64,000 bases of DNA from Gonapodya prolifera JEL478 (lineage: Eukaryota > Monoblepharomycota > Monoblepharidomycetes > Monoblepharidales > Gonapodyaceae). Numbering within the stretch: the stretch's first letter is position 1; each line of letters opens with the position of its first letter. The notes beneath the pieces are model-generated. The model made no database searches and was not told the origin of the DNA. It was given only the letters and a program-made list of their open reading frames with translations. The stretch spans positions 282,606 to 346,605 of the forward strand of contig KQ965765.1 of assembly GCA_001574975.1 (NCBI GenBank), given 5' to 3'. Positions 1-64,000 of the stretch are shown in pieces. The position numbers were made by a program, and so were the translations under genes.

Positions 1-1060
1 TTAGGACGGCGTTTCTTGCAACCTGCTCAATCTCCTGCAAAATTTTGCTCTCTTGCAATTTCAACGCGTTTGGTACATCCGTGGATAACTCTGTAATTTC
101 AGAGTTCAAGTGCATGTTGTATTTTATCCAGCAGTCTGGCAAATCCAACAATCTCACTCCACCAGCATGATCAGTGGAAGTCAATTGATTCCCTTCCTGG
201 TAGAAGAGACATGTCATGGCGTGGTGTCCATAGAATCTTGGGTCCAAGTGCTCGCCACTGTAACAGTACCCACATGAAACTGCCATAGAGCTTGGCGCAA
301 ATATCAGTGGGTCATTATGGTGCAGCTCAAGTGCCGACAGAGGAGCACGAGCCATTGACAAAGCGGTACTGTGAGGGATTGCAGGCGTGCGCAGTGAGGG
401 GCCAATAGAATCGGTTGCATTAGATGGGAGAGGTGGGGCGCGGGGGGAAGGTGGTGAGGGCGATCATGTCTGCGCCCACCTGTGCCTCTTTTGGGGTGGC
501 AATGGTGATTGTGAACGCGAACGGTCATGCGGGGGGGTCTCGTATTGCAGGTGAGTCCATGGAGCATACGAGGAGGGACGCGCAGAATCCAGACTGTGTG
601 AATCGCAATGGTTGCGGCGGTGGAGAGAATTATGACTGCTTGACCTGCGACAATGAGTATTACCAGGACTCTTGCACCTGGAACAGTGAAGTGGGGAGGG
701 AGACCTGTTGGTGGACCCTGCAGGGGAGCGGGGCGGCAAGCTGGGTTGGGAGTTGGAGAGTGTCAAGCTTCCTCAACCAGAGGATTGCGGCTGCTGCCGT
801 GAGTTGTTGCACAAGGGGTGAGGAGGAGATTGCGAGCGCAGGGAAAAGGAGGTGTGGAGAGTTTCCTGGAACAACTGCAGGGGGCTGCAGGACTGGTGGC
901 AGGGGCCATCATTTCAGCTGTGTATGTTTGAAGGTCAAGTGGGAAGAGCATTTCTGTGGGACCTGGAGCGACAGGTGACATTTGTGATCCAACACCTTCA
1001 AACGTTGAGGCTTCAAAAACTCATGCTTTGTAGGGTGGACGGTATTTCTCCTGTAACATG
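1..1060 (-). mobile_element. Degenerate transposon-derived reading frame, runs off left edge
   Basis: On the minus strand a frame rich in Ser, Pro and Arg runs from about 1060 to 464, is cut by TGA at 466-464, and stays open from 463 past position 1. The upstream part has Ser/Arg runs such as CSRCKSPGNTHCRR. The downstream part carries a Cys/His cluster (CGYCYSGEH) and an EIEQV-type tail. Many Cys, His and Gln codons sit where an Arg-rich stretch would be expected, and the stop fits CGA to TGA, as if CpG sites had decayed. I do not recognise the family. A gag-like or nucleic-acid-binding transposon protein is an inference. Confidence 0.35.
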
Positions 1061-2048
1061 ACGGCCAAAATTGACGAGGTGCTGGGGAGAATGCAGGAGT
1101 TGACAGCCAGAAGGGGGGAAAGCTATGGATGTGCAGGTGGGGGGCAGGTGCACAAGGAAAGGAGTACAAGAACTCCCATCAAGCCATACAAGGAAACTCA
1201 TTCAACAGAACCATGCCAAGCAACAAAAACCACTCTTGGAGTAGTAAGACTACTTGTCATTACTTTCCAGTCAATTATACAAATCTATCCAAGAGTGAGT
1301 AGTTGGGCCAGCAAACTCCAAGAACCAACTACATAAAACAAGTTTCCATTGCTGTTCCACGCCCCCCCTTTACACCCCAGACCCCATGCATATCATGCTC
1401 CAGACGTTGAGGAACCAGAGGAAGGAATCTAGCAGAGCAACACGAGTTACCCTAACCTTGTCCTTGCTTGCCACTTTGGCAGCAAGGCTCACCTGTAAAT
1501 ATTTCAAGTGCCTCTTGCAGAATTTGTTGAGCTGAGAAGCAGAACCCATGCATGACTTTCCTGCCAAGGCTTTTGTTCTGAATTTTGGCATTCCCTGTTA
1601 AAAAGGTCACAGGCAACACAAAACAAGAACACGCAATGATTCTCACTTCATTTCAATCGTCAATTTTAGATTCTTGATTGCAGATCTGACTGGCTTGTGT
1701 ACGTTGACAGTGCTCCCTCTGGAAACAAGAGGCTGTGTTGATGGCTATTTTGCTTGCATTCTTGCAGAAAATACCTTGCGTGAGCAACGAGGGCGCAATC
1801 TAATATGAGAAGATGTCTCACAAGCGGCTGCATAACAACAGATGCGATATTCACTTACTGGTTCTCCAAAACCAACTGACAACCCTCCGAACCCCACACA
1901 TGCTTTGACAACAAGCGGACAAATGCCTGTGCAATACAGAATACAGATAGCTTTAACAAGGTCAGGGATACTCAGCCTGAAAACAAGGTGATCGAGTTCT
2001 CCAAAAAATCCCATCTTCTTGCCAACGTTGATCATGCATAAAATCATT
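1061..2048. other. No gene seen
   Basis: There is no reading frame with recognisable domains. Short ORFs occur on both strands (for example minus 2047-1745), but none shows a conserved motif or a plausible exon chain. The region is probably old transposon debris or intergenic sequence. Confidence 0.4.
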
Positions 2049-2315
2049 CACTACCAAATCGGTAGCCTTTCAATTTCTACAAGGCTTGAAGGGCATGATT
2101 TACAATTGTTGTTGGTTGTGCAGAAAATGAGCCGCTACCAATTCGGTAGCAACCAAAATTCTGCACAACCAACATTGTTCTGAAAATCCAATGTTGGTTG
2201 TGCAAAAAATTATTTCGTACCAAATTGGTAGCCCTGCATTTTCTGCCCGATTTGAAGGGCATGATTTACGGTTGCTGTTGGTTGTCCAGAAAATGGGCCG
2301 CTACTGATTCGGGCG
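2049..2315. repeat. Array of palindromes spaced about 83 bp, partly inverted
   Basis: The near-palindrome CTACCAAATCGGTAGC occurs at 2051, and variants follow at about 2134, 2217 and (decayed) 2300, each about 83 bp apart. Between them, GTTGGTTGTGCAGAA near 2111 is matched by its inverse TTCTGCACAACCAAC near 2158. GAAGGGCATGATTTAC at 2088 recurs at 2254, a period of 166 bp. The unit is therefore an alternating inverted pair that was then duplicated. A folded miniature element or its remnant is likely. Confidence 0.7.
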
Positions 2316-3924
2316 GAGACCTTTTCCTGCACGACAAACCAGGTTTCTGACAAACCCATATTCGGACTATCTCCAAACACTTTCTTTCCCCGCCTCTGTC
2401 ACAATGCCTCCCTTCATCAGTGTGTATGATCCCGCAGTTTCCTATGAGACAAGTCTCACCTCCGTGGACGAGGATGTACTCTGTATGCAACTCGGAGTGG
2501 CGCCCACAACAGTTATCTACAATTCCCTAGCGCCTCAGATTCTAGACTCAGTGAACGGCGCATACCATGTGCAGGCTCATGGCTCCTACACAGTTTTTGG
2601 TGAAGAGACAACAGCAACCTTTGGAGCAACTGCGACTCCAACCCCCTCCTATCCCAGGATTGGTGAAGAAGAGCACCATATCCTCTGAGCTTATTATGTC
2701 AAACATGCAGAAATTGCATGGTACCTGCGGAGTCATAAATTTCCTGATCGACTATTGGGCAAAGGAAACCTTTCTCGCCGCAAGGGCAGGTACAGGTATG
2801 GGAGTCGCAACAGTCGTCAACAAGTCCCATCCGCAATGGGACAAAGAGGGCGAGAGGAGGCGGATCAAAACGATAAATTATTGATGGTGAATGAGCACGA
2901 CGGTCGAAGGAGTGGTTTTTATTGAGAAAACGTGATTATTGTCATCCCCAAAAAAAAATGTGTGCCGCCGTGCCCCCCGCCTAAATTACAGGTGGGCCGG
3001 ACACCTGCCTTAACCAAAGTGGAGCGCTTCTTTCCACGAGTTTGCTTGATGTGAACTTCCTTGCCTATCAATGATGTCAAACGATATACGATATCACCCA
3101 AATCAAGCAGAGCAAATGCGCATCACCTTGAGTAGACTTCCTCGCACCGCTTTCCTCAAAGCTTGATCACCTAAGAATAGATCAAGCTCGCCTAATGGAA
3201 GTCGAATCCCATCGTTAAACGCAGACTGGGGCATTTGGATCTACTCCACGTTCATCTGGGATCACACCGAGCACCGACTAGCTTTGAATGCAACGTTTTC
3301 GGCGAAATTGTTGATTAGCATTGCGACGTTTGTCTTGGAGCAGCATTTCGCAATGTAAGAACCCTCTTTGAGCTCTACCTCACTGAAATAGTGCGTAAAT
3401 CGGTCAAAAGAAAGCCGTAATTTCGATCAGCGAAGCGACAAAGCAGGTGATGGAGTACTGCAAGCGATAGCTCAATCGTCCTGCATAGTTACTCACTCTC
3501 TGAGATCAATCTTCACGGTAAACACCTCGACCCGCTCGTCACTGGCGGCTTCCCGTACAATCGCGATCGCGGGTCTGTAGCGCAACGTCGATGTGACCAT
3601 TTTCGAAAGGTGTTAACCGGCAAAATCTGTTCAACCGTGGCCACACTTCACGTTTCTAAGTCTCCTTGTCTCGCGCCCTCTGATTGAAACTCCGTTCATG
3701 TTGATTCTATATTGGGCGGTCTGGAAACTCTCGGCTTTTTGAAATGTAGACGTTACGAATATCCATATACAACTCCACGACTCTGCATCTTTGAACAACA
3801 AATTCTCTTCAACGAAATGAATAAACTGAATTGAATAATGACACGTATTGGAACGTCTCGTGGCTAAAGTCTGACCACAGCTTACGATTCAGTTCCCTTC
3901 AATCACAACCACCTCTCCGAAATC
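2316..3924. other. Intergenic region without a supported gene
   Basis: A 94-codon plus-strand ORF at 2404-2688 has no family resemblance I can name. The stretch from 2900 to 3924 has no long frame. The last part is the presumed promoter of the F-box gene that starts at 3925. Confidence 0.4.
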
Positions 3925-5493
3925 ATGAGACCGCTCCGCAAAGCAGCATCAAAAGCATCCGAGCTCATCATCTTCCAGTTGAGGGGAGAGAATCTCGCGA
4001 ACCATGATCCGAAAGCAAACAGTAACGGTGAGAACATTTTCCCTACGCCTTAGATTTGTAACTGACGCGGATCCGCAACACAAATCCACTCAAGGCGCAC
4101 CAGAGACCATCGATTTTCAGACTGGAGCAAAGCTGCGACTGAGCGACGACCAGATGGTGAGACCACTATCTCTACCAAGAACTTTGATGCTTTGCTGACG
4201 ACGAAACACTCCACGATTCAGCCTTAGACGCAGCAGAAGCCATCATTTCTCCGACAGCCACAAAGCGGCGATTGAGTGACGATGAGGAGTACAAGGGTGA
4301 CAGTGAGAACGAGTCATCACTCAAGCGACAACGGAAGAGCGACGGCGAGAAGGCGACAAAAGAGTCCACAAACCTTGATAATATGCCGCTGGAAGTTCTC
4401 GAGCGAATTGTGATGTGAGTTGGTGTTGGGAAGATCAGGTTATGAAGATATTTTGGGTCATGATACACAAGCCATAAAGGAACTTGAAACGCTGTCCCAA
4501 TGCCGTCGCTCGTCTTGCTTTCGTGAACACAAACTTGCAATTTCTGATCGGTGGGCAGGATTTCTGGAGGGAAGTCGCCATCGTGAGTGTCCCGCACCAT
4601 GTCTGATCCGGCATCCCTTTGCGGTTTCACAAGATGCCTTTCGAACAGAAACTCAACTTGCCGCCACCAAACCCAAGGGCTCGGAAGTATCGTACTTGGT
4701 TTGCGGTTGTTGGAAGGAAAGGGTGCGTGCGAGTGACTGCAGTTCGACCTTTTGAGCAACTTAATGGAGCAATGCCTGCCTCTGTTCAGCGCGAATTTAT
4801 GCCATTGGTGCTACGAAATTGTCCCCAAGAGTGACCTGCTCACCTTCGGTCCCGAGCAATGCTTCGCCCGTCTCTGCTCGACATGCCGGGGGCGCAAGTG
4901 GCCAAGTTGGGAGCCGCAGTGGTAGCAGGAGCAGGACCAGTTCCGAATCCACCAGTGCCTGGTAAAAACCACACGTCGGGAAAGATCAACAAGGGCGACT
5001 CAAAATTCTACTACCACATTTCTGATGAGGACTTGATGAAACTCGTGAGTGGCTCGACGAACATCTGAGATACAATACGACAGGTGGTAACGTATTTATG
5101 GCTACAATTACCAAGCCGTGCGCAAAGGTCCGACACCAGTCGGGACGAGGCAACACGAAGCACGTCTGGGTGGAGGTGAGTCGATGCCGGTACTCGTCAA
5201 CGTCCACTCGGCTCCCATTAACCTTTCATTTATACTTTCAAGTACCTCTATAACCACTCTCAAGTTCTGGAATGCGCAAGAAAGAAATGGGGCGGTGATG
5301 ACGGGATACAAGTGAGCAATCGCGTCATTGTTCCACCGATTTTGCGTATTCTGACGACTTGATGGACACCGTAAAGGCACGAGGGGCGCTCCGCGATCGA
5401 CAATACAACGACAGGCTAGCGAGGCAGGAGGAAAGTGCTGAACAAGATACTGCGAATGGAAGCGCAGAATTGGAGGTCGTGACCGATTCCTAA
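3925..5493 (+). CDS. F-box protein with C-terminal XPA-like zinc module
   Basis: Exons can be chained from ATG 3925 to TAA 5491-5493. An F-box core, NMPLEVLERIV, lies at about 4380-4412 and is split by an intron right after it. Downstream exons give RCPNAVARLAFVNTNLQF and DFWREVAI, a Cys-rich segment (LCHWCYEIVPKS, FARLCSTCR), then FYYHISDEDLMKL near 5006 and YLYNHSQVLECARKKWGG near 5243. This order (F-box, zinc-like Cys cluster, YfLtdeDL and yG-type ending) resembles fungal F-box proteins with an XPA-like end. The F-box would bind Skp1 in an SCF ubiquitin ligase; the substrate is unknown. The first intron is ambiguous: 4028-4221 keeps frame, whereas an exon at 4095-4156 does not. The splice joins near 4760-4900 are unsure. 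Confidence 0.65.
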
Positions 5494-5568
5494 GCCACTC
5501 CAGGGATAGGATCCGGGGTGGGAAGTAAGCCGGTGTCAAAAAGATATGAAAGATGTATGAAACCGTAG

Positions 5569-5574
5569 AATAAA
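5569..5574 (+). terminator. AATAAA-type polyadenylation signal of the F-box gene
   Basis: A perfect AATAAA sits 76 bp past the stop codon of the F-box gene, a usual distance for a eukaryotic cleavage signal. No transcript evidence is available. Confidence 0.4.
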
Positions 5575-5722
5575 GACGGTCTTTTACTTTACAACCGATG
5601 CCCCGCATTTTGTCGCTGGGGATTCGACGTGAGGCTGTCAGAGACGTTGCTTATTATTCCAAAGTGAAAGTTCTATTTAGTTCTCATCGTATAATCCTGT
5701 TGGTGCCTATTGCTGTTCAATG

Positions 5723-6893
5723 TTATTTTCTCTCTTCGCCATTCCACCAATCGAAAGCCATCCGCTCCACCTCCAAACTCGCGAGCACAAAAGCTGACTC
5801 TCCCAGCAAGCTATTCGGCCCAATTGGCCTCGTGGTGTAATACTGATACGTCGCGGTGGAGTTGAGGCCATTCACAGCGGCGGTGCCATTGTAGCCCAAA
5901 GTTCCGTTCTCGTAACGAACTACAAAGTTCTCTGCCACGTAGGCATAGGCCCTCAGCGCCTTACTGATGTGGTCCCACGACGGTTCTATGACTTGCAGGC
6001 GCGACGCTTTGAGGATGCTGAAGATGTAGAGCGCCGTTGAAGAGCTTTCCAGGAAGTTTCCCTCTCTCCTAGGAAACGTAAGTAGTTGCCACCAGACACC
6101 CGTTGAGTTGTCCCCAAGGTCAACCAGTACCGGAATAATAGCCTCTAGCATGCTGCGGGTGGCCGTCTGCACCGTCTGGGGAACGTGTGGGTATGCCTCA
6201 ACCAAACCCATCAGGAACCAACCCATGGAACGACCCCAGACGTACGGGCTACCGACAGTGGTGGAATTCGCCCACACCGCCGTTTTCGATGCGTGATAGC
6301 CGTGCACGAGCAACCCTGACGGGTGTGCGCAGTGTGTCTGGAGGAGTTGGAGCTGCTTGAGCATCTCGGTGTCACTCCAGCCGATCTTGGCCATAAAGGG
6401 AAGGAAGCCAACGACGCTGTCGAGGTAGGACCAATTTGGGTAGACGAAGTACCAGAACCCGCCTTCGGGATTCCGGGGTTGGAGTGTGAGCGAGCCGTTG
6501 AGGATGCTGAGCGCGGACGACTCGTTTCCGGAGAGGGGGCGGTCGAGGTTGGTATCCCAGGGTAAGTCTGTCCATGGACAGTTTGGTTGACGCGTTGGCG
6601 GACTTGAATGAGGGCAGAGTGGCGTCCAGCACCGCGTCAAGATAACTCGAAAAGTTCTTGCCCTCGGGACACCACGAGTAAAGGTCAACCCAGGACCGGA
6701 GGGCGTGGGAGAGGACGCCAGCTTCGAGAGTGCTGGTGGGCGCTCCCGAGGAGACGATGCCCTGCCTGCGAGATATCACGGAGTCGAGCATTTGGGTTGA
6801 AAGCGGCCGGAACGCTTCCGGGGTTGGGAAGGCATCGGTGTGAGCAGAGATTGCCGTCAAGATGATTAGGGGGAGGACAGTTATTGCTCTCAT
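5723..6893 (-). CDS. GH88/GH105-family unsaturated rhamnogalacturonyl hydrolase-like, with frameshift
   Basis: The N-terminus MRAITVLPLIILTAISAH is a secretion signal. The mature part shows family blocks: LSMDRLTLG, PEGGFWYF, YPNWSYLDS, LLVHGYHASKTAVWAN, VWGRSMGWFLMGLVE and GVWWQL. This family removes unsaturated uronic acid from the ends of pectin-derived oligomers (rhamnogalacturonan for GH105). The length of about 390 residues is normal for an (alpha/alpha)6 barrel. One defect is visible: the frame of the N-terminal part (through LSMDRLTLG) differs by one base from the frame of the rest (TNLDRPLSG onward). The shift lies near 6555-6575 beside CCC and GGG runs, and no intron fits. It is either a sequencing indel or a recent inactivation. 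Several Asn-X-Ser/Thr sites fit an extracellular enzyme. Confidence 0.75.
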
Positions 6894-8459
6894 GTTGAGA
6901 TCGACCCGTCGACTTGGCGAAGAGCGAAGAAAAACGAACCGAAGGGTTTTCGTTGAGTTCGAAGAGTGTGTACCTTAAATCAGGTCGATGCCAAGACAGT
7001 AGAAGACGAGTGGCACATGAGACGATCTCCTTGCATTGAAATCGATTTCTGCTCCTAATGCATCGTTGCTGGTTCTAGTCTGGCGCTGATGGAGAATGAA
7101 ACGTAATCGCCAAGGAAGGAGGCTCCGTCTCCCCTCAGTCGGACCTAAGAAGCCCCCACATTTTGCTGCTTGCTTGAGCTTCAAGGCGCTACCCGACACT
7201 CAAAAGCTGGGACGAACGGGGGGCTCGCTAATAACGATGAGCAACGCTGAAGGTGTGTCGGACAGGGGTTTCCAGCTCGCGATTCGATCGTGGCGTAACA
7301 CGCGATCGCGCCATCTTTTCGGAGGTGATGCAGATCGGCAGAACCCCAGAGTTGGAGATGGTACGTGCGACAGGTCCGATGAGCGATCTGGTCCGATTCT
7401 GACCGCCTAAACGGTCCATTTCGTTTCACACCACGAAACATCAGGTCTCTTTCAACGCCGAATAAGGACATTCCTATCCTCTCTGGCGCGAGTTGGCTCC
7501 AGATATTTGGTCAAAGCTCTTCTCGACAGCGCAATCCCTGTGATGATAGTTGCATTCGTGAGTTTCTTTGGCTCAACATCGCCTTGTTCGAGGGTGTCGG
7601 GCATTCCAGATCAATTGAAGTGGACAATCCGCCCTCGTCTCCACCAGGCGATACCCATCATTCGCACAGCCCTATTTCTGTACGGCGCGTTGCTCCCTGT
7701 GGAAGGCATCTCCCCTCCCACCTGCAAACGTGAAATCATGTGCACTTTTATTGGATCCAGACTCGCCATCTTCATCCCAGTATACGTTGCGATGATGCTT
7801 TTCAGCTGGAGAGAAAACCGAGTGGCACCTGCTCTGCGATTTTCAAGAGGTGGATGGGGATGGGCACTTCAAGCAACGAGTGAGTGGAACGATCTTCTCT
7901 CGACCCTCTTGAGTTCTTGAGTTGGCGCTGAAAACACCCACCTGCCTTCGACCATTTCTCACCCCCGCGGACGGAACACTCTTCAAATGGCCACTCCAAA
8001 AGTCGCAATAAGCGTATTCGCGATTGGGTTATTCAGTGCCATTACGGCGGACGGGTTCTTGGCGAAGCACTGCAATTACAGCACTAGCTTGTTTTTTCCT
8101 TATTGACACGAAACAATGAATGGACTTCTCTCGGAATTCTATCGGTTTACCCTGCACGGTCCAGAACTGTGAAAGGGTGCACCTGTTTAGGCATCGTTTT
8201 CCCCCTCATCCGAAGATAAATGAGACACACCGTCATCTGCAATTCACACCTCTCCTGTATTCTGAGTGTTGGAAAGCGTGCTTGCTTGATTTTGTTGAAA
8301 AGGTGGGCCCGGCCAGTGGCCGAAACAGGGTACAAGTAATGTGGCATCTGGGGAAGTGGTGCAGCGCCAACTCTCCCTCGACCCCAACAACGCACAATAT
8401 TTGCAACAAATCAAACGCAGAGCGCCATTCTACCAAACATATCGCAAACTATTAACTCC
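6894..8459. other. Mostly intergenic; one unassigned hydrophobic ORF
   Basis: The first part is the presumed promoter of the hydrolase gene. A plus-strand ORF at 7507-7920 (137 codons) has hydrophobic stretches (IPVMIVAFVSFFG, LAIFIPVYVAMMLFSW) and could be an exon of a membrane protein, but I cannot find consistent flanking exons or a family. Nothing is recognisable at 7930-8459. Confidence 0.3.
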
Positions 8460-9579
8460 TCAATCTAGCTTCAAGGGATACTGCGTTCTCTCGACGCCAT
8501 CCTTCCTAATGATCCAAATCTCCACCATATCGCCCGTGTAGATGTCCCGCTCCGCCGCGCTCGTGAAAGCATCCTTGACAAGCTTGAGCACCTCTTCCAG
8601 GGGGAGGGGGCGGGGGGTCGCGCCAGCGATGTTGCGGAAGTTGATCTGGCGCGAGGTGGATTTGGTAAGAATAAGGTGGAGCCAAGAAAGATAGGGGAAG
8701 GAGGCGGAGAGGGAGCTTGGCTTACCTGGTTATCGAGGAAGGGCTGGATGAGCGACGCCGCGGATCCTCCCGCACGGCACGCTTCACGCTCAAACGATCC
8801 GACGGGATCGAAACTGTAGACGGCACCCTTTCCTATTGGAATTGGTAGATACAGAGTCAGCGGGAAGGTACATGCGAGGGTGAATCGAAACAGACCTTCC
8901 TCATCAACACCACCGAGGATGTTGAAGACGTAGTAAGGGAAGAATCGTTTGCCGTACAAAGTGATGGAGAGCATTTGGGCGATAGCGGAGGTTGGCATTA
9001 CTTTCTCGTGGCGATGGGCATACCACTTCGGGAAAGTTGACACGTTTCGTGAATTTCGAGAATTCGAAACTCCACAAAGGAGCCGTGACGGCGCTTACTT
9101 CGATTCTTTGTCCAAGTCGCTTCACTAGTGTCGCGCCGTCCGCAAAGAACCCGCTGGTCGCTAGGACTGCCTTGTCGGTGCTATGAACCAACCATGCCAG
9201 TCCCGGTTCCGCCCCGTATCAGGATTTTAATCGTCTTCAACAACACAGCCGTACGTGTCCGCAACGGTTGCTACTCACAGCTTGAACGCCTTGGGGGAGT
9301 ATCGCGAGTTGATAGAGTACCCTTCGCTCTGGCGCGTATCGGCGGCAACCACGCAAAAGTCCTCTCCAGCTATGGCAACGGTGGTACCTCCGTTATCAGT
9401 GTACCTTTGGCCGGCGAGTTTTCATTGAAACATGGTGTGTTTTGAGTGGTGTTTCGAAGTAACCATGAGCGGCCGAACAGAGGGGACGCGACGACAGCTG
9501 CCGAGACTCACGGGCTGAATGCGTGCTCTGTGACATATCCATGAACTGGGTAGTCCGACCCGAACGCGATTGGTGCCAT
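8460..9579 (-). CDS. PRE7: 20S proteasome subunit beta type-1 (beta-6 position)
   Basis: The start ATG at 9579-9577 opens [11 protein letters not shown]. Later exons read [90 protein letters not shown] and [16 protein letters not shown], ending in TQYPLKLD with TGA at 8462-8460. This matches PRE7/PSMB1 along the whole length (about 240 residues). The subunit is a non-catalytic member of the beta ring and lacks the catalytic N-terminal Thr set-up of beta1, beta2 and beta5. Short introns separate five or more exons. The gene is divergent from PRE2, with 82 bp between the start codons. Confidence 0.93.
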
Positions 9580-9661
9580 TGATTTGCTGAATTCGTGCAG
9601 GTTTCGTTTGCGCAAGCAACCCACTTTGGTGTCCGTAGTTTCCTTCAATCGAACCCGAAAT
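9580..9661. promoter_or_regulatory. Divergent promoter shared by PRE7 and PRE2
   Basis: Only 82 bp separate the PRE7 start (minus) and the chosen PRE2 start (plus). The interval holds TTTCGTTTGCGCAAGC, a near-palindrome, but no exact copy of the yeast proteasome element GGTGGCAAA. If PRE2 uses the upstream in-frame ATG at 9584, the leaders would practically abut. Confidence 0.6.
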
Positions 9662-10944
9662 ATGCCGCTGGACCTGAACTTTCTCAATGCTGGACGAAGG
9701 GAGAACGCCCTCCTGGAGACGGGGGATTTCACCGTGGGACTCGTCGACTCGGTTGCGGTGCCAAACTTTGAACTCCCTGCTGTCGCCAACGTGAGTTCCC
9801 GGGAGGGAAGACGGGCAAAACGAGTCTATTACTAAAGCATTCATCGCCCAAAACACGTTTCCCTTCTCTGCCTCGTCCGCGACGAAAGCCGGTCGAGTTC
9901 CTTCACCATCAAACGAAGGAGGCCGAGTCGTGCAGAATCAACATAGCAAAGGGTACCACCACACTTGCATTCAAGTACCAAGGCGGCGTTATCGTGTGTG
10001 TGGACTCGCGAGCCACGGCGGGGAGCTACATTGGTTCGTTGATCCACGTCGCGCTTCCACGCAAGCATAACCTCACGTTTTCCGGTCTGAACGGGTGCTA
10101 GCTTCGGGAACGGTCAAGAAGGTGATCGAAATCAACCCGTACCTGCTCGGTACCATGGCTGGTGGTGCAGCGGACTGCTCTTACTGGGAGCGCGAGTTGG
10201 GTCGCCGTTGCAGGTGAGGATTGTGCAGTCGTTATCCAAAAGAAGGCTTGCGCGTCGAAAAATGAAATGGGTGGAATACGAGGTCGGAGGTTTGCGGCAG
10301 TTTCTAGCTTGGACCGCATCCTAGCGTTCATGACTCACCCCCCGTGATATTCACCTTCCAACGTCCAACCCCACAGACTCTACGAACTCCGCAACAAGGA
10401 GCGAATCTCGGTCGCAGCCGCCTCGAAGCTTCTCTGCAACATGGTCCTGGGGTACAAAGGAATGGGCCTCTCCATGGGAACAATGGTCACGGGATGGGAC
10501 AAAACCGGGCCGGGACTGGTGTACGTGGACTCGGACGGCCAACGCCTCAAAGCCGACCTGTTCAGCGTTGGTAGTGGATCCACCTACGCGTACGGTATCT
10601 TGGACAACGGGTACCATTTCGACATGAGCGAGGAGGAGGCGCTCGAGTTGGGACGGAGGGCGATTTACCACGCTGGGTGCCGAGACGCGTATTCCGGAAA
10701 TACAATTAACGGTGAGCTTTGAGTCTGTCTCGAACCCTCTTGTTGACAGTGACGGTATTGCGATCGGCTGACGTGCATTCTAGTATATAGCGTCAAGGAG
10801 ACCGGATGGGTATTCAAGGGCAACTACGACATTGCAAAACGTGAGTCTTTTCGTGGAGTTCTCCTGTCTTTCTACCACTAACCAATGCGCTAATTCGCAT
10901 AATTGCTTGAAGTCCACTGGGAATTGTATGCCCCTGAGCAGTAA
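9662..10944 (+). CDS. PRE2: 20S proteasome subunit beta type-5, chymotrypsin-like
   Basis: The gene encodes a propeptide followed by [20 protein letters not shown], where Thr after Gly is the catalytic N-terminal nucleophile released by self-processing. Further blocks are [75 protein letters not shown] and [18 protein letters not shown]. The last exon ends [10 protein letters not shown] with TAA at 10942-10944. It forms the chymotrypsin-like site of the 20S core. About six exons are seen. The start at 9662 (MPLDLNFLN) aligns with yeast-type propeptides; an in-frame ATG at 9584 would add 26 residues. It is head-to-head with PRE7. Confidence 0.95.
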
Positions 10945-11027
10945 TAAACCAACGCCATGTGCTCTATCAATAAATTCTGTCATTCTGCGCAGGAAGTCAT
11001 CGTGTAGTCCTGCTGTCTCCTCCGAAA

Positions 11028-11819
11028 ATGTGGACTCTGATTGGGTGCGACAACAATTCCCTCCAAGAGCGAAAGCCCGGCATGGGGACTCGATGGCTCG
11101 ACGGGAGCGCTCTGTCGACCACGACTCTCGACAAAGATCTCCCCGATCCTCCTGAAGCTCCCGCCCTACCCGAGAAAGCGCATACCTTGGACTTTGGACC
11201 TGTGGAATATCAACAATACGATGCAGACCCGCCTCTTCCTCCCCTTCTTCCCCAATCGAAGCTACCATATTGGCGAAGGGTGCGAAGACCGGTTCTTGTT
11301 GGAGCCATTGTGGCGGCTTGTGCCCTCGTTGGCATCGGCATTGGAATCGCTGTCGGAAGGACGTCAACGTCAGGAAGGTCGTTTCAGGACGACGTAACCT
11401 CCACACCGTCTAGCCCTCCACCAGTGCCCAGCGGGCCTGTTTCCCCCTTCGCCTACATCACGTACCACTCTTACTCACCCGACACCTCCCTCCTCACAAC
11501 GTCGTGCAGCGACGGTACGCACGGGCTCATCACACGAGGGTACTCCATGGCGCAGATGTATCCTGCCGTGAGCGCCGCCTCGTTCACGGTCTGGAACTCC
11601 CCCGAGTGCGGGGCGTGCTGGGCTCTGCTCAACCCTGCGAACGGCGTCACGGTGAACGTTACGATCGTGGACGGGTGTGGGCCCGTGGCAGGGTACGCGA
11701 ACCATTTTGATATTTCGCCGGATGCGTTCACGACGCTGGGGGGCCAGGCGGCGGTCAATGTGGGGCATATAATTGTGGAGAAGTATTCCAAGATTTCGGA
11801 GAAGCCGTGCGGGACCTGA
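11028..11819 (+). CDS. Membrane-anchored expansin-like (double-psi beta-barrel) protein
   Basis: This is a single-exon ORF of 263 codons, with a possible inner start at MGTRWLDGS. An N-terminal cytosolic tail of about 85 residues is followed by RRVRRP and one membrane helix (VLVGAIVAACALVGIGIGIA, near residues 88-108). A short Ser/Pro linker and a C-terminal barrel of about 125 residues follow. The barrel shows the RlpA/expansin signature: TSCSDGTHGLITRGYSMAQM, SPECGACWALLNPANG, TIVDGCGPVAGYANHFDIS. Such barrels loosen or bind wall polysaccharides, usually without hydrolysis. A type II membrane topology would place the barrel outside. It is a paralogue of the longer protein at 23165-24691, which has the same tail-helix-linker-barrel order. 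It is convergent with the TFIIB-like gene. Confidence 0.8.
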   Translation: MWTLIGCDNNSLQERKPGMGTRWLDGSALSTTTLDKDLPDPPEAPALPEKAHTLDFGPVEYQQYDADPPLPPLLPQSKLPYWRRVRRPVLVGAIVAACALVGIGIGIAVGRTSTSGRSFQDDVTSTPSSPPPVPSGPVSPFAYITYHSYSPDTSLLTTSCSDGTHGLITRGYSMAQMYPAVSAASFTVWNSPECGACWALLNPANGVTVNVTIVDGCGPVAGYANHFDISPDAFTTLGGQAAVNVGHIIVEKYSKISEKPCGT

Positions 11820-12074
11820 CACATTGACGTTGGTGGCGGGACCATCCTCGTTCAGAGTTGTTCCTGGACGCGTCATCTTTGGTGTCTCCGTTGTTTCTTC
11901 CTGACTTTCCTTGAGGATGTGATCCCGGTTCACCATCTCACTATTTTGATTCTGTCGACAATTATCTATCGTAATAACGTATTGACGAAACACATACGAT
12001 GAATGATACTAGTCAGCTAATTATGATCACGTAAATATGACTTCATTCGATTCCAAACTCCCCGACCCGGCACA

Positions 12075-13213
12075 TTAGTCTGGACGAATTATTATGACGT
12101 CCACCAGCTCTCCCAAACCATCACTTTCCAGTGGAACAACCTTTTGTGGAAATGCTCGGTGCCTGAGATGAGGTGACGATGTCGAGTAATTTCCGCCGGG
12201 TGGTCGTCTCAGGTCTACAACTGTCTCCAACCTCGCCCCATCCCCCACCAATGCCGAAGTCAAATCTGCGGTCTGTGTCAGATTCGGCGCGCCTCCATTC
12301 GTAATAACGTTTAAGAGAAGTGATAACAGACTCTGGCGTTGCTCGTACAGTACTTGGTATATGCCCATCAAAGTGGGAAGGTTGACTCCACATCCCTGAT
12401 ATCACGAGTTCAATCAAGGTCTATAAAAGTAGCGCAGAGCATTTCATCATATAAGCTCACCTGCACCTTTTTGATGAGACAAGAGTTCCCAAGGCTGCGT
12501 GGTGAAGCTAGCTGAGTTTCGACAGCGCATATACATGCCGCCACGACGAAATCACGCCTGCGACCATCGAGGAGACCTTGTTGGCGTACGTAGTCAATGA
12601 CGGTTGCGGTGAGGGTAACGACTCCCGGCTGTAAATGGAGCTTCGTGGAGAAACGGTGAAGTATCAGTTCGAACGTGGAGTCCGCATTCTCAGCGAAGAC
12701 GTTCGGGGAATCGTCATTGGTACGATCTTTGAATGCTCGTTTCATTATTTTCAAAGCCTTGAGACAGAAATCAAGGATGAGGCGCACGAGAATAAGGTTA
12801 AAGTCACAATTTCAAAGTTGCTGTTCCGTTCTACGAACCCGACCAAGATCGCCCTTTGAGACCTTCGCTGATTTCACAACGTCGTCCATTAAGATGGCCC
12901 CTTCTCTTCTTCCCGCGACCCAGACTGCACAGGCCGTTAGCGACGGTATTAGTTGCTTCTGCAAGTGTGGCACTTTCGCCCGCACTACTCTGTAATGTTC
13001 CTGAGAAGCTCTTGCGACATTTTCCGAGAGACCGAGAGCGGTGCAAAGGCGTTGTATGTCTTCAAAGTCTTCGTTGATACCTGGTGCTTCGTGCGGAGCG
13101 CCAGGGGCAGAGCTCTCCGAGAACGCTGGCTCCCCGACATCGGGCAAAGGCGCATCGTCCATATCGGAATCACCAAGTTCGATTGGTTCGGTGTTGCTGC
13201 CGTCGGTTTCCAT
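12075..13213 (-). CDS. TFIIB-like protein with two cyclin folds
   Basis: Three exons chain in frame. The first gives an acidic start (GDSDMDDAPLPD) and the first cyclin repeat: DIQRLCTALGLSENVARAS, LTACAVWVAGRREGA, KVSKGDLGR. A 63-nt intron leads to ALKIMKRAFKDR and a second repeat: LTATVIDYVRQQGLLDGRR, VVAACICAVETQLASPRS. The last exon reads LMGIYQVLYEQRQSLLSLL and ends at 12075. The repeat layout is that of TFIIB-family factors, which bind TBP-DNA. I see no zinc ribbon at the N-terminus. The frame stays open upstream of ATG 13213 (SETAYEHRTN), with an acceptor-like TTTTAG near 13278, so missing upstream exons are possible. A divergent TFIIB/Brf relative is the best call. Confidence 0.6.
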
Positions 13214-13666
13214 ATTGGTGCGGTGCTCGTAGGCGGTCTCGCTCCAACAATGTTTGGTGAGTGGTTTCGGCTAAAATAGTCAACGAAAATTTGACCCAAC
13301 ACACATGCACTTGGCAATAACGACCCTTGAAACTCCACGGTATCAAAAATTTTTGCACGTCTATTTATGAACACGAAGAGGAACCCTTCGCACAAGGCTA
13401 CGTTCTGGGCTAAAACGCGAGTGTTTAGGTGAAATTCATTGCGTTCTTGGGGTTACAAGCCTTGCACTTTGGAATCTTTTGGAGTGTAGGTTTAATCCGG
13501 CGACCACAGCAGGTTCTGAAATAAGTCACTCCCAAACTCCTGAGGCACCCTGCCAAACAGCGTGGTAAAGCGCGGCGAGAGGACGCAATTTTGCTACTCA
13601 CCATTCTCGAGAGCTCTCTTGGAGATTCAGGAATCACCGCGACTTTTGCGCCTCAATTCCAATCGG

Positions 13667-16368
13667 ATGCTCGATGCCGGTGTATCCTGCTCTGCGTGCG
13701 GTCGTGAAATCACGGAATTCCACTCCAAGATTGCCGCGCTGGAGGAGGAGGTGTCCAGGCTCAGAGCTCTGCTCTGGACGAATGAGGAAGGATTTGCCGC
13801 ACAGGACGTGGATGACACTCAGGGCTCCGAAATCAAACCGACTCTGCTGGTCTCACAACGAGATGTCGATCATTCTGACGACACGCTGGCCTCCGACTAC
13901 CACGGTAGCACCCATGGGTCGCTGAAGGGCTCCGAAGTGGAGCAAAGTAGTCAGATTTTGCCACCAGTCCAGCAATTCGACAAGAGCTTCGATGTGTTCC
14001 GTCGCTGCTATAGCGAGAATGCAACTCGCGGAGGCGGAGAGACCCTTGTGGATAGTTTCTACGATCGTCTCAAGGAGGTGCTTGACACAGTTCCCGCCGC
14101 CGTGACATGGTCAGACATGGATAACAATGTTCTCTTCGCATTGGAGAACAAGTATTGGTACGAGTTAAGTGGGTTGGTTTCTGCATTGCCTTTGCCAAAG
14201 AGGAAGAACTGACCCCGACAACTAGCCCAGTGCACTTTAGACGATGTCCTTGGGATGCGTTGGCTGAAGTACGTCTCGGTACCCTGTGGCGCCAGTGCGC
14301 CCATCGGGGATGGATCCGATGTTGGACTTTGGACTCGCAAGGATGGAACATCTGTCACCATGGGGTCGACAACGTACTATCACACTGACCCCGCGACAGG
14401 GATAAAGTACCAACTGAAGATAACAGTGAGTCTTCTCCTCCTCATAACAACTGCCCGATATCCCAACTGCACCCCCCTTGCAAGGTCAACCGCCACTTCG
14501 AGAACGAACTCTTTTTCAAAAACCAGGAACTCGCTCAAGCACTGCAACTCGCCGAGTCCGCCTCACGCGCCAAAGACCGTCTTGTGGCAAGCGTATCGCA
14601 CGAACTCCGTACGCCGCTCAACGGGATGATGGGAACCGCGCGCCTGCTCCAGGAATCGGAGAACCTGGACGCTGAGCAGCGGGAACTTGTGGACGCGATG
14701 TCGGAAAGTGGAGAAGCTCTCAAGTCTGTCATTGATGATTTGTTGGTGTATTCCTCCATGGAACTGTAAGTTGGCTTGAAGTCGGGTAACTATTGAATCT
14801 GTGTATCCTGATGAATCCACGAACTTGCGCGCCCTCGGCTCGCGAAACCCGTTCTCTCCGCGTCGTCACCTCCTAAAGCGGAAAAGCGAAGCTGAACCCC
14901 GAACCCTTCAGCCTCCGCAGTGTCTGCCGCTCCGTCGTTGTCAACTTCCGCGCCTCCACACTCAAAAAGGCCAGCGTTTCACTCTCGTTGCAAATCGAGG
15001 ATAACGTGCCCGACGCCCTGATGGGAGACGCTGTGCGACTAAGACAAGTCATGTTCAACCTCGTGGGGAACGCGCTTAAGTTCACGGACGCGGGTAGTGT
15101 GGCGGTGACGGTACGGCTTGCAGAGTCGCGGGATGTGGGCACGGAGGAACGTCCCGCGGAGGCGCAGGTCCCCAAAGAACCTGATCAGAGTGCGGTGGAG
15201 CCTGTTGGATTGTTCTTTGAAGTCAAGGTTTGTGATGTTCTCGTTTCGATGGTTTAATTTCCAGCGACAAGCTGATGTATTGTTTTTTATTTGGCAGGAT
15301 ACCGGCAGAGGAATTCCTCCAGAGCTGCAAGATCAACTCTTTAAGCCGTTTAGTAGGGTTGAACAAGTGTGAGTTGTCTCGTGCATACATCCAATTATCA
15401 CGATCTAATGCTGCTGCGCACAAACGCTGGGCACAAAGTCAACGATACAGCGGTACTGGTCTCGGTAAGTTTGTATCTCCGGCTTTGTATCGGCAATATG
15501 AGAACAGTGGTTTTCGATTGTGACAGGTCTTTCGATCAGCAAGCAAATAGTAGAAATGATGTCGGGCCGCTTATGGATGGAAAGCGATGGGTCTGGAGCG
15601 GGAAGCGCGTTTAAATTCACTTCTACATTCGGGAAACTCGCAACAGTTGGTGGGTGCTTTCGTGTGAGGCATGATTTCCTTTTTTTAGCTAACCTGATCT
15701 GTCACCTGGGGAACAGACGATGTAAACCTGAAGAGCCCGACCAGCCCCCGGCTCTCCAACTCGAAATCCATTCGCGGAACCAGACGTCCACCGTTTATCT
15801 TGTCGCCGACGTCACCCTTGTTCGGTCTCAACCCACCTCTTCGTGTTCTTCTTGCCGAGGATAATCCTGTGTCCCGAATGGTGGCGACAAAGTTTTTGGG
15901 GAAGCTTGGTGTCCGTGCTGACGATGCTCACGATGGGCAGGAGGCGGTTGATATGTGTCAACGAGGAAATGTGGACGGGAAGGGGTATGAGGTCGTTCTT
16001 ATGGTGAGACAACAGTTTTCAGCTCAAAATGTCTGATCTGTGAACTGATGAAATTTTTCAGGACGGACAAATGCCGAAGCTGACGGTAAGCATCCCATTT
16101 ATTTGCCCAAAAGTCTCATGTTGTCTGAAACCTGCACGACCCTTTCTCTTAGGGTCTTGAAGCAGCCCACGCAATACGTGCGCTCCTCGCACCCTTGGAA
16201 CAACCGTACATAATCGCCCTTACAGCGAATGTTACGGAGGGCGATATCGCACAGGCCCGATCTGCAGGGATACGAGAACATCTGGGGAAGCCGGTCTCCC
16301 TCGAGGATCTCACGAAGGCCCTCGAACGAGCCGTCGTGGAGAAGAGGCGTGGAGAACCGCCTTGTTGA
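13667..16368 (+). CDS. Hybrid sensor histidine kinase with PAS-like and receiver domains
   Basis: About ten exons are present. The N-terminus holds CSACGREI and a leucine zipper-like helix ([13 protein letters not shown]), then a PAS-like segment ([27 protein letters not shown]). The H-box is [20 protein letters not shown] with the phosphorylated His. The N-box is [18 protein letters not shown], the G1 box [11 protein letters not shown], and the G2 box [19 protein letters not shown]. The receiver reads [20 protein letters not shown], then VVLM joined to [17 protein letters not shown] and GKPVSLEDL, with stop TGA at 16366-16368. His-to-Asp phosphotransfer would feed a Ypd1-type relay. The receiver Asp sits on a 24-nt exon (16062-16085). 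No membrane helix is seen, so it is probably a cytosolic sensor. An upstream in-frame ATG exists at 13562. Confidence 0.88.
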
Positions 16369-17041
16369 CACTGGTGCCGACTGACTGCTTAATGTCGATT
16401 TAATGTGACCGCGATGTTCATGGCCTGGATAATGGTCTGCGAGTTTTGCATTTTCTTAATATGAGCATTACGATTGAGTCATATTATATGATCAGTTCAG
16501 ATGGAAACAGAATAGGTCCACCACTCAACAACAACATCTGTTGGTGTGTTAGTCTGGATTAGGAAGATCCAAATACAGTCGGTTGAAAATTCAATATTAT
16601 CTGTCGCCAGGTAGATCAGATCAAACAGCGCTGACAGGGCTGTGGAGCGTTGCCGCGTGTCACCTGCCGCTGCTGTAGACGTGACGACCGCATCCGGTTC
16701 GAGAACTTGGACGAGAGCTTGTGGAACTTGCTCGAGAGTGCGGATAAGCGGGGATGATCAGTTGCGGGATCTGGTCCAGCAATATCGACTGAAAGACAAA
16801 ACGTTCAGAAACAACGCCAATCATGAACCGAGGGAGCACTTACTATCAACTTCACATGGAAGAGCTACACGCGGGGTTTGGCGAGGATATTTTCATTAGC
16901 ACCTGCAATCATATTTTGCCACAAGCACGAAGCGCCGTTCTCACCTTCGAGCTCTTGATCCGAAATACACCGACCCACAACAAGGAAAGATAACAATTTT
17001 GCACCGATCCAGATATCGTCAACTGGCCGAGGAACGTTCTT
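16369..17041. other. Intergenic between convergent genes; nothing identified
   Basis: An 85-codon ORF (16642-16899) and an overlapping frame with MNRGSTYYQLHMEELHAGF near 16823 are present, but neither shows a family motif. The interval joins the 3' ends of the kinase and the amidotransferase genes. Confidence 0.4.
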
Positions 17042-18045
17042 CTAGTCCCAGAAGTTGGCCATTGTTGCCTCACGAACGTCTTCCGCTGGAGGCCAATAGG
17101 AGGTCAGAGTTTCGAGCATCAGCTTGGCGTCAACTTCAGGGTGGAACTGGGTCGTTATGATGTGATTGGGAATGCAGGAGAATTGGGATTTGCAGTGAGG
17201 GGTTGTACCGAAGTTTGCAAGCAGGGGGGATGATTCGACGACGTGGTACTACAGCAATTCGGTGAGATGCGTGCAACGAGATTCACCCAGAATGAGACCT
17301 ACCCTATGGGCTAGATACACGTTCAAATGATCCCTGCTCGTGTTCAGAATCTTGCGACCGACTTCGTCAAGTTGAACGGGGAAGCGAATCAACTTGATAG
17401 CATATAAATACACGTACGCATAATGATGCCACCGGGATGAGCTGGAAGTCGGTCCAGGATTCAGCAAAGTACCGCTCACCTCCGCATCTCTGGCTTCAAC
17501 TTTTCCCTCCACTGCCGCCTGTATAATCTGGTGGCCGAAACATACTCCCAAAAAACGATGGCGTCGATAATGCGCTCGAATGAAATTCAATAGAGGATCG
17601 ATCCATGTGTGACCCTCCCCAATGTTAATAAGCCGTGATCCCGTGACAACGAATCCGTCAAATGTGTCGACCTCGTGCGACCGCGGAAACTCAGAATTGG
17701 GACTAATAGTGACATTGGTGCGCCGCGTGGTCAGTTGGGGGGTAAATGCGGCGGATGCGCAGATTTCAATCTGCCGACAAACGCTCACCAAACTCGAAAG
17801 TTTGTCACTTCCATGCGCCAATTCGAAAGTATTCCTTGGCGACACGCTAAAAGTAAGTCAAGAACCTTAAAAGCGCATCGCAGGTCGGTGAACTGCTCCA
17901 AATACGCGACCGATCGCAATGGAACAACATACAGGGCATCCATATCAACGGAACTCTTCGCGAACGTCTCGGCATCCGCGTTCAGAATCGCCAGCTTGAT
18001 GGTTCTCCCCGCGTTCCAGTCGAACGATGCACCATCGGGATTCAT
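17042..18045 (-). CDS. Class I glutamine amidotransferase-like protein
   Basis: The start MNPDGASFDW leads to IKLAILNADAETFAK, the usual first beta strand. A middle exon carries FDGFVVTGSRLINIGEG and FLGVCFGHQIIQAAV, with the nucleophile Cys in GVCFGHQ. The last exon reads HIITTQFHPEVDAKLMLETL, giving the His-Glu pair, and ends TMANFWD with TAG at 17044-17042. The triad is complete, so hydrolysis of a glutamine or gamma-glutamyl substrate is likely. Fungal proteins of this kind are small stand-alone GATases of unclear substrate. The usual MHxDHV segment is replaced by LNVYLAHRVG, which is odd. The exon joins in the N-terminal half (17780-17900) are unsure. Confidence 0.75.
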
Positions 18046-18467
18046 CAACGATTGTGTGTTTGGTGAAGGGTGGATTTGGGTCCTAATAAAGGGGAGTTTG
18101 GGGGGAAAGGCCGGGGGCGCCAAACATAAATATCACCTTGCCTTGGCAGTATAGATTCAAGATACCTGCAGTTGAGATATCCACGCTTGCTTGGCCGGCG
18201 GGAGTACCTGGACTCGTAGCTACACGTCGCTACACTCGTTTATGGGAGTATACTTTCTACTTTCTATCCAAGCAATTTAGACAAGCCTTTGTGAAGATAT
18301 CATTTTCTGCCATCTGGCTCAAGCGAAACTTACAAGCTGCAGAGAGATGTGGCATTTTTGTACGGGTATAATATAATATATCCCAAAGTTTGTCATATGG
18401 CAGAGAAATGGAATAACAAATCGCAAACACGCAATAGAGGCTCCAAAATCTAAATCTGAGCCCGAAA

Positions 18468-20204
18468 TCATCTCGAGCTTTCAGGGTTGGTTGAATCACG
18501 ACGTCCAATCAACTCATTCAGATGTTTGTCCATTTCGCCCTCCGCGTCATATGCCCAATGCGGAGAGATGCTGCGACGTAAAAGGTGTTTCAGAACAATA
18601 TAATAGAGATATTTGTGTCCGACATGCGACGGTCCATTGTCGCCACTCACCTGCCCTTCCCCCATTCCTTTTTAAGCGCATTGTCCCGTTTCATCTGAGC
18701 TACGCCATCATGCATATGATATGACGTTCTCGCGTCGTCCGCTCCGTTCATGACGGCTGTTGTTCGGGGCTTGCGTACGTGTTCATATGCTCTGAGGGCT
18801 TCATCGAGTGGTAACCCAGATCCCAAAGCCAGTGCAAGCGCTGCCCCATCTTCGACCGCCTGAGCGGCACCCTGAGCCAGGTACGGTACCATGGCGTGGC
18901 ATGCGTCGCCGAGAAGGGTGGTTTTGCCACGAACCCAGGTGTGCAACTCTTCACGTTTGATGAGCTGCCATTTGAGATACTTGTCGGGGAGGGAAAGGAG
19001 CTTGAGGATTTCAGGACTAGAAAAAATGAGAATAGAAATCGACGTGTTGGTGAAACAGTGTGGTGAGACGACGTGACGTTGAGCCGGTCGACAGTTGTAG
19101 GTGACCAGCACTGCGACGTCTCACCTCCACCCCTCGAACGCCTTGAGAACCTCTTCACGACTTCCTTGCTGGTTCCAGCTTTCTTGGGTAAGGCCCATAT
19201 CCTGAGAGACACAGACGACGTTGATAAGTTTGTATCCATGGACGGGGTACTGGAGAACAAATGAACGGGGATCATAGTGAGTGATTCCGGCCAAAAAGCC
19301 AAATATTTACGACGTACGTGAACGATGTGTGCGTCCGGACCGAGGTGGTTATTCGCCACATGTCTGTAAGGAAGGCATCATCAGCCAGGGGTTCATATTG
19401 TGTTTGTCTGATAGAGCAAGACGCGTGAAAGCTCACTCGAGAACAAAATTCAATTCGGGGTGCTTCTCCACTTTTTCCACCGGAATCAAGAACCGGAAGG
19501 CTTGGTCCCCACTTGGCTTGGCGTGATCGGGCTCGCCTGTAACAGCCACCTTGACGACACTCCGCACACCGTCCGCACCGATAAGCACGTCGCCCGAGAA
19601 GAAGCGACCGTCGGTTGTCTTCACGGATCCATTCTCACAGTCGACAGAAGACACCTTGGTATTGGTATATATCTTGAGAGGTGGTCCTGGGTTTTGCACG
19701 GGGGAAGAGAGGGTGGAAGCAATCGCTTCGTCGAGGAGAAGTTTTTGATAGTCGCCGCGGTGGATGTTCCAGTATGGCGCGCTGAGGGACGGAGCGCGGT
19801 CCAATGAATATGGAAACCGAACTACATTCACGAAGGGCCAAAAGACTCACCCCATCAATTCTTCTGACGGAAAAGGCCATTTTGATAGCGGTGCGGCGTT
19901 GTCGTATCTCCAATGACGTATGGTACGGGGTCTGTGGGAGGCATCGGCTCTCGACATGTAATTCTCCGTTCCTGCTGAGCCAACAACCTGCATTCACCCA
20001 CCTGCAAGCGACCTTTTCAATCTTGTCCTTGAGTCCCCATTTCACGAGAATCCTTCCCGAATTCGGTGGGAGCTGAATTCCGGCGCCGACCTCGCTGATT
20101 TGATGAGCGGCTTCGAGAATCACTGTCGTCCATCCTTCCCGACGAAGACCGATCGCGGCAGCGAGCCCTCCGAGTCCACCACCGACTATCAGAGCGGTAG
20201 GCAT
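18468..20204 (-). CDS. FAD-dependent monooxygenase, salicylate hydroxylase-like (copy A)
   Basis: The start MPTALIVGGGLGGLAAAIGL contains the GxGxxG dinucleotide loop. It is followed by VILEAAHQISEVGAGIQLPP, YWNIHRGDYQKLLLDEAI, the DG motif VLIGADGVRSVVKVAV, and TTLLGDACHAMVPYLAQGAA (GD motif for FAD). It ends with SPHWAYDAEGEMDKHLNEL and a stop at 18468. This is the group A flavoprotein aromatic hydroxylase family, which adds one oxygen to a phenolic ring using NAD(P)H. At least six exons are seen. All key motifs are intact. It is a tandem duplicate of the gene at 20546-22337, in the same direction. Confidence 0.88.
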
Positions 20205-20545
20205 TCGTTGAGGGGCAGAGACTGGGACTGTTAAATGCGGAGAGGATAATTGTACTTTATCCTGGAGAACCGGACCGATAAACGCTCCATTTACGTAAGT
20301 GACGTGATATTGAATTTTGCTTGGCAGGTGCGGATACCTGAACTCATATGTGCAATACTGCACGTATCGGGCAGGGCTGCTTTGATTTGATAAGCAAACG
20401 CTGAGTGCCCCATGGTAACGTAACCGTGATGGCAATTGGTTCATGAGAAATGAACACTCTGAAATGGGCGCAAATTCTGCATAACACATCATTTGACATA
20501 TTTGCTTGATAGAAAACTGCAAACATACAACAGATCACCAAATAT

Positions 20546-22337
20546 CTAAATCCTGGCACAAGGCAGCGCGGCCCCTCCACGTTTCACCTTCAACTCGTTC
20601 AGGTGCTTGATCATTTCGGCCTCCGCCTCATACTTCCAATGTGGCTTTTGGATACCATCAAGCAGGCTGCAAGATATTAAGCAAAACACAAAATTGACGC
20701 GAGATGTACGTATGTCAGAGGGGGGGGGCACTACGGTCTCTCATCGTCTCTTCTCTCTTCATCTGCTCCTCCCCGTCATGCATATGATACGTCCCTCTGG
20801 CCCCATCGGCGCCATTCATGATCGTCCTCGTCCTCGGCTTCCTCACATCCTCACACGCCTTCAACGCAACGTCGATGGGCAACCGCCACCCCAACGCAAG
20901 CCCCAGCGCCGCCCCGTCCTCGATGGCCTGCGCGCCGCCCTGGGCGAGGTGAGGAACCATGGCGTGGCATGCGTCGCCGAGCAGCGCGGTGCGGCCGCGG
21001 ACTCAGGTGCGGAGTTCGGTGCGTTTGATGAGTAGCCATTTGAGGCACTTTTCGGGGAGAGAGAGGAGTTTGAGGAGTTGCGGACTTGAAAGCGTGGTGA
21101 CGGGACGTGGCGTGGACGTGGGGCGTGGGCGAGAGTTGGTGCAGGGCGTAAAGAGGGAGTAGGGTCAGATTCAGTTCGTGAAGTGGAAGTCCACGTCAAC
21201 GGTGCAAGTGCAAGTGCAGTCTCACCTCCACCTCTCGAACGCCCTTCAAGATCTCATCCCGCGTTCCCTCCTGGTTCCCGCCCTCTCGGGCAAATCCCGT
21301 GTCGAGCGACGTGCCCACGACGTTGATGATCTTGTAGCCGTGGATAAAGTACTAAGGAGCGTCAAGCGTCGTTGGTTCTGCAGGGAAGTTTTAGGCGACA
21401 GAGAGGCGTAACAACGACTTACGTGGACGATGTGCCCGTCTGGACAGAGGTGGATGTTCATCGTGCGACTATGAGTGCAGGAAGGTTAATTATGTGCTTT
21501 GATAGCACAAACTGGTTTGGGAGCGAAACGCGTGGATTAGACTCACTCAAGCACGAAATCCAACTCCGGATACGTCTCCACCTCCTCCACCGCAATCAAG
21601 AACCGAAACGCCTGATCCCCGCTCGGCTTCGCATTATCCGGATCCCCCGTCACGGCCACTTTGACCACACTCCGCATGCCGTCGGCTCCGACGAGCACGT
21701 CACCCTTGAACGTCCGTCCGTCTGTCGTCGTGACGGATGCGTTGTCGCAGTCGACGGAGGAGACGGTCGTGTTGGTGTGGATGGTGGTTGGTGGGCCTGG
21801 GTTCGGGACGGGGGATGAGAGGATGGGAGAGGTGGCTTCAGAGAGGAGGAGCTTTTGGTAGTCCCCGCGGTGGATGTTCCAGTATGGCGCGCTGAGTGGT
21901 CATGTAATGCAGGTTAGGTGAGTAGGGGGCCGACCGTATCGAGCACCTACACGTTGACGTGGAAAAGAAAACTCACCCAGCTACTTCTTCTCCTGGATAA
22001 GGCCATTTGGAAAGTGGTGCGACATTCTTGTATCTCCAAAACCGCGTTGCGCTGGGTCTGAGGAGTGACGGGAGGCACTGGCAGCTCGTAAATTTCGTCC
22101 CTGCTTGTGATCCTCATCCAACCCTGCAAGCCACTGCATCCACCCACCTTCAATCTTGTCCCTAAACCCCCATTTCACGAGAATGCTACCCGAATTGGCC
22201 GGGATCTGAATCCCCGCGCCCACCTCGTTGATCTGCGGGGCGGATTCCAAAATGACGGTTGACCATCCTTCCCGGCGAAGGGAGATCGTGGAGGCGGGAC
22301 CGCCGACGCCGGCACCAACGATGAGAGCTGTTGGCAT
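20546..22337 (-). pseudogene. FAD-dependent monooxygenase (copy B) with in-frame TGA
   Basis: It has the same exon plan as copy A: MPTALIVGAGVGGPASTISL, VILESAPQINEVGAGIQIPA, the IHRGDY exon, the FKGDVLVGADGMRSVV block, ALLGDACHAMVPHLAQGGAQ and KPHWKYEAEAEMIKHLNEL. In the exon before the GD motif, copy A reads HTWVRGKT, while copy B reads RT-stop-VRGRT: TGG has become TGA near 21002. This would cut off the last quarter, including the second FAD-contact motif. All other blocks look intact and in frame, so the loss is recent, or it is a base error. GLAAA in the first loop of copy A is GPAST here. Confidence 0.75.
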
Positions 22338-23164
22338 TATTGGCTGAGTTTGGAGGTGGGAATGGCAGAATGAGTCCGGACGATGCTTTATGAAAAGCCA
22401 CGAAGGTTCCCCTCAGCTTGTACCTGAGCTTGGCAAAGGGAACCGGAGTGTCAACCACGTTCAGTCGACACAGGTGACACGGTCTCGAAGTCACGCAATA
22501 ACCTGGATTTCCCTGTGCAGGGCAGTGCGCAGAAGGACGCTCCCCCAACGAGGTAATGAGAAGGTGATCGCGACCTCGCGCTCTCGCCCTCTCTCGGCAG
22601 TACCAGCTTCCACTTGATGAGGAGATTACAGGGACTGTCCGGATTTTCGTCGAATTCAGTGAACGGATGCCAGGAGTTGTCTCTGACTCTGACCCGACAG
22701 CCAATTATTCATATTCCTCGACCGCGCGACTTATCAACCGCGGGCACGGACGTATCCACCACCGAAATGCTGTGTTTTCACCCATTCGTCGGAGCGAGTT
22801 TGATGTCATCCAAATCAGGTGCTAACGGCTGAATTTTTTTTTGCCGGAGTCCCAACCAAAATGAGACAATCTATTTTCTTGCAGAAGGTTTACGTCGACT
22901 CCTAAAATGTGTTATGATTGAAGAAGCAATGACTCTCCCCGGTGTACGGCACCAGGAGTCGTTTCCGTTTCTTGAAAGAGAGATGCACTCAAGTGGAAAA
23001 TCATCAGACACTCTGCTGAAATAACAGAAGTCTCTATCTCGTCGTGTTGTCTGCGAAAAGTCAACGACGTAAGTGTCACCTTCCTAATTGGGACCGTTTC
23101 TCCATCTGCGCCAACACCCTCACAAAAACGCACGAGCAGGTCTCCACGCGCACAACCCCCCACG
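22338..23164. other. Divergent intergenic region
   Basis: The region lies between the starts of monooxygenase copy B and the larger expansin-like gene. ORFs are short and on both strands, without motifs. It presumably holds both promoters. Confidence 0.45.
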
Positions 23165-24691
23165 ATGGCATCCCACTGGCGCGACGACTGGAGTTCCCAC
23201 CACAGCGAGCGACACTCCGCCCCCGAAATGAGCTACTCCTCCAACTACCGGGGAAACCAGGACTCGACCGCTTTCACCGACTACCGCAACGCGCCCTTGC
23301 CCCCATCGTCAGCCGTGCCGTCCTTCCAGCTCAAGACAACGCTCGACCTGCCCTATGGCATCCACATGGCGCCAGAGAAAGACCTGCCTCCCGTCCCAGT
23401 CGCAACCATTGAGGACCCGCGGGCGAAAAGGAGAAAGAACCGCCTGATTTTCTTCGCGACCGCGATACTGGTCATCATCTTCGCCATCATTGCGCTGGGC
23501 GTCGGCATCTCGCGGGCTAGGGCCCAAACAGGCGGTGCGACGGACTCGATGGGCGCCGTGCAGGGGGCCGGTGTGCAGGACGCATCCGCACCCGCATCGG
23601 CGTCGACTACGATACGTAAACAGGAAACAGCAAGCACGTCGTTTTCGGCGACGCGTTCTCCGGCCGCCATCGTCGCACAGGGCGCACGCGTCACGGTTGC
23701 GGCCCCTCCGGCGGGGGGTGACTCGACGAGTGCATCTGACAGAGGTAGCGGTAGCCCCACCACCGCATCCCGCACCACGGGACCCGAATCAACCTCGACT
23801 GCGTTGTCACCGCCTTCTGCGCCGCCTCCCTCTGCGCCGTCGTCTCCGCCCTCGCCGCCGTCTGCTCCACCATCTACTCCACCCTCGTCACCGCCGGCTG
23901 CTCCTCCACCGTCCACTCCTCCACCAACCCCGCCCCCCGCTAGTTCAGGCTCATGTGTCGTCGGTACGTATCATCTCGCTTCTGACGCCAAAAGCAGAAC
24001 TTTGATGACTGTCCCTTCGATAGGTTCCCTGCAATGCACACCCCAAATCTCGTCCGGTTCTTTCCGTCAATGCTCCCAGACGGGGTGGAACGCCAAAGCC
24101 TGTCAGAGGTAAGCTCCCACTTCTCTTTTCCTTTTCTGAACCGTATTCTCACACGACTACGACGTACCCTCCAGCGGTACATACTGCCAAACCGTCTCCA
24201 CCGTGGTCGGCAACGAGATCCAGTGCACCGACATCCCACCATCTTCCCCACCCTCTTCCCCTCCTTCCTCGCCACCACCTCCCCCACCACCTTCATCTCC
24301 ACCCTCCCCACCCGCCTCAGGCTCCCTCCGCGCCTATGTCTCCTACCACATGTACAGCGCCCAAACCTCACTCTCAGTCACCTCCTGCTCCGACGGCGCC
24401 AACGGCCTCATCACGCGCGGGTACGCCATGTCCTCCTTATTCCCCGCCGTCGGCGCGGCCTCGTTCGCCACGTGGAACAGCCCTGAATGCGGGGGCTGTT
24501 GGGCGCTCACGAATGCGGCGAATGGCGTCACGGTGAGGTTGACGGTGATTGATCAGTGCGGGCCCGTGGGAGGGTACGATGCGCATTTTGATATTTCGCC
24601 GGATATTTTTGCGACACTGGGCGGGTCCCAGGGTGTTGCGGATGGGCATCTTTTTGTCACTTATAGTAAGGTGTCGGCGACGCCTTGCTAG
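23165..24691 (+). CDS. Membrane-anchored expansin-like protein with chitin-binding-like module
   Basis: The order is: cytosolic tail of about 95 residues; basic KRRKNR stop; membrane helix LIFFATAILVIIFAIIALGV; long Thr/Ser/Ala and then Pro/Ser linker; a Cys module (GSLQCTPQISSGSFRQCSQT, GWNAKACQ, SGTYCQTV, EIQC) resembling CBM19-type chitin-binding repeats; a second Pro/Ser linker; and a double-psi barrel with TSCSDGANGLITRGYAMSSL, SPECGGCWALTNAANG and VIDQCGPVGGYDAHFDIS, ending SATPC with TAG at 24689. Two short introns split the Cys module. The barrel is a paralogue of 11028-11819. The likely role is outside the membrane, on wall chitin or glucan. The CBM19 assignment rests on Cys spacing only. 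Confidence 0.8.
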
Positions 24692-25108
24692 AGTTGAAGA
24701 ACGGGGTGCTGCGACTGGTTTGCGGTGCGCCGCGCCTTCATGCTGTTGATCGGCGTGACGTGGCAGTTCTTTTCCTTTTTTTTGAATCTTTGGTCACTTG
24801 GTCACCTTCTCTTCCCTTCTTCCACTCTATTTTTTTTTTTTTTGCAACGGCACTGGGTGTCGTTTCTTAATCCACCATTGTAATATGTAGACATCCACTC
24901 TTTTTTTCCCCCTCCTGTAACCCACTAGACGAGAAAAACACTCCCCTTCTTTTGATAGAAAGTGGAATACTCATGACATAAGGTCTTTCAAATCGCTGCT
25001 GCGGTCGGGGCCATAAACAATCTTCTTGAACGGTTGCATCACTCTGTGTTCTTCTTCCTCGCCATCGACGAAGTTTCGTTCGTTCCCTTGAGTTTTTACC
25101 TCCCAGTC

Positions 25109-25413
25109 ATGGCGGCGATTGTGGCCGGATATGTCATTTATGTAGGTCACGGTATGTGGCTCCTGGAACCAGCTGCCATACGTAATCGTGGTTTGACTAG
25201 GTAGTCACGTCGTGGCAATCTCTCGTCGCACCCACATACGGATCAGGCGCAGAGAGCCCCGAACCTGAAACGAGAACGGTCGTGATCTCCGAAGACAAAT
25301 CTGTACGAAATGTGACGGTGGAACTCCGACGTCCCATCACAAGACCGCCTCAAATGATATCAGTACTGGGCATATTGATAGCTGCCCACGTGTTCGCTAT
25401 TGGTGGTGTTTAG
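25109..25413 (+). CDS. Small putative two-segment membrane protein
   Basis: ATG 25109 gives MAAIVAGYVIY. Removing an intron from GTAGGT to the ACTAG before 25201 keeps frame into VVTSWQSLVAPTYG and ends ILIAAHVFAIGGV with TAG at 25411-25413. The product has about 81 residues, with one hydrophobic stretch at each end and an acidic middle (GAESPEPETR). A pyrimidine-rich leader precedes the ATG. No family is recognised. It may be an exon of something larger. Confidence 0.35.
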
Positions 25414-26020
25414 GTGTTGCGAATGTTGGTCAGTTGAGTTTGCTCCTAGCTCATCTGCATGCTTGACGTTACATGGTGATGGTGCGATCCCAGAATCGAA
25501 CTACTCGATTTTCCGATGTTCTTTTCATTTTTTCTCCACTCCACTTTCTCCTCTGCTCTCCGCTTCTTGTTTTTTGGGGATGTCACCACCCCTTGACGTA
25601 CACTCAAAGGTGCTCTCGTCCCTCGTCGTGGCCGAATGGTCAACAATTTTGATGATCACGCCCATGCTCTATCTGGGCTGGAGCAATACTTTCCGTCGTC
25701 ACTATTCCGCCGTATATATACGCGACGTTCGCACCCACTGGTGCGATCGCCCGCTCGTTCTCCAGAGCGTTGGTGTTCGCTGTTGCGCCCCCGAGCGCCA
25801 CTGCCATAGTGGCGTGTATGGCTGAAAGGAGGGTTAGTGTCGTTTTGAGTGACTTGTGGATGCAGCAAGAAGTGCATGGGAGTTGGGCGTGGCACTTTGA
25901 GGCAGCGTGGTGGGCAATTAGCGTGGCGGTTTCAGCTCTAACGTGAAATGAGGTAAATAAATATTCGAGGACCAGTGGCCAACACTTACTACATACGTTC
26001 AAAATGTTGCACTGTGCTGG
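25414..26020. other. Intergenic; one unassigned minus-strand ORF
   Basis: A minus ORF at 26038-25640 (132 codons) has an Ala-rich hydrophobic segment (LLSAIHATMAVALGGA) but no motif, and it overlaps the start of the dynactin gene. I do not call it a gene. Confidence 0.3.
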
Positions 26021-27925
26021 TTGATTTCGAACGATCAATTACAAATGATTGAAGATTCTTTTGCAGCGAAGGAGCCCAGCCATCCTATCCTGTATTCCTG
26101 CTCTTGCAACGGCTCCATCAGACCCGGTTCAGACGTCCTTACCGGTCCTACCACTGCATTGTTCCCGTTATCTCAACTCTACTTCTGCGATAGCAACACC
26201 GATATCCGATGCCCATTTTGCACGTCCGAGGAGTTCTCGGGATGCTTTTGTCCCAATTGCTTGTTTGATAGCGTGACGATCGCGGTAAAAACGGAGAAGG
26301 CTCGGTCAGTTAATCGTTCTGGATTGAATCTCCACCGTTTACTGTCCTTCTCACCTTTGCGACACACTTCATAGGTGCAATCGACAGTGCTTTGATTGTC
26401 CAGTATGCTTTTCTGCGCTTGCAATCGTTCCTGTTCCCCTTGCCGATTCAACTGTGACAGCAGTTGTGCTTTCTTCGGACAGCGACCACCAAAACGGATT
26501 TGGAAGCCCCGATGTCATACATTCTTTCGTGCCCGTACTGCCGCTGGGATTCTTCTTCTCTGGAGTCCGATTGGGTGCTCGACAAACCTACCGGTCTGGA
26601 GTCTGGCACAAATGCAATTGCTTCTCAACACCCCACGAACGCGGAGTTCGAAGCGCTACGATCCTACTTCGAGAAAGTTTTTGCAACGAATACGCAGACG
26701 GGAACGCCGTACGCGCCATCGAATTCCCTCACGGCATCCTTGACGGCCGCCAATGGCCGGCAGGGGACTGACCCAAAAGCCCGTCCTTCGCCTTCCTCTT
26801 CTATAGTTGTCAACAGAGTGTCGAAGCTTCTCGCCAAAGATTCCGCAAAGAAGGGAATATCCACCAAACCAAAGGAGGTTGGGGACTTCCAGTCTACGGT
26901 TACCTCGCCGCAGCCTTGAACGTATGAAACGGAACAGGATGATTCTGTGGCAGAGAGAGAACGGGCAGCGGCGCTGAATGGCTTTGGAATAAGTGTGCCA
27001 CGCCGTTCAATGGCCACGAGACACACTGTACTGATTAAAGTTTTTGGGACGTTCCGTTCTGGCGCCATCGCTAGCGTCTCGGATTCTTCTTTCCGAAGAA
27101 CCAATATCGCTAATCTCTCAACGTCGTCCGCAAAGAACCCAACTGCAAAGAAAAAGGATTGGAAAGTGCCGCGGTTGCCAGAACATTTTAGTTCGTCCGG
27201 AGAACAAGAGTGGCGCAACGAAGTTCACCATCAAAACAAAATGATCGGCCTGTGAGTTAAATATGATGCAGGAGGCCGTTTTCTTACGATTTAAACTGCG
27301 CATGTTTTCAGAAAGTGTCTTACCTCGATCACGGTGGCAAACCCCACGTACGCATACCGTTCTGCATCGCCGAAACTCTTTCTTTGCATCGGGAACCCGC
27401 ACGACGACGATCTTTGCGTTCGACTCTCCAGCAGTGCTACCGCGGGAGTGGAACACTCAGCAAACGACATTGTCCTCAAAGGAGCGAATGGGTTTGGAGA
27501 GTACCCTGCTCCAAAGGCAGGAGAGAGATTTCCACCTGGTGTGGTGGACCAAAAGGAGAATTGGGCGGTGGTGGATATTGGAGGTCGTTTGGTGGAATCC
27601 GAAGAAACCGCAGTTGATGTGAGTGGTCTGATTCAGCGATCTCCGTTTGTATGCACGACCAATTGATTCACGTTTCAACATGAAGATCCAGATTCGTATA
27701 GATTTTTCTCCATACTCTCCTGATAGAACTACAGTGGCAGTTTCCCCCATTGGCTCGAAGAAGGGGCGAGCTGAAGGAACGTTTTGGATAGTTGCTCGGA
27801 AGTCGCCGCTATTGTTGGAAGAGGATACTCCCGATTTATTGCGACTCGTCGGTTCAGATTCCATAGGCCATTGTACGTTTTGCATCCCACGTCATGCCGA
27901 TGTGTACATATACATCTATCGATGA
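26021..27925 (+). CDS. Dynactin subunit 4 (p62)
   Basis: The start MISNDQLQMI leads to LYSCSCNG, PLSQLYFCDSNTDIRCPFC and GCFCPNCLFDSV, the paired-Cys zinc domain of p62. It continues with CNRQCFDCPVCFSALAIV and YILSCPYCRWDSSSLESDW. A later exon reads RRPQRTQLQRKRIGKCRGCQ then NILVRPENKSG, a hallmark of DCTN4, and the C-terminal part includes VALNY-type beta-sandwich segments (GANGFGEYPAPKAG, TVAVSPIGSKKGRAEGTFW). p62 caps the pointed end of the dynactin filament, which supports dynein transport. The frame changes by one base between LADSTVTAVVLSSDSDHQ and TDLEAPMSYILSCPYC (26470-26510), next to an AAAA run, with no fitting intron. Splicing at 26880-27050 and the exact 3' end are unresolved. 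Confidence 0.75.
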
Positions 27926-28012
27926 ATACATTCTCGCAAAATGAGCGGACGATACATCACTGCATTGTCAACGTTATAATGGTTGAATCATCTAAAATCA
28001 CTGGTCCGCTCT

Positions 28013-30130
28013 TCAGGTCTGCTCTTTCGACTCTGAACCTGTCGGATTAGCCGGACCTCCCAAGGAAACAGGTTTGTACATAACTGTCGTCACGAACTGA
28101 TGAAAAGGCTCAGAGCTGCACTATGGCAAACAAGCTCCGGTCACGCAACCCACCTTACTCCTGTAACGTGTGGTAATTGCAACTGCCATTACTCCATCTC
28201 GTATGCTGCACGCGTAAAGGTGATTGAGAGTAACATGGTGGGGTACAGGCAGCGTTGCGGTAACTTGATCTTCATCTGTGACAGGATTGTTGAGCACGAC
28301 GCGAGTCAATTGGGGTGGAAGGTTTACTGGCGGTACCGAGTAAGGGTCCGCAGGTGGTTGGGGGTTGGACTTGGATCGAGAGCTTTTGGACGGCGGTGGT
28401 GGAGGGGGATCGGCCGGTGGTTCGAGCAGCGACTTTGGGATTTCGCACGTATACGTTTCTTCCGGTGAGGAAGAGTAAAGTTCTCCACCTGGTCCTTCCA
28501 CGGTGTACTCGTCTTCGTCAGAATCCCGTGCAGTGAACTCGGCATCTCCAACCGCATCGAGTCCGTCGCCAAGATTAGTTCCGTACTCGTTGTCGAGTAA
28601 TAGGTAGTTTACCAGGTTGCCGGCGTCATCAGGTGCAGCCGGAAGATCGTCCGAACATCGCCATTCGTCGTCCACAATGAACTTGAAGTGATGGGTTCCT
28701 GGAGGAAGGTCAAGGATGGCAGTGAAGTCTTCATAGCTGCTCATAAAAACATGATGACGATTCACAGGCGCGGTGAGTGGGGCGATCGTGGTTACCCACC
28801 TTTTAGCCATCCGGATTTTATGCTTCCAATTATTGAAGCTTCCAGTTACGTAAACAGCCTTTCCCCCACCAGTCCACGTAATAATGACTGGGATTATACC
28901 TTTCTTCTCTGAAATGCGACTGTCTGAGAGAAGACATTACAGAGGTGGCAGAGTAGTCACCGTACCTTTTGCAGCCGCCGCAGCTCCAACACTGGCCAAG
29001 GGAGCAATACCAAGTCCTTTGCTTCCAGCCGTATGTACGATTTTACTTGTATTTGAATACGGTTTCGCACGAATCTCTTGGAGTTCCTGTTCCGTGTGCC
29101 GTTTCCGGTGCTTCTTCTTCCTCGGCGAATGAGACCGTGCGAAGGAAGGACGAGAGGGAAGAGACCCAGAAGACGCCACAGAGTAGTTGGATACTGACGA
29201 CACGACCCGCGTCGGGGTTCGGTCGCCTTGTGCGGGTGGTGAGACCGCCACATCGGTCGGTGTGTTCGCCCCGACTGTTTCAGAATTAGGGAAAGAGGAA
29301 GATGCGAGTCCAGCTGACGCAAGTTTCGATGAAAGTTGTGAAGGCGGGCGGGCATTGGAGTTGGAGGAGACCGAAGCTTGGCGCTCTGCGAGTGGCAGCG
29401 GTGCAACGAAACCACCCGACGGTCGTTCGAGTGCTGCGTACAGCATGGCACCTCCATCTTGGTTGGCAGAGCCGGACTGTCTGACGTGATTCAAGAAGCC
29501 AGCAGAAATGGCAATCGGATCGGATGGTCCAGCAAAATCCCTTGTGGACAGCTTCGTCTCGATGACGGGGACATTGTCCAGAACCGATATCGCCCCGTCT
29601 GTGAAGCCCCCTGAAGCGCCATCAACCGAGTCAAGGGGTGGTTCTGAGCTTGTCACGGCGGTGGCAAAGCTCGACTCCAGCGTGCTGCTGGTTGGTTTTA
29701 TGTGACTGTCGGCGAGGGAGGCCATACTCGCGCGATCCGGTGCTGCTCGTGGAACGAGGGTGTATTCTACTGGCGCGCCAAAAAACGGGTTCATAATAGG
29801 TGCGGGCGACGTCTGTGAGGTGGCTGACGGAGGGTGAAGTGGTGGGAGTTGCACATGAGCTGGTGTGACCGCGTCTGCTCCTCGCTCTAGTTGTGACCGT
29901 CCAGAGCCCTCCGTTTCCCCAACTCTAGTCGCAGCTTGGTCTTGAGACGGTCCATTCGGGTCGTGGGGCTTGCCAGGGTCAAGTGACTCGACAACGGACA
30001 AGCCTTCAGCTGGGGTTGTTTCCGCTGTCACGGAGCCTCGCTCGCTGGATGGGAGCGCATCCTGATCACCATCCGCTCCATTTTGACCGCCGTTGATGGC
30101 TCGAGAGAGCCATGATATCATGGAAGTCAT
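28013..30130 (-). CDS. AMP-activated kinase (SNF1) beta subunit
   Basis: A long disordered N-terminus of about 390 residues (start MTSMISWLSRAI; ends with basic HSPRKKKHRKRHTEQELQEI) precedes the glycogen-binding module: IIPVIITWTGGGKAVYVTGS, FNNWKHKIRMAKR, TAILDLPPGTHHFKFIVDDE and WRCSDDLPAAPDD. The ASC domain follows: PPQLTRVVLNN, LPVPHHVTLNHLYACSIRDG, AVAITTRYRSK and, after an intron, FVTTVMYKPV. It adds a tail (SLGGPANPTGSESKEQT) before TGA at 28015-28013. The beta subunit scaffolds the Snf1 kinase complex and directs it by glucose state. The N-terminus is much longer than in yeast Sip2. It is convergent with dynactin p62, with about 87 bp between. Confidence 0.92.
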
Positions 30131-30533
30131 CTATCCAGGCTTTGGCGAGACGAACTTATTTGATCCGCATTCGCGTTCCAGGTGGAAACCGACGTCGGAC
30201 GGCAATGAAAACCGTTTCAAAATACTCGAATCTTCAAGGGAACATCGCCACCGAACTCACCTGTTGTCACGGGGTCGAGTCACTCCCAGGCCCACGGACA
30301 CCGCTTCCCTTTCGTACTCGACTATCTCGGAACGTCGCGGCGTTTCCTACGGCAACAATCTCTACCCGAGACGCGATGCCGTGCGGTGGTGAGACGTGTG
30401 CCGAACAGCGACCCGTGGGAGGGTGGGGGATTTCGAGTGTTTGTTGGGCGATGTTTGGCAAATGACCCGCCTCCCTGACTATGACGAGTTTCGCCACCAA
30501 TGTCTCTACACATGAAGAGCTATTAAATAATTT

Positions 30534-32256
30534 TTAGGATGGTAATTCTACCCTTAGTTGCGACATATTATGCGCCAACCGAATCTGACACGCCAGCCTT
30601 GACCTGCGTGGTTCACCAACAGCATGGATAATAAATACAAACGCCTTTGGTTGAAGTTGCAGTACTTGCTTACCGATCGGTCGCTTTCGGGTGCGCGTAG
30701 GAATCCAAGGCGTCGAGTTCGTCTTCGGTGATCGGTGGAAGATGCCCTTTTGTGTCATCAACGAGTACCTGCAAAATCAACCCAAACCAAGCTATTAGCC
30801 CGGTGGACTGACCAGCCCCTGCTCCCCTTGTTTCGCACGGCACGGTTACGAACCTGACACGTCTCACACTCCATCTCCCGCCACACGCCACATTCATCCC
30901 GAGACCGGACCGTTTGGCAGCGTCGAGGAGTCGTTCGCCGGGGTATCCCATGACGGTAACATCGCCATGGGTTGGGAACGAGAAGTGGACGGCGATGGTG
31001 GGGTGAGGAGGGCCGGGGTGGGGGGGGCTGCGTTGTTTGAAGTGTACACTTGCAGGGCGGAATGAGTTCGGAGGGAGCCGATTGAGAGCTGAGGCGCAAG
31101 GTTCACCTTGATAAAAAATCCGGCTCCACGTCTTCGTTTCTCGACTGTACAGTCGTTCCATCTCCTCTTGAGACACTCTAACTCTCCCACGCCACGCGTC
31201 CCATGGTAAGTGCTTCTCGTTCTGATCCCGCGCCGGAAGTCGGGATCGCCCAGCACTAGCACTAGTATTGGAATAGGACCAAAGCACGTCGACGACCGAC
31301 GGCTGTTGAGGGAGTGAGATTTCCGAACCAGTCGCCGGAGGGGTATGCACTTATGTGGGCCGAGGTGGTTCGGACACTTGCTTTAGTGTCAAGTTAAAAG
31401 CAGAGCTCTCACATGACGCTGGAGATGTGAAAGTTGCTTCAATATTGCACATAAAACGATACGAGCTTACTTAACCGCCCACTGGTGCCCCCCGACATGA
31501 CTCGTTCGCCACACCTCCACTTCTCCTTCGGTGTCGTCTCGAATCCGCGCCGCTGACACCGCCCACGTCTTCAACGTCTGGTACACGGCTTTTCCCGTCT
31601 CGCCGCATCTGCAGTCGCGCTGTACGTGCGGGCAAATGAATAATCAGGTGGTGTTTTTGTCGAGAGGAGTCCAATGAATAGGAGCAGGAATGGGGGGGGG
31701 ACGGACGTTCCAGGCTCGGAGGTGAGGAAGTCGGAAAGAAGACGGAGGACGTGCGAGACACGTCGTGGGTAAATTGTGGTCAGGGAACACGTGCAAGTCG
31801 AATGCTTCATCTGTGTTCACGGCGTCATGACTGTTGGAAGCCGCGACCGTGGCCTGCTCGCCAGAGCAAGCGCTTGGAATGTCAGATGCGGTGATTTTGA
31901 TCCCGAGACCACCAGCGTTGAGCTTCCTCGTCAGTAGAAGCAGCTCCGTCACATCAAGGGATGAGAGTTCCACTTTCGCTGGCCATGAACCTTGCCTACC
32001 AATCATCACAATGTGAACGTAGAATTCACCAAGACAGCTCTCGGATTGGCTGCACCGTACCCGTGGCGATAAAAATGTGGCGTCCATGTGGCATTACCGA
32101 CCCTGCAAGGGGCATTGAGCTAGCCTGCGTCTGCACATGACGCTTGGGCTTTGAATCCATCTGAGGTTCGCGATGCTGCTCGAGGCGACGAGAAGCCAAT
32201 GTAAGAGAGGGAAAAGTGCCCAAGGGCCGGTAGGGGGTTAGCGCATAGCAAAACAA
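30534..32256 (-). CDS. AIM32: AIM32-like sucrase/ferredoxin-like protein fused to adrenodoxin-type ferredoxin, with frameshift
   Basis: The N-terminal part reads FPSLTLASRRLEQ and GSVMPHGRHIFIATG, then after a short intron SWPAKVELSSLDVTELLLLT. It continues with CDCRCGETGKAVYQTLKTW and TSHVGGHQWA, matching the HxGGHxxA block of AIM32, and with LPWDAWRGRVRVSQEEMERL. The same frame runs on, without a stop, into a 2Fe-2S ferredoxin domain: VTVMGYPGERLLDAAKRSGL, GMNVACGG, then ECETCQ, VLVDDTKGHLPPI and SRLACQIRLAHNMSQLRVEL. The four cluster Cys lie in ACGG, ECETC and LACQI. Between ACGG and ECETC the frame shifts by one base (30865-30885) and no intron fits. AIM32 is a mitochondrial redox protein in yeast. 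The N-terminal start is not certain. Confidence 0.7.
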
Positions 32257-32404
32257 AGTCCGTGCGAGGTGCGATGGTATTCAAGTGCGATTCATTGTCA
32301 CATGTCCCACTCAAAACGGTTTCTGGAAACGGTTTCGGCTGAACTCCGGCCAAACTTACCAGTGTCCTCACAAGTCGGTCCACCCATTCAATTCCACCCG
32401 CGCG

Positions 32405-34672
32405 ATGGCTGAAACTCGAAGCTCCAACGCGACAGCCGGAACTGCAGAATCGACGCCAAAACCTCCGGAAACCGTCGTGCTGTCGGCGGCATCTGCCGCT
32501 CCTGAAGCGTCGCGCACGCCGTCGCGAATCACTCGGGCACTCTCTTTGATCACACTCGACCGCGTACGGCACACCGCCGGCGCACTGTTTCGCTACTTCA
32601 CGGTAGGACCACCGCTTCAGGGATGGTCGCTCATGGAAACAGTGAGTCATCCTCTGAAAACCGAAGGTCGACCATTTATGAAACATTCCCGACACCAAGA
32701 TCATTCTTGGCGAAATGCGACGCTTCACAGGCTCTGGAGAAAAAGCAAAGTACCCTTCAACCACTGAGCTGGCCAAGCAGCGACAGGCAATGGATCGAGT
32801 CGCGAGGTTGGTTGGCGCGGTCATCGAGGGGGGAAGCTGTCAAACTCTAAATCAACAACTACTACAGACCAAACCCTCCGCAAGTTGTGTTCTCCGAAGT
32901 CATGTTCCCCCGTCGACCCGACCTCTTCGCACCCCGCAACGAGACACCGTCTGCCCTGTCACCTTGGGTATCATGTGACGTCGTAGAGTGGACCTACAGT
33001 GAGACAGACAAAGGCAAGAACACAAAGGAGAGATCCATCATGTTTTATATCCACGGCGGCGCGTGGATTCTCGGATCGCCAAAGACACACCGGTACCTTT
33101 TACGCGCTATTGCCAAGAGGAGCGGGTGTCGTGTTGTGGCGATCGACTACGGTACGTTCGCGAAGCGAGGACACCGCGGCCTAAGCGTTGCTAGGCGCTG
33201 ACTGAGGATGCCCGCCGGAGACGAGTGATCCGGGAAGCAGAATTCTCTCGCGGAGCGATATCAAGTACTAAGCGCGTGCGTCATCGTCGTTTATAATCAA
33301 CAAGGCTCTCACTTCGGCACCTCTCAGCCCTCGCTCCCGAGAACCCGTACCCTGCCGGTCTCATCGACGTCATCTCCACCTACCTCTACCTCACCTCTCA
33401 GCTCCCCACCCCAACCCCCGGCACAGGCGCCGAGCACCCCACCCAATCACCTCCCACCACCCTCCGCCTGGCTCCCTCCAACGTCGTCGTCGGGGGCGAC
33501 TCTGCGGGCGGGAACTTGACCATGTGTCTCCTCTCTTGGCTCCGCGACAGCGGATACACCCAGCCGGCGGGTGCCGTGCTCATCTCGCCCGCGACGGAAC
33601 TGACGTTCTCCAACCCGGATTATCAGCTGAATAGGTTTGATTTCTTGCCGTGGGCGCCGTTCAAGATTGTTGGGCCGGAGCAGGGAGGTGCGACGGGCGA
33701 GTTACCGCCTGGGCCTACGAAAGCAGCTTCGGAGAAGCAAGATTCAAACGGATCGGTGGGACATTCCGAGGCCACGAACGACGACCAACCCGCGCGACAA
33801 CTAGAAGAGTCCGAGCCCGAGGAAGAGCAGAGCCACCTGTACTGCAAGAACCACGAGATATTCACGCCCTACATTTCGCCTCTGCTCCACTCCACGTGCA
33901 ATGCGTACCCTCCTGTGCTGGTACAGGTCGGCGAGGCGGAACGGTTGTGGGGTCAAGGATTGGGTGGTGAGTGTTCCCCCTTCCGTCTCTGGTGTGTTCA
34001 TCCAAGAGCAGTCTTTGATTCATATCAGCGGCTCTCAAGATCGCTTCGACACCGACTGCTTCTGGCGTCCAGTTTGAATCTTACAAGAACCAAGTCCACG
34101 TTTTTGTGAGTACTTCCACCGTGTCAAGACAGTAAATTCGAAAGTGCTCATCATACATACATACAACTTCACTTTTGTTAGCAAATGCTTGCCGGCATCC
34201 ACCGCCGCCACCTTGGGCACGCCGCTCTTGACCGCGTCGGGGCCTTCATCACATCCATCATTCAACGCCCAGCGACGGCTGGTGGGACCACATCGGGCAC
34301 TGGCGCCAAGCTCGTACCCAAAAAGATTCCGTCGAGGTTCTTCGAAATCGACCTCACCGAGACGGCACGGGAAGTCGGGGATAAGTACTACAGGGAAAAG
34401 CTCGGCGCCATGTGCGCGAAAGTGCGCAAGTACAAGGGCCAGAAGGATCCGGAGAAGGAGAGGGGGATTTTGACAAGGGGTGAGTTTCTGCTCGATGTCA
34501 TTGGCTGGTGTCGCACTCGCCTTTCAAATTTCTATTATCATACTGACGAATGGCGTTCTTCTTGGTTAATGTAGATCGCGCAGTTCTTCGTGCGCCCTAT
34601 ATCTGGGAAGGATTGCGGCTGGACTGGTACGAGAAGGCCGCCAAAGGTGGCTCGATACAGGCCAGGTTGTGA
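32405..34672 (+). CDS. Alpha/beta hydrolase (hormone-sensitive lipase-like)
   Basis: The start MAETRSSNATAG is disordered and is followed by SLITLDRVRHTAGALFRYF. The oxyanion block is IMFYIHGGAWILGSPKTHRY, followed by RVVAIDY. After an intron come VVVGGDSAGGNLTMCLLSWL with the nucleophile Ser, PVLVQVGEAERLWGQGLGG near the acid, and ESYKNQVHVF with the catalytic His. The last exon ends SIQARL with TGA at 34670-34672. Between strands there is a non-family acidic insertion (TNDDQPARQLEESEPEEEQS). The expected activity is hydrolysis of a carboxylic ester or acylglycerol; the substrate is unknown. About six exons. It is divergent from the AIM32 gene, with only about 150 bp between starts. Confidence 0.85.
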
Positions 34673-36233
34673 AACCGTCGACAGGGACTTTTCAACTGGC
34701 CGAATATGTCAGCTTCCATGGTCGACTTGATGTAGTAAACCAATTCCAAATATATGTGCATCTTTAATCGGTGTCCCGCACTCAGCCGATTGATCTCCGA
34801 ATGAGAAAGACACTTTGCATCTGGCTCAAGACTTGATCGCTGGCCTGTTGTCCCCGTTCTGGCAGGATACACTTGCTAACAGGCAAGCGATTCGGAGTTG
34901 ACGACCGCGGGGCTAGAAAAGCATGTTATGATAGCAATGGCCGGACTAAATGAAAGAGATGTTGTGGGAAACTTGGGTGGTTCTGGTGGCAGTTATTGTT
35001 GCACTCCAAATTATAATGTTCTACGCTTTTAAAACGAACAACTACTCCTCTCTGTGTGCCCTAACCCTCTTTCTCCTTGAGCGTACTACCGGAGTAGAAT
35101 TCCTTCTGCGCAAATCAATACTGTAGCTTACCGTACTCGGGCGAGAGAGTACTGATAAATTAAGCATTGCTGTCAATGATGAAGACTGTGTTACATTGAA
35201 TGTTGATGACTATAAGGTGATCGAAAGCGTTTTCAGCCGCTGTAGGGCGTACGTATTCCACTTTTGTTAAACCACTGGACAGACTTCAGAACAGCAGAGA
35301 GCACAGTGCCAAACAAATAAATTTTACAAGCTCTGCGAGCTTGGCGCTACAAACTTGAGCCCGGGAGGGGTAATGAAGTGATTTGGTGGGGCATTTGCTG
35401 TAAATGAGATGATGACCCCAAACCAACCCGGAAACACCTTTATGATTCGAAAAACAGAAGAGTTAGCTGTGCAGTTTTATCTCTCGCGCCATGGATCATT
35501 AATTGGTTTCGAGGGAGAGATGTCATTCCCAAAGAGGCTGCAGTCAGCTGCCGCCGCTATCACTTGATTTTCCATCCTACGGTCACGACCTGGACGCTCT
35601 CCCAGTGGCTTTATCGGACTCCACCGCCCACGCGTCATCAAGGCCACCTGAACCTTTGTCGCTTTTCTGCTTCTCCCTCCGCCCGCCACCATTGGGAATC
35701 AACTCCCGCATTTTGAAATCACGCTGATTTGGTCTTGATTGACCCCAAGCTTTCATCCCTCATCCTCCTCTGACTCCCATCACCCACTTGGTCCTCCGGT
35801 CTCGTCGTCACGCACTCCACTCCTCTCCATCATTGTTCTGTGTTCTTTTCGCACAGGGCGTGAACGTGCGGTGCCACTCTTTCTTTCTTTCTCGCTTCTC
35901 GGTGCCCCACCAGGCTGATAGTCACGCTCCATAACCACACTTCTCCTCACTCTTCCTCCCATTCCTGTGTTGAGGTTCCTATTCCTAAAAGTCCACGCTT
36001 CCTTTTTGAGAGACTAGCCACTCAGACACTATCTGAGAGATCTTCAAACCTTTTAAACCTCTTCACATTTCCACTATGGCTCTGAATCCACCTTATGGGA
36101 CTGCAGATGGAAATCCCAATGGAAAAACTAGCCCTGGAAACAATTCCCCCTCTGCCAAACACTAGGGGCTTTGCGCAGTGAGTAAAATTTCCTGTAGGAT
36201 TTTCCTGTAGCCAAAGAAAATAAAATCACTGAA
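34673..36233. other. Gene-poor stretch before the transposon block
   Basis: No coding chain is seen. A pyrimidine-rich segment lies at 35560-35970 with several short ORFs on both strands, and a short ORF near 36076 (MALNPPYGTADGNPNG) is transposon-like. The base composition changes to the AT-richer type of the following elements near 36.0 kb. Confidence 0.4.
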
Positions 36234-37785
36234 TTGACCTTGCGCACCACCCACACTTTCTTCTTGTGTCAACTCTCATTTCTTATCTCACATGCTCTGA
36301 TTCCTGGCCGCGTCTCCACTGTTGAATCAGACCAAGATATGACACATCTGGTGGCAATGGCAATTACAATTGCAAGTTTGCAGGAACAAACGCCACCGCA
36401 GTTGTTGACACTATTGGTGGAGCCAGTTTCCTTTGATTCATTGAATGACATGGACTTTATCTATTACTTTAGGTGACAACTATTGAAATATTGTGCCGAT
36501 GCCATTGGTTGACAGCGTCAGGACTGGATTCAGGAAGGACAACATCAATTGGTTGCAAATTGCTCTGGAGATTCCAGAGAGGTTCAAAACCTCAAATCAG
36601 CTTTCACTCTTGGGAAGAGATGCATTATGCATCCTTCTCAAGCACCTGTCTTATCCTGGGCATCTTGGGGAGATTGCAATTATGGTCAGTCAGGATATTT
36701 CCCAAGTCTTGCACATTGTCCTGGAAGTAGCAATGCACATCTCAGTGCGTTTTCAGTGCATAATGGAATAGGACAACCATCTCCTGACGCTGGAGTACCT
36801 GGATGGGTGCCATGCAGCCATAAATGCCACTGGTGCACCCCTTTCTAGTGTCTTTAGCTTCATTGAAGGTACTCTTCAACCCATGACGTGACCAAGCAGG
36901 CACCAGGAGCTCTGGTACAATGGATGGAAGCGTGTGCATGCAATTAAGTTTCAAGGAGTTTTGATTGCCAATGGAATTCTTCATTTGTTTGGACCCTTTA
37001 GTGGGAAACATCATGACGCATGTGTCTATTGGGAAATTAACCTCCTGTGGTTGGTTTGTAGCCATGGTGAGTGTGCCATTGAGGTTGGGGGACATTATTT
37101 TCTGATATTGTGTTGTTGTAGCATGGTCTGCAAATGGGGATCCATGCTACACAACCTAAGTGAGTTACACAAGCCTGTAATCTGCAGGAATGTGTTTATA
37201 TCATTAAAAGTACATAATGAGTTGGTTTATACATGGAACTCACCTGCAGGAATGTGACACCAAACTAGGGTGCATCCTGCAGGTGCACACATCTAATCTC
37301 GTGACCACAGTAGTGGCACAGCACCTAACACCTCACACTACATATACCATGTCAATGGATGTCACCTGAAGCTATGGTGACAATCCACTCCAACTCTAAG
37401 GTGACCCTGCATATGGCTGAAACCTCCACTTACTCTCACCATTTTGTGCGGCAAACCTTACTGAAGCTCAGCAACAGCATAATGTGGATATAAGTGCCAT
37501 GAGGATTACAGTAGAGTGGAGTTTCAGCAAACCTGTGATGCTGTTTGCTTTCATTGACTTCAAAAAGGACCTCAAGTTCCTCCTGCAGCCAATCGTGCTG
37601 TACTAAACTACAGCATTACTGTTTTGCTCACAAACTGTCATACGTGTTTGTATGGGAGCCAAGTGGTTGACCAGTTCAGCAACAACCCTCCCACCCTTGA
37701 GACATATCTTCATCCACTTCCCTATGGAAATGTGTAATTTTATATGGCTAATACATTTGATGCATGACATAACATAAGGGTCCAA
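36234..37785 (+). mobile_element. Harbinger/PIF-type transposase remnant (element 1)
   Basis: Broken frames together give a DDE transposase: DINWLQIALEIPERF-like N-terminus (LQIALEIPERFKTSNQLSLL), CILLKHLSYPGHLGEIAIMV, GAPLSSVFSFIEGTLQPM, WKRVHAIKFQGVLIANGILH, LFGPFSGKHHDACVYW, GDPAYG near 37414, LTEAQQQHNVDISAMRITVE, and FIDFKKDLKFLLQPI. The first catalytic Asp block reads FIEGT rather than FIDGT. In-frame stops occur after LQPM and after GDPAYG. A repeat of about 260 bp interrupts it at 37140-37405. It is inactive. Confidence 0.7.
37140..37405 (+). repeat. Dispersed repeat, copy 1, inserted in transposase remnant
   Basis: The sequence from ATGCTACACAACCTAAG to GTCACCTGAAGCTATGGTGAC closely matches the reverse complement of 62760-63030. 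It includes CTGCAGGAATGTG, CCACAGTAGTGGCACAGCAC and CATGTCAATGGATGTCACC. It lies between the HDACVYW and GDPAYG blocks of the transposase, so it arrived after that gene was in place. Confidence 0.75.
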
Positions 37786-37799
37786 TTACGTCCATCAAA

Positions 37800-38420
37800 T
37801 CAATCTGATTTTGGGTTGTTGTGCCCCACTCAACTGCTCCAACAGCATCAAAAGTGCATCATCCTTTCAGAATGCATTTTCCTTGTCCTTCTTATCCTCC
37901 TCAAACTTCTCCCTGTCCAGTTGGCCTTTTGCATCTCCAGTTCCAGCAATTCCTTCTTCCATTTCAGCCATCCTTGCAAAAACATTCATTTTTTGCAGCA
38001 GACTCCCACTGTAGTTCCACAAACCCTTTGATTGCACTTTGTGTTATGCTTTTGTAGCTTTTCCACAATTGTTTCCAGTGATTCCACCTGGGAATTGGCA
38101 TATCCTGGTTTTGAGTGGTCCCTGTCTGATGCCCCACTGTCCAATGTTGCAGTGGGCTGTTTGGGAGTTGTATAGACTTCCATCAACTTGACCAATAGTG
38201 CTGGTTGAGCAGAGGTGATTCAGATGAAGTTTGAATTGGAATTGCTTGATGCAACACTCACTCCTTACAAGCTCCTCGTCCACTGCTGACTCAGTCTTTC
38301 CCTTTTTCTTGCTTGCCTGCTTGTCCTCTTTCTTACAATACTGCGTTTGTGTTGTAAACAGAAAGTTATGGCAGTTGATGGCATTGCTAGCTTCAAACCA
38401 CTCACCAAATCTAGCCACTG
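37800..38420 (-). mobile_element. Broken coiled-coil accessory ORF of element 1
   Basis: The minus strand reads FGEWFEASNAINCHNFLF, then a Lys-rich stretch (KKEDKQASKKKGKTESA), and later ARMAEMEEGIAGTGDAKGQL, a TGA, and DALLMLLEQLSGAQQPK. The Glu/Lys/Leu pattern is a coiled coil. The layout (transposase and coiled-coil ORF facing each other) is repeated at 60.6-62.8 kb. Harbinger elements usually carry a second DNA-binding ORF; that this is one is inferred. Confidence 0.45.
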
Positions 38421-40299
38421 TTCCAGAAGCTATTCAAGTTCTGTATACTCCCTGTCCTTCCCATTGCCTTCCTATCAACCTTCTCTTCCTCTTCAATCCA
38501 TGTGAGGGCACAAGTAAGGGCCATGTCAATGGGCTTCCATTTGACACTGTGCCTCTCTGGTCCTATTGCTTGAAGGTTTGAAACCATCCATGCCTGTTTT
38601 CCAAAATTCCCTCCAAGGGGCTCTTCCAGTATGGGAGAATTGGGAGCACCTCCATCAGAAGTTGCATCTACATCAAAGGTGGTTTGCCAACAGGACCTAC
38701 AAGCTTGCAAAATTGAGGCCCTTGGACACCACTGTTGCCTCTATTTGTGACCACTGTAAGAGGAAATGTAGAGCAAATGATGGTCAGTTCATTCCCAGTT
38801 GAATCAGCCTCAAATCAAGTCTTGGAACAACTACTCACTGGAAGGTGTCAGCACACCTGGACCAATGGTCCAGACCACTTCCTCTGCAGGTTGCGCAATT
38901 GTGTCCATTGATAAAAGGTCTGGAGGTGTGTTCTCTCTGTTGGTGGCCAGTACAGTTGCTGCAACAGGTCCAGAAAGTTGGCAATGACAAGAGCACCACC
39001 CTGAGGATGAGGGGGGGGGCGGGGGGCTAGAGGAAAATTTTACCCTCATTTTTTCCTTGGGGCTGCGCCACCAAGGCTCTACAGTAAAATGTACAGGAAA
39101 AAAGTGCTGTGCACACACTCCAAATTATTGCAGTCTGTCATCTTTTGAGAGTCATGAGAGTGTGAGATAAACTTGGATACATATCTTTCAATGGAAGGGG
39201 TTTTGTGCTGACTACAGTGTTGGTTTTAGTGGTTGATCCAATGACCTAGCAATTTTGAGCTGCACTGGGGACATAATGGAGGGTAATTTGGTTCTGTGCC
39301 ATGCTGCACTACTCTTGAACTCAGCTCCACACTGTAGCAGTGCGTGATGCCTTCTCTGGGGCAGTACAATGTCTGATGACGTAGTTTGAGGAATAGTCAG
39401 ACCGTTCAATTTCATTACGCTTTATCAGAGGGAAAAATAATCTGACTGTTTCAATTAGCTAACTGAGAACCGCAAGGCATGCTCTTGTTTTACAATTGTG
39501 CATTCTGAGACTCTGTGGTTCAGTGCAGAGACTTAGGGAAATTTTAAAACATTGCCCAAAACATGAATGTCTAATTTGAGTGGTGGTCACACCCTCTTGC
39601 ATGGCTGCCTCTTACCTGGGCATGTTCTACCACCTGGAATGTAATGGGACCTCTACAAACTGTCATGGTGTCTGTTTGGCTCCAACTCCACCTTTACATA
39701 GTATTGCTCCACAATTTTCAAGCACAGGTCAATTAGTTGGTTCAGCAGACTACTCTCCAATGCAAAAGTGTATGGAAAAGGAGCAAGCAACGTCATCCAA
39801 GTCCCAGAAGTTGGATGAACTTTTTGCCATCCTGTTCCAACACAAACAATGACAACTATTAGCAGCAGGGACTGTGAACCTCACACACATTAGCACATCA
39901 ATTTTATGGTGCAGTGTACATACTCTACCATTATGGCATGACAGAGAATGTGTGGATGGAGCTGCATATTTCCTTGTTTCCTACACAGTTGCACCAAGAG
40001 TGTCACTTTCCATGAAGATGGGGCTGATAGAACTGATTGGGTATATATGAGTCCAAATGCAAACGTCCATGCTGGCTCATGGCCCACTTGATCACAGCTA
40101 CAGCCGAAAAGATGGAAAACCAAGTCTTTGAGTGCTAGACTGGATGGTAGCACACTGTGATGGAGGAAGGGCCAAGGGGAGTACTTGTACTACTTCACCA
40201 ACATCATCTTGAGTACTTCCACTCAGCTTTTCCATGAAATAATTCCCAGTAATCAGGAAGCTTTAGCCAATAAGCCAGAGAGAGAGAATCAAGGCACCC
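38421..40299. other. Transposon debris without assignable pieces
   Basis: Only short ORFs on both strands are present. A G-run lies near 39009-39028. A 90-codon ORF at 39580-39852 has no motif. The composition matches the flanking elements. Confidence 0.4.
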
Positions 40300-41160
40300 T
40301 AATGCCATGGCAGTTAAAAAAGGGCTACTTGTGTGCATCTGGAGGGATAAGAAAGATGGCAACAAGAAACGACGATCCTTTCTTTCCAAGGTTTCTGGCC
40401 TCCCACAAGTTGTTGTTCCAAAAGCACAAAGGGAAGAGGTGCTATGTATGCATCACAACGATCCCAGAGGTGCAAATGCAGGTTCCACATCCACACTGAA
40501 AGCAATGGTTGGTAGATTCTATTGGTACAAAATGGCTTGAGATGTCTGAGATTACGTTCATCATAAGTGCCTAACACACCAATCAAGAAAACCAAATTGA
40601 CCAAAGAACCATGAACAAATAAGTCCCTTCAACTTTCAAGCAGGACCATTGCCTGTCAGTAATTGGTCATCATGGATATGTTTCACAAAAATTCTTGAAT
40701 TGATTCCAGTGCCAGATGTGTCTGCATTTCAAACTGCATTTGCAGTGCTCAGTACACACACTGTGGCCTTTGCCAACAAAGTGATGCAAGAACTGAATGC
40801 TATGTTAAAATCAAACATTCATTCACATTGCCAGGTCATCTGGCAGGGAACCCATATGCCAAAAAATTTATTAAGCCTCTGGTGGATGCTTTATACTCCA
40901 GATCTTGCAGAAGCAGACCGATTGGGATAAGCACGTGAGAGCAATTCAATTTGCCACAACACGAGAGCACATTCTACTACTGGGTTTGCACTGCTTTTTC
41001 TGAGGAACCACAATTACCAACAGATATCATTGCAGGAGTATGCAATCCCAATGAATATGTAGACATTATGACAAAGCTGAAAAGCTATCCGGAATTCATG
41101 AGGTGCTGTGTGAACAGCTTGTTCAAACGGCCCAGATACAAAAGATGAAGTGTGACCAAA
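40300..41160 (+). mobile_element. Retroelement integrase remnant
   Basis: The frame reads VVVPKAQREEVLCMHHNDPR, GSTSTLKAMVGRFYWYKMA, a stop, DV, a stop, and DYVHHKCLTHQSRKPN. This is the HHCC zinc domain that opens Ty3/gypsy-type integrases, with a broken Cys. About 350 bp later DWDKHVRAIQFATTREH resembles the integrase core end (W...vQFAyN...H). The catalytic core between them is not readable. It is inactive. Confidence 0.55.
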
Positions 41161-43006
41161 CTTATGTTGACGTGTTGTTTCTGCTGATCTACAGTTATGG
41201 CTTACTCTGAGGAGGCCCATTGAAAATGGGAAAGCACAAAATTTCTCTTCTGATGGATCAGTCCTTTTCGAGACGTAGTAAGAAAGGTGGTGGCACTGTC
41301 TTTGGGTAGCATAGACAGAACCACTCCATGTATCATATCCTACCCACTTCTGCCACTCGCTCATACTTATCAGTGACAGTACAGTCACAGCAAGTATTGT
41401 TAATCACTTGATCTTTCTCCATATGTATGGTTTGTTGGTCTGGTAATCATTTGGTAATAATCACGCCAACTTGTGTAACTTGTGGAGAGGGCTGATTACA
41501 GGGGCTGTGTCAAAGTGAGTCGGGAAACGTGAAGGACATCTTAATTGCTGTTCTGCACTCACCTGACTGACCTCTAAACACAAAGGAGCTTGCCTCTGGG
41601 TCTATACAACATGCACAGTTTGGAGTCAGCAGACGTTAGTTGCAGGCCTTTTGTTCACCCAGCTCTGAGAGGATTTGCTTGCAATCAAGTGAGTGATTGG
41701 GAGTTGACGTGCCAGGGGTAGCACCAGAAAACATGTTCTGTATGCAATGAAAGAATAAAGAGAATGATATGTTGTGTCTGCAGAAAGTTAGTCAGAGCTC
41801 TGCAATATTTTGTAGGGTGTTGAGTCGGCTCAGCCCGCGGCAGAATTATCGCTTTTCACCCATTCCCACAACATGGACCGAAATCGAACGCCAGTAGGAA
41901 GCGGAGTTTGCGCGCGCTCTCCGAGAAGCCATTGAACGATTCCCGCCTTTCTACGGCTCGACACTTACTCGTTCCCGTTTCCGCAGGGACCCACCGCACT
42001 CCTCTCGCCTGCGTTCGCTCGTTCTCTCGCAGCTACACATCATCCCTATGGCACTGCTTTTTACAACGGCTTTTGCACCGCGCCTTTCCCGGGGTGCGAG
42101 GACTAAGCCTGACCGGGGCCCGCTAATACCGGTCTGAGTGCCTTGTTTGCACTCGGTCCGTCGAGGCACGCAAAGCATAGGTTGTTGCTGTCGTCGTCCC
42201 GCCCCAACGGGCTTCGACAAAGGGTGAACCCCCTGTGAGACGCGTCGCAGGCTCATCGAGTCCGAGGAGTCGCGGAACCTCATGTCCATCGCCGTCGTCG
42301 TCGTCGAGAACGTCCCATAGGCATGCGTGTCCACGACCCATGCGGGACTCCAGATCGAGTTCTCCTCGGATTAAATATCGTGGTTTTGCCGGTCGCGTTT
42401 TCCTAACAAGGTACTTTGGTTGGTTGCCTGTAGTGATCCTATCAAGAGGCTAACCAACACCCGACGCAGTACATTGGAGGATTAACCACGAAATTTAGCC
42501 AATGTAGGGAAGAGACAGATTTCGGGTTCTTTACTTGGCGAAGGGAGTGGAGACACAGACGTTGGGCTCTTGCTATGTTGCACCTGTATTTGAGCGCTTA
42601 CATGTATCGCATTTGGAAATGAGATCCATTTAAGTCTGCCAAAGCTCGCCGGGTGTGATTGACAGACTCATCACTCAACCATCCTTCCAAACACCGCTCG
42701 AGTCGTTTCGCCGCGCTCCACCGGCGTGGCACCACATCCACCGCATTTGTTCTGGGAAATCGATAGCCGCCCACGGCTGACGTCAGAGGGGAGGGAAGTG
42801 CGAACGATGGCTGTCACGAGTGCTGAGGGAGGTGTTCCTAGCACACAGATAGCGCTCCCGGAACGTGGAAGCAGCGTCCCAAACGTTTGTTGTACATAGT
42901 TGCGGCCACCTTCGCACATGGACGTGAATTGGAAAAGTAGGTTTGCAATTGCACGTAGATTGTTTTAAGCGCGTCCCTCTTAATTCATTATGGACAGTAC
43001 CACAAA
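41161..43006. other. No supported gene
   Basis: The sequence becomes GC-richer again near 41.8 kb. A plus frame near 41.9-42.1 kb (PFPQGPTALLSPAFARSLAA) and a minus ORF at 42919-42671 (82 codons) have no recognisable motif and no exon partners. No tRNA-like cloverleaf was noticed. Confidence 0.35.
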
Positions 43007-44249
43007 TTACAAAGTCGCAGCATTTCCATCACCCGCCTTCGACAACATATACTTATCCGCCCCCTCCCCACTCAGAACCTTAACCTTCGCCTCGCTCACC
43101 AACTTCCTCAAATGCAGAAGCACAGACGACTCCGCCGCGAGTTGCAGGTGGGGTGGATACACTGCGTAAATGACCTTGACGAGCTCCTTGATCGTCCAGG
43201 ACTCGTATGAGCCTTCGGCGACGGGAGTGTCGCTGGGAGTTGGGGAGGTGTGGGAACGTTGGAGGACGGAGAGGATTTGGTCCTCGCGGTCCTATTTGAA
43301 GTATTTGGTTCCTTCACCATCAATAATTTCCCTTCCGACAAAAGGACAACCGCACTCACTTGACGATGTTTGATGTAGAACTCCAACTTAGTCTTCCCAT
43401 CCTCAATCACCGGTCCATGTCCTGGATAAACTCGCCCGAGATCCTGCGAAAGCCCCAACATCTTCCTCAGACTCGCCATGTACTCGCCAAGTTCCTGGAA
43501 CACAGTCGTTCCAAATCCCAGAACACAGTCTCCGGCAAAGATCGCCCGCTCTTCCTCCAGGTAAAACGCGACGTGGTCGTCGCAGTGTCCCGGCGTGGCG
43601 ATGGCACGGACAGTTGCGCCTTCGACTCGGAATACTTCACCGTCCGCAATGTCCGTGTAAGTGGGGCTCGGAATGGTGTCTCCTGTTGATGTACAAAGCT
43701 TCTTGTAAGCGACAGGGGTGGGGTCTGTGCAAATCGATTTGATTTGTGGAATGCCGCCAACATGGTCTATTCCAAAAGAATAAGCCCTGCACTAAGAAAA
43801 ATGCACCCGAAATGTCTCTCACCGTGATGAAAGTGGGTAAGGAGGATGTGACTAATGGTTGCTCCCTCCTTTTCCAGGGCTTCCTTCAGCAGAGTGTCCC
43901 ATCCGGCGATACCTTCACCGGAATCAATAATGATGCGCTCTCGCCCAGTTCCCAGGATGTAATTATTCGTTCCTGTAGGAAGGATTTCAGTGAATCGAGT
44001 CCGGATTCTAGCCGTGAACATGCCAGAACACACCCTGGAGCGTATAGGAGCTAGGGTTCAGGCCGAGCACTCGAAGAACTCGGGGTGAAATTTTCTCAAT
44101 GTTTGGAAGTGGATCAAGCTCGGGTGGTGGAGGACCTGGAGCAGACAAGGTCCGTTTTACTTATAGTGAGCACCGACTTTGGCAACGCGGCAGTGCGATC
44201 GCCAAGGAAACGCACCTGCGGCTGCATGGGCGACCGGTTGTTTCGACAT
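43007..44249 (-). CDS. Metallo-beta-lactamase-fold hydrolase, LACTB2-like
   Basis: Exon 1 is MSKQPVAHAAA; exon 2 is PPPPELDPLPNIEKISPRVL and RVLGLNPSSYTLQG; exon 3 is TNNYILGTGRERIIIDSGEG and ISHILLTHFHH; exon 4 starts by completing Asp, giving the full THFHHDHVGG zinc motif. It continues with IATPGHCDDHVAFYLEEERA, IFAGDCVLGFGTTVF and RVYPGHGPVIEDGKTKLEFY. The last exon has SYESWTIKELVKVIYAVYPP and ends GDGNAATL with TAA at 43009-43007. All metal ligands are present. LACTB2 relatives are RNA endonucleases or thioester hydrolases. The phase-1 intron splits the motif Asp codon. It is divergent from the PEX11 gene (365 bp). Confidence 0.9.
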
Positions 44250-44614
44250 GGTGCGATTCCCGAGAGCAGTGGGTGCGATTCTTCGGAACGTGGACGGTAA
44301 GAACGGGTAAAACATCGGTTGCTTTTCAACCGAAGTATCAGCAAAATGAATTGATGCAAAAGTGGCGAGCGACACTATCATGATACCAAGTTGAATATGT
44401 ACTCACAATAATTTATCAGAAGGGAGAACGTCTTTTTTCATATTTATGATCTCGCCGACGGGTGGACGTAAAAAATTTTCTCCTTCAGATTTCTCTGAAT
44501 TAGAGGCGGTACGTGATCTCTTTCTGGGGTAACGTGTTTTTCCACGTGACGTTAGAAACATACATTTTGAAACAAAAGTTCGCAACGACCAGACTTTCTC
44601 ATTTCTCCGCTGAC

Positions 44615-45691
44615 ATGGCCAAAGAGAGTGTCGATACCAAGGCGCCCGGCAACTTGGCGCTATTCATACTCCTGACTTCCAAGATTGCGAGGCTCAACGA
44701 TGGGCAAGATAAGGCACGCCTTCCGAATCGCGGCCATCACTTCAGCAGCACCGCATTGACCTTTCACGCATCGTAGATTCTGAAACTGCCCCAATACGTC
44801 GTCAAGACGATACTCTGGACGAACGCTCTGGAGCGATGGGGTGTCGACAAGCACGTGGTGGAGATTGTGACGCCCCCATCCAAACAACTCGCGAGCAACT
44901 TCTCCAACGCACGTAAAATTATTCGCCTGCTGCACTGGACTGAGCCACTGGGCGAGCTGTACGAAGTGTGCCGCCAACACGATTTCGATGTTCGAAGAAT
45001 TCTCGCCGCGCCGAATGGGTCGAAATCTTACGATGCGCGACACGTCTTGCGAATCATTTCGTTCTTCCAGCTGGTGTGGTCTTGTTCTCTTCACATCGCT
45101 AACACCATCTCAACGAGATCCGAACCAACTTGCAGCTTTTGTCCACGGCAAACGACATGTCAGACGACTTGGCCTGCCTGGGCCGAATCGGCGCCATACC
45201 TAAAAGCTACCAGTCACAGTTTGAGCCCATCAGTGCACGACTGTGGTTCACGGGTATATCACTAGACATCCACGCCCTCCTCCACCACCTGAACGGCACT
45301 TACCAAAAGCGCCACAGTCTATTGAGTGGAGCCGAAAAGACCCAACAAGCTCGGGACGATATAAAGAAACTGGACTGGAGCTTATTTATGTTGCGACTTC
45401 AGCTGATTAAACTGCTCGCCGATGTAAGTCGAGTCAGCGCCCCGGAGACGCGGCGACATACTCCATGATAAGTTCTCTTTGACAGGGAGTTTTCTGTTGG
45501 TGCGATGTCAACCCGGCTACTCCAAATGCGGACGGTCTGCAAACGGTTTCGGGGCTCGTCTCTGGAGTTTTATGTGCGTGTTAATTCCTATCATCTCCTT
45601 CGAACAACGTCGTACAGTGGTGACTTATATACATCTTTTGACACAAACAGCTTTATTCCGACTGTACGTCAAAGCTTCTGCCACACTGTAA
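44615..45691 (+). CDS. Peroxisomal biogenesis factor 11 family protein
   Basis: ATG 44615 gives MAKESVDTKAPGNLALFILL. The next exons read ERWGVDKHVVEIVTPPSKQL, SNARKIIRLLHWTEPLGELY, then MSDDLACLGRIGAIPKSY, PISARLWFTGISLDIHALLH and WSLFMLRLQLIKLLAD, with the last exons GLQTVSGLVSGVL and SLFRLYVKASATL ending at 45691. The pattern fits PEX11 (PEX11C-like), a membrane-elongating protein of peroxisomes. Four to five exons. It is convergent with EXO70, with only 136 bp between the stop codons. Confidence 0.8.
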
Positions 45692-45827
45692 GGCGATCCA
45701 ATCGCCCCTCCCTGCAAGCACTTCCCCACTGCATGCATTTAGACCATTTGTCATGTGCGATACACGTCTCCCAACGGGTAATAAACCAACATCCCACCAG
45801 TCACACCTTTCACTCCGAGTTGCCGCA

Positions 45828-48603
45828 TTAGGCGGTCGACGCAGAGGGATCGAAGAGCTCCCCAAGCAGCTTCTCCAGCTGCTGCGGGGTGAACTTGACG
45901 TACTTTTGCTGGTTCTTCGTGAACTCGACGTCTTGGTATCTGTCGCCGTCAGCACACACAAATGCAGTCATTCACTGTTACGCATGAGCAATTCCATTCA
46001 CAACAACTCACTTATCATAGAATTTCGCATACAGTGGCACCATAGCCAGGCGCACCGCCTGCACGAGCTGCTGCCGGAGCTCGGTGTCGGGAATAGAGAA
46101 ACTGCGCTGCCCGCCGAAAGTCTCGTCGAACGCTGTGTTGAAAGCCCGGAACTTTGCCTTGATGGCTTCGCGCTGTTGAGAGGAGAGCTGTTTGGGTGCA
46201 GGGCTGTTGTCCACGAGTTGGTCGTAGCATAGTTTCCACCTGCAAACGTCATTCGATTAGGTAGCGGTCGACCGTCCGAGTCACCCGTGGCTGGTTTAGG
46301 CCCACTCACACATCATCATACGCCGCCCGCTGCTTCTGGACCATCCTGTCTAACCTCATATCCACGTCCGGTCCGACAACATCCTGGAGAGTTCGTGACG
46401 CCCGAATGGCCTTTGAGACATAGTTGTAATTGTTGAGCAGGAACACGGTCGACAACGTCGGTTTCTTGTACGTGCGCGATTTGGTCTCGAGTGTTGTGAC
46501 GAGGGCGTCGAGGCAGTCGCCTTATGTGGCGCATGAAAAGGAAAAAAGGTGGCATGTAAACCCACCTTCGCAGCCTAGAATGACCCGCGGCGACGGGTCG
46601 GGTGCTACGTCCTCAACTAACCGATAAACTTGCCCAGTCCCTCACCGCCTGCCAAACTCCGTCCACGACTCTTATCCCGCCTCCCACCCAACGCGGGGCT
46701 TCCATCACCCGCCGTAGCAGACGCGGCGGCGCTAATATGTGCGTCGCCCATCTGCCGAATAAGGTTGTCAAATGTCGTGGGGTAGTCCAGGAACCGTTTG
46801 AGCGCGTTGAGGGTCTATCCGAAACATGCGTGTGTAACTTCCGGGTGTTGTAGGATTCATGAAAGCGACAGTTATACGATGCAACGTACATGACTCGTCA
46901 TCTCATGCACGGTGCCGTCACCCGAGAGGTTGGGTTTGGTGGCTTCGATGTGGATCTCCACGTAGAAGTCCTTGAGCATCCCGATGAGCGTGGAGTCGTA
47001 CGAGGCCACCGTGTCGTAGATTTCGTCCCCGGCGCGACCTGCGTCCTGAAGAGCCGCGAATAGAGCTGTCAGCATTAAAGAAGGTCCACGGTCCCCCACC
47101 ACCACCCCCACCGCGCGCACCCTTAACACGATGAGAACATACTCTAAGAAAGCCGCTCTTGGCATCCGTAAGACTTATCCGCATACACTCCTCCAAATCC
47201 GCCAACACCACCACCTCGGTATAGTCTCCTTTCGACGCCGCCCTCTTGACCCTTCCCACCAGTGCCTCTGCCTTCTCTGCAAATGCCGCAAACGATGCTC
47301 CAACCACACCTGTGAACGACGTCGGCACCAGATCCGGTGGAAGGGCAGAGGTGAGCACCCTATGTTCCGCCGCCGCAAGAGCCCCTAAGGCGTTCGTGTA
47401 CGCAATGTGCGGCCCGGACCCGCGTGCGTACGATTGCACGCGCGGAGCCATGTTTGTGGCGGCTTGGGAGGGGGGCAGGATTGATTTGGCGAAGGAGGGT
47501 TGCCGGACGGCGATGTAGGTGGCGACCACGTCGGTGTAGCTTAGGCCCTGGTGTTCGGTACCAGACATAAAGGAGGAGAGGGTGAAGAGGGTTTCCAGGG
47601 TTTGTGGGGGTGGTTGCGGGATTGTGACTGTGGAGGGAAGACCTTTTGAGGAGGTGTTGTTACGGAAAACACCATGCGCTCAACTATCCATCAACATTAA
47701 ACTCGGAAAATCATTTTTGACAACGGGGAATTATTGCGACATCCTGGAAGCTCCTCCGAGACGGGTGAGCGCTCCCTGTCACACTCAAACAACTTACAAG
47801 AGCTTTGTTGCGATGTGAGATCGACAGTGGTGGTTACCCCGTTAAGAGTCTTTCGGAACAGGTCTTGGATCTTTCCAAGTCCTGTTGCGAGGAGTGTCCG
47901 CTTTGAAGTAAAAGTGTGAATTGAAAGTTAACAACCGAGGAGTCAGACAAGCTGGTAGTCGACTGTCGCCTCACCAAGCTTCCCACAGCGCGGTCCGCAC
48001 TGCGAAACTGCGATTTGGCCAGGTATGTATAGGCGTCTCGCACGCGCGTGACCGAGTCCATGTACCTCTGGAGGTGGTCTTCGCGAGGTCTGGGTTCGAT
48101 GTGCTCGCGAGGACAGCTCCGGGTCACAGTAAGCTAACAACGTCACATACCCTCTGGTAATAACGGGTTCTTCTCGTCCAGCAAGGTCGAAATAGTTCGT
48201 TACAAGCTCCATTTGCATGATTGTGGCATCGATGTCTGTGTTGGAGCAACCTCCGTTGGCAAAACAGTTCCATTATTACAAGTACGAGGTACACACTGTC
48301 GTGTAAAGCCGTTAGCTTTGTCATCTGCTTGTGAATCGGTGCGATTGTCTTTTCAAGGCGAATCAGTCTGTCGTCGAATGAGGACAGGATCTGGGTCTGC
48401 AACACACATATTGCGTTACGACATGTCAAAAATTGATACGAGAGCGCGGAGAGTTGGCTCACCATTCTCGTTGCGATCGCGTCGGTTCGCTTCAATGTTT
48501 CCTGCAAGTCCGCCGCATCCTCCTCCTCGTCCTCGATTTTCCCCTCGAGCTCCAGCCGCCGCTCTGCAAGTCCACCGTCGTCCAGATACGCGGGGTCTTG
48601 CAT
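45828..48603 (-). CDS. EXO70: Exocyst complex component Exo70
   Basis: The start MQDPAYLDDGGLAERRLELE is followed by DLQETLKRTDAIATRMVSQ, ILSSFDDRLIRLEKTIAPIH and DSVTRVRDAYTYLAKSQFRS. The middle reads VQSYARGSGPHIAYTNALGA and DEIYDTVASYDSTLIGMLKD. Later exons give VFLLNNYNYVSKAIRASRTL, and the C-terminus KAKFRAFNTAFDETFGGQRS, SIPDTELRQQLVQAVRLAMV, KYVKFTPQQLEKLLGELFDP, with TAA at 45830-45828. This is Exo70 end to end, about 630 residues in eight or more exons. It tethers secretory vesicles to PI(4,5)P2 at the plasma membrane with Rho GTPases. An upstream in-frame ATG exists at 48648. It is divergent from the YTH gene (562 bp). Confidence 0.9.
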
Positions 48604-49165
48604 TGAGGGGTGGGGATGGCGGCAGCTTTGGTCACTTCTCGTCTGCACTTGTGAGTTGGCTTCGTATTGTTACACAAACATTCTGACTAACCATTCACCA
48701 GTCAGAAAAAAAAGCGAGGTTGATCACAGTACAGATGCTTGCTTTATAAGTAAGAAGAATGAATACGATTATGCTTTGGTATTTCCGTTGGCAGGTGCTG
48801 ACGGCACGTGCGGGGGTTACGCGTTGACGATGCAGGTTCAGAGCACCAGAGAACACTCTCCTTCAGAGTTATTTTATGAGTATGCTGTGCAAATTGACCC
48901 AGAGAATATGCTGTCAACGGGTCTCGTCCCTGCGCCGAGCATGATTTTGATCTCATGCTAAAACCGAAAACAAACGCCCTGAACTGCAGGCTGAATTCAA
49001 AGAAGCAAATCAACTCAACCACTCTAACGCAGGAACCGCGGGTGCAGGCTCTCTTTCACTTTTAGCGGTAGGTTACCGCAAGCGCAGGCCAAGCTTTTGA
49101 CGGAGTCCTGGAAACCTCTTTGTCCGTTTTGATCAGCCAGCCTCCGGATCCTATCGCGGCAAACC

Positions 49166-52100
49166 ATGTCCGCACCGCAACCCTCGTCCGGAAGCACGCC
49201 TGGCCAGTCTTCGCCGGGTCAGCTTGCGGCCCCGTTCTCCGAGGATGGCAGGTTTGGAAGCCAGGGCGGACAGTCCCCTCGTCAACCGACCGGTGACCTG
49301 GAGCAGCCGAGATGGACTCCCACACCAGAGGTATGTGAAAGAAAATTGGGCAAGCTGCCATCAACGTCTGGGGATGGGATGGTGGCGGGGGGTGGGGTGG
49401 CTCCTCCTGTTCCCATGGCTCGGGTGTTTTCGGGACTTCAATATGCCGCAAACGCTGGCAAACGCCATCCTCCCACCTCTTCATGAGCGATGATGGGGCA
49501 TGCTTGTGTGTATTTCCTCCGCAACCCATGTGCTCGGTGGTTTCGGCGCGTTCCAAAATCTCGCAAACCGGTGGCATTGCAAAACCCAAGTCCCCCTGAA
49601 ACATCAAGCTCACCTTCCTTCCCGCACCCCTCCCAGGCTGCAATACACGCCGCCTACCCCTTCCAACGGGCTTACCCCCACTTCGCACCCGCCAGTCCCG
49701 ACTTCGGTCCCCACCAACTCGCCGCCATGACGCTCGCTCGCCCAGGCATGGCTCTCGCGGATCCCACAGGGATGTCCTATATCGCTCATCCCTACATCCA
49801 GGCCGATTTCAGGGGGTATGTCCCCGTGCAGGCATTCGCTACTGATCCCAGAATGGCCCCTCGGGGATACGAACCTGCTGCGTTCCAGCCCGCGATGTCC
49901 CCCGTCCCGCACCACCCCAGACAGCGGGGAGGATCTGGGGTTGGAGGGCACGACCAGCGGTATGACGGTCCCTCGACGGACGTGGCACACAACATGCAGA
50001 GGGACGATGGAAGGGGGAGATGGGGCGGGGGGGGGTTCCAGTTCCCACCTCAAGCCGACGTGAGCCGGTCCGGCGCACCCTACCAGGCAGAGTATGCGCA
50101 GGGTGGGTACGCTGGCCAGCAGGGGCCGCCGCAGTCAAAGTCTCGGTTCCATGACCCAAGGTGAGGGTGACTCAGCCCATTCCGAAACCCAGTCGGCTGA
50201 TACCCATCGATACAGGCTTTCTGTGTGGGTTGGAAACGTTCCGCCTGACACTTCGTCGCAAGAGCTGTACAACTTCTTTGGCGACGTTGACGTCGAGGTG
50301 ATTCACCCTTCTAAATCTCCGTTGCTTCCCCCGTAAACACTTCATGGAATCCTCTTTGCTGTTTCCCAGAGCATCTACGTAGTTCCGAAATCGCGCTGTG
50401 CGTTCTTGAACCTCTACAACGAGGACCAAGTCATCGATGTCGTGAGAAGGTACCATGAGAGTGTGTTCCGGAATGGGCGGATCTTGTTGCGGCCTCAAAA
50501 GGTTTGTGCCAACTTCTCCCCATGCTTCGGCCATTTTTTCTAACAATACGCAAACACGCAAACACGCCAGGAATCTCCCCGCTACGCCGCCGCATACCGA
50601 CAAGACCCCTCCCTGGGCGGAGGCTCCTCCCTCGGTCCAGCCTCGGCGCAATTCCGAGGCTCATCCCGCTCGCCATCAAACTACCTGCCCTCACCCGCCG
50701 GAACACCCGGCTCGACGTATCAACAGCTGCCAGGTCAGTCCGTCGTTCCGCAGGTCATGGTGGATGGGCAGTCCAAGGAGCGGTTCTTTGTCATGCGGTC
50801 CATGTGAGTTTAGTGTTGGGAATTTCTCTAGCACGGGATCACGGTGACACGCGACGATGCTCACTATAGAACGGAACAAGCCATTATTCTCTCCGTCGAG
50901 ACTTGCAAGTGGTCGACTCAGCTCAAGAACGCGGCGGCGCTCAACGAGGCCTTCGACATGTGCGAGACCGTGTACCTCGCCTTCTCAGTCAACGGGTCTC
51001 GCTCCTTCTTTGGGTATGCCATGTGAGTTGCGGTTGTACGAGGTGGTGCGGTGTAATGCTGTGGCCTGATAGGAGTGGGTGTCGTGGGTGAAGTATGACG
51101 TCTAGAATCAGACCTCTCAAGGCGAACGCGGAAGATCAGCTGTTTGCGACGGTTCATCCCAAATTGGATCTGACGTCGCCGTTTACCCTCCAATGGGTGA
51201 CGTATGAGTGAGTTCTACAGTCTGGTTCGGATAAAGTCATGTGGAAGGCTTTAATCTTATCTCGGTGACTGTCTTGTTCAGCTGCAACCTGCCCTTCGAA
51301 GACACGAACGATCTTCGCAACATGCTGAACATGGGATTCCCAGTGTCTCGGTACGCTTATCATCAATCCGACCATTTTTTTTTTCCAGTGGACCAATCTC
51401 TCCATAACATCCCCATGACAGATCCAAGGACGGTGTAGAACTGGACCACTCTTGCGGAAAACGTCTCATTTCCCGCCTCGACGAATACTTTGCCCAGAAC
51501 CCGTCATCCAAGCGTGAAGTCATCGCAGCCGTGGCGTCTCAGTGAGTTTCTCTCGGTTAAACCTCGTTCATCACACTTTTCTTACAATTGAATTACAATG
51601 CAAAGGGGAGCGGGATCTCCTGTTATTGAGCGCTCGCGGTCGGTGGAGGACTTGTCGCTCGCACAAATAAAAGTGGAGGAGGACCTCGAAGCGATTCGGT
51701 CGAATGGAGCGACTCTCTACGTGAGCTTTGTGGTTCAACAGCATATGTCCGTATATATTCGTGATAATGCTTTAACAGCCGTCACAGCTCAACCCCTCGG
51801 AGGACCCCATCTTGCGTCACCGTCGCACCTTTTCCACACCCATTCTGGAATCGCTCAACCCTGCCTCGTCTCCGGAACGGTCCTCCGGCGCTATGAACGG
51901 TTCACTTCACCCACCGTCCCCGTTATCCATGTCGACGCACGCGTTCAGCCATACTCGGGCTCAGTCCACCTCCATCTATGGGGCGGCCCGTGGGCAACTG
52001 TCTCCCCAAGCCGTCCTCGAAGCACTTAAGAGGTCCCCGACGACAGCGACGAGGCCCGCTCACGGAAGATCCGCCAGTCAGCATATGCAGGCCACCGATG

Positions 52101-53218
52101 CAATCGCATTCGCACAAGCAAACGGTGCACTCGAGGGATCGCCCATTCAACTCTCTGGATCGGCGGATAGTGCCCATCTCGCTGCCGCATTGGGACACGC
52201 AAGGCAGCGGAGCAGGGACCTCGCGGCAGAGGCTTTTGCGTTCCCACCTGGCTCGGGATTGGAGGGGTCAAATGGGCTTAGGAGCGCGTCGGACATGCCC
52301 ATCATTCCGAGTGCGGGTCATTCCAGAACAAGGAGCAGGGATCTCGCCGTGGACCCGTTCATGATGGGGAACACGAGCCAAGTTCAGCTGCCAGGTGCTG
52401 TGGGACACGGTCGCACCAGAAGTCGTGACTTCGCCACCGATCCGTTCCCTCTTGGGTCACCCGGAGAAGGGGTTCTTCCAACACCAACCCACACTCGCAC
52501 GAGGAGCCGTGACCTGATCTCAGATCCCTTCCCTCTTGGAAATCCCGGCGACGGACCCCTCATCCCGGCCGGTCATACGCGAATGAGGAGTAGGGATTTG
52601 ACTGAGGTCTTCGGGTTGGGACCCTCACCCGGCATGGAAGGCCACCGCGGAAGCCCGCTCAACAGTTCTAGCGACGGTCCTCTCATGATGCGCAATCACG
52701 CACGCACAGCAAGTCGGGACATGGTCGGAGGACCTATCGGGTTCGGAACTGTGAGGGACGGATCGATCGCGAGCTCGCAATCTAGCGTCGAGTCCCTGGC
52801 GGAAATAATGTCAGGTATGCCGGACGTCGGCGACCTTCATGTGCGGGGCCTGTTCGCGTCATCGCCGGGACTGACTGAGTTGGACAAGTCCACGGCGGGG
52901 TCGATGCTAGGATCGATGGGATCCACAAGCCGCTTGGTTGATGATGTCAACGTCGTACGGCGGCAATTGATGCAGCTTTCGATGGGTACCGGCTCTGGCA
53001 TTGGATCAGATCTGGACGGGTCCATTACGACTTCGGCTGCCTCCTTGATGCAATCGAATGCCTTTGTCAGCGAGGTGTTGGTTGCGGCCCCCGCGGAAGG
53101 AGTGAAGCACGCATACGACGAAGACGACGAAATGTTTTCTGCAGGGGTTCCGAAGCTCGATTCGTCTCCGGAAAGGTGGAACGCAGTGGGAGGGCAGACC
53201 TGGATTGGTCTGCAATGA
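49166..53218 (+). CDS. RRM-YTH domain RNA-binding protein with C-terminal RSRD repeats
   Basis: Exon 1 starts MSAPQPSSGSTPGQSS. A disordered Gly/Pro/Gln region (to about 50160) precedes an RRM: YRLSVWVGNVPPDTSSQELY, NFFGDVDVE, then SRCAFLNLYNEEDQVIDVVR. The YTH domain follows: KERFFVMRSM, IILSVETCKWSTQLKNAAAL, VYLAFSVNGSRSFFGYAM, FTLQWVTY, CNLPFEDTNDLRNMLNMGFP and KDGVELDHSCGKRL. The first cage Trp (CKWST) is kept; the usual NPW is NML. A long last exon (from about 51790) has six copies of an HxRxRSRDLxxDPF-like unit and ends GGQTWIGLQ at 53218. It is likely an Mmi1-type RNA-decay or meiotic transcript factor; m6A reading is doubtful. Confidence 0.85.
52190..52735 (+). repeat. Peptide repeat HxRxRSRDLxxDPF, six copies
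   Basis: Within the last exon of the YTH gene the units are GHARQRSRDLAAEAF, GHSRTRSRDLAVDPF, GHGRTRSRDFATDPF, THTRTRSRDLISDPF, GHTRMRSRDLTEVFG and NHARTASRDMVGGPI, spaced about 27-41 codons apart. Weaker copies (SHTRAQS, AHGRSAS) lie upstream near 51950 and 52060. The Arg-x-Arg-Ser core resembles basophilic kinase or 14-3-3 sites. Confidence 0.8.
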
Positions 53219-53971
53219 TTTGGGGAGGTGGAATGGTGGATGGTTGGGGTGTTGTGCAAAATAGATGTGAGCTTTTTGGGAGGGATTGGAGCTGTTGGAT
53301 TTTTCTTTTCTTCGAAATTCGGGCTGGGCTTTTTGACATCGGAATGAACGTTGAACATGAGTGGTCACTTGTCGCATGTGTCAGCCTACCGTGAACCATG
53401 GTTTACGTAACAGCAGTACTACTCGCGGATCCGGCAACATGGCTGGAGCTTGAGTCAACCGCAGTACTTGCATCTCCTCTGCATCACCTCTCTACGCACG
53501 GCGGGCGTCACTCGAGCTACTTCGTTCACTTCTGTAAACTTGGAGGAGCATTTTTTTTCAGAGAGACAACAGAAAGTATACCATCACGATTTCAGCGGGC
53601 CGGCTCCTGTTTGGAGGAGATGACGTGGGAATATGGCAATGAAGCAGACCATATAGACCCCTTTCTTTCTTTATCTTAGCAACCGAAAATGTAAAAAAGA
53701 TGGAACAATCCTTTGCCTCAAGCCACATGCAATGTGCATTTCGTGCTCTGGTCGACCAAATTGATGCGCAGTTCAGTCCCGTACATCGCTCCACGTATTC
53801 GCGTGATATAAGCAGGCGAAGAGAGCCCACTTGACTAGCATTCTCGATCGGATAAGGTTCGAGAGATGGTGGAGTCAGGGCAAAGAAAGATTGGTCACCC
53901 AACGTGTATAAAAGTGCGGCACAGTTGATACTCAGCAGGCAGCGTGCACTGCACGGTATTCCTTCCTCAGA
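53219..53971. other. Intergenic, promoter of the PFK-2/FBPase-2 gene
   Basis: An ORF of 93 codons at 53398-53679 shows no motif. A TATA-like TATAAAAG lies at 53906, about 66 bp before the next start codon. Confidence 0.4.
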
Positions 53972-56528
53972 ATGACCACCAACGGAACGACGAAGAGATC
54001 CCCACCAACAAGCCCGGGGACCGCGAGCCCACCCGTACTCTCTCCGCGTCCCCAGACTTCCTCGCTCCGGGTAGCGGCCACCAATGCCAGAGCACGCGCT
54101 TCGTTTCTCCCTGCACCCTCGACCAATCGCCTGCAGCCCATCGCGAATCCGATGCTATGGAACAACACGCCTATGCCCACGCCATCACCGCAGCCCGACG
54201 ATGCTCGCCTACGGGCGACGGTCATGGCAAAACCCGGCGCTCTTCAGGACACTGACTTGGGCTTCCCCGCCTCCCCACAACCAACGTTTTCAGTCGAGGA
54301 CCGAAGGATAGCACGAGGTGCATTTCCGTGTCGCTGAGGTCGAATCTCCGTGGAGCTCACTGCTTTTGCGCCCTTCCCAATGTCGACATGGCCCTGACGC
54401 GTCATGATTCCTCACTGTGACACAGACTATTTGGAGCGACGGAATGAAATAGGTCCAAAGCTGGTGATAGTTATGGTGAGTTTTCGTCGATTTCGCTGAT
54501 CCTTGTCCGGCTGTCTCTAAGAACATTTCAATTCGCGAAGGTCGGCCTTCCAGCCCGAGGGAAATCTTGTGAGTAATGATTCAAAACGTACTGAGTACGT
54601 TACTATATGAGATTGGAACATATCAGATATCAGTCACAAGCTGAGGCGGTTCTTGTCATGGATGGGTGAGTCTTGGCATGGAGCCGGCTCACGATACGTC
54701 GCTTTCCCGACTCTAATGAGGCCATCAAAGGTTTTCGAACGAAAATCTTTAACGTTGGGAACCGACGGCGAGTTGCCGACGCCGGTTTCCAAGCAGACGG
54801 TCACAGCGTAGGACGTCTCCAAATTTGTCCGGGAGGACCACCCAATCAACCTTCCACGTCACCCGTAGGCCAACGGAAATCACGCTGAAGCTGATGCCCA
54901 TCCTGTCGGCGACCCGCAGCACCACGATACAGGAGCGACCACACATGACGCGACCTTTTTCGACCCCAACAATGCTAGAGCTCGGGAGCTGCGGGAGCAA
55001 GTGGCTCTGGACACACTCGAGGAGTTGATCTCGTGGCTTAAGTCGGGTGGGAAGGTTGCTATCCATGGTGAGTGATGGCGCCGGAGAACGTCTGAGTTTC
55101 ACGAGCGACGTTGACGAACTGCGGGTTTCCAGATGCCACGAATTCGACACGAGTACGAAGGTATGTGGTCTGTCTTCTGGAGCCGTTTTCAACTTCAAAA
55201 GCTCTGCGACTTTCAGAGAGGCCCTGATACACCGAGTCTCGCAAGAACCCAACATCAGTTTCATGTTCATGGAATCGATTTGGTGGGGTATCCCTCGCCT
55301 CTCTTTGCCGATACCACTTAGATCTTACATGTGCGTCTCTTTTCACCGGTGCTCGTCCTATAACAGCACGGATCCCATTATTTTGGAAACCAACATCCGC
55401 ATGAAACTGAACTCGCCGGACTATCGCAATATGGACCCTGAAATGGCCATCGCGGACTTCAAAGCTCGGACACATAACTACGAAAAGGCTTACGAGCCGC
55501 TTGGGGATGTTGAGGAGCAATTAGACGTGAGGTATGTTCTATTAAAGGGGTACGTGGGAAGGTTGCAGGCTCACCACGAGTTCTGTTTAGCTATGTCAAG
55601 GTCTTCAATGTGGGAAAGAAGTCCATCGCGTACAATGTCCGCGGTTACCTGATGTCCCAGTGTGTGTTCTTCCTGGGAAACATGTACGTTTTGAACCGTA
55701 GCGCCCGTCACTTTTACCGGCTGTCACAAGCGTCTGTACCCATACAGGCACATAGCAGATCGAGTCATCTACCTCACACGCCACGGCGAGTCCGAATACA
55801 ACCGCGAAGGGAAGATCGGCGGGGACCCTCCCCTCACAGACCAGGGCCGACAATTCGCTGCCGCTCTTGCCCGCTTCGCGCAAGAGCGGCACCCAATCGC
55901 ACCTGCCTGTCCTGAAAAGTCCAAGGCGGACTCGACGTTTGGTGGCGGTGGCGGCGGCCAGCTCCAGCTGTGGACGTCCAAGCTGCGAAGAACGGTGGAG
56001 ACGGCCCAGTTCTTTGACGAGCAGTATGAAGTCACGACCATGAGGTTCTTGAATGAGATTTATTCGGGGTTGTGTGAGGGAATGACTTACGTGAGTTGCT
56101 GGTGCTGGCTCTGGCTCCGGTTTTCCTTGTGCTCACCGAAACCCCAGGACGACATCGAAAAGGTGTACCCCGAGGAATACCGCACACGGCAAGCCAACAA
56201 ACTGATCGGGCGGTACCCGGGCGGGGAAAACTACATGGACGTGATCGAGCGTCTTCGGCCCGTTGTCGTGGAGCTGGAGCGGCTCTCGACGGACGTGCTC
56301 ATCATCACGCACAACGTCGTTATGCGGACTTTGCTGGCGTACTTTACGGGGATGGACCTCCTCGAAATGACCCTGCTCGACGTTCCCCTGCATACCGTGT
56401 ATTGCCTCAAGCCCAAACCGTACGGGGTGGAGATTGTGAAGTATCGGTGGAATAAGGAAACGGATGGGTTTTGTGAGTGGGATCGCCTGCAAGGTCGTGA
56501 ATATGGCAGCCGTGTTAATCTGGTATAA
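53972..56528 (+). CDS. Bifunctional 6-phosphofructo-2-kinase/fructose-2,6-bisphosphatase
   Basis: A Pro/Ser/Thr-rich N-terminus (MTTNGTTKRSPPTSPG) precedes the kinase: KLVIVM and, after an intron, VGLPARGKS (Walker A), YISHKLRRFLSWMG, TKIFNVGNRRR, ATFFDPNNARARELREQVAL, LISWLKSGGKVAIH, DATNSTRVR, NIRMKLNSPDYRNMDPEMAI and YEKAYEPLGD. The phosphatase half has VIYLTRHGESEYNREGKIGG, TSKLRRTVETAQFF, FLNEIYSGLCEGMTY, EEYRTRQANKLIGRYPGGEN and VLIITHNVVMRTLLAYFTGM. Both phosphatase His residues and the Glu are kept, so both activities are expected, unlike yeast Pfk26. It sets fructose-2,6-bisphosphate and hence glycolytic flux. About ten short-intron exons; stop at 56526-56528. Confidence 0.92.
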
Positions 56529-57446
56529 TTGGGACAGATGAAGTTACCGAGCCGCCCAGAGACGAGCCAAAGTATCATTCGTAGTAGTCACATACTGGAT
56601 TTGTTGCAGACGTACCACCGAGAGAGTCGCCGCTTAATCCATTTACATCACTCCACCATCTGAGCATTAAACTGGTAGTATAATTGAATCATCTTTTTGG
56701 CGTGTAATTGAGTTGTCATTACATAAACTTGGATTTTCCTTACTCTTATAGTAGCGCTCTGATTAGGTCATCTCTCTCGCTCGTCGCATAAAAAGATGGT
56801 GATATTTTCTGATGAGAAGTGTTCGAAATAGTTTCTCCACCGGTTGTTCTCTCTAGCAGAGCAGAAGCCCCGCCCTTCCCCGCCTGCCGTCTCTTCCTGT
56901 ACTTTTCCAGAGCCTTGAACACATCCTTGTCGCAGTTATTGGCGTGACTTTCTGCGGGATCGGACCACAGGAGGCACTCCCACCGCGTGACACTATGGAA
57001 GTGCAATTGAATTCGTCATTTGGCGAACATTCCTTAGTGTGAATGTATGTATTTTGAGCGTTGGCGGGTGGTCGGCGGTAAATTCCCCCAGAGGAGTTTC
57101 GTTTTCGGGTGTTCCCTTCCGCTTTATGTCAAGTGCACTTACCTACATATGTGACAAGAGGACTTCGTTCCTGAATAATGCATGTATTTGCAACTCAAGA
57201 TTCTCAAACTTGTTTATGAAGTTCGTCGGTCGCCTGCCCATTGCGGACATATCCCGCGCAAAGTCGGCACGGGAAGTGAACATCCGACAATGACCTATCA
57301 AATAAAAGCGAGGATATCCTTTCACTGCTCAAATGGGGGAAAACCCAAATGTTCCTTGGCAACCCGGTTAAATGTGTTTCATGATCGGATAAATTCACAT
57401 TTATAATCATAACTGGCAACTGAAATTCAACCACGCATCTTGGAAA
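56529..57446. other. Intergenic with one unassigned minus-strand ORF
   Basis: A minus ORF at 57006-56746 (86 codons) begins MHFHSVTRWECLLWSDPAES and contains KDVFKALEKYRKRRQAGKG. It looks protein-like and could be the last exon of a small gene, but I cannot name it or find its first exon. The remainder serves as the oxidoreductase promoter. Confidence 0.3.
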
Positions 57447-59275
57447 ATGGCACAGGCTGACATCGATGCACTTGCGCGCCCTCTCACGCTCCCGTGCGGA
57501 GTAGTGCTCAAGAATCGCCTCGCTAAGGCCCCGATGGTAAGAAAAAAATCGGCCGGCGTTTCCAATTCCGACCCGACACAGTTCTCGTTGAAAATTCCTA
57601 CACAGACCGAATCCCTCGCCGATGCTCGAACGAATCACCCCAACGAGAGAGTGAACCACGTGTACCGGCGATGGGCCAAGGGCGGACTCGGATTGATCGT
57701 CACTGGAAATATTGCAATCGACCGGGCCAACATGGAGGCTGCGCGAAACATTGCGATTGAGAAGCAGGACGAGAAGTACATGGCGTTTTATAAGGAGTAC
57801 GCGAAAGCCGCCAAGGCGGATGGGTGTGTTGCTGTCGTACAGGTGAGTTTCGGATCAAAGCTGCACAATTTGCATTCGTACCAAAACTCCAAAATTGATC
57901 CAATCTAGCTCAGCCACGCCGGCCGCCAAACACCTCGCGCGGTCAACACACGCCCGAAAGCGCCTTCCAACGTCAAGCTCTCCATGGACGGCGTCCCCCA
58001 ATTCATCCTTTCCAACCCCGTCGCCATGACGACGGCCGACGTGCACGACGTCCGCGACCGGTTCATCTCCGCGTCCGTATTCTGCCAAAAAGCCGGCTTC
58101 GACGGCGTCCAAATCCACGCGGCGCACGGGTACCTCATCTCGCAGTTCTTGAACCCGGGTGTAAACGTGGGCCGGACGGACGGGTACGGTGGGAGTTTGG
58201 AGAATAGGATGCGGCTGCTCAAGGAGGTCGTGGAGGGTGTCCGCGAGGCCTGTGGACCCAGGTTTGTCGTGTCGGTTAAGCTCAATTCGTCGGACTTCCA
58301 GAAGAGTGGCGCGACAGAACAAGACAGTATTCGGGTCCTGGAAATGCTTGAGGCCAGCACGTGTGATTTTGTTGAAGTCAGCGGGTGAGCAAACTCGTTA
58401 CACTTTCACGTGGAGATATTGTTTCTTATCTAAGAATTTTCTTCGGGTGGATGTGTTCAGTGGAAGCTGTAAGTTCCCATTGCTACGCTGTTGCGTCAAT
58501 GAGCTGCCTCTCACTCTTCATTACCCCACTTACAGACGAAGCACCTGCAATGGTCGGTATCGTCCGCCGTGAAAGCACGCGCAAGCGTGAAGCCTACTTC
58601 CTGGATTTCGCCGCCGAAGCTCGCAAAACAGTGAAACGAATGCCCTTGATGATCACCGGAGGGTTCAGAACCCGAAGTGCGATGGCAGATGGTGAGTTGA
58701 GGCATGTGACAAAATTATAGTTTATATGACAGTACTCTAACGTGAACCTTCCGCCAGCCATCAGGGCTGGCGAAGCCGACATAATTGGCATGGCGCGCCC
58801 GCTCTGCCTCCACCCCGAATTCTCCACCGTCCTCCTGTCTGACCCATCACCCACACTCGCCTTTCCCGTCCCAAAAATCGACTGGCACCACCTCCGCGCG
58901 ACAAACCCCAACGTAGGGAACGTCGAGTCTTTCTGGCACACGGGGCAGATCCAACGGATGGCGGATGGGATGGACCCGGACGAGGAAGGCAAAGTGGTGA
59001 AGCCGGAGTTCTTTGCACAGGTGTGGGCACCGAGACAGATGTTGTGGGAGCCCGCGACGACGTTTCCGACGAATGTGGTTTGGTGAGTTGGCAATCGCGA
59101 GTCGCGCCTGGATGAATGCGTGCACTTTGAGATGAACGACTGAGTTAACATCTGACGACGTACACACAGGGCACTCGTGTGGCCGGTCAAGCCCCTTCAC
59201 CACTTGCTGCAGTGGTTTACCGTGGCAGCGGCTGTTGCGGGTGCGGGTGTATTTATTGCAAGCCGCGTTAATTAA
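57447..59275 (+). CDS. NADH:flavin oxidoreductase (old yellow enzyme family) with C-terminal membrane tail
   Basis: The start MAQADIDALARPLTLPCGVV leads to LKNRLAKAPM, VYRRWAKGGLGLIVTGNIAI, LSHAGRQTPRAV, CQKAGFDGVQIHAAHGYLIS, QFLNPGVNVGRTDGYGGSLE, KLNSSDFQKSGATE, MPLMITGGFRTRSAMAD, AIRAGEADIIGMARPLCLHP and PTNVVW. A final exon adds WPVKPLHHLLQWFTVAAAVA then GAGVFIASRVN, a single membrane helix at the very end; TAA is at 59273-59275. The TIM-barrel, FMN-binding and substrate-His motifs (HAAHGYL) are complete. Enzymes of this group reduce activated alkenes or act on unusual small substrates. Six or so exons. The helix suggests tail-anchoring to an organelle membrane. Confidence 0.9.
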
Positions 59276-60659
59276 CATGTATGGATGAAGTGACAAAGCC
59301 CCATGTTCTGAATACTACTCTTCTTACTGTTTAGAAGGAACATGAATAGCTCCAAAAGGTTATCAAACCTCCTCGCTGTTTCACATATTATTTGAAGCTG
59401 GCTCTTTTTGTGAATCGCGCTCAAAACTTTACGTTTCCTGAAAGTAAAGTACTTGCTTGCAGTGAAGTGGCTTGCAAAGATAACCCAGTGCGCGACATCA
59501 ACATAGTTGTTCAAAGGTTCGCTGAACGATGCAGCATACACCTATAAAAAGTTGTGGAGATGCTAGCATGTGAGGTGTCAATTCTACTAATCATTACTCG
59601 TTCTCGGCGCAAATAGTTCTATCAGTGCCATTTCTGAGTTTTTGAGGCCACCGACGGAGACAATTACTTGGAGCACGTGGTGAGCAAAAACAAGGCGAGA
59701 TGAGTGGGTCAAGATTATGGATGTCCTTGTTTGTGCAGATGACGGTGGTTGACGTCACTTGAATTGGCGGTACCTTCCAGAGGTGCCAATGCACTCGATT
59801 GCGGATCAAAAATACAGTTTTGTGGGAACAATGGAGTCGTTCTTCAATTTTTTATTATTTGAAAGTTTAGTTGAAATTAAACTAAAAGAGAACGGCAACA
59901 GCCTTCGTGATAAAAAATACACTTGAATATATTCGCGTTCTTTGGCGCCATAGAGTAGCTTGGATAACCCTTATCTCTATAACAGAATAGCAAGTCTGAT
60001 TTTCTAGTCTTACAAACTACTTTCTAAGTTCAGCGCTTACACAAATACATATCTCCAAACAGAGTTCACACGAAACAACTCACACAAGCACACACTGGCG
60101 GGATAAAAATGCATACACTAACAACACTGTGCAGTTGAGACCTGTGGAGCACTGGTCATTGCAGAGACGCTGAGTGATGTGACTGACATGACATAACCAT
60201 TGCCCTGTTGACAAGTGTCTAGGGCTACAGTTTGTTCCATAAGGTGCCGTTTCTGGGGGTCAGAGCACATGGGAGAACAGAAATCAAAAGACTCTGCTGG
60301 AAAGACATAAACGTCAACAGCATTGCAGCTTGAGCTGATGGATTTGTCAGTTCTTTTAAAAAAGTAAAGTTTGAAATACAATTGCAAACTATCATGTTTA
60401 TGTAATTGCAAATGTTATTTCAATATTAGGGACCTTGTGCAATAATTTTCACTTGCACATTTTCATTTGGCTACTTAATGCCAAGGATATTTTGTAGTGA
60501 AAATGCATGAGTGAAAATCATGCTAGAAACCCCCTTGAATGAAAATTACTTCTTCACTGCCCCCTTGCTACTAGACCAACGTCCATCAATGGAAGACATT
60601 ACAGACATCATGTGAGTTCCTGGCTGCAGCAGCGGGCCTCAAAAGCCCAGAATCACCCC
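59276..60659. other. AT-rich intergenic stretch
   Basis: No coding chain is seen. Short ORFs on both strands lack motifs. Composition shifts to the AT-richer, repeat-like type that continues to the right edge. Confidence 0.45.
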
Positions 60660-62040
60660 ATGGTGGTGATGTGAATTTGACTGCTTGTTGTTGCTTTTCC
60701 CCTTCATCCCCAGGTCCACCCCCATCCAATACCCTGCCAATTCCAACAACAAGACATCCAATTTGGGTGCTGCACCTCTTGGATGCATGCCCCTGCCCCG
60801 AATCAACTCCCAATGCAGCATGGGGCACAGACAACCCAAGAAGGCAAAGCACGGCCCCAGATGGTCTTGCCTTACTGCAGAAGAGAAGCAACAGGGGAGG
60901 GACTCTAGAAATTAACTGAATGGTGGACTTGTGGCTCTAATCAGACTGCAGAAACCCTAAGTAAGTGGCTGAAAAGTTTACCACCTTTCCCCGCCTTGAT
61001 TTGCTATCCCCATAGCCATCTTGCCCCCTAACGCAGCTCAACTAACAATATGTGGCAATTGGCAACGAGCCAGGCACTAGTAGACCTAGGAAGGTGCCAT
61101 TCTGATTGCCAATGGCAATGGTCCTCCACCTTCTTCAACTTGCCTTTGAAATGGAGCCTTTTCAACACATCCCAGGACAAATGCTGGTGGAGAACTATGC
61201 AGAGCTTGCAGATGCGCTTGTGAACCTCAACCCCCTTACCCATGCAGGTGCCAATGCCACCAACGTCACCTGAAAACTGGAACAAGTGCTGGACGTGTAT
61301 TGCAAGAAGAACATCAACACTCTCAAGAAGTCCAAGACAATGAGGAATGCACTCTACACTCTATTGGACAAGTTGGCCAAGAAATACTGGGTGGTGGTGA
61401 GTTTTCAAATTTTGCACACACATCAAATTGATTCTAACCCCCCCATGGTGCCGTGCCCACGATTGCACATGCAACCCCCTACCAAGTATACAAGATACAC
61501 AGTGGAGCAAGATGCAAGGCAGAATGAAGTCACAAGGAAGCAAAATATGGAAATGCAGATACTTGCAGGTGAGTCATGTTTATTGAAGCAATGCACATGC
61601 AATTCCAGCCTTGGCAACTGTTTTAGCACTAATTGTATCTCCTCTATGCCAGTAACTCTTAAAAATGCTCTGTGGTGCCTATCCAACAAGATAGGTGTTT
61701 GGACAAGGAAAGGGAGTGGCGACAGCAAGGAGTTGTTGGAGCTGGAGAGAATGCCACTGGCAAAAAAGTGGCAGACGGTTGCAAAGGATGCATGTTACAT
61801 GCTCAGGGATATCAAGGACCTCATGGACAAGTAAAACGAGAGGCTGGATCCTGTCATCAACACTCTTGCCCAAATGATGGACGAACAGACTCAGGACCAA
61901 GCACTTTGATGAGAGGAGCTGGAGTTGCAGATGGTGCAGTTGGAAGAACAGAGGAAGGAGCAGGAACAAAGGGGGGAGGCCAACCAAACAATGCGGGATT
62001 TGCTTGTCCAACTCATTGAGCCCCTTCAACCAGCAAAGAG
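60660..62040 (+). mobile_element. Broken accessory ORF of second Harbinger-type element
   Basis: Scattered plus-strand frames include YCKKNINTLKKSKTMRNALY and TLLDKLAKKYW near 61290, and a coiled-coil end with stops: MMDEQTQDQAL, EELELQMVQLEEQRKEQEQR, MRDLLVQLIEPLQPAK near 62030. The end resembles LLMLLEQLSGAQQPK of the element at 37.8 kb. It faces the transposase at 62.2-62.8 kb, the same layout as element 1. Confidence 0.45.
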
Positions 62041-62219
62041 CAGTAATAATATTATTACCTAGAAGTTTATAAAATTTATTGGTTTACATGTAAATAATAG
62101 GGGGGGCAGCACTGAAAGTGCAACAAAGTTGCACTCCCATACAGACATGTATGAGCATTAGTTAGTAAAATACTGCAACAAAATTATAATGCAATTGGAG
62201 ATAACAAAACCTTATGCAT

Positions 62220-62760
62220 TCACTTCCAGTCCAGAGCAGCAAATTCTGTTTTTACCTTCCCCCATCCCCACTCCACACAAATCCAATGCCAGCTCATCTC
62301 CACATTGCAAGCATGCTGTTCTGGTGTTGGAAAAGCCAACTTGAAGGGGTACTGGAGGTGGGGGAATTCACCTGAGTACACAGGGTCACTGTAGACAAAG
62401 AGAATTTCACCATTGGGACCAAAAGCTGAAAAGGGTGTAGAGCGCCAATTCAAAGGCAAAAAATGACAATTGCAGCACTCACCATGTTCAACAAGAAGAT
62501 CTTTGATCCTGCTCTTTTTCCATAAAGTAATGTTGTGAAATGGGCCATTGAATGGCCCCCCCAAGATGAATCATAATCCCGTCCAGGGCCATAATTCTGT
62601 GAACCTTTTGTGCCAGTACTCAATGACGTCTGTTAAACAGTTGCTGCTGATACTGCAGTGGTCTGCATATCTACCAGACCATGCTGTCCACAAATCCAAA
62701 GCAATCCACATATGGTGCACCAGTGTCCTGAACAGCATCCATGTATTCCTGCAGAACCTC
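62220..62760 (-). mobile_element. Harbinger/PIF-type transposase remnant (element 2)
   Basis: The minus strand reads EYMDAVQDTGAPYVDCFGFV, D, a stop, MALDGIMIHLGGPFNGPFHN, ITLWKKSRIKDLLVEH, then after an apparent intron FVYSDPVYSGEFPHLQYPFK, LAFPTPEQHACNVEMSWHWI and CVEWGWGKVKTEFAALDWK. These match the DDE blocks: FVD (first Asp kept), HDAG-type block changed to FHNIT (second Asp lost), and VEWG (Glu kept). Stops and a frame change make it inactive. Confidence 0.7.
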
Positions 62761-63030
62761 CAATGTTGTCACCATAGTGTCAGGTGACATCCATTGACAT
62801 GGTATATATAGTGTGAGGTGTTAAGTGCTGTGCCACTACTGTGGTCATGTATTTAGATGAGTGCACCTGCAGGGCGTGCCCCAAGTTTGGCATCACGTTC
62901 CTGCAGGTGAGTTCTGTGTGCGCTACAACATATTATGTATGTTTGATCATATATATACACGTTCCTGCAGTTTACAGGCTCGTGCAGCTTACCTAGGTTG
63001 TGTAGCATTACGCCAAACTTGCACCCCCTG
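62760..63030 (-). repeat. Dispersed repeat, copy 2, with MITE-like inverted ends
   Basis: It is the reverse-complement partner of 37140-37405. Within it, 62879-63026 is bounded by GCCCCAAGTTTGGCATCACG and, inverted, ATTACGCCAAACTTGCACCC, so about 150 bp lie between imperfect terminal inverted repeats. The adjoining 120 bp, with a TGTCACC/GGTGACA hairpin, are also shared with copy 1. Confidence 0.7.
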
Positions 63031-63371
63031 TTTTTAGCTTATTGCAAGGCACAGAAGCTTTACTGGGACACGATTTTTTGCACAGACATACTATCTTATT
63101 ATATCTATCAGCGCGACGCGTCATAGTTGGATTTATTCAGCTCAGTGAGCCGTAATCTTGACTGGCGTAATTCCGACTGTGGAATCGCGGACGAAGAACC
63201 AAGCGTTATATCCCATCGTTCTCAGCGGCCGTACGCGTCTTATAGATTCAATATTTTAACTTCAAAGTTTCATCAGAATTGAACTATCCCTCGTTGAGTT
63301 ATTAGCAGTTTTGGGAGCAAAGTTCAGCCATCATCAAATCTGCACCCATTATTGTTACACAAACTACACAA
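63031..63371 (+). mobile_element. Possible 5' LTR and leader of the retrotransposon at the right edge
   Basis: This gene-free segment lies directly upstream of the gag start. A tract ending TTATTAGCA near 63308 is followed by GTTTTGGGAGCAAAG, which could be the LTR end plus a tRNA primer site. The second LTR is outside the window, so the limits cannot be fixed. Confidence 0.35.
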
Positions 63372-64000
63372 ATGGACTCATCTAGCAGTTCTCACACTCC
63401 TGATACACCGATTGATCAAAGCCGCTTCGCAAATGCCACTGAAGGGAATCAATCTGATGTCTTTGCTGCTTCCAATAGTGGGGTGCATATCCAGACACCT
63501 GCACCCCAACCCATTCATCCTACTTCTTCAGCAGAATTTTTAGAACGTTTAACTGGTACTGGTAATGTGTCTCGATTGGAGTTTCAAAATGTATTAGCCA
63601 CTTTGAGGAGATTGGAATCCCAAGTGGTTATGATTGCAACCTTGCACTCTCAGGTCCAGGAACTTGAGAGGGAGAACCAAGAACTTTGCCAGGAGCTCGC
63701 AGCTGTTGCCAGATTAGTGGGTGGGGCAGCCAAAGACCCTAAGATTGAGCCACCCCCAGAGTATTCAGGGGATACTGCAGCAGAAAGAGATGCTTACAGA
63801 CATTGGAGAACTAGAACACAGCTGTTTCTCCAAGGCCAGCCTCTTACTTATACTACTCCATATCAACAAATTATCTATATTGGATCCCGCCTGAAAGCCG
63901 CTGCTATGACCACTTATATTCAGTGGTCTACATTGCACTCTCCACAACTCCAACCATACACTACTCCTACTTCACTATTACAAGCACTTTGGGAATTACT
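63372..64000 (+). mobile_element. LTR-retrotransposon gag, intact so far, runs off right edge
   Basis: ATG 63372 opens a frame of at least 209 codons with no stop before position 64000. It starts MDSSSSSHTPDTPIDQSRF, has a Pro/Ser region, then a coiled coil (VLATLRRLESQVVMIATLHS, QVQELERENQELCQELAAVA), then PPPEYSGDTAAERDAYRHWR and IIYIGSRLKAAAMTTYIQW, the gag pattern of Ty3/gypsy-type elements (pxxydG...f..Wl...., yv.s.l.g.A..W). It differs from all other transposon pieces here by being unbroken. Confidence 0.75.

Follow-up and report, generated by a model that had tools for sequence, protein, structure and literature searches.

The C-terminal tail of a YTH1-type RNA-binding protein encoded in the window (the whole stretch of DNA analysed, 64 kb) carries nine HxRxxS sites, which probably constitute a multisite substrate region for a kinase of the NDR/LATS family (Hippo pathway), most likely the Cbk1/Orb6 orthologue acting with a Mob2-like partner, and through which an RNA reader would be switched. 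The nine sites are non-random, all of them are retained in a second copy of the gene, and kinase, Mob and 14-3-3 genes are present in the genome.

The exons of the YTH1-type gene were picked by eye from GT..AG boundaries and the reading frame, and then translated; splice sites and frame match those of the second copy. A Pfam search of the whole protein returned RRM_YTH1 and YTH alone, both above their cut-offs (Table 1), so the protein looks like a fungal YTH1-type reader; the preliminary description of this DNA had placed the array on a YTH protein and RNA regulator, and the YTH domain is confirmed. Proteins with the Pfam RRM_YTH1 domain are assumed here to correspond to the published YTH1 clade; of 128 Agaricomycotina surveyed, 67 have both PHO92 and YTH1 (PMC10826363). 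The tail, of 529 residues, gave no Pfam match in the same search, in agreement with the earlier remark that the repeat has no named domain, and it is likely to be disordered, judging from its composition and lack of domains. At the positions of the m6A aromatic cage, the first Trp is retained and the second is aligned to Phe, as read by eye from the alignment. MT-A70 genes were found in the genome.

Table 1. Positions in the window of the YTH1-type gene, its domains and candidate sites, and of other frames mentioned in the text or lying in the same stretch.
Feature	Positions	Strand	Remarks
Frame with glycosyl hydrolase 88 domain	5723-6775	-	
Frame with cerato-platanin domain	10974-11819	+	
AMPK beta-subunit frame	28121-28936	-	Domains AMPK1_CBM and AMPKBI
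YTH1-type gene	49166-53218	+	Predicted; 11 exons, splice sites picked by eye; product 1044 aa
YTH1-type gene, exons 1-6	49166-49330, 49637-50160, 50216-50297, 50370-50501, 50571-50803, 50870-51022	+	
YTH1-type gene, exons 7-11	51106-51207, 51282-51350, 51422-51541, 51606-51720, 51779-53218	+	
FQFP, candidate Cbk1 docking motif	50036-50047	+	aa 189-192, after a Gly run; motif of PMC4428629
RRM_YTH1 domain	50220-50495	+	aa 232-299, intron inside; Pfam PF25701, 43.8 bits, cut-off 35
YTH domain	50778-51476	+	aa 371-505, introns inside; Pfam PF04146, 105.1 bits, cut-off 22.1
Unit-like IERSRSVEDL	51625-51654	+	Ser539; no histidine
NDR/LATS candidate site 1, HRRTFSTPI	51818-51844	+	Ser584; sole mode-I-like 14-3-3 site of the nine
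NDR/LATS candidate site 2, HTRAQSTSI	51950-51976	+	Ser628
NDR/LATS candidate site 3, HGRSASQHM	52061-52087	+	Ser665
Six-fold HxRx[RA]SRD[LFM] unit	52196-52744	+	Ser710, 751, 780, 808, 836, 877
FAFP, second [YF]xFP core	52235-52246	+	aa 718-721; FSFP in the second copy
Unit-like GLRSASDMP	52274-52300	+	Ser736; no histidine
Frame with histidine phosphatase domain	55695-56528	+	

The sites start at residues 579, 623, 660, 705, 746, 775, 803, 831, and 872, and H-x-R-x-x-S alone is common to all nine. The six from residue 705 onward form a repeated unit with start-to-start spacings of 41, 29, 28, 28, and 41 residues. This stretch had been presented as a six-fold HxRxRSRDLxxDPF repeat; six units do lie there, but the complete string HxRxRSRD[LF]xxDPF is found in three of them and HxRxRSRD in five, the sixth unit being HARTASRDMVGGPI. 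SRD is present in every unit (in five of six in the second copy, where the remaining one has SRE), and DPF in three, the C-terminal half of the others being EAF, EVF, or GPI. The count of six also holds for the repeated unit only, as the array comprises three further HxRxxS sites upstream in the tail (residues 579, 623, and 660; 51818-52087), which have little in common with the unit except H-x-R-x-x-S. Two unit-like segments without the histidine, at Ser539 and Ser736, may be ancestral or decayed sites.

The frequency of these sites was clearly different from that of shuffled sequences. HxRxx[ST] occurred nine times in the 529-residue tail, whereas 50,000 shuffles averaged 0.23 and never exceeded four, and HxRxxSR[DE] followed by a hydrophobic residue occurred six times (0.0003 in shuffles). 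In a survey of 582 frames of at least 100 aa, drawn from the 64-kb window and from loci of at least 4000 bases, partly overlapping, 546 frames had no site, 30 had one, two had two, and four had nine; the last four are the YTH1-type gene and its second copy, each counted twice owing to overlap of loci. Yeast proteins with a conserved docking site appear to hold 2.95 site matches per 1000 residues vs. 0.36 in those without (PMC4428629); the YTH1-type protein holds nine HxRxx[ST] in 1044 residues. Across the genome, the DNA pattern for HxRxRSRD[LFMI] gave 15 matches, nine of them in the two gene copies, vs. 10 for the reversed control; the remaining six lie at six separate places and do not exceed that control, and the array was accordingly rejected as a family common to other proteins. 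A shorter DNA pattern was too loose to discriminate (689/651 matches vs. 610/652 in the control). One scan of viral_contigs yielded no relative.

Tandem Repeats Finder returned no rows for positions 51500-53300, which rules out a DNA minisatellite. Among direct repeats just one exceeded 19 nt, a 65-nt pair with 72% identity (units 775 and 803), and the same residues are specified by different codons between units. All these factors taken together indicated that the repeat exists at the protein level.

HxRxx[ST] is the consensus of the Cbk1/NDR/LATS kinases (PMC4428629), an AGC subgroup for which histidine at -5 is a requirement unique among AGC kinases (PMC4320110). In order to avoid circular reasoning, the position of histidine was surveyed around all 21 RxxS/T of the whole protein: it stood at -5 in nine of them, and at any other offset between -12 and +12 in no more than two. 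As the six units probably share ancestry, the count was repeated in two ways: leaving the six out gave 3 of 15 (P = 0.007), and treating them as a single event gave 4 of 16 (P = 0.0007). Akt sites are marked by Arg at -5 and -3, PKA sites by Arg at -3 and -2, and AMPK/Snf1 sites by hydrophobic residues at -5 and +4; none of these patterns matched any of the nine sites. By motif, the assignment of the candidate sites to NDR/LATS kinases is strong. Of the AGC/AMPK-type sites proposed in the preliminary description, the AGC half was right, since NDR/LATS is an AGC subgroup, and the AMPK half has to be abandoned; the multi-site phospho-switch suggested there is still the best reading, with the kinase class corrected to NDR/LATS and phosphorylation itself being presumed. 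SRD[LFM], and partly DPF, exceed the kinase consensus in the six units, and a pure kinase site leaves them unexplained.

Two [YF]xFP cores lie outside the RRM and YTH domains, vs. 0.13 expected (P = 0.007), for a motif that is not rare, being present in seven other + strand frames of at least 60 aa, coding or not, at seven loci. This core is the docking motif of Cbk1, and Ssd1 peptides require a basic second residue (PMC4428629); the second residue is Q in FQFP and A (S in the second copy) in the other core, neither of them basic. The YQFP of Ace2 is preceded by two glycines, with one to four tolerated (PMC4428629), and FQFP is preceded by GGGG, or GGVG in the second copy. The kinase itself has an orthologue in this genome (L034, contig C3; best PDB match CBK1), where W444, F447, and Y687, the peptide-binding residues of yeast Cbk1, correspond by eye to Y, F, and L. 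The docking pocket is therefore only partly conserved, a point against the NDR/LATS reading, and docking of the kinase on the [YF]xFP cores is no more than plausible. The activation segment of this orthologue reads YMAVETF vs. YIAPEIF in yeast and departs from the usual APE motif, possibly through an error in the gene model or the sequence.

A Mob2-like gene is also present, whose closer counterpart in yeast is MOB2 rather than MOB1, although MOB1A/B chains score higher; a pair of genes on C25 and C18 appears Mob1-like by eye. A 14-3-3 gene was found in the genome as well. Mode I 14-3-3 binding (RxxS with P at +2) fits one of the nine sites, Ser584 in RTFSTP. The earlier reading of the repeat as 14-3-3 sites is thus weakly supported for the six-fold unit itself, which may act through charge or another partner given that Ser584 alone fits mode I.

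The second copy (C58, L024; product of 1043 residues) shares 91% DNA identity over 48901-53599. Similarity to C58 extends over 45897-54894, at 85-89% DNA identity, and for this reason C58 probably represents the other haplotype or a homeologue. The YTH pair C36/C105 and the Mob1-like pair resemble this duplication by eye, and part of the genome seems to be double. The second copy, within the same genome, keeps all nine sites and both [YF]xFP cores. Comparison of the two copies over the nine hexamers (54 codons) shows seven synonymous changes and none in amino acids; across the 447 tail codons outside the nine 9-mers, 29 amino acids differ (dN/dS 0.15). When site positions were rotated, equally few differences were obtained with marginal probabilities (P = 0.04 for the nine 9-mers and 0.06 for the nine 6-mers). 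The pair being close, the comparison speaks weakly for constraint on the sites. Other YTH genes were found on C36 and C105 (PHO92-like by eye) and on C1 (L025; divergent, and distinct from YTH1 and the PHO92-like genes); no + strand frame of at least 60 aa at these paralogue loci held more than one HxRxx[ST].

From these elements we infer docking, phosphorylation, 14-3-3 binding, and an outcome for RNA. Once docked at a [YF]xFP peptide, the Cbk1/Orb6 orthologue would phosphorylate as many as nine tail serines. Unphosphorylated motifs would act as basic patches in a slightly acidic array and favour association with RNA or RNP granules; phosphorylation would neutralise these patches, 14-3-3 would bind at least at Ser584, and bound mRNAs would be freed from repression or decay at growth sites. 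By analogy with Ssd1 and Sts5, the reader may in this way be bound in RNPs in one state and released in the other. The charge pattern (K/R vs. D/E: 22 vs. 6 within the nine 10-mers that span the motifs, and 8 vs. 17 in the rest of the array) agrees with the proposed neutralisation.

The array could instead serve a different basophilic kinase for which RxxS suffices, of the Dbf2/Sid2 type with Mob1, or CaMK, PKC, or Snf1/AMPK, the histidine then being incidental. RxxS is present in all nine sites, and a minimal RxxS/T signature is known at identified Dbf2/Sid2 sites (PMC4320110). A Mob1-like pair is encoded in the genome, and the window itself contains a frame for an AMPK beta subunit. We nevertheless consider this explanation distinctly unlikely: the enrichment of histidine is restricted to -5 and recurs in three sites outside the repeat, and the AMPK, Akt, and PKA forms are each absent from the nine. 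A different proposal starts from the residues that the units share beyond HxRxxS (SRD in all, DPF in half), together with a spacing of 28-41 residues suitable for multivalent binding, and takes SRD[LFM]xx[DE]PF as a repeated peptide that docks a partner many times over, raising avidity, or as a condensation sticker, rather than primarily a kinase site. It is the C-terminal half of the unit, however, that decays, whereas H, R, and S are constant in all six, and the three additional sites carry the kinase part alone; a primary role in binding is thus improbable.

The array might also be a by-product of neutral origin: one unit would have undergone a few duplications in a tail free of constraint, and its copies would now be drifting. 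The 65-nt alignment of units 775 and 803 and the marginal rotation test would be in line with such an origin, but the motif codons differ between copies at synonymous positions only, the three extra sites are unrelated to the unit beyond HxRxxS, and docking cores are commoner than in shuffles, which makes drift highly improbable. Another point against the NDR/LATS reading comes from the Dis3L2/Ssd1 homologue. Nearly every Dikarya Ssd1/Dis3L2 homologue surveyed is reported to retain Cbk1 and docking sites (PMC8097288), and the homologue in this genome (C40; best PDB match DIS3L2) was the expected positive control for Cbk1 sites. Its N-terminal frame (706 aa; L047, 2075-4192, + strand; RG-rich) contains no strict and one loose Cbk1 site, and short upstream frames of uncertain coding status add one strict and two further loose ones, the gene model being incomplete. 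C3 has its best match in DIS3/RRP44, and C91 in RNase R.

Because the part of this homologue that was read has almost no Cbk1 sites, NDR output might, provided that its gene model is right, have shifted to the YTH1 reader, which would then be a main NDR/LATS (RAM) output in the lineage in place of Ssd1/Dis3L2. Coming from one incomplete gene model, this extension of the NDR/LATS reading is rather unlikely; if true, a nine-site rheostat would connect Hippo-type signalling straight to a YTH/m6A-type reader. Few downstream targets of Cbk1 (RAM) are known in basidiomycetes, the group to which this genome is taken to belong on the basis of gene content and introns; in Cryptococcus no Ace2 homologue or downstream RAM component had been identified before the SSD1 and PSC1 suppressors of the study cited (PMC9708076). 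A YTH reader with nine candidate NDR sites offers a direct, testable target of the Cbk1 pathway and, if it is an NDR target, would make YTH-dependent mRNA fate subject to Hippo-type growth control. A report on Cryptococcus Msd1 had no relevance to the array in the portion consulted (PMC13321354). In open-licence PubMed Central text, no literature was found joining Cbk1 to YTH, combining a fungal YTH domain with 14-3-3 and phosphorylation of a disordered region, or dealing with the array itself; for NDR/LATS kinases and YTH, none of the 15 papers listed of 823 matches joined them, judging by titles and the opening of abstracts.

Among known systems, the fungal YTH1 clade shares the combination of RRM_YTH1 and YTH, and the sections consulted of PMC10826363 describe no array of phosphosites in the tail. 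LATS phosphorylation of Kif23 takes place at HxRxxS, is followed by 14-3-3 binding and needs the -5 His in vitro (PMC4320110). Kif23 is an animal protein with two sites, in contrast to the long array found here. YAP has a LATS site with 14-3-3 capture. In fission yeast, Orb6 promotes binding of the 14-3-3 protein Rad24 to Sts5 and so keeps Sts5 out of granules; like the present protein, Sts5 binds RNA and has NDR consensus sites matching RxxS 14-3-3 sites (PMC5011436), whereas it is a Dis3L2 relative from a group with two motifs (PMC8097288) and the YTH protein has nine. In Cbk1-Ssd1 of Saccharomyces, and in Dikarya Ssd1/Dis3L2 generally, an RNA-binding protein likewise bears multiple HxRxx[ST] sites together with a [YF]xFP core. 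Ssd1 is inhibited by Cbk1 (PMC4428629), its sites and docking core lie in a fast-evolving region (PMC8097288, PMC4428629), and its loosely defined sites number seven in yeast and eight in Cryptococcus (PMC8097288). The present protein has RRM and YTH domains instead of the cold-shock and RNase II domains of Ssd1, and its candidate sites lie C-terminal to the domains and are stricter and more regular.
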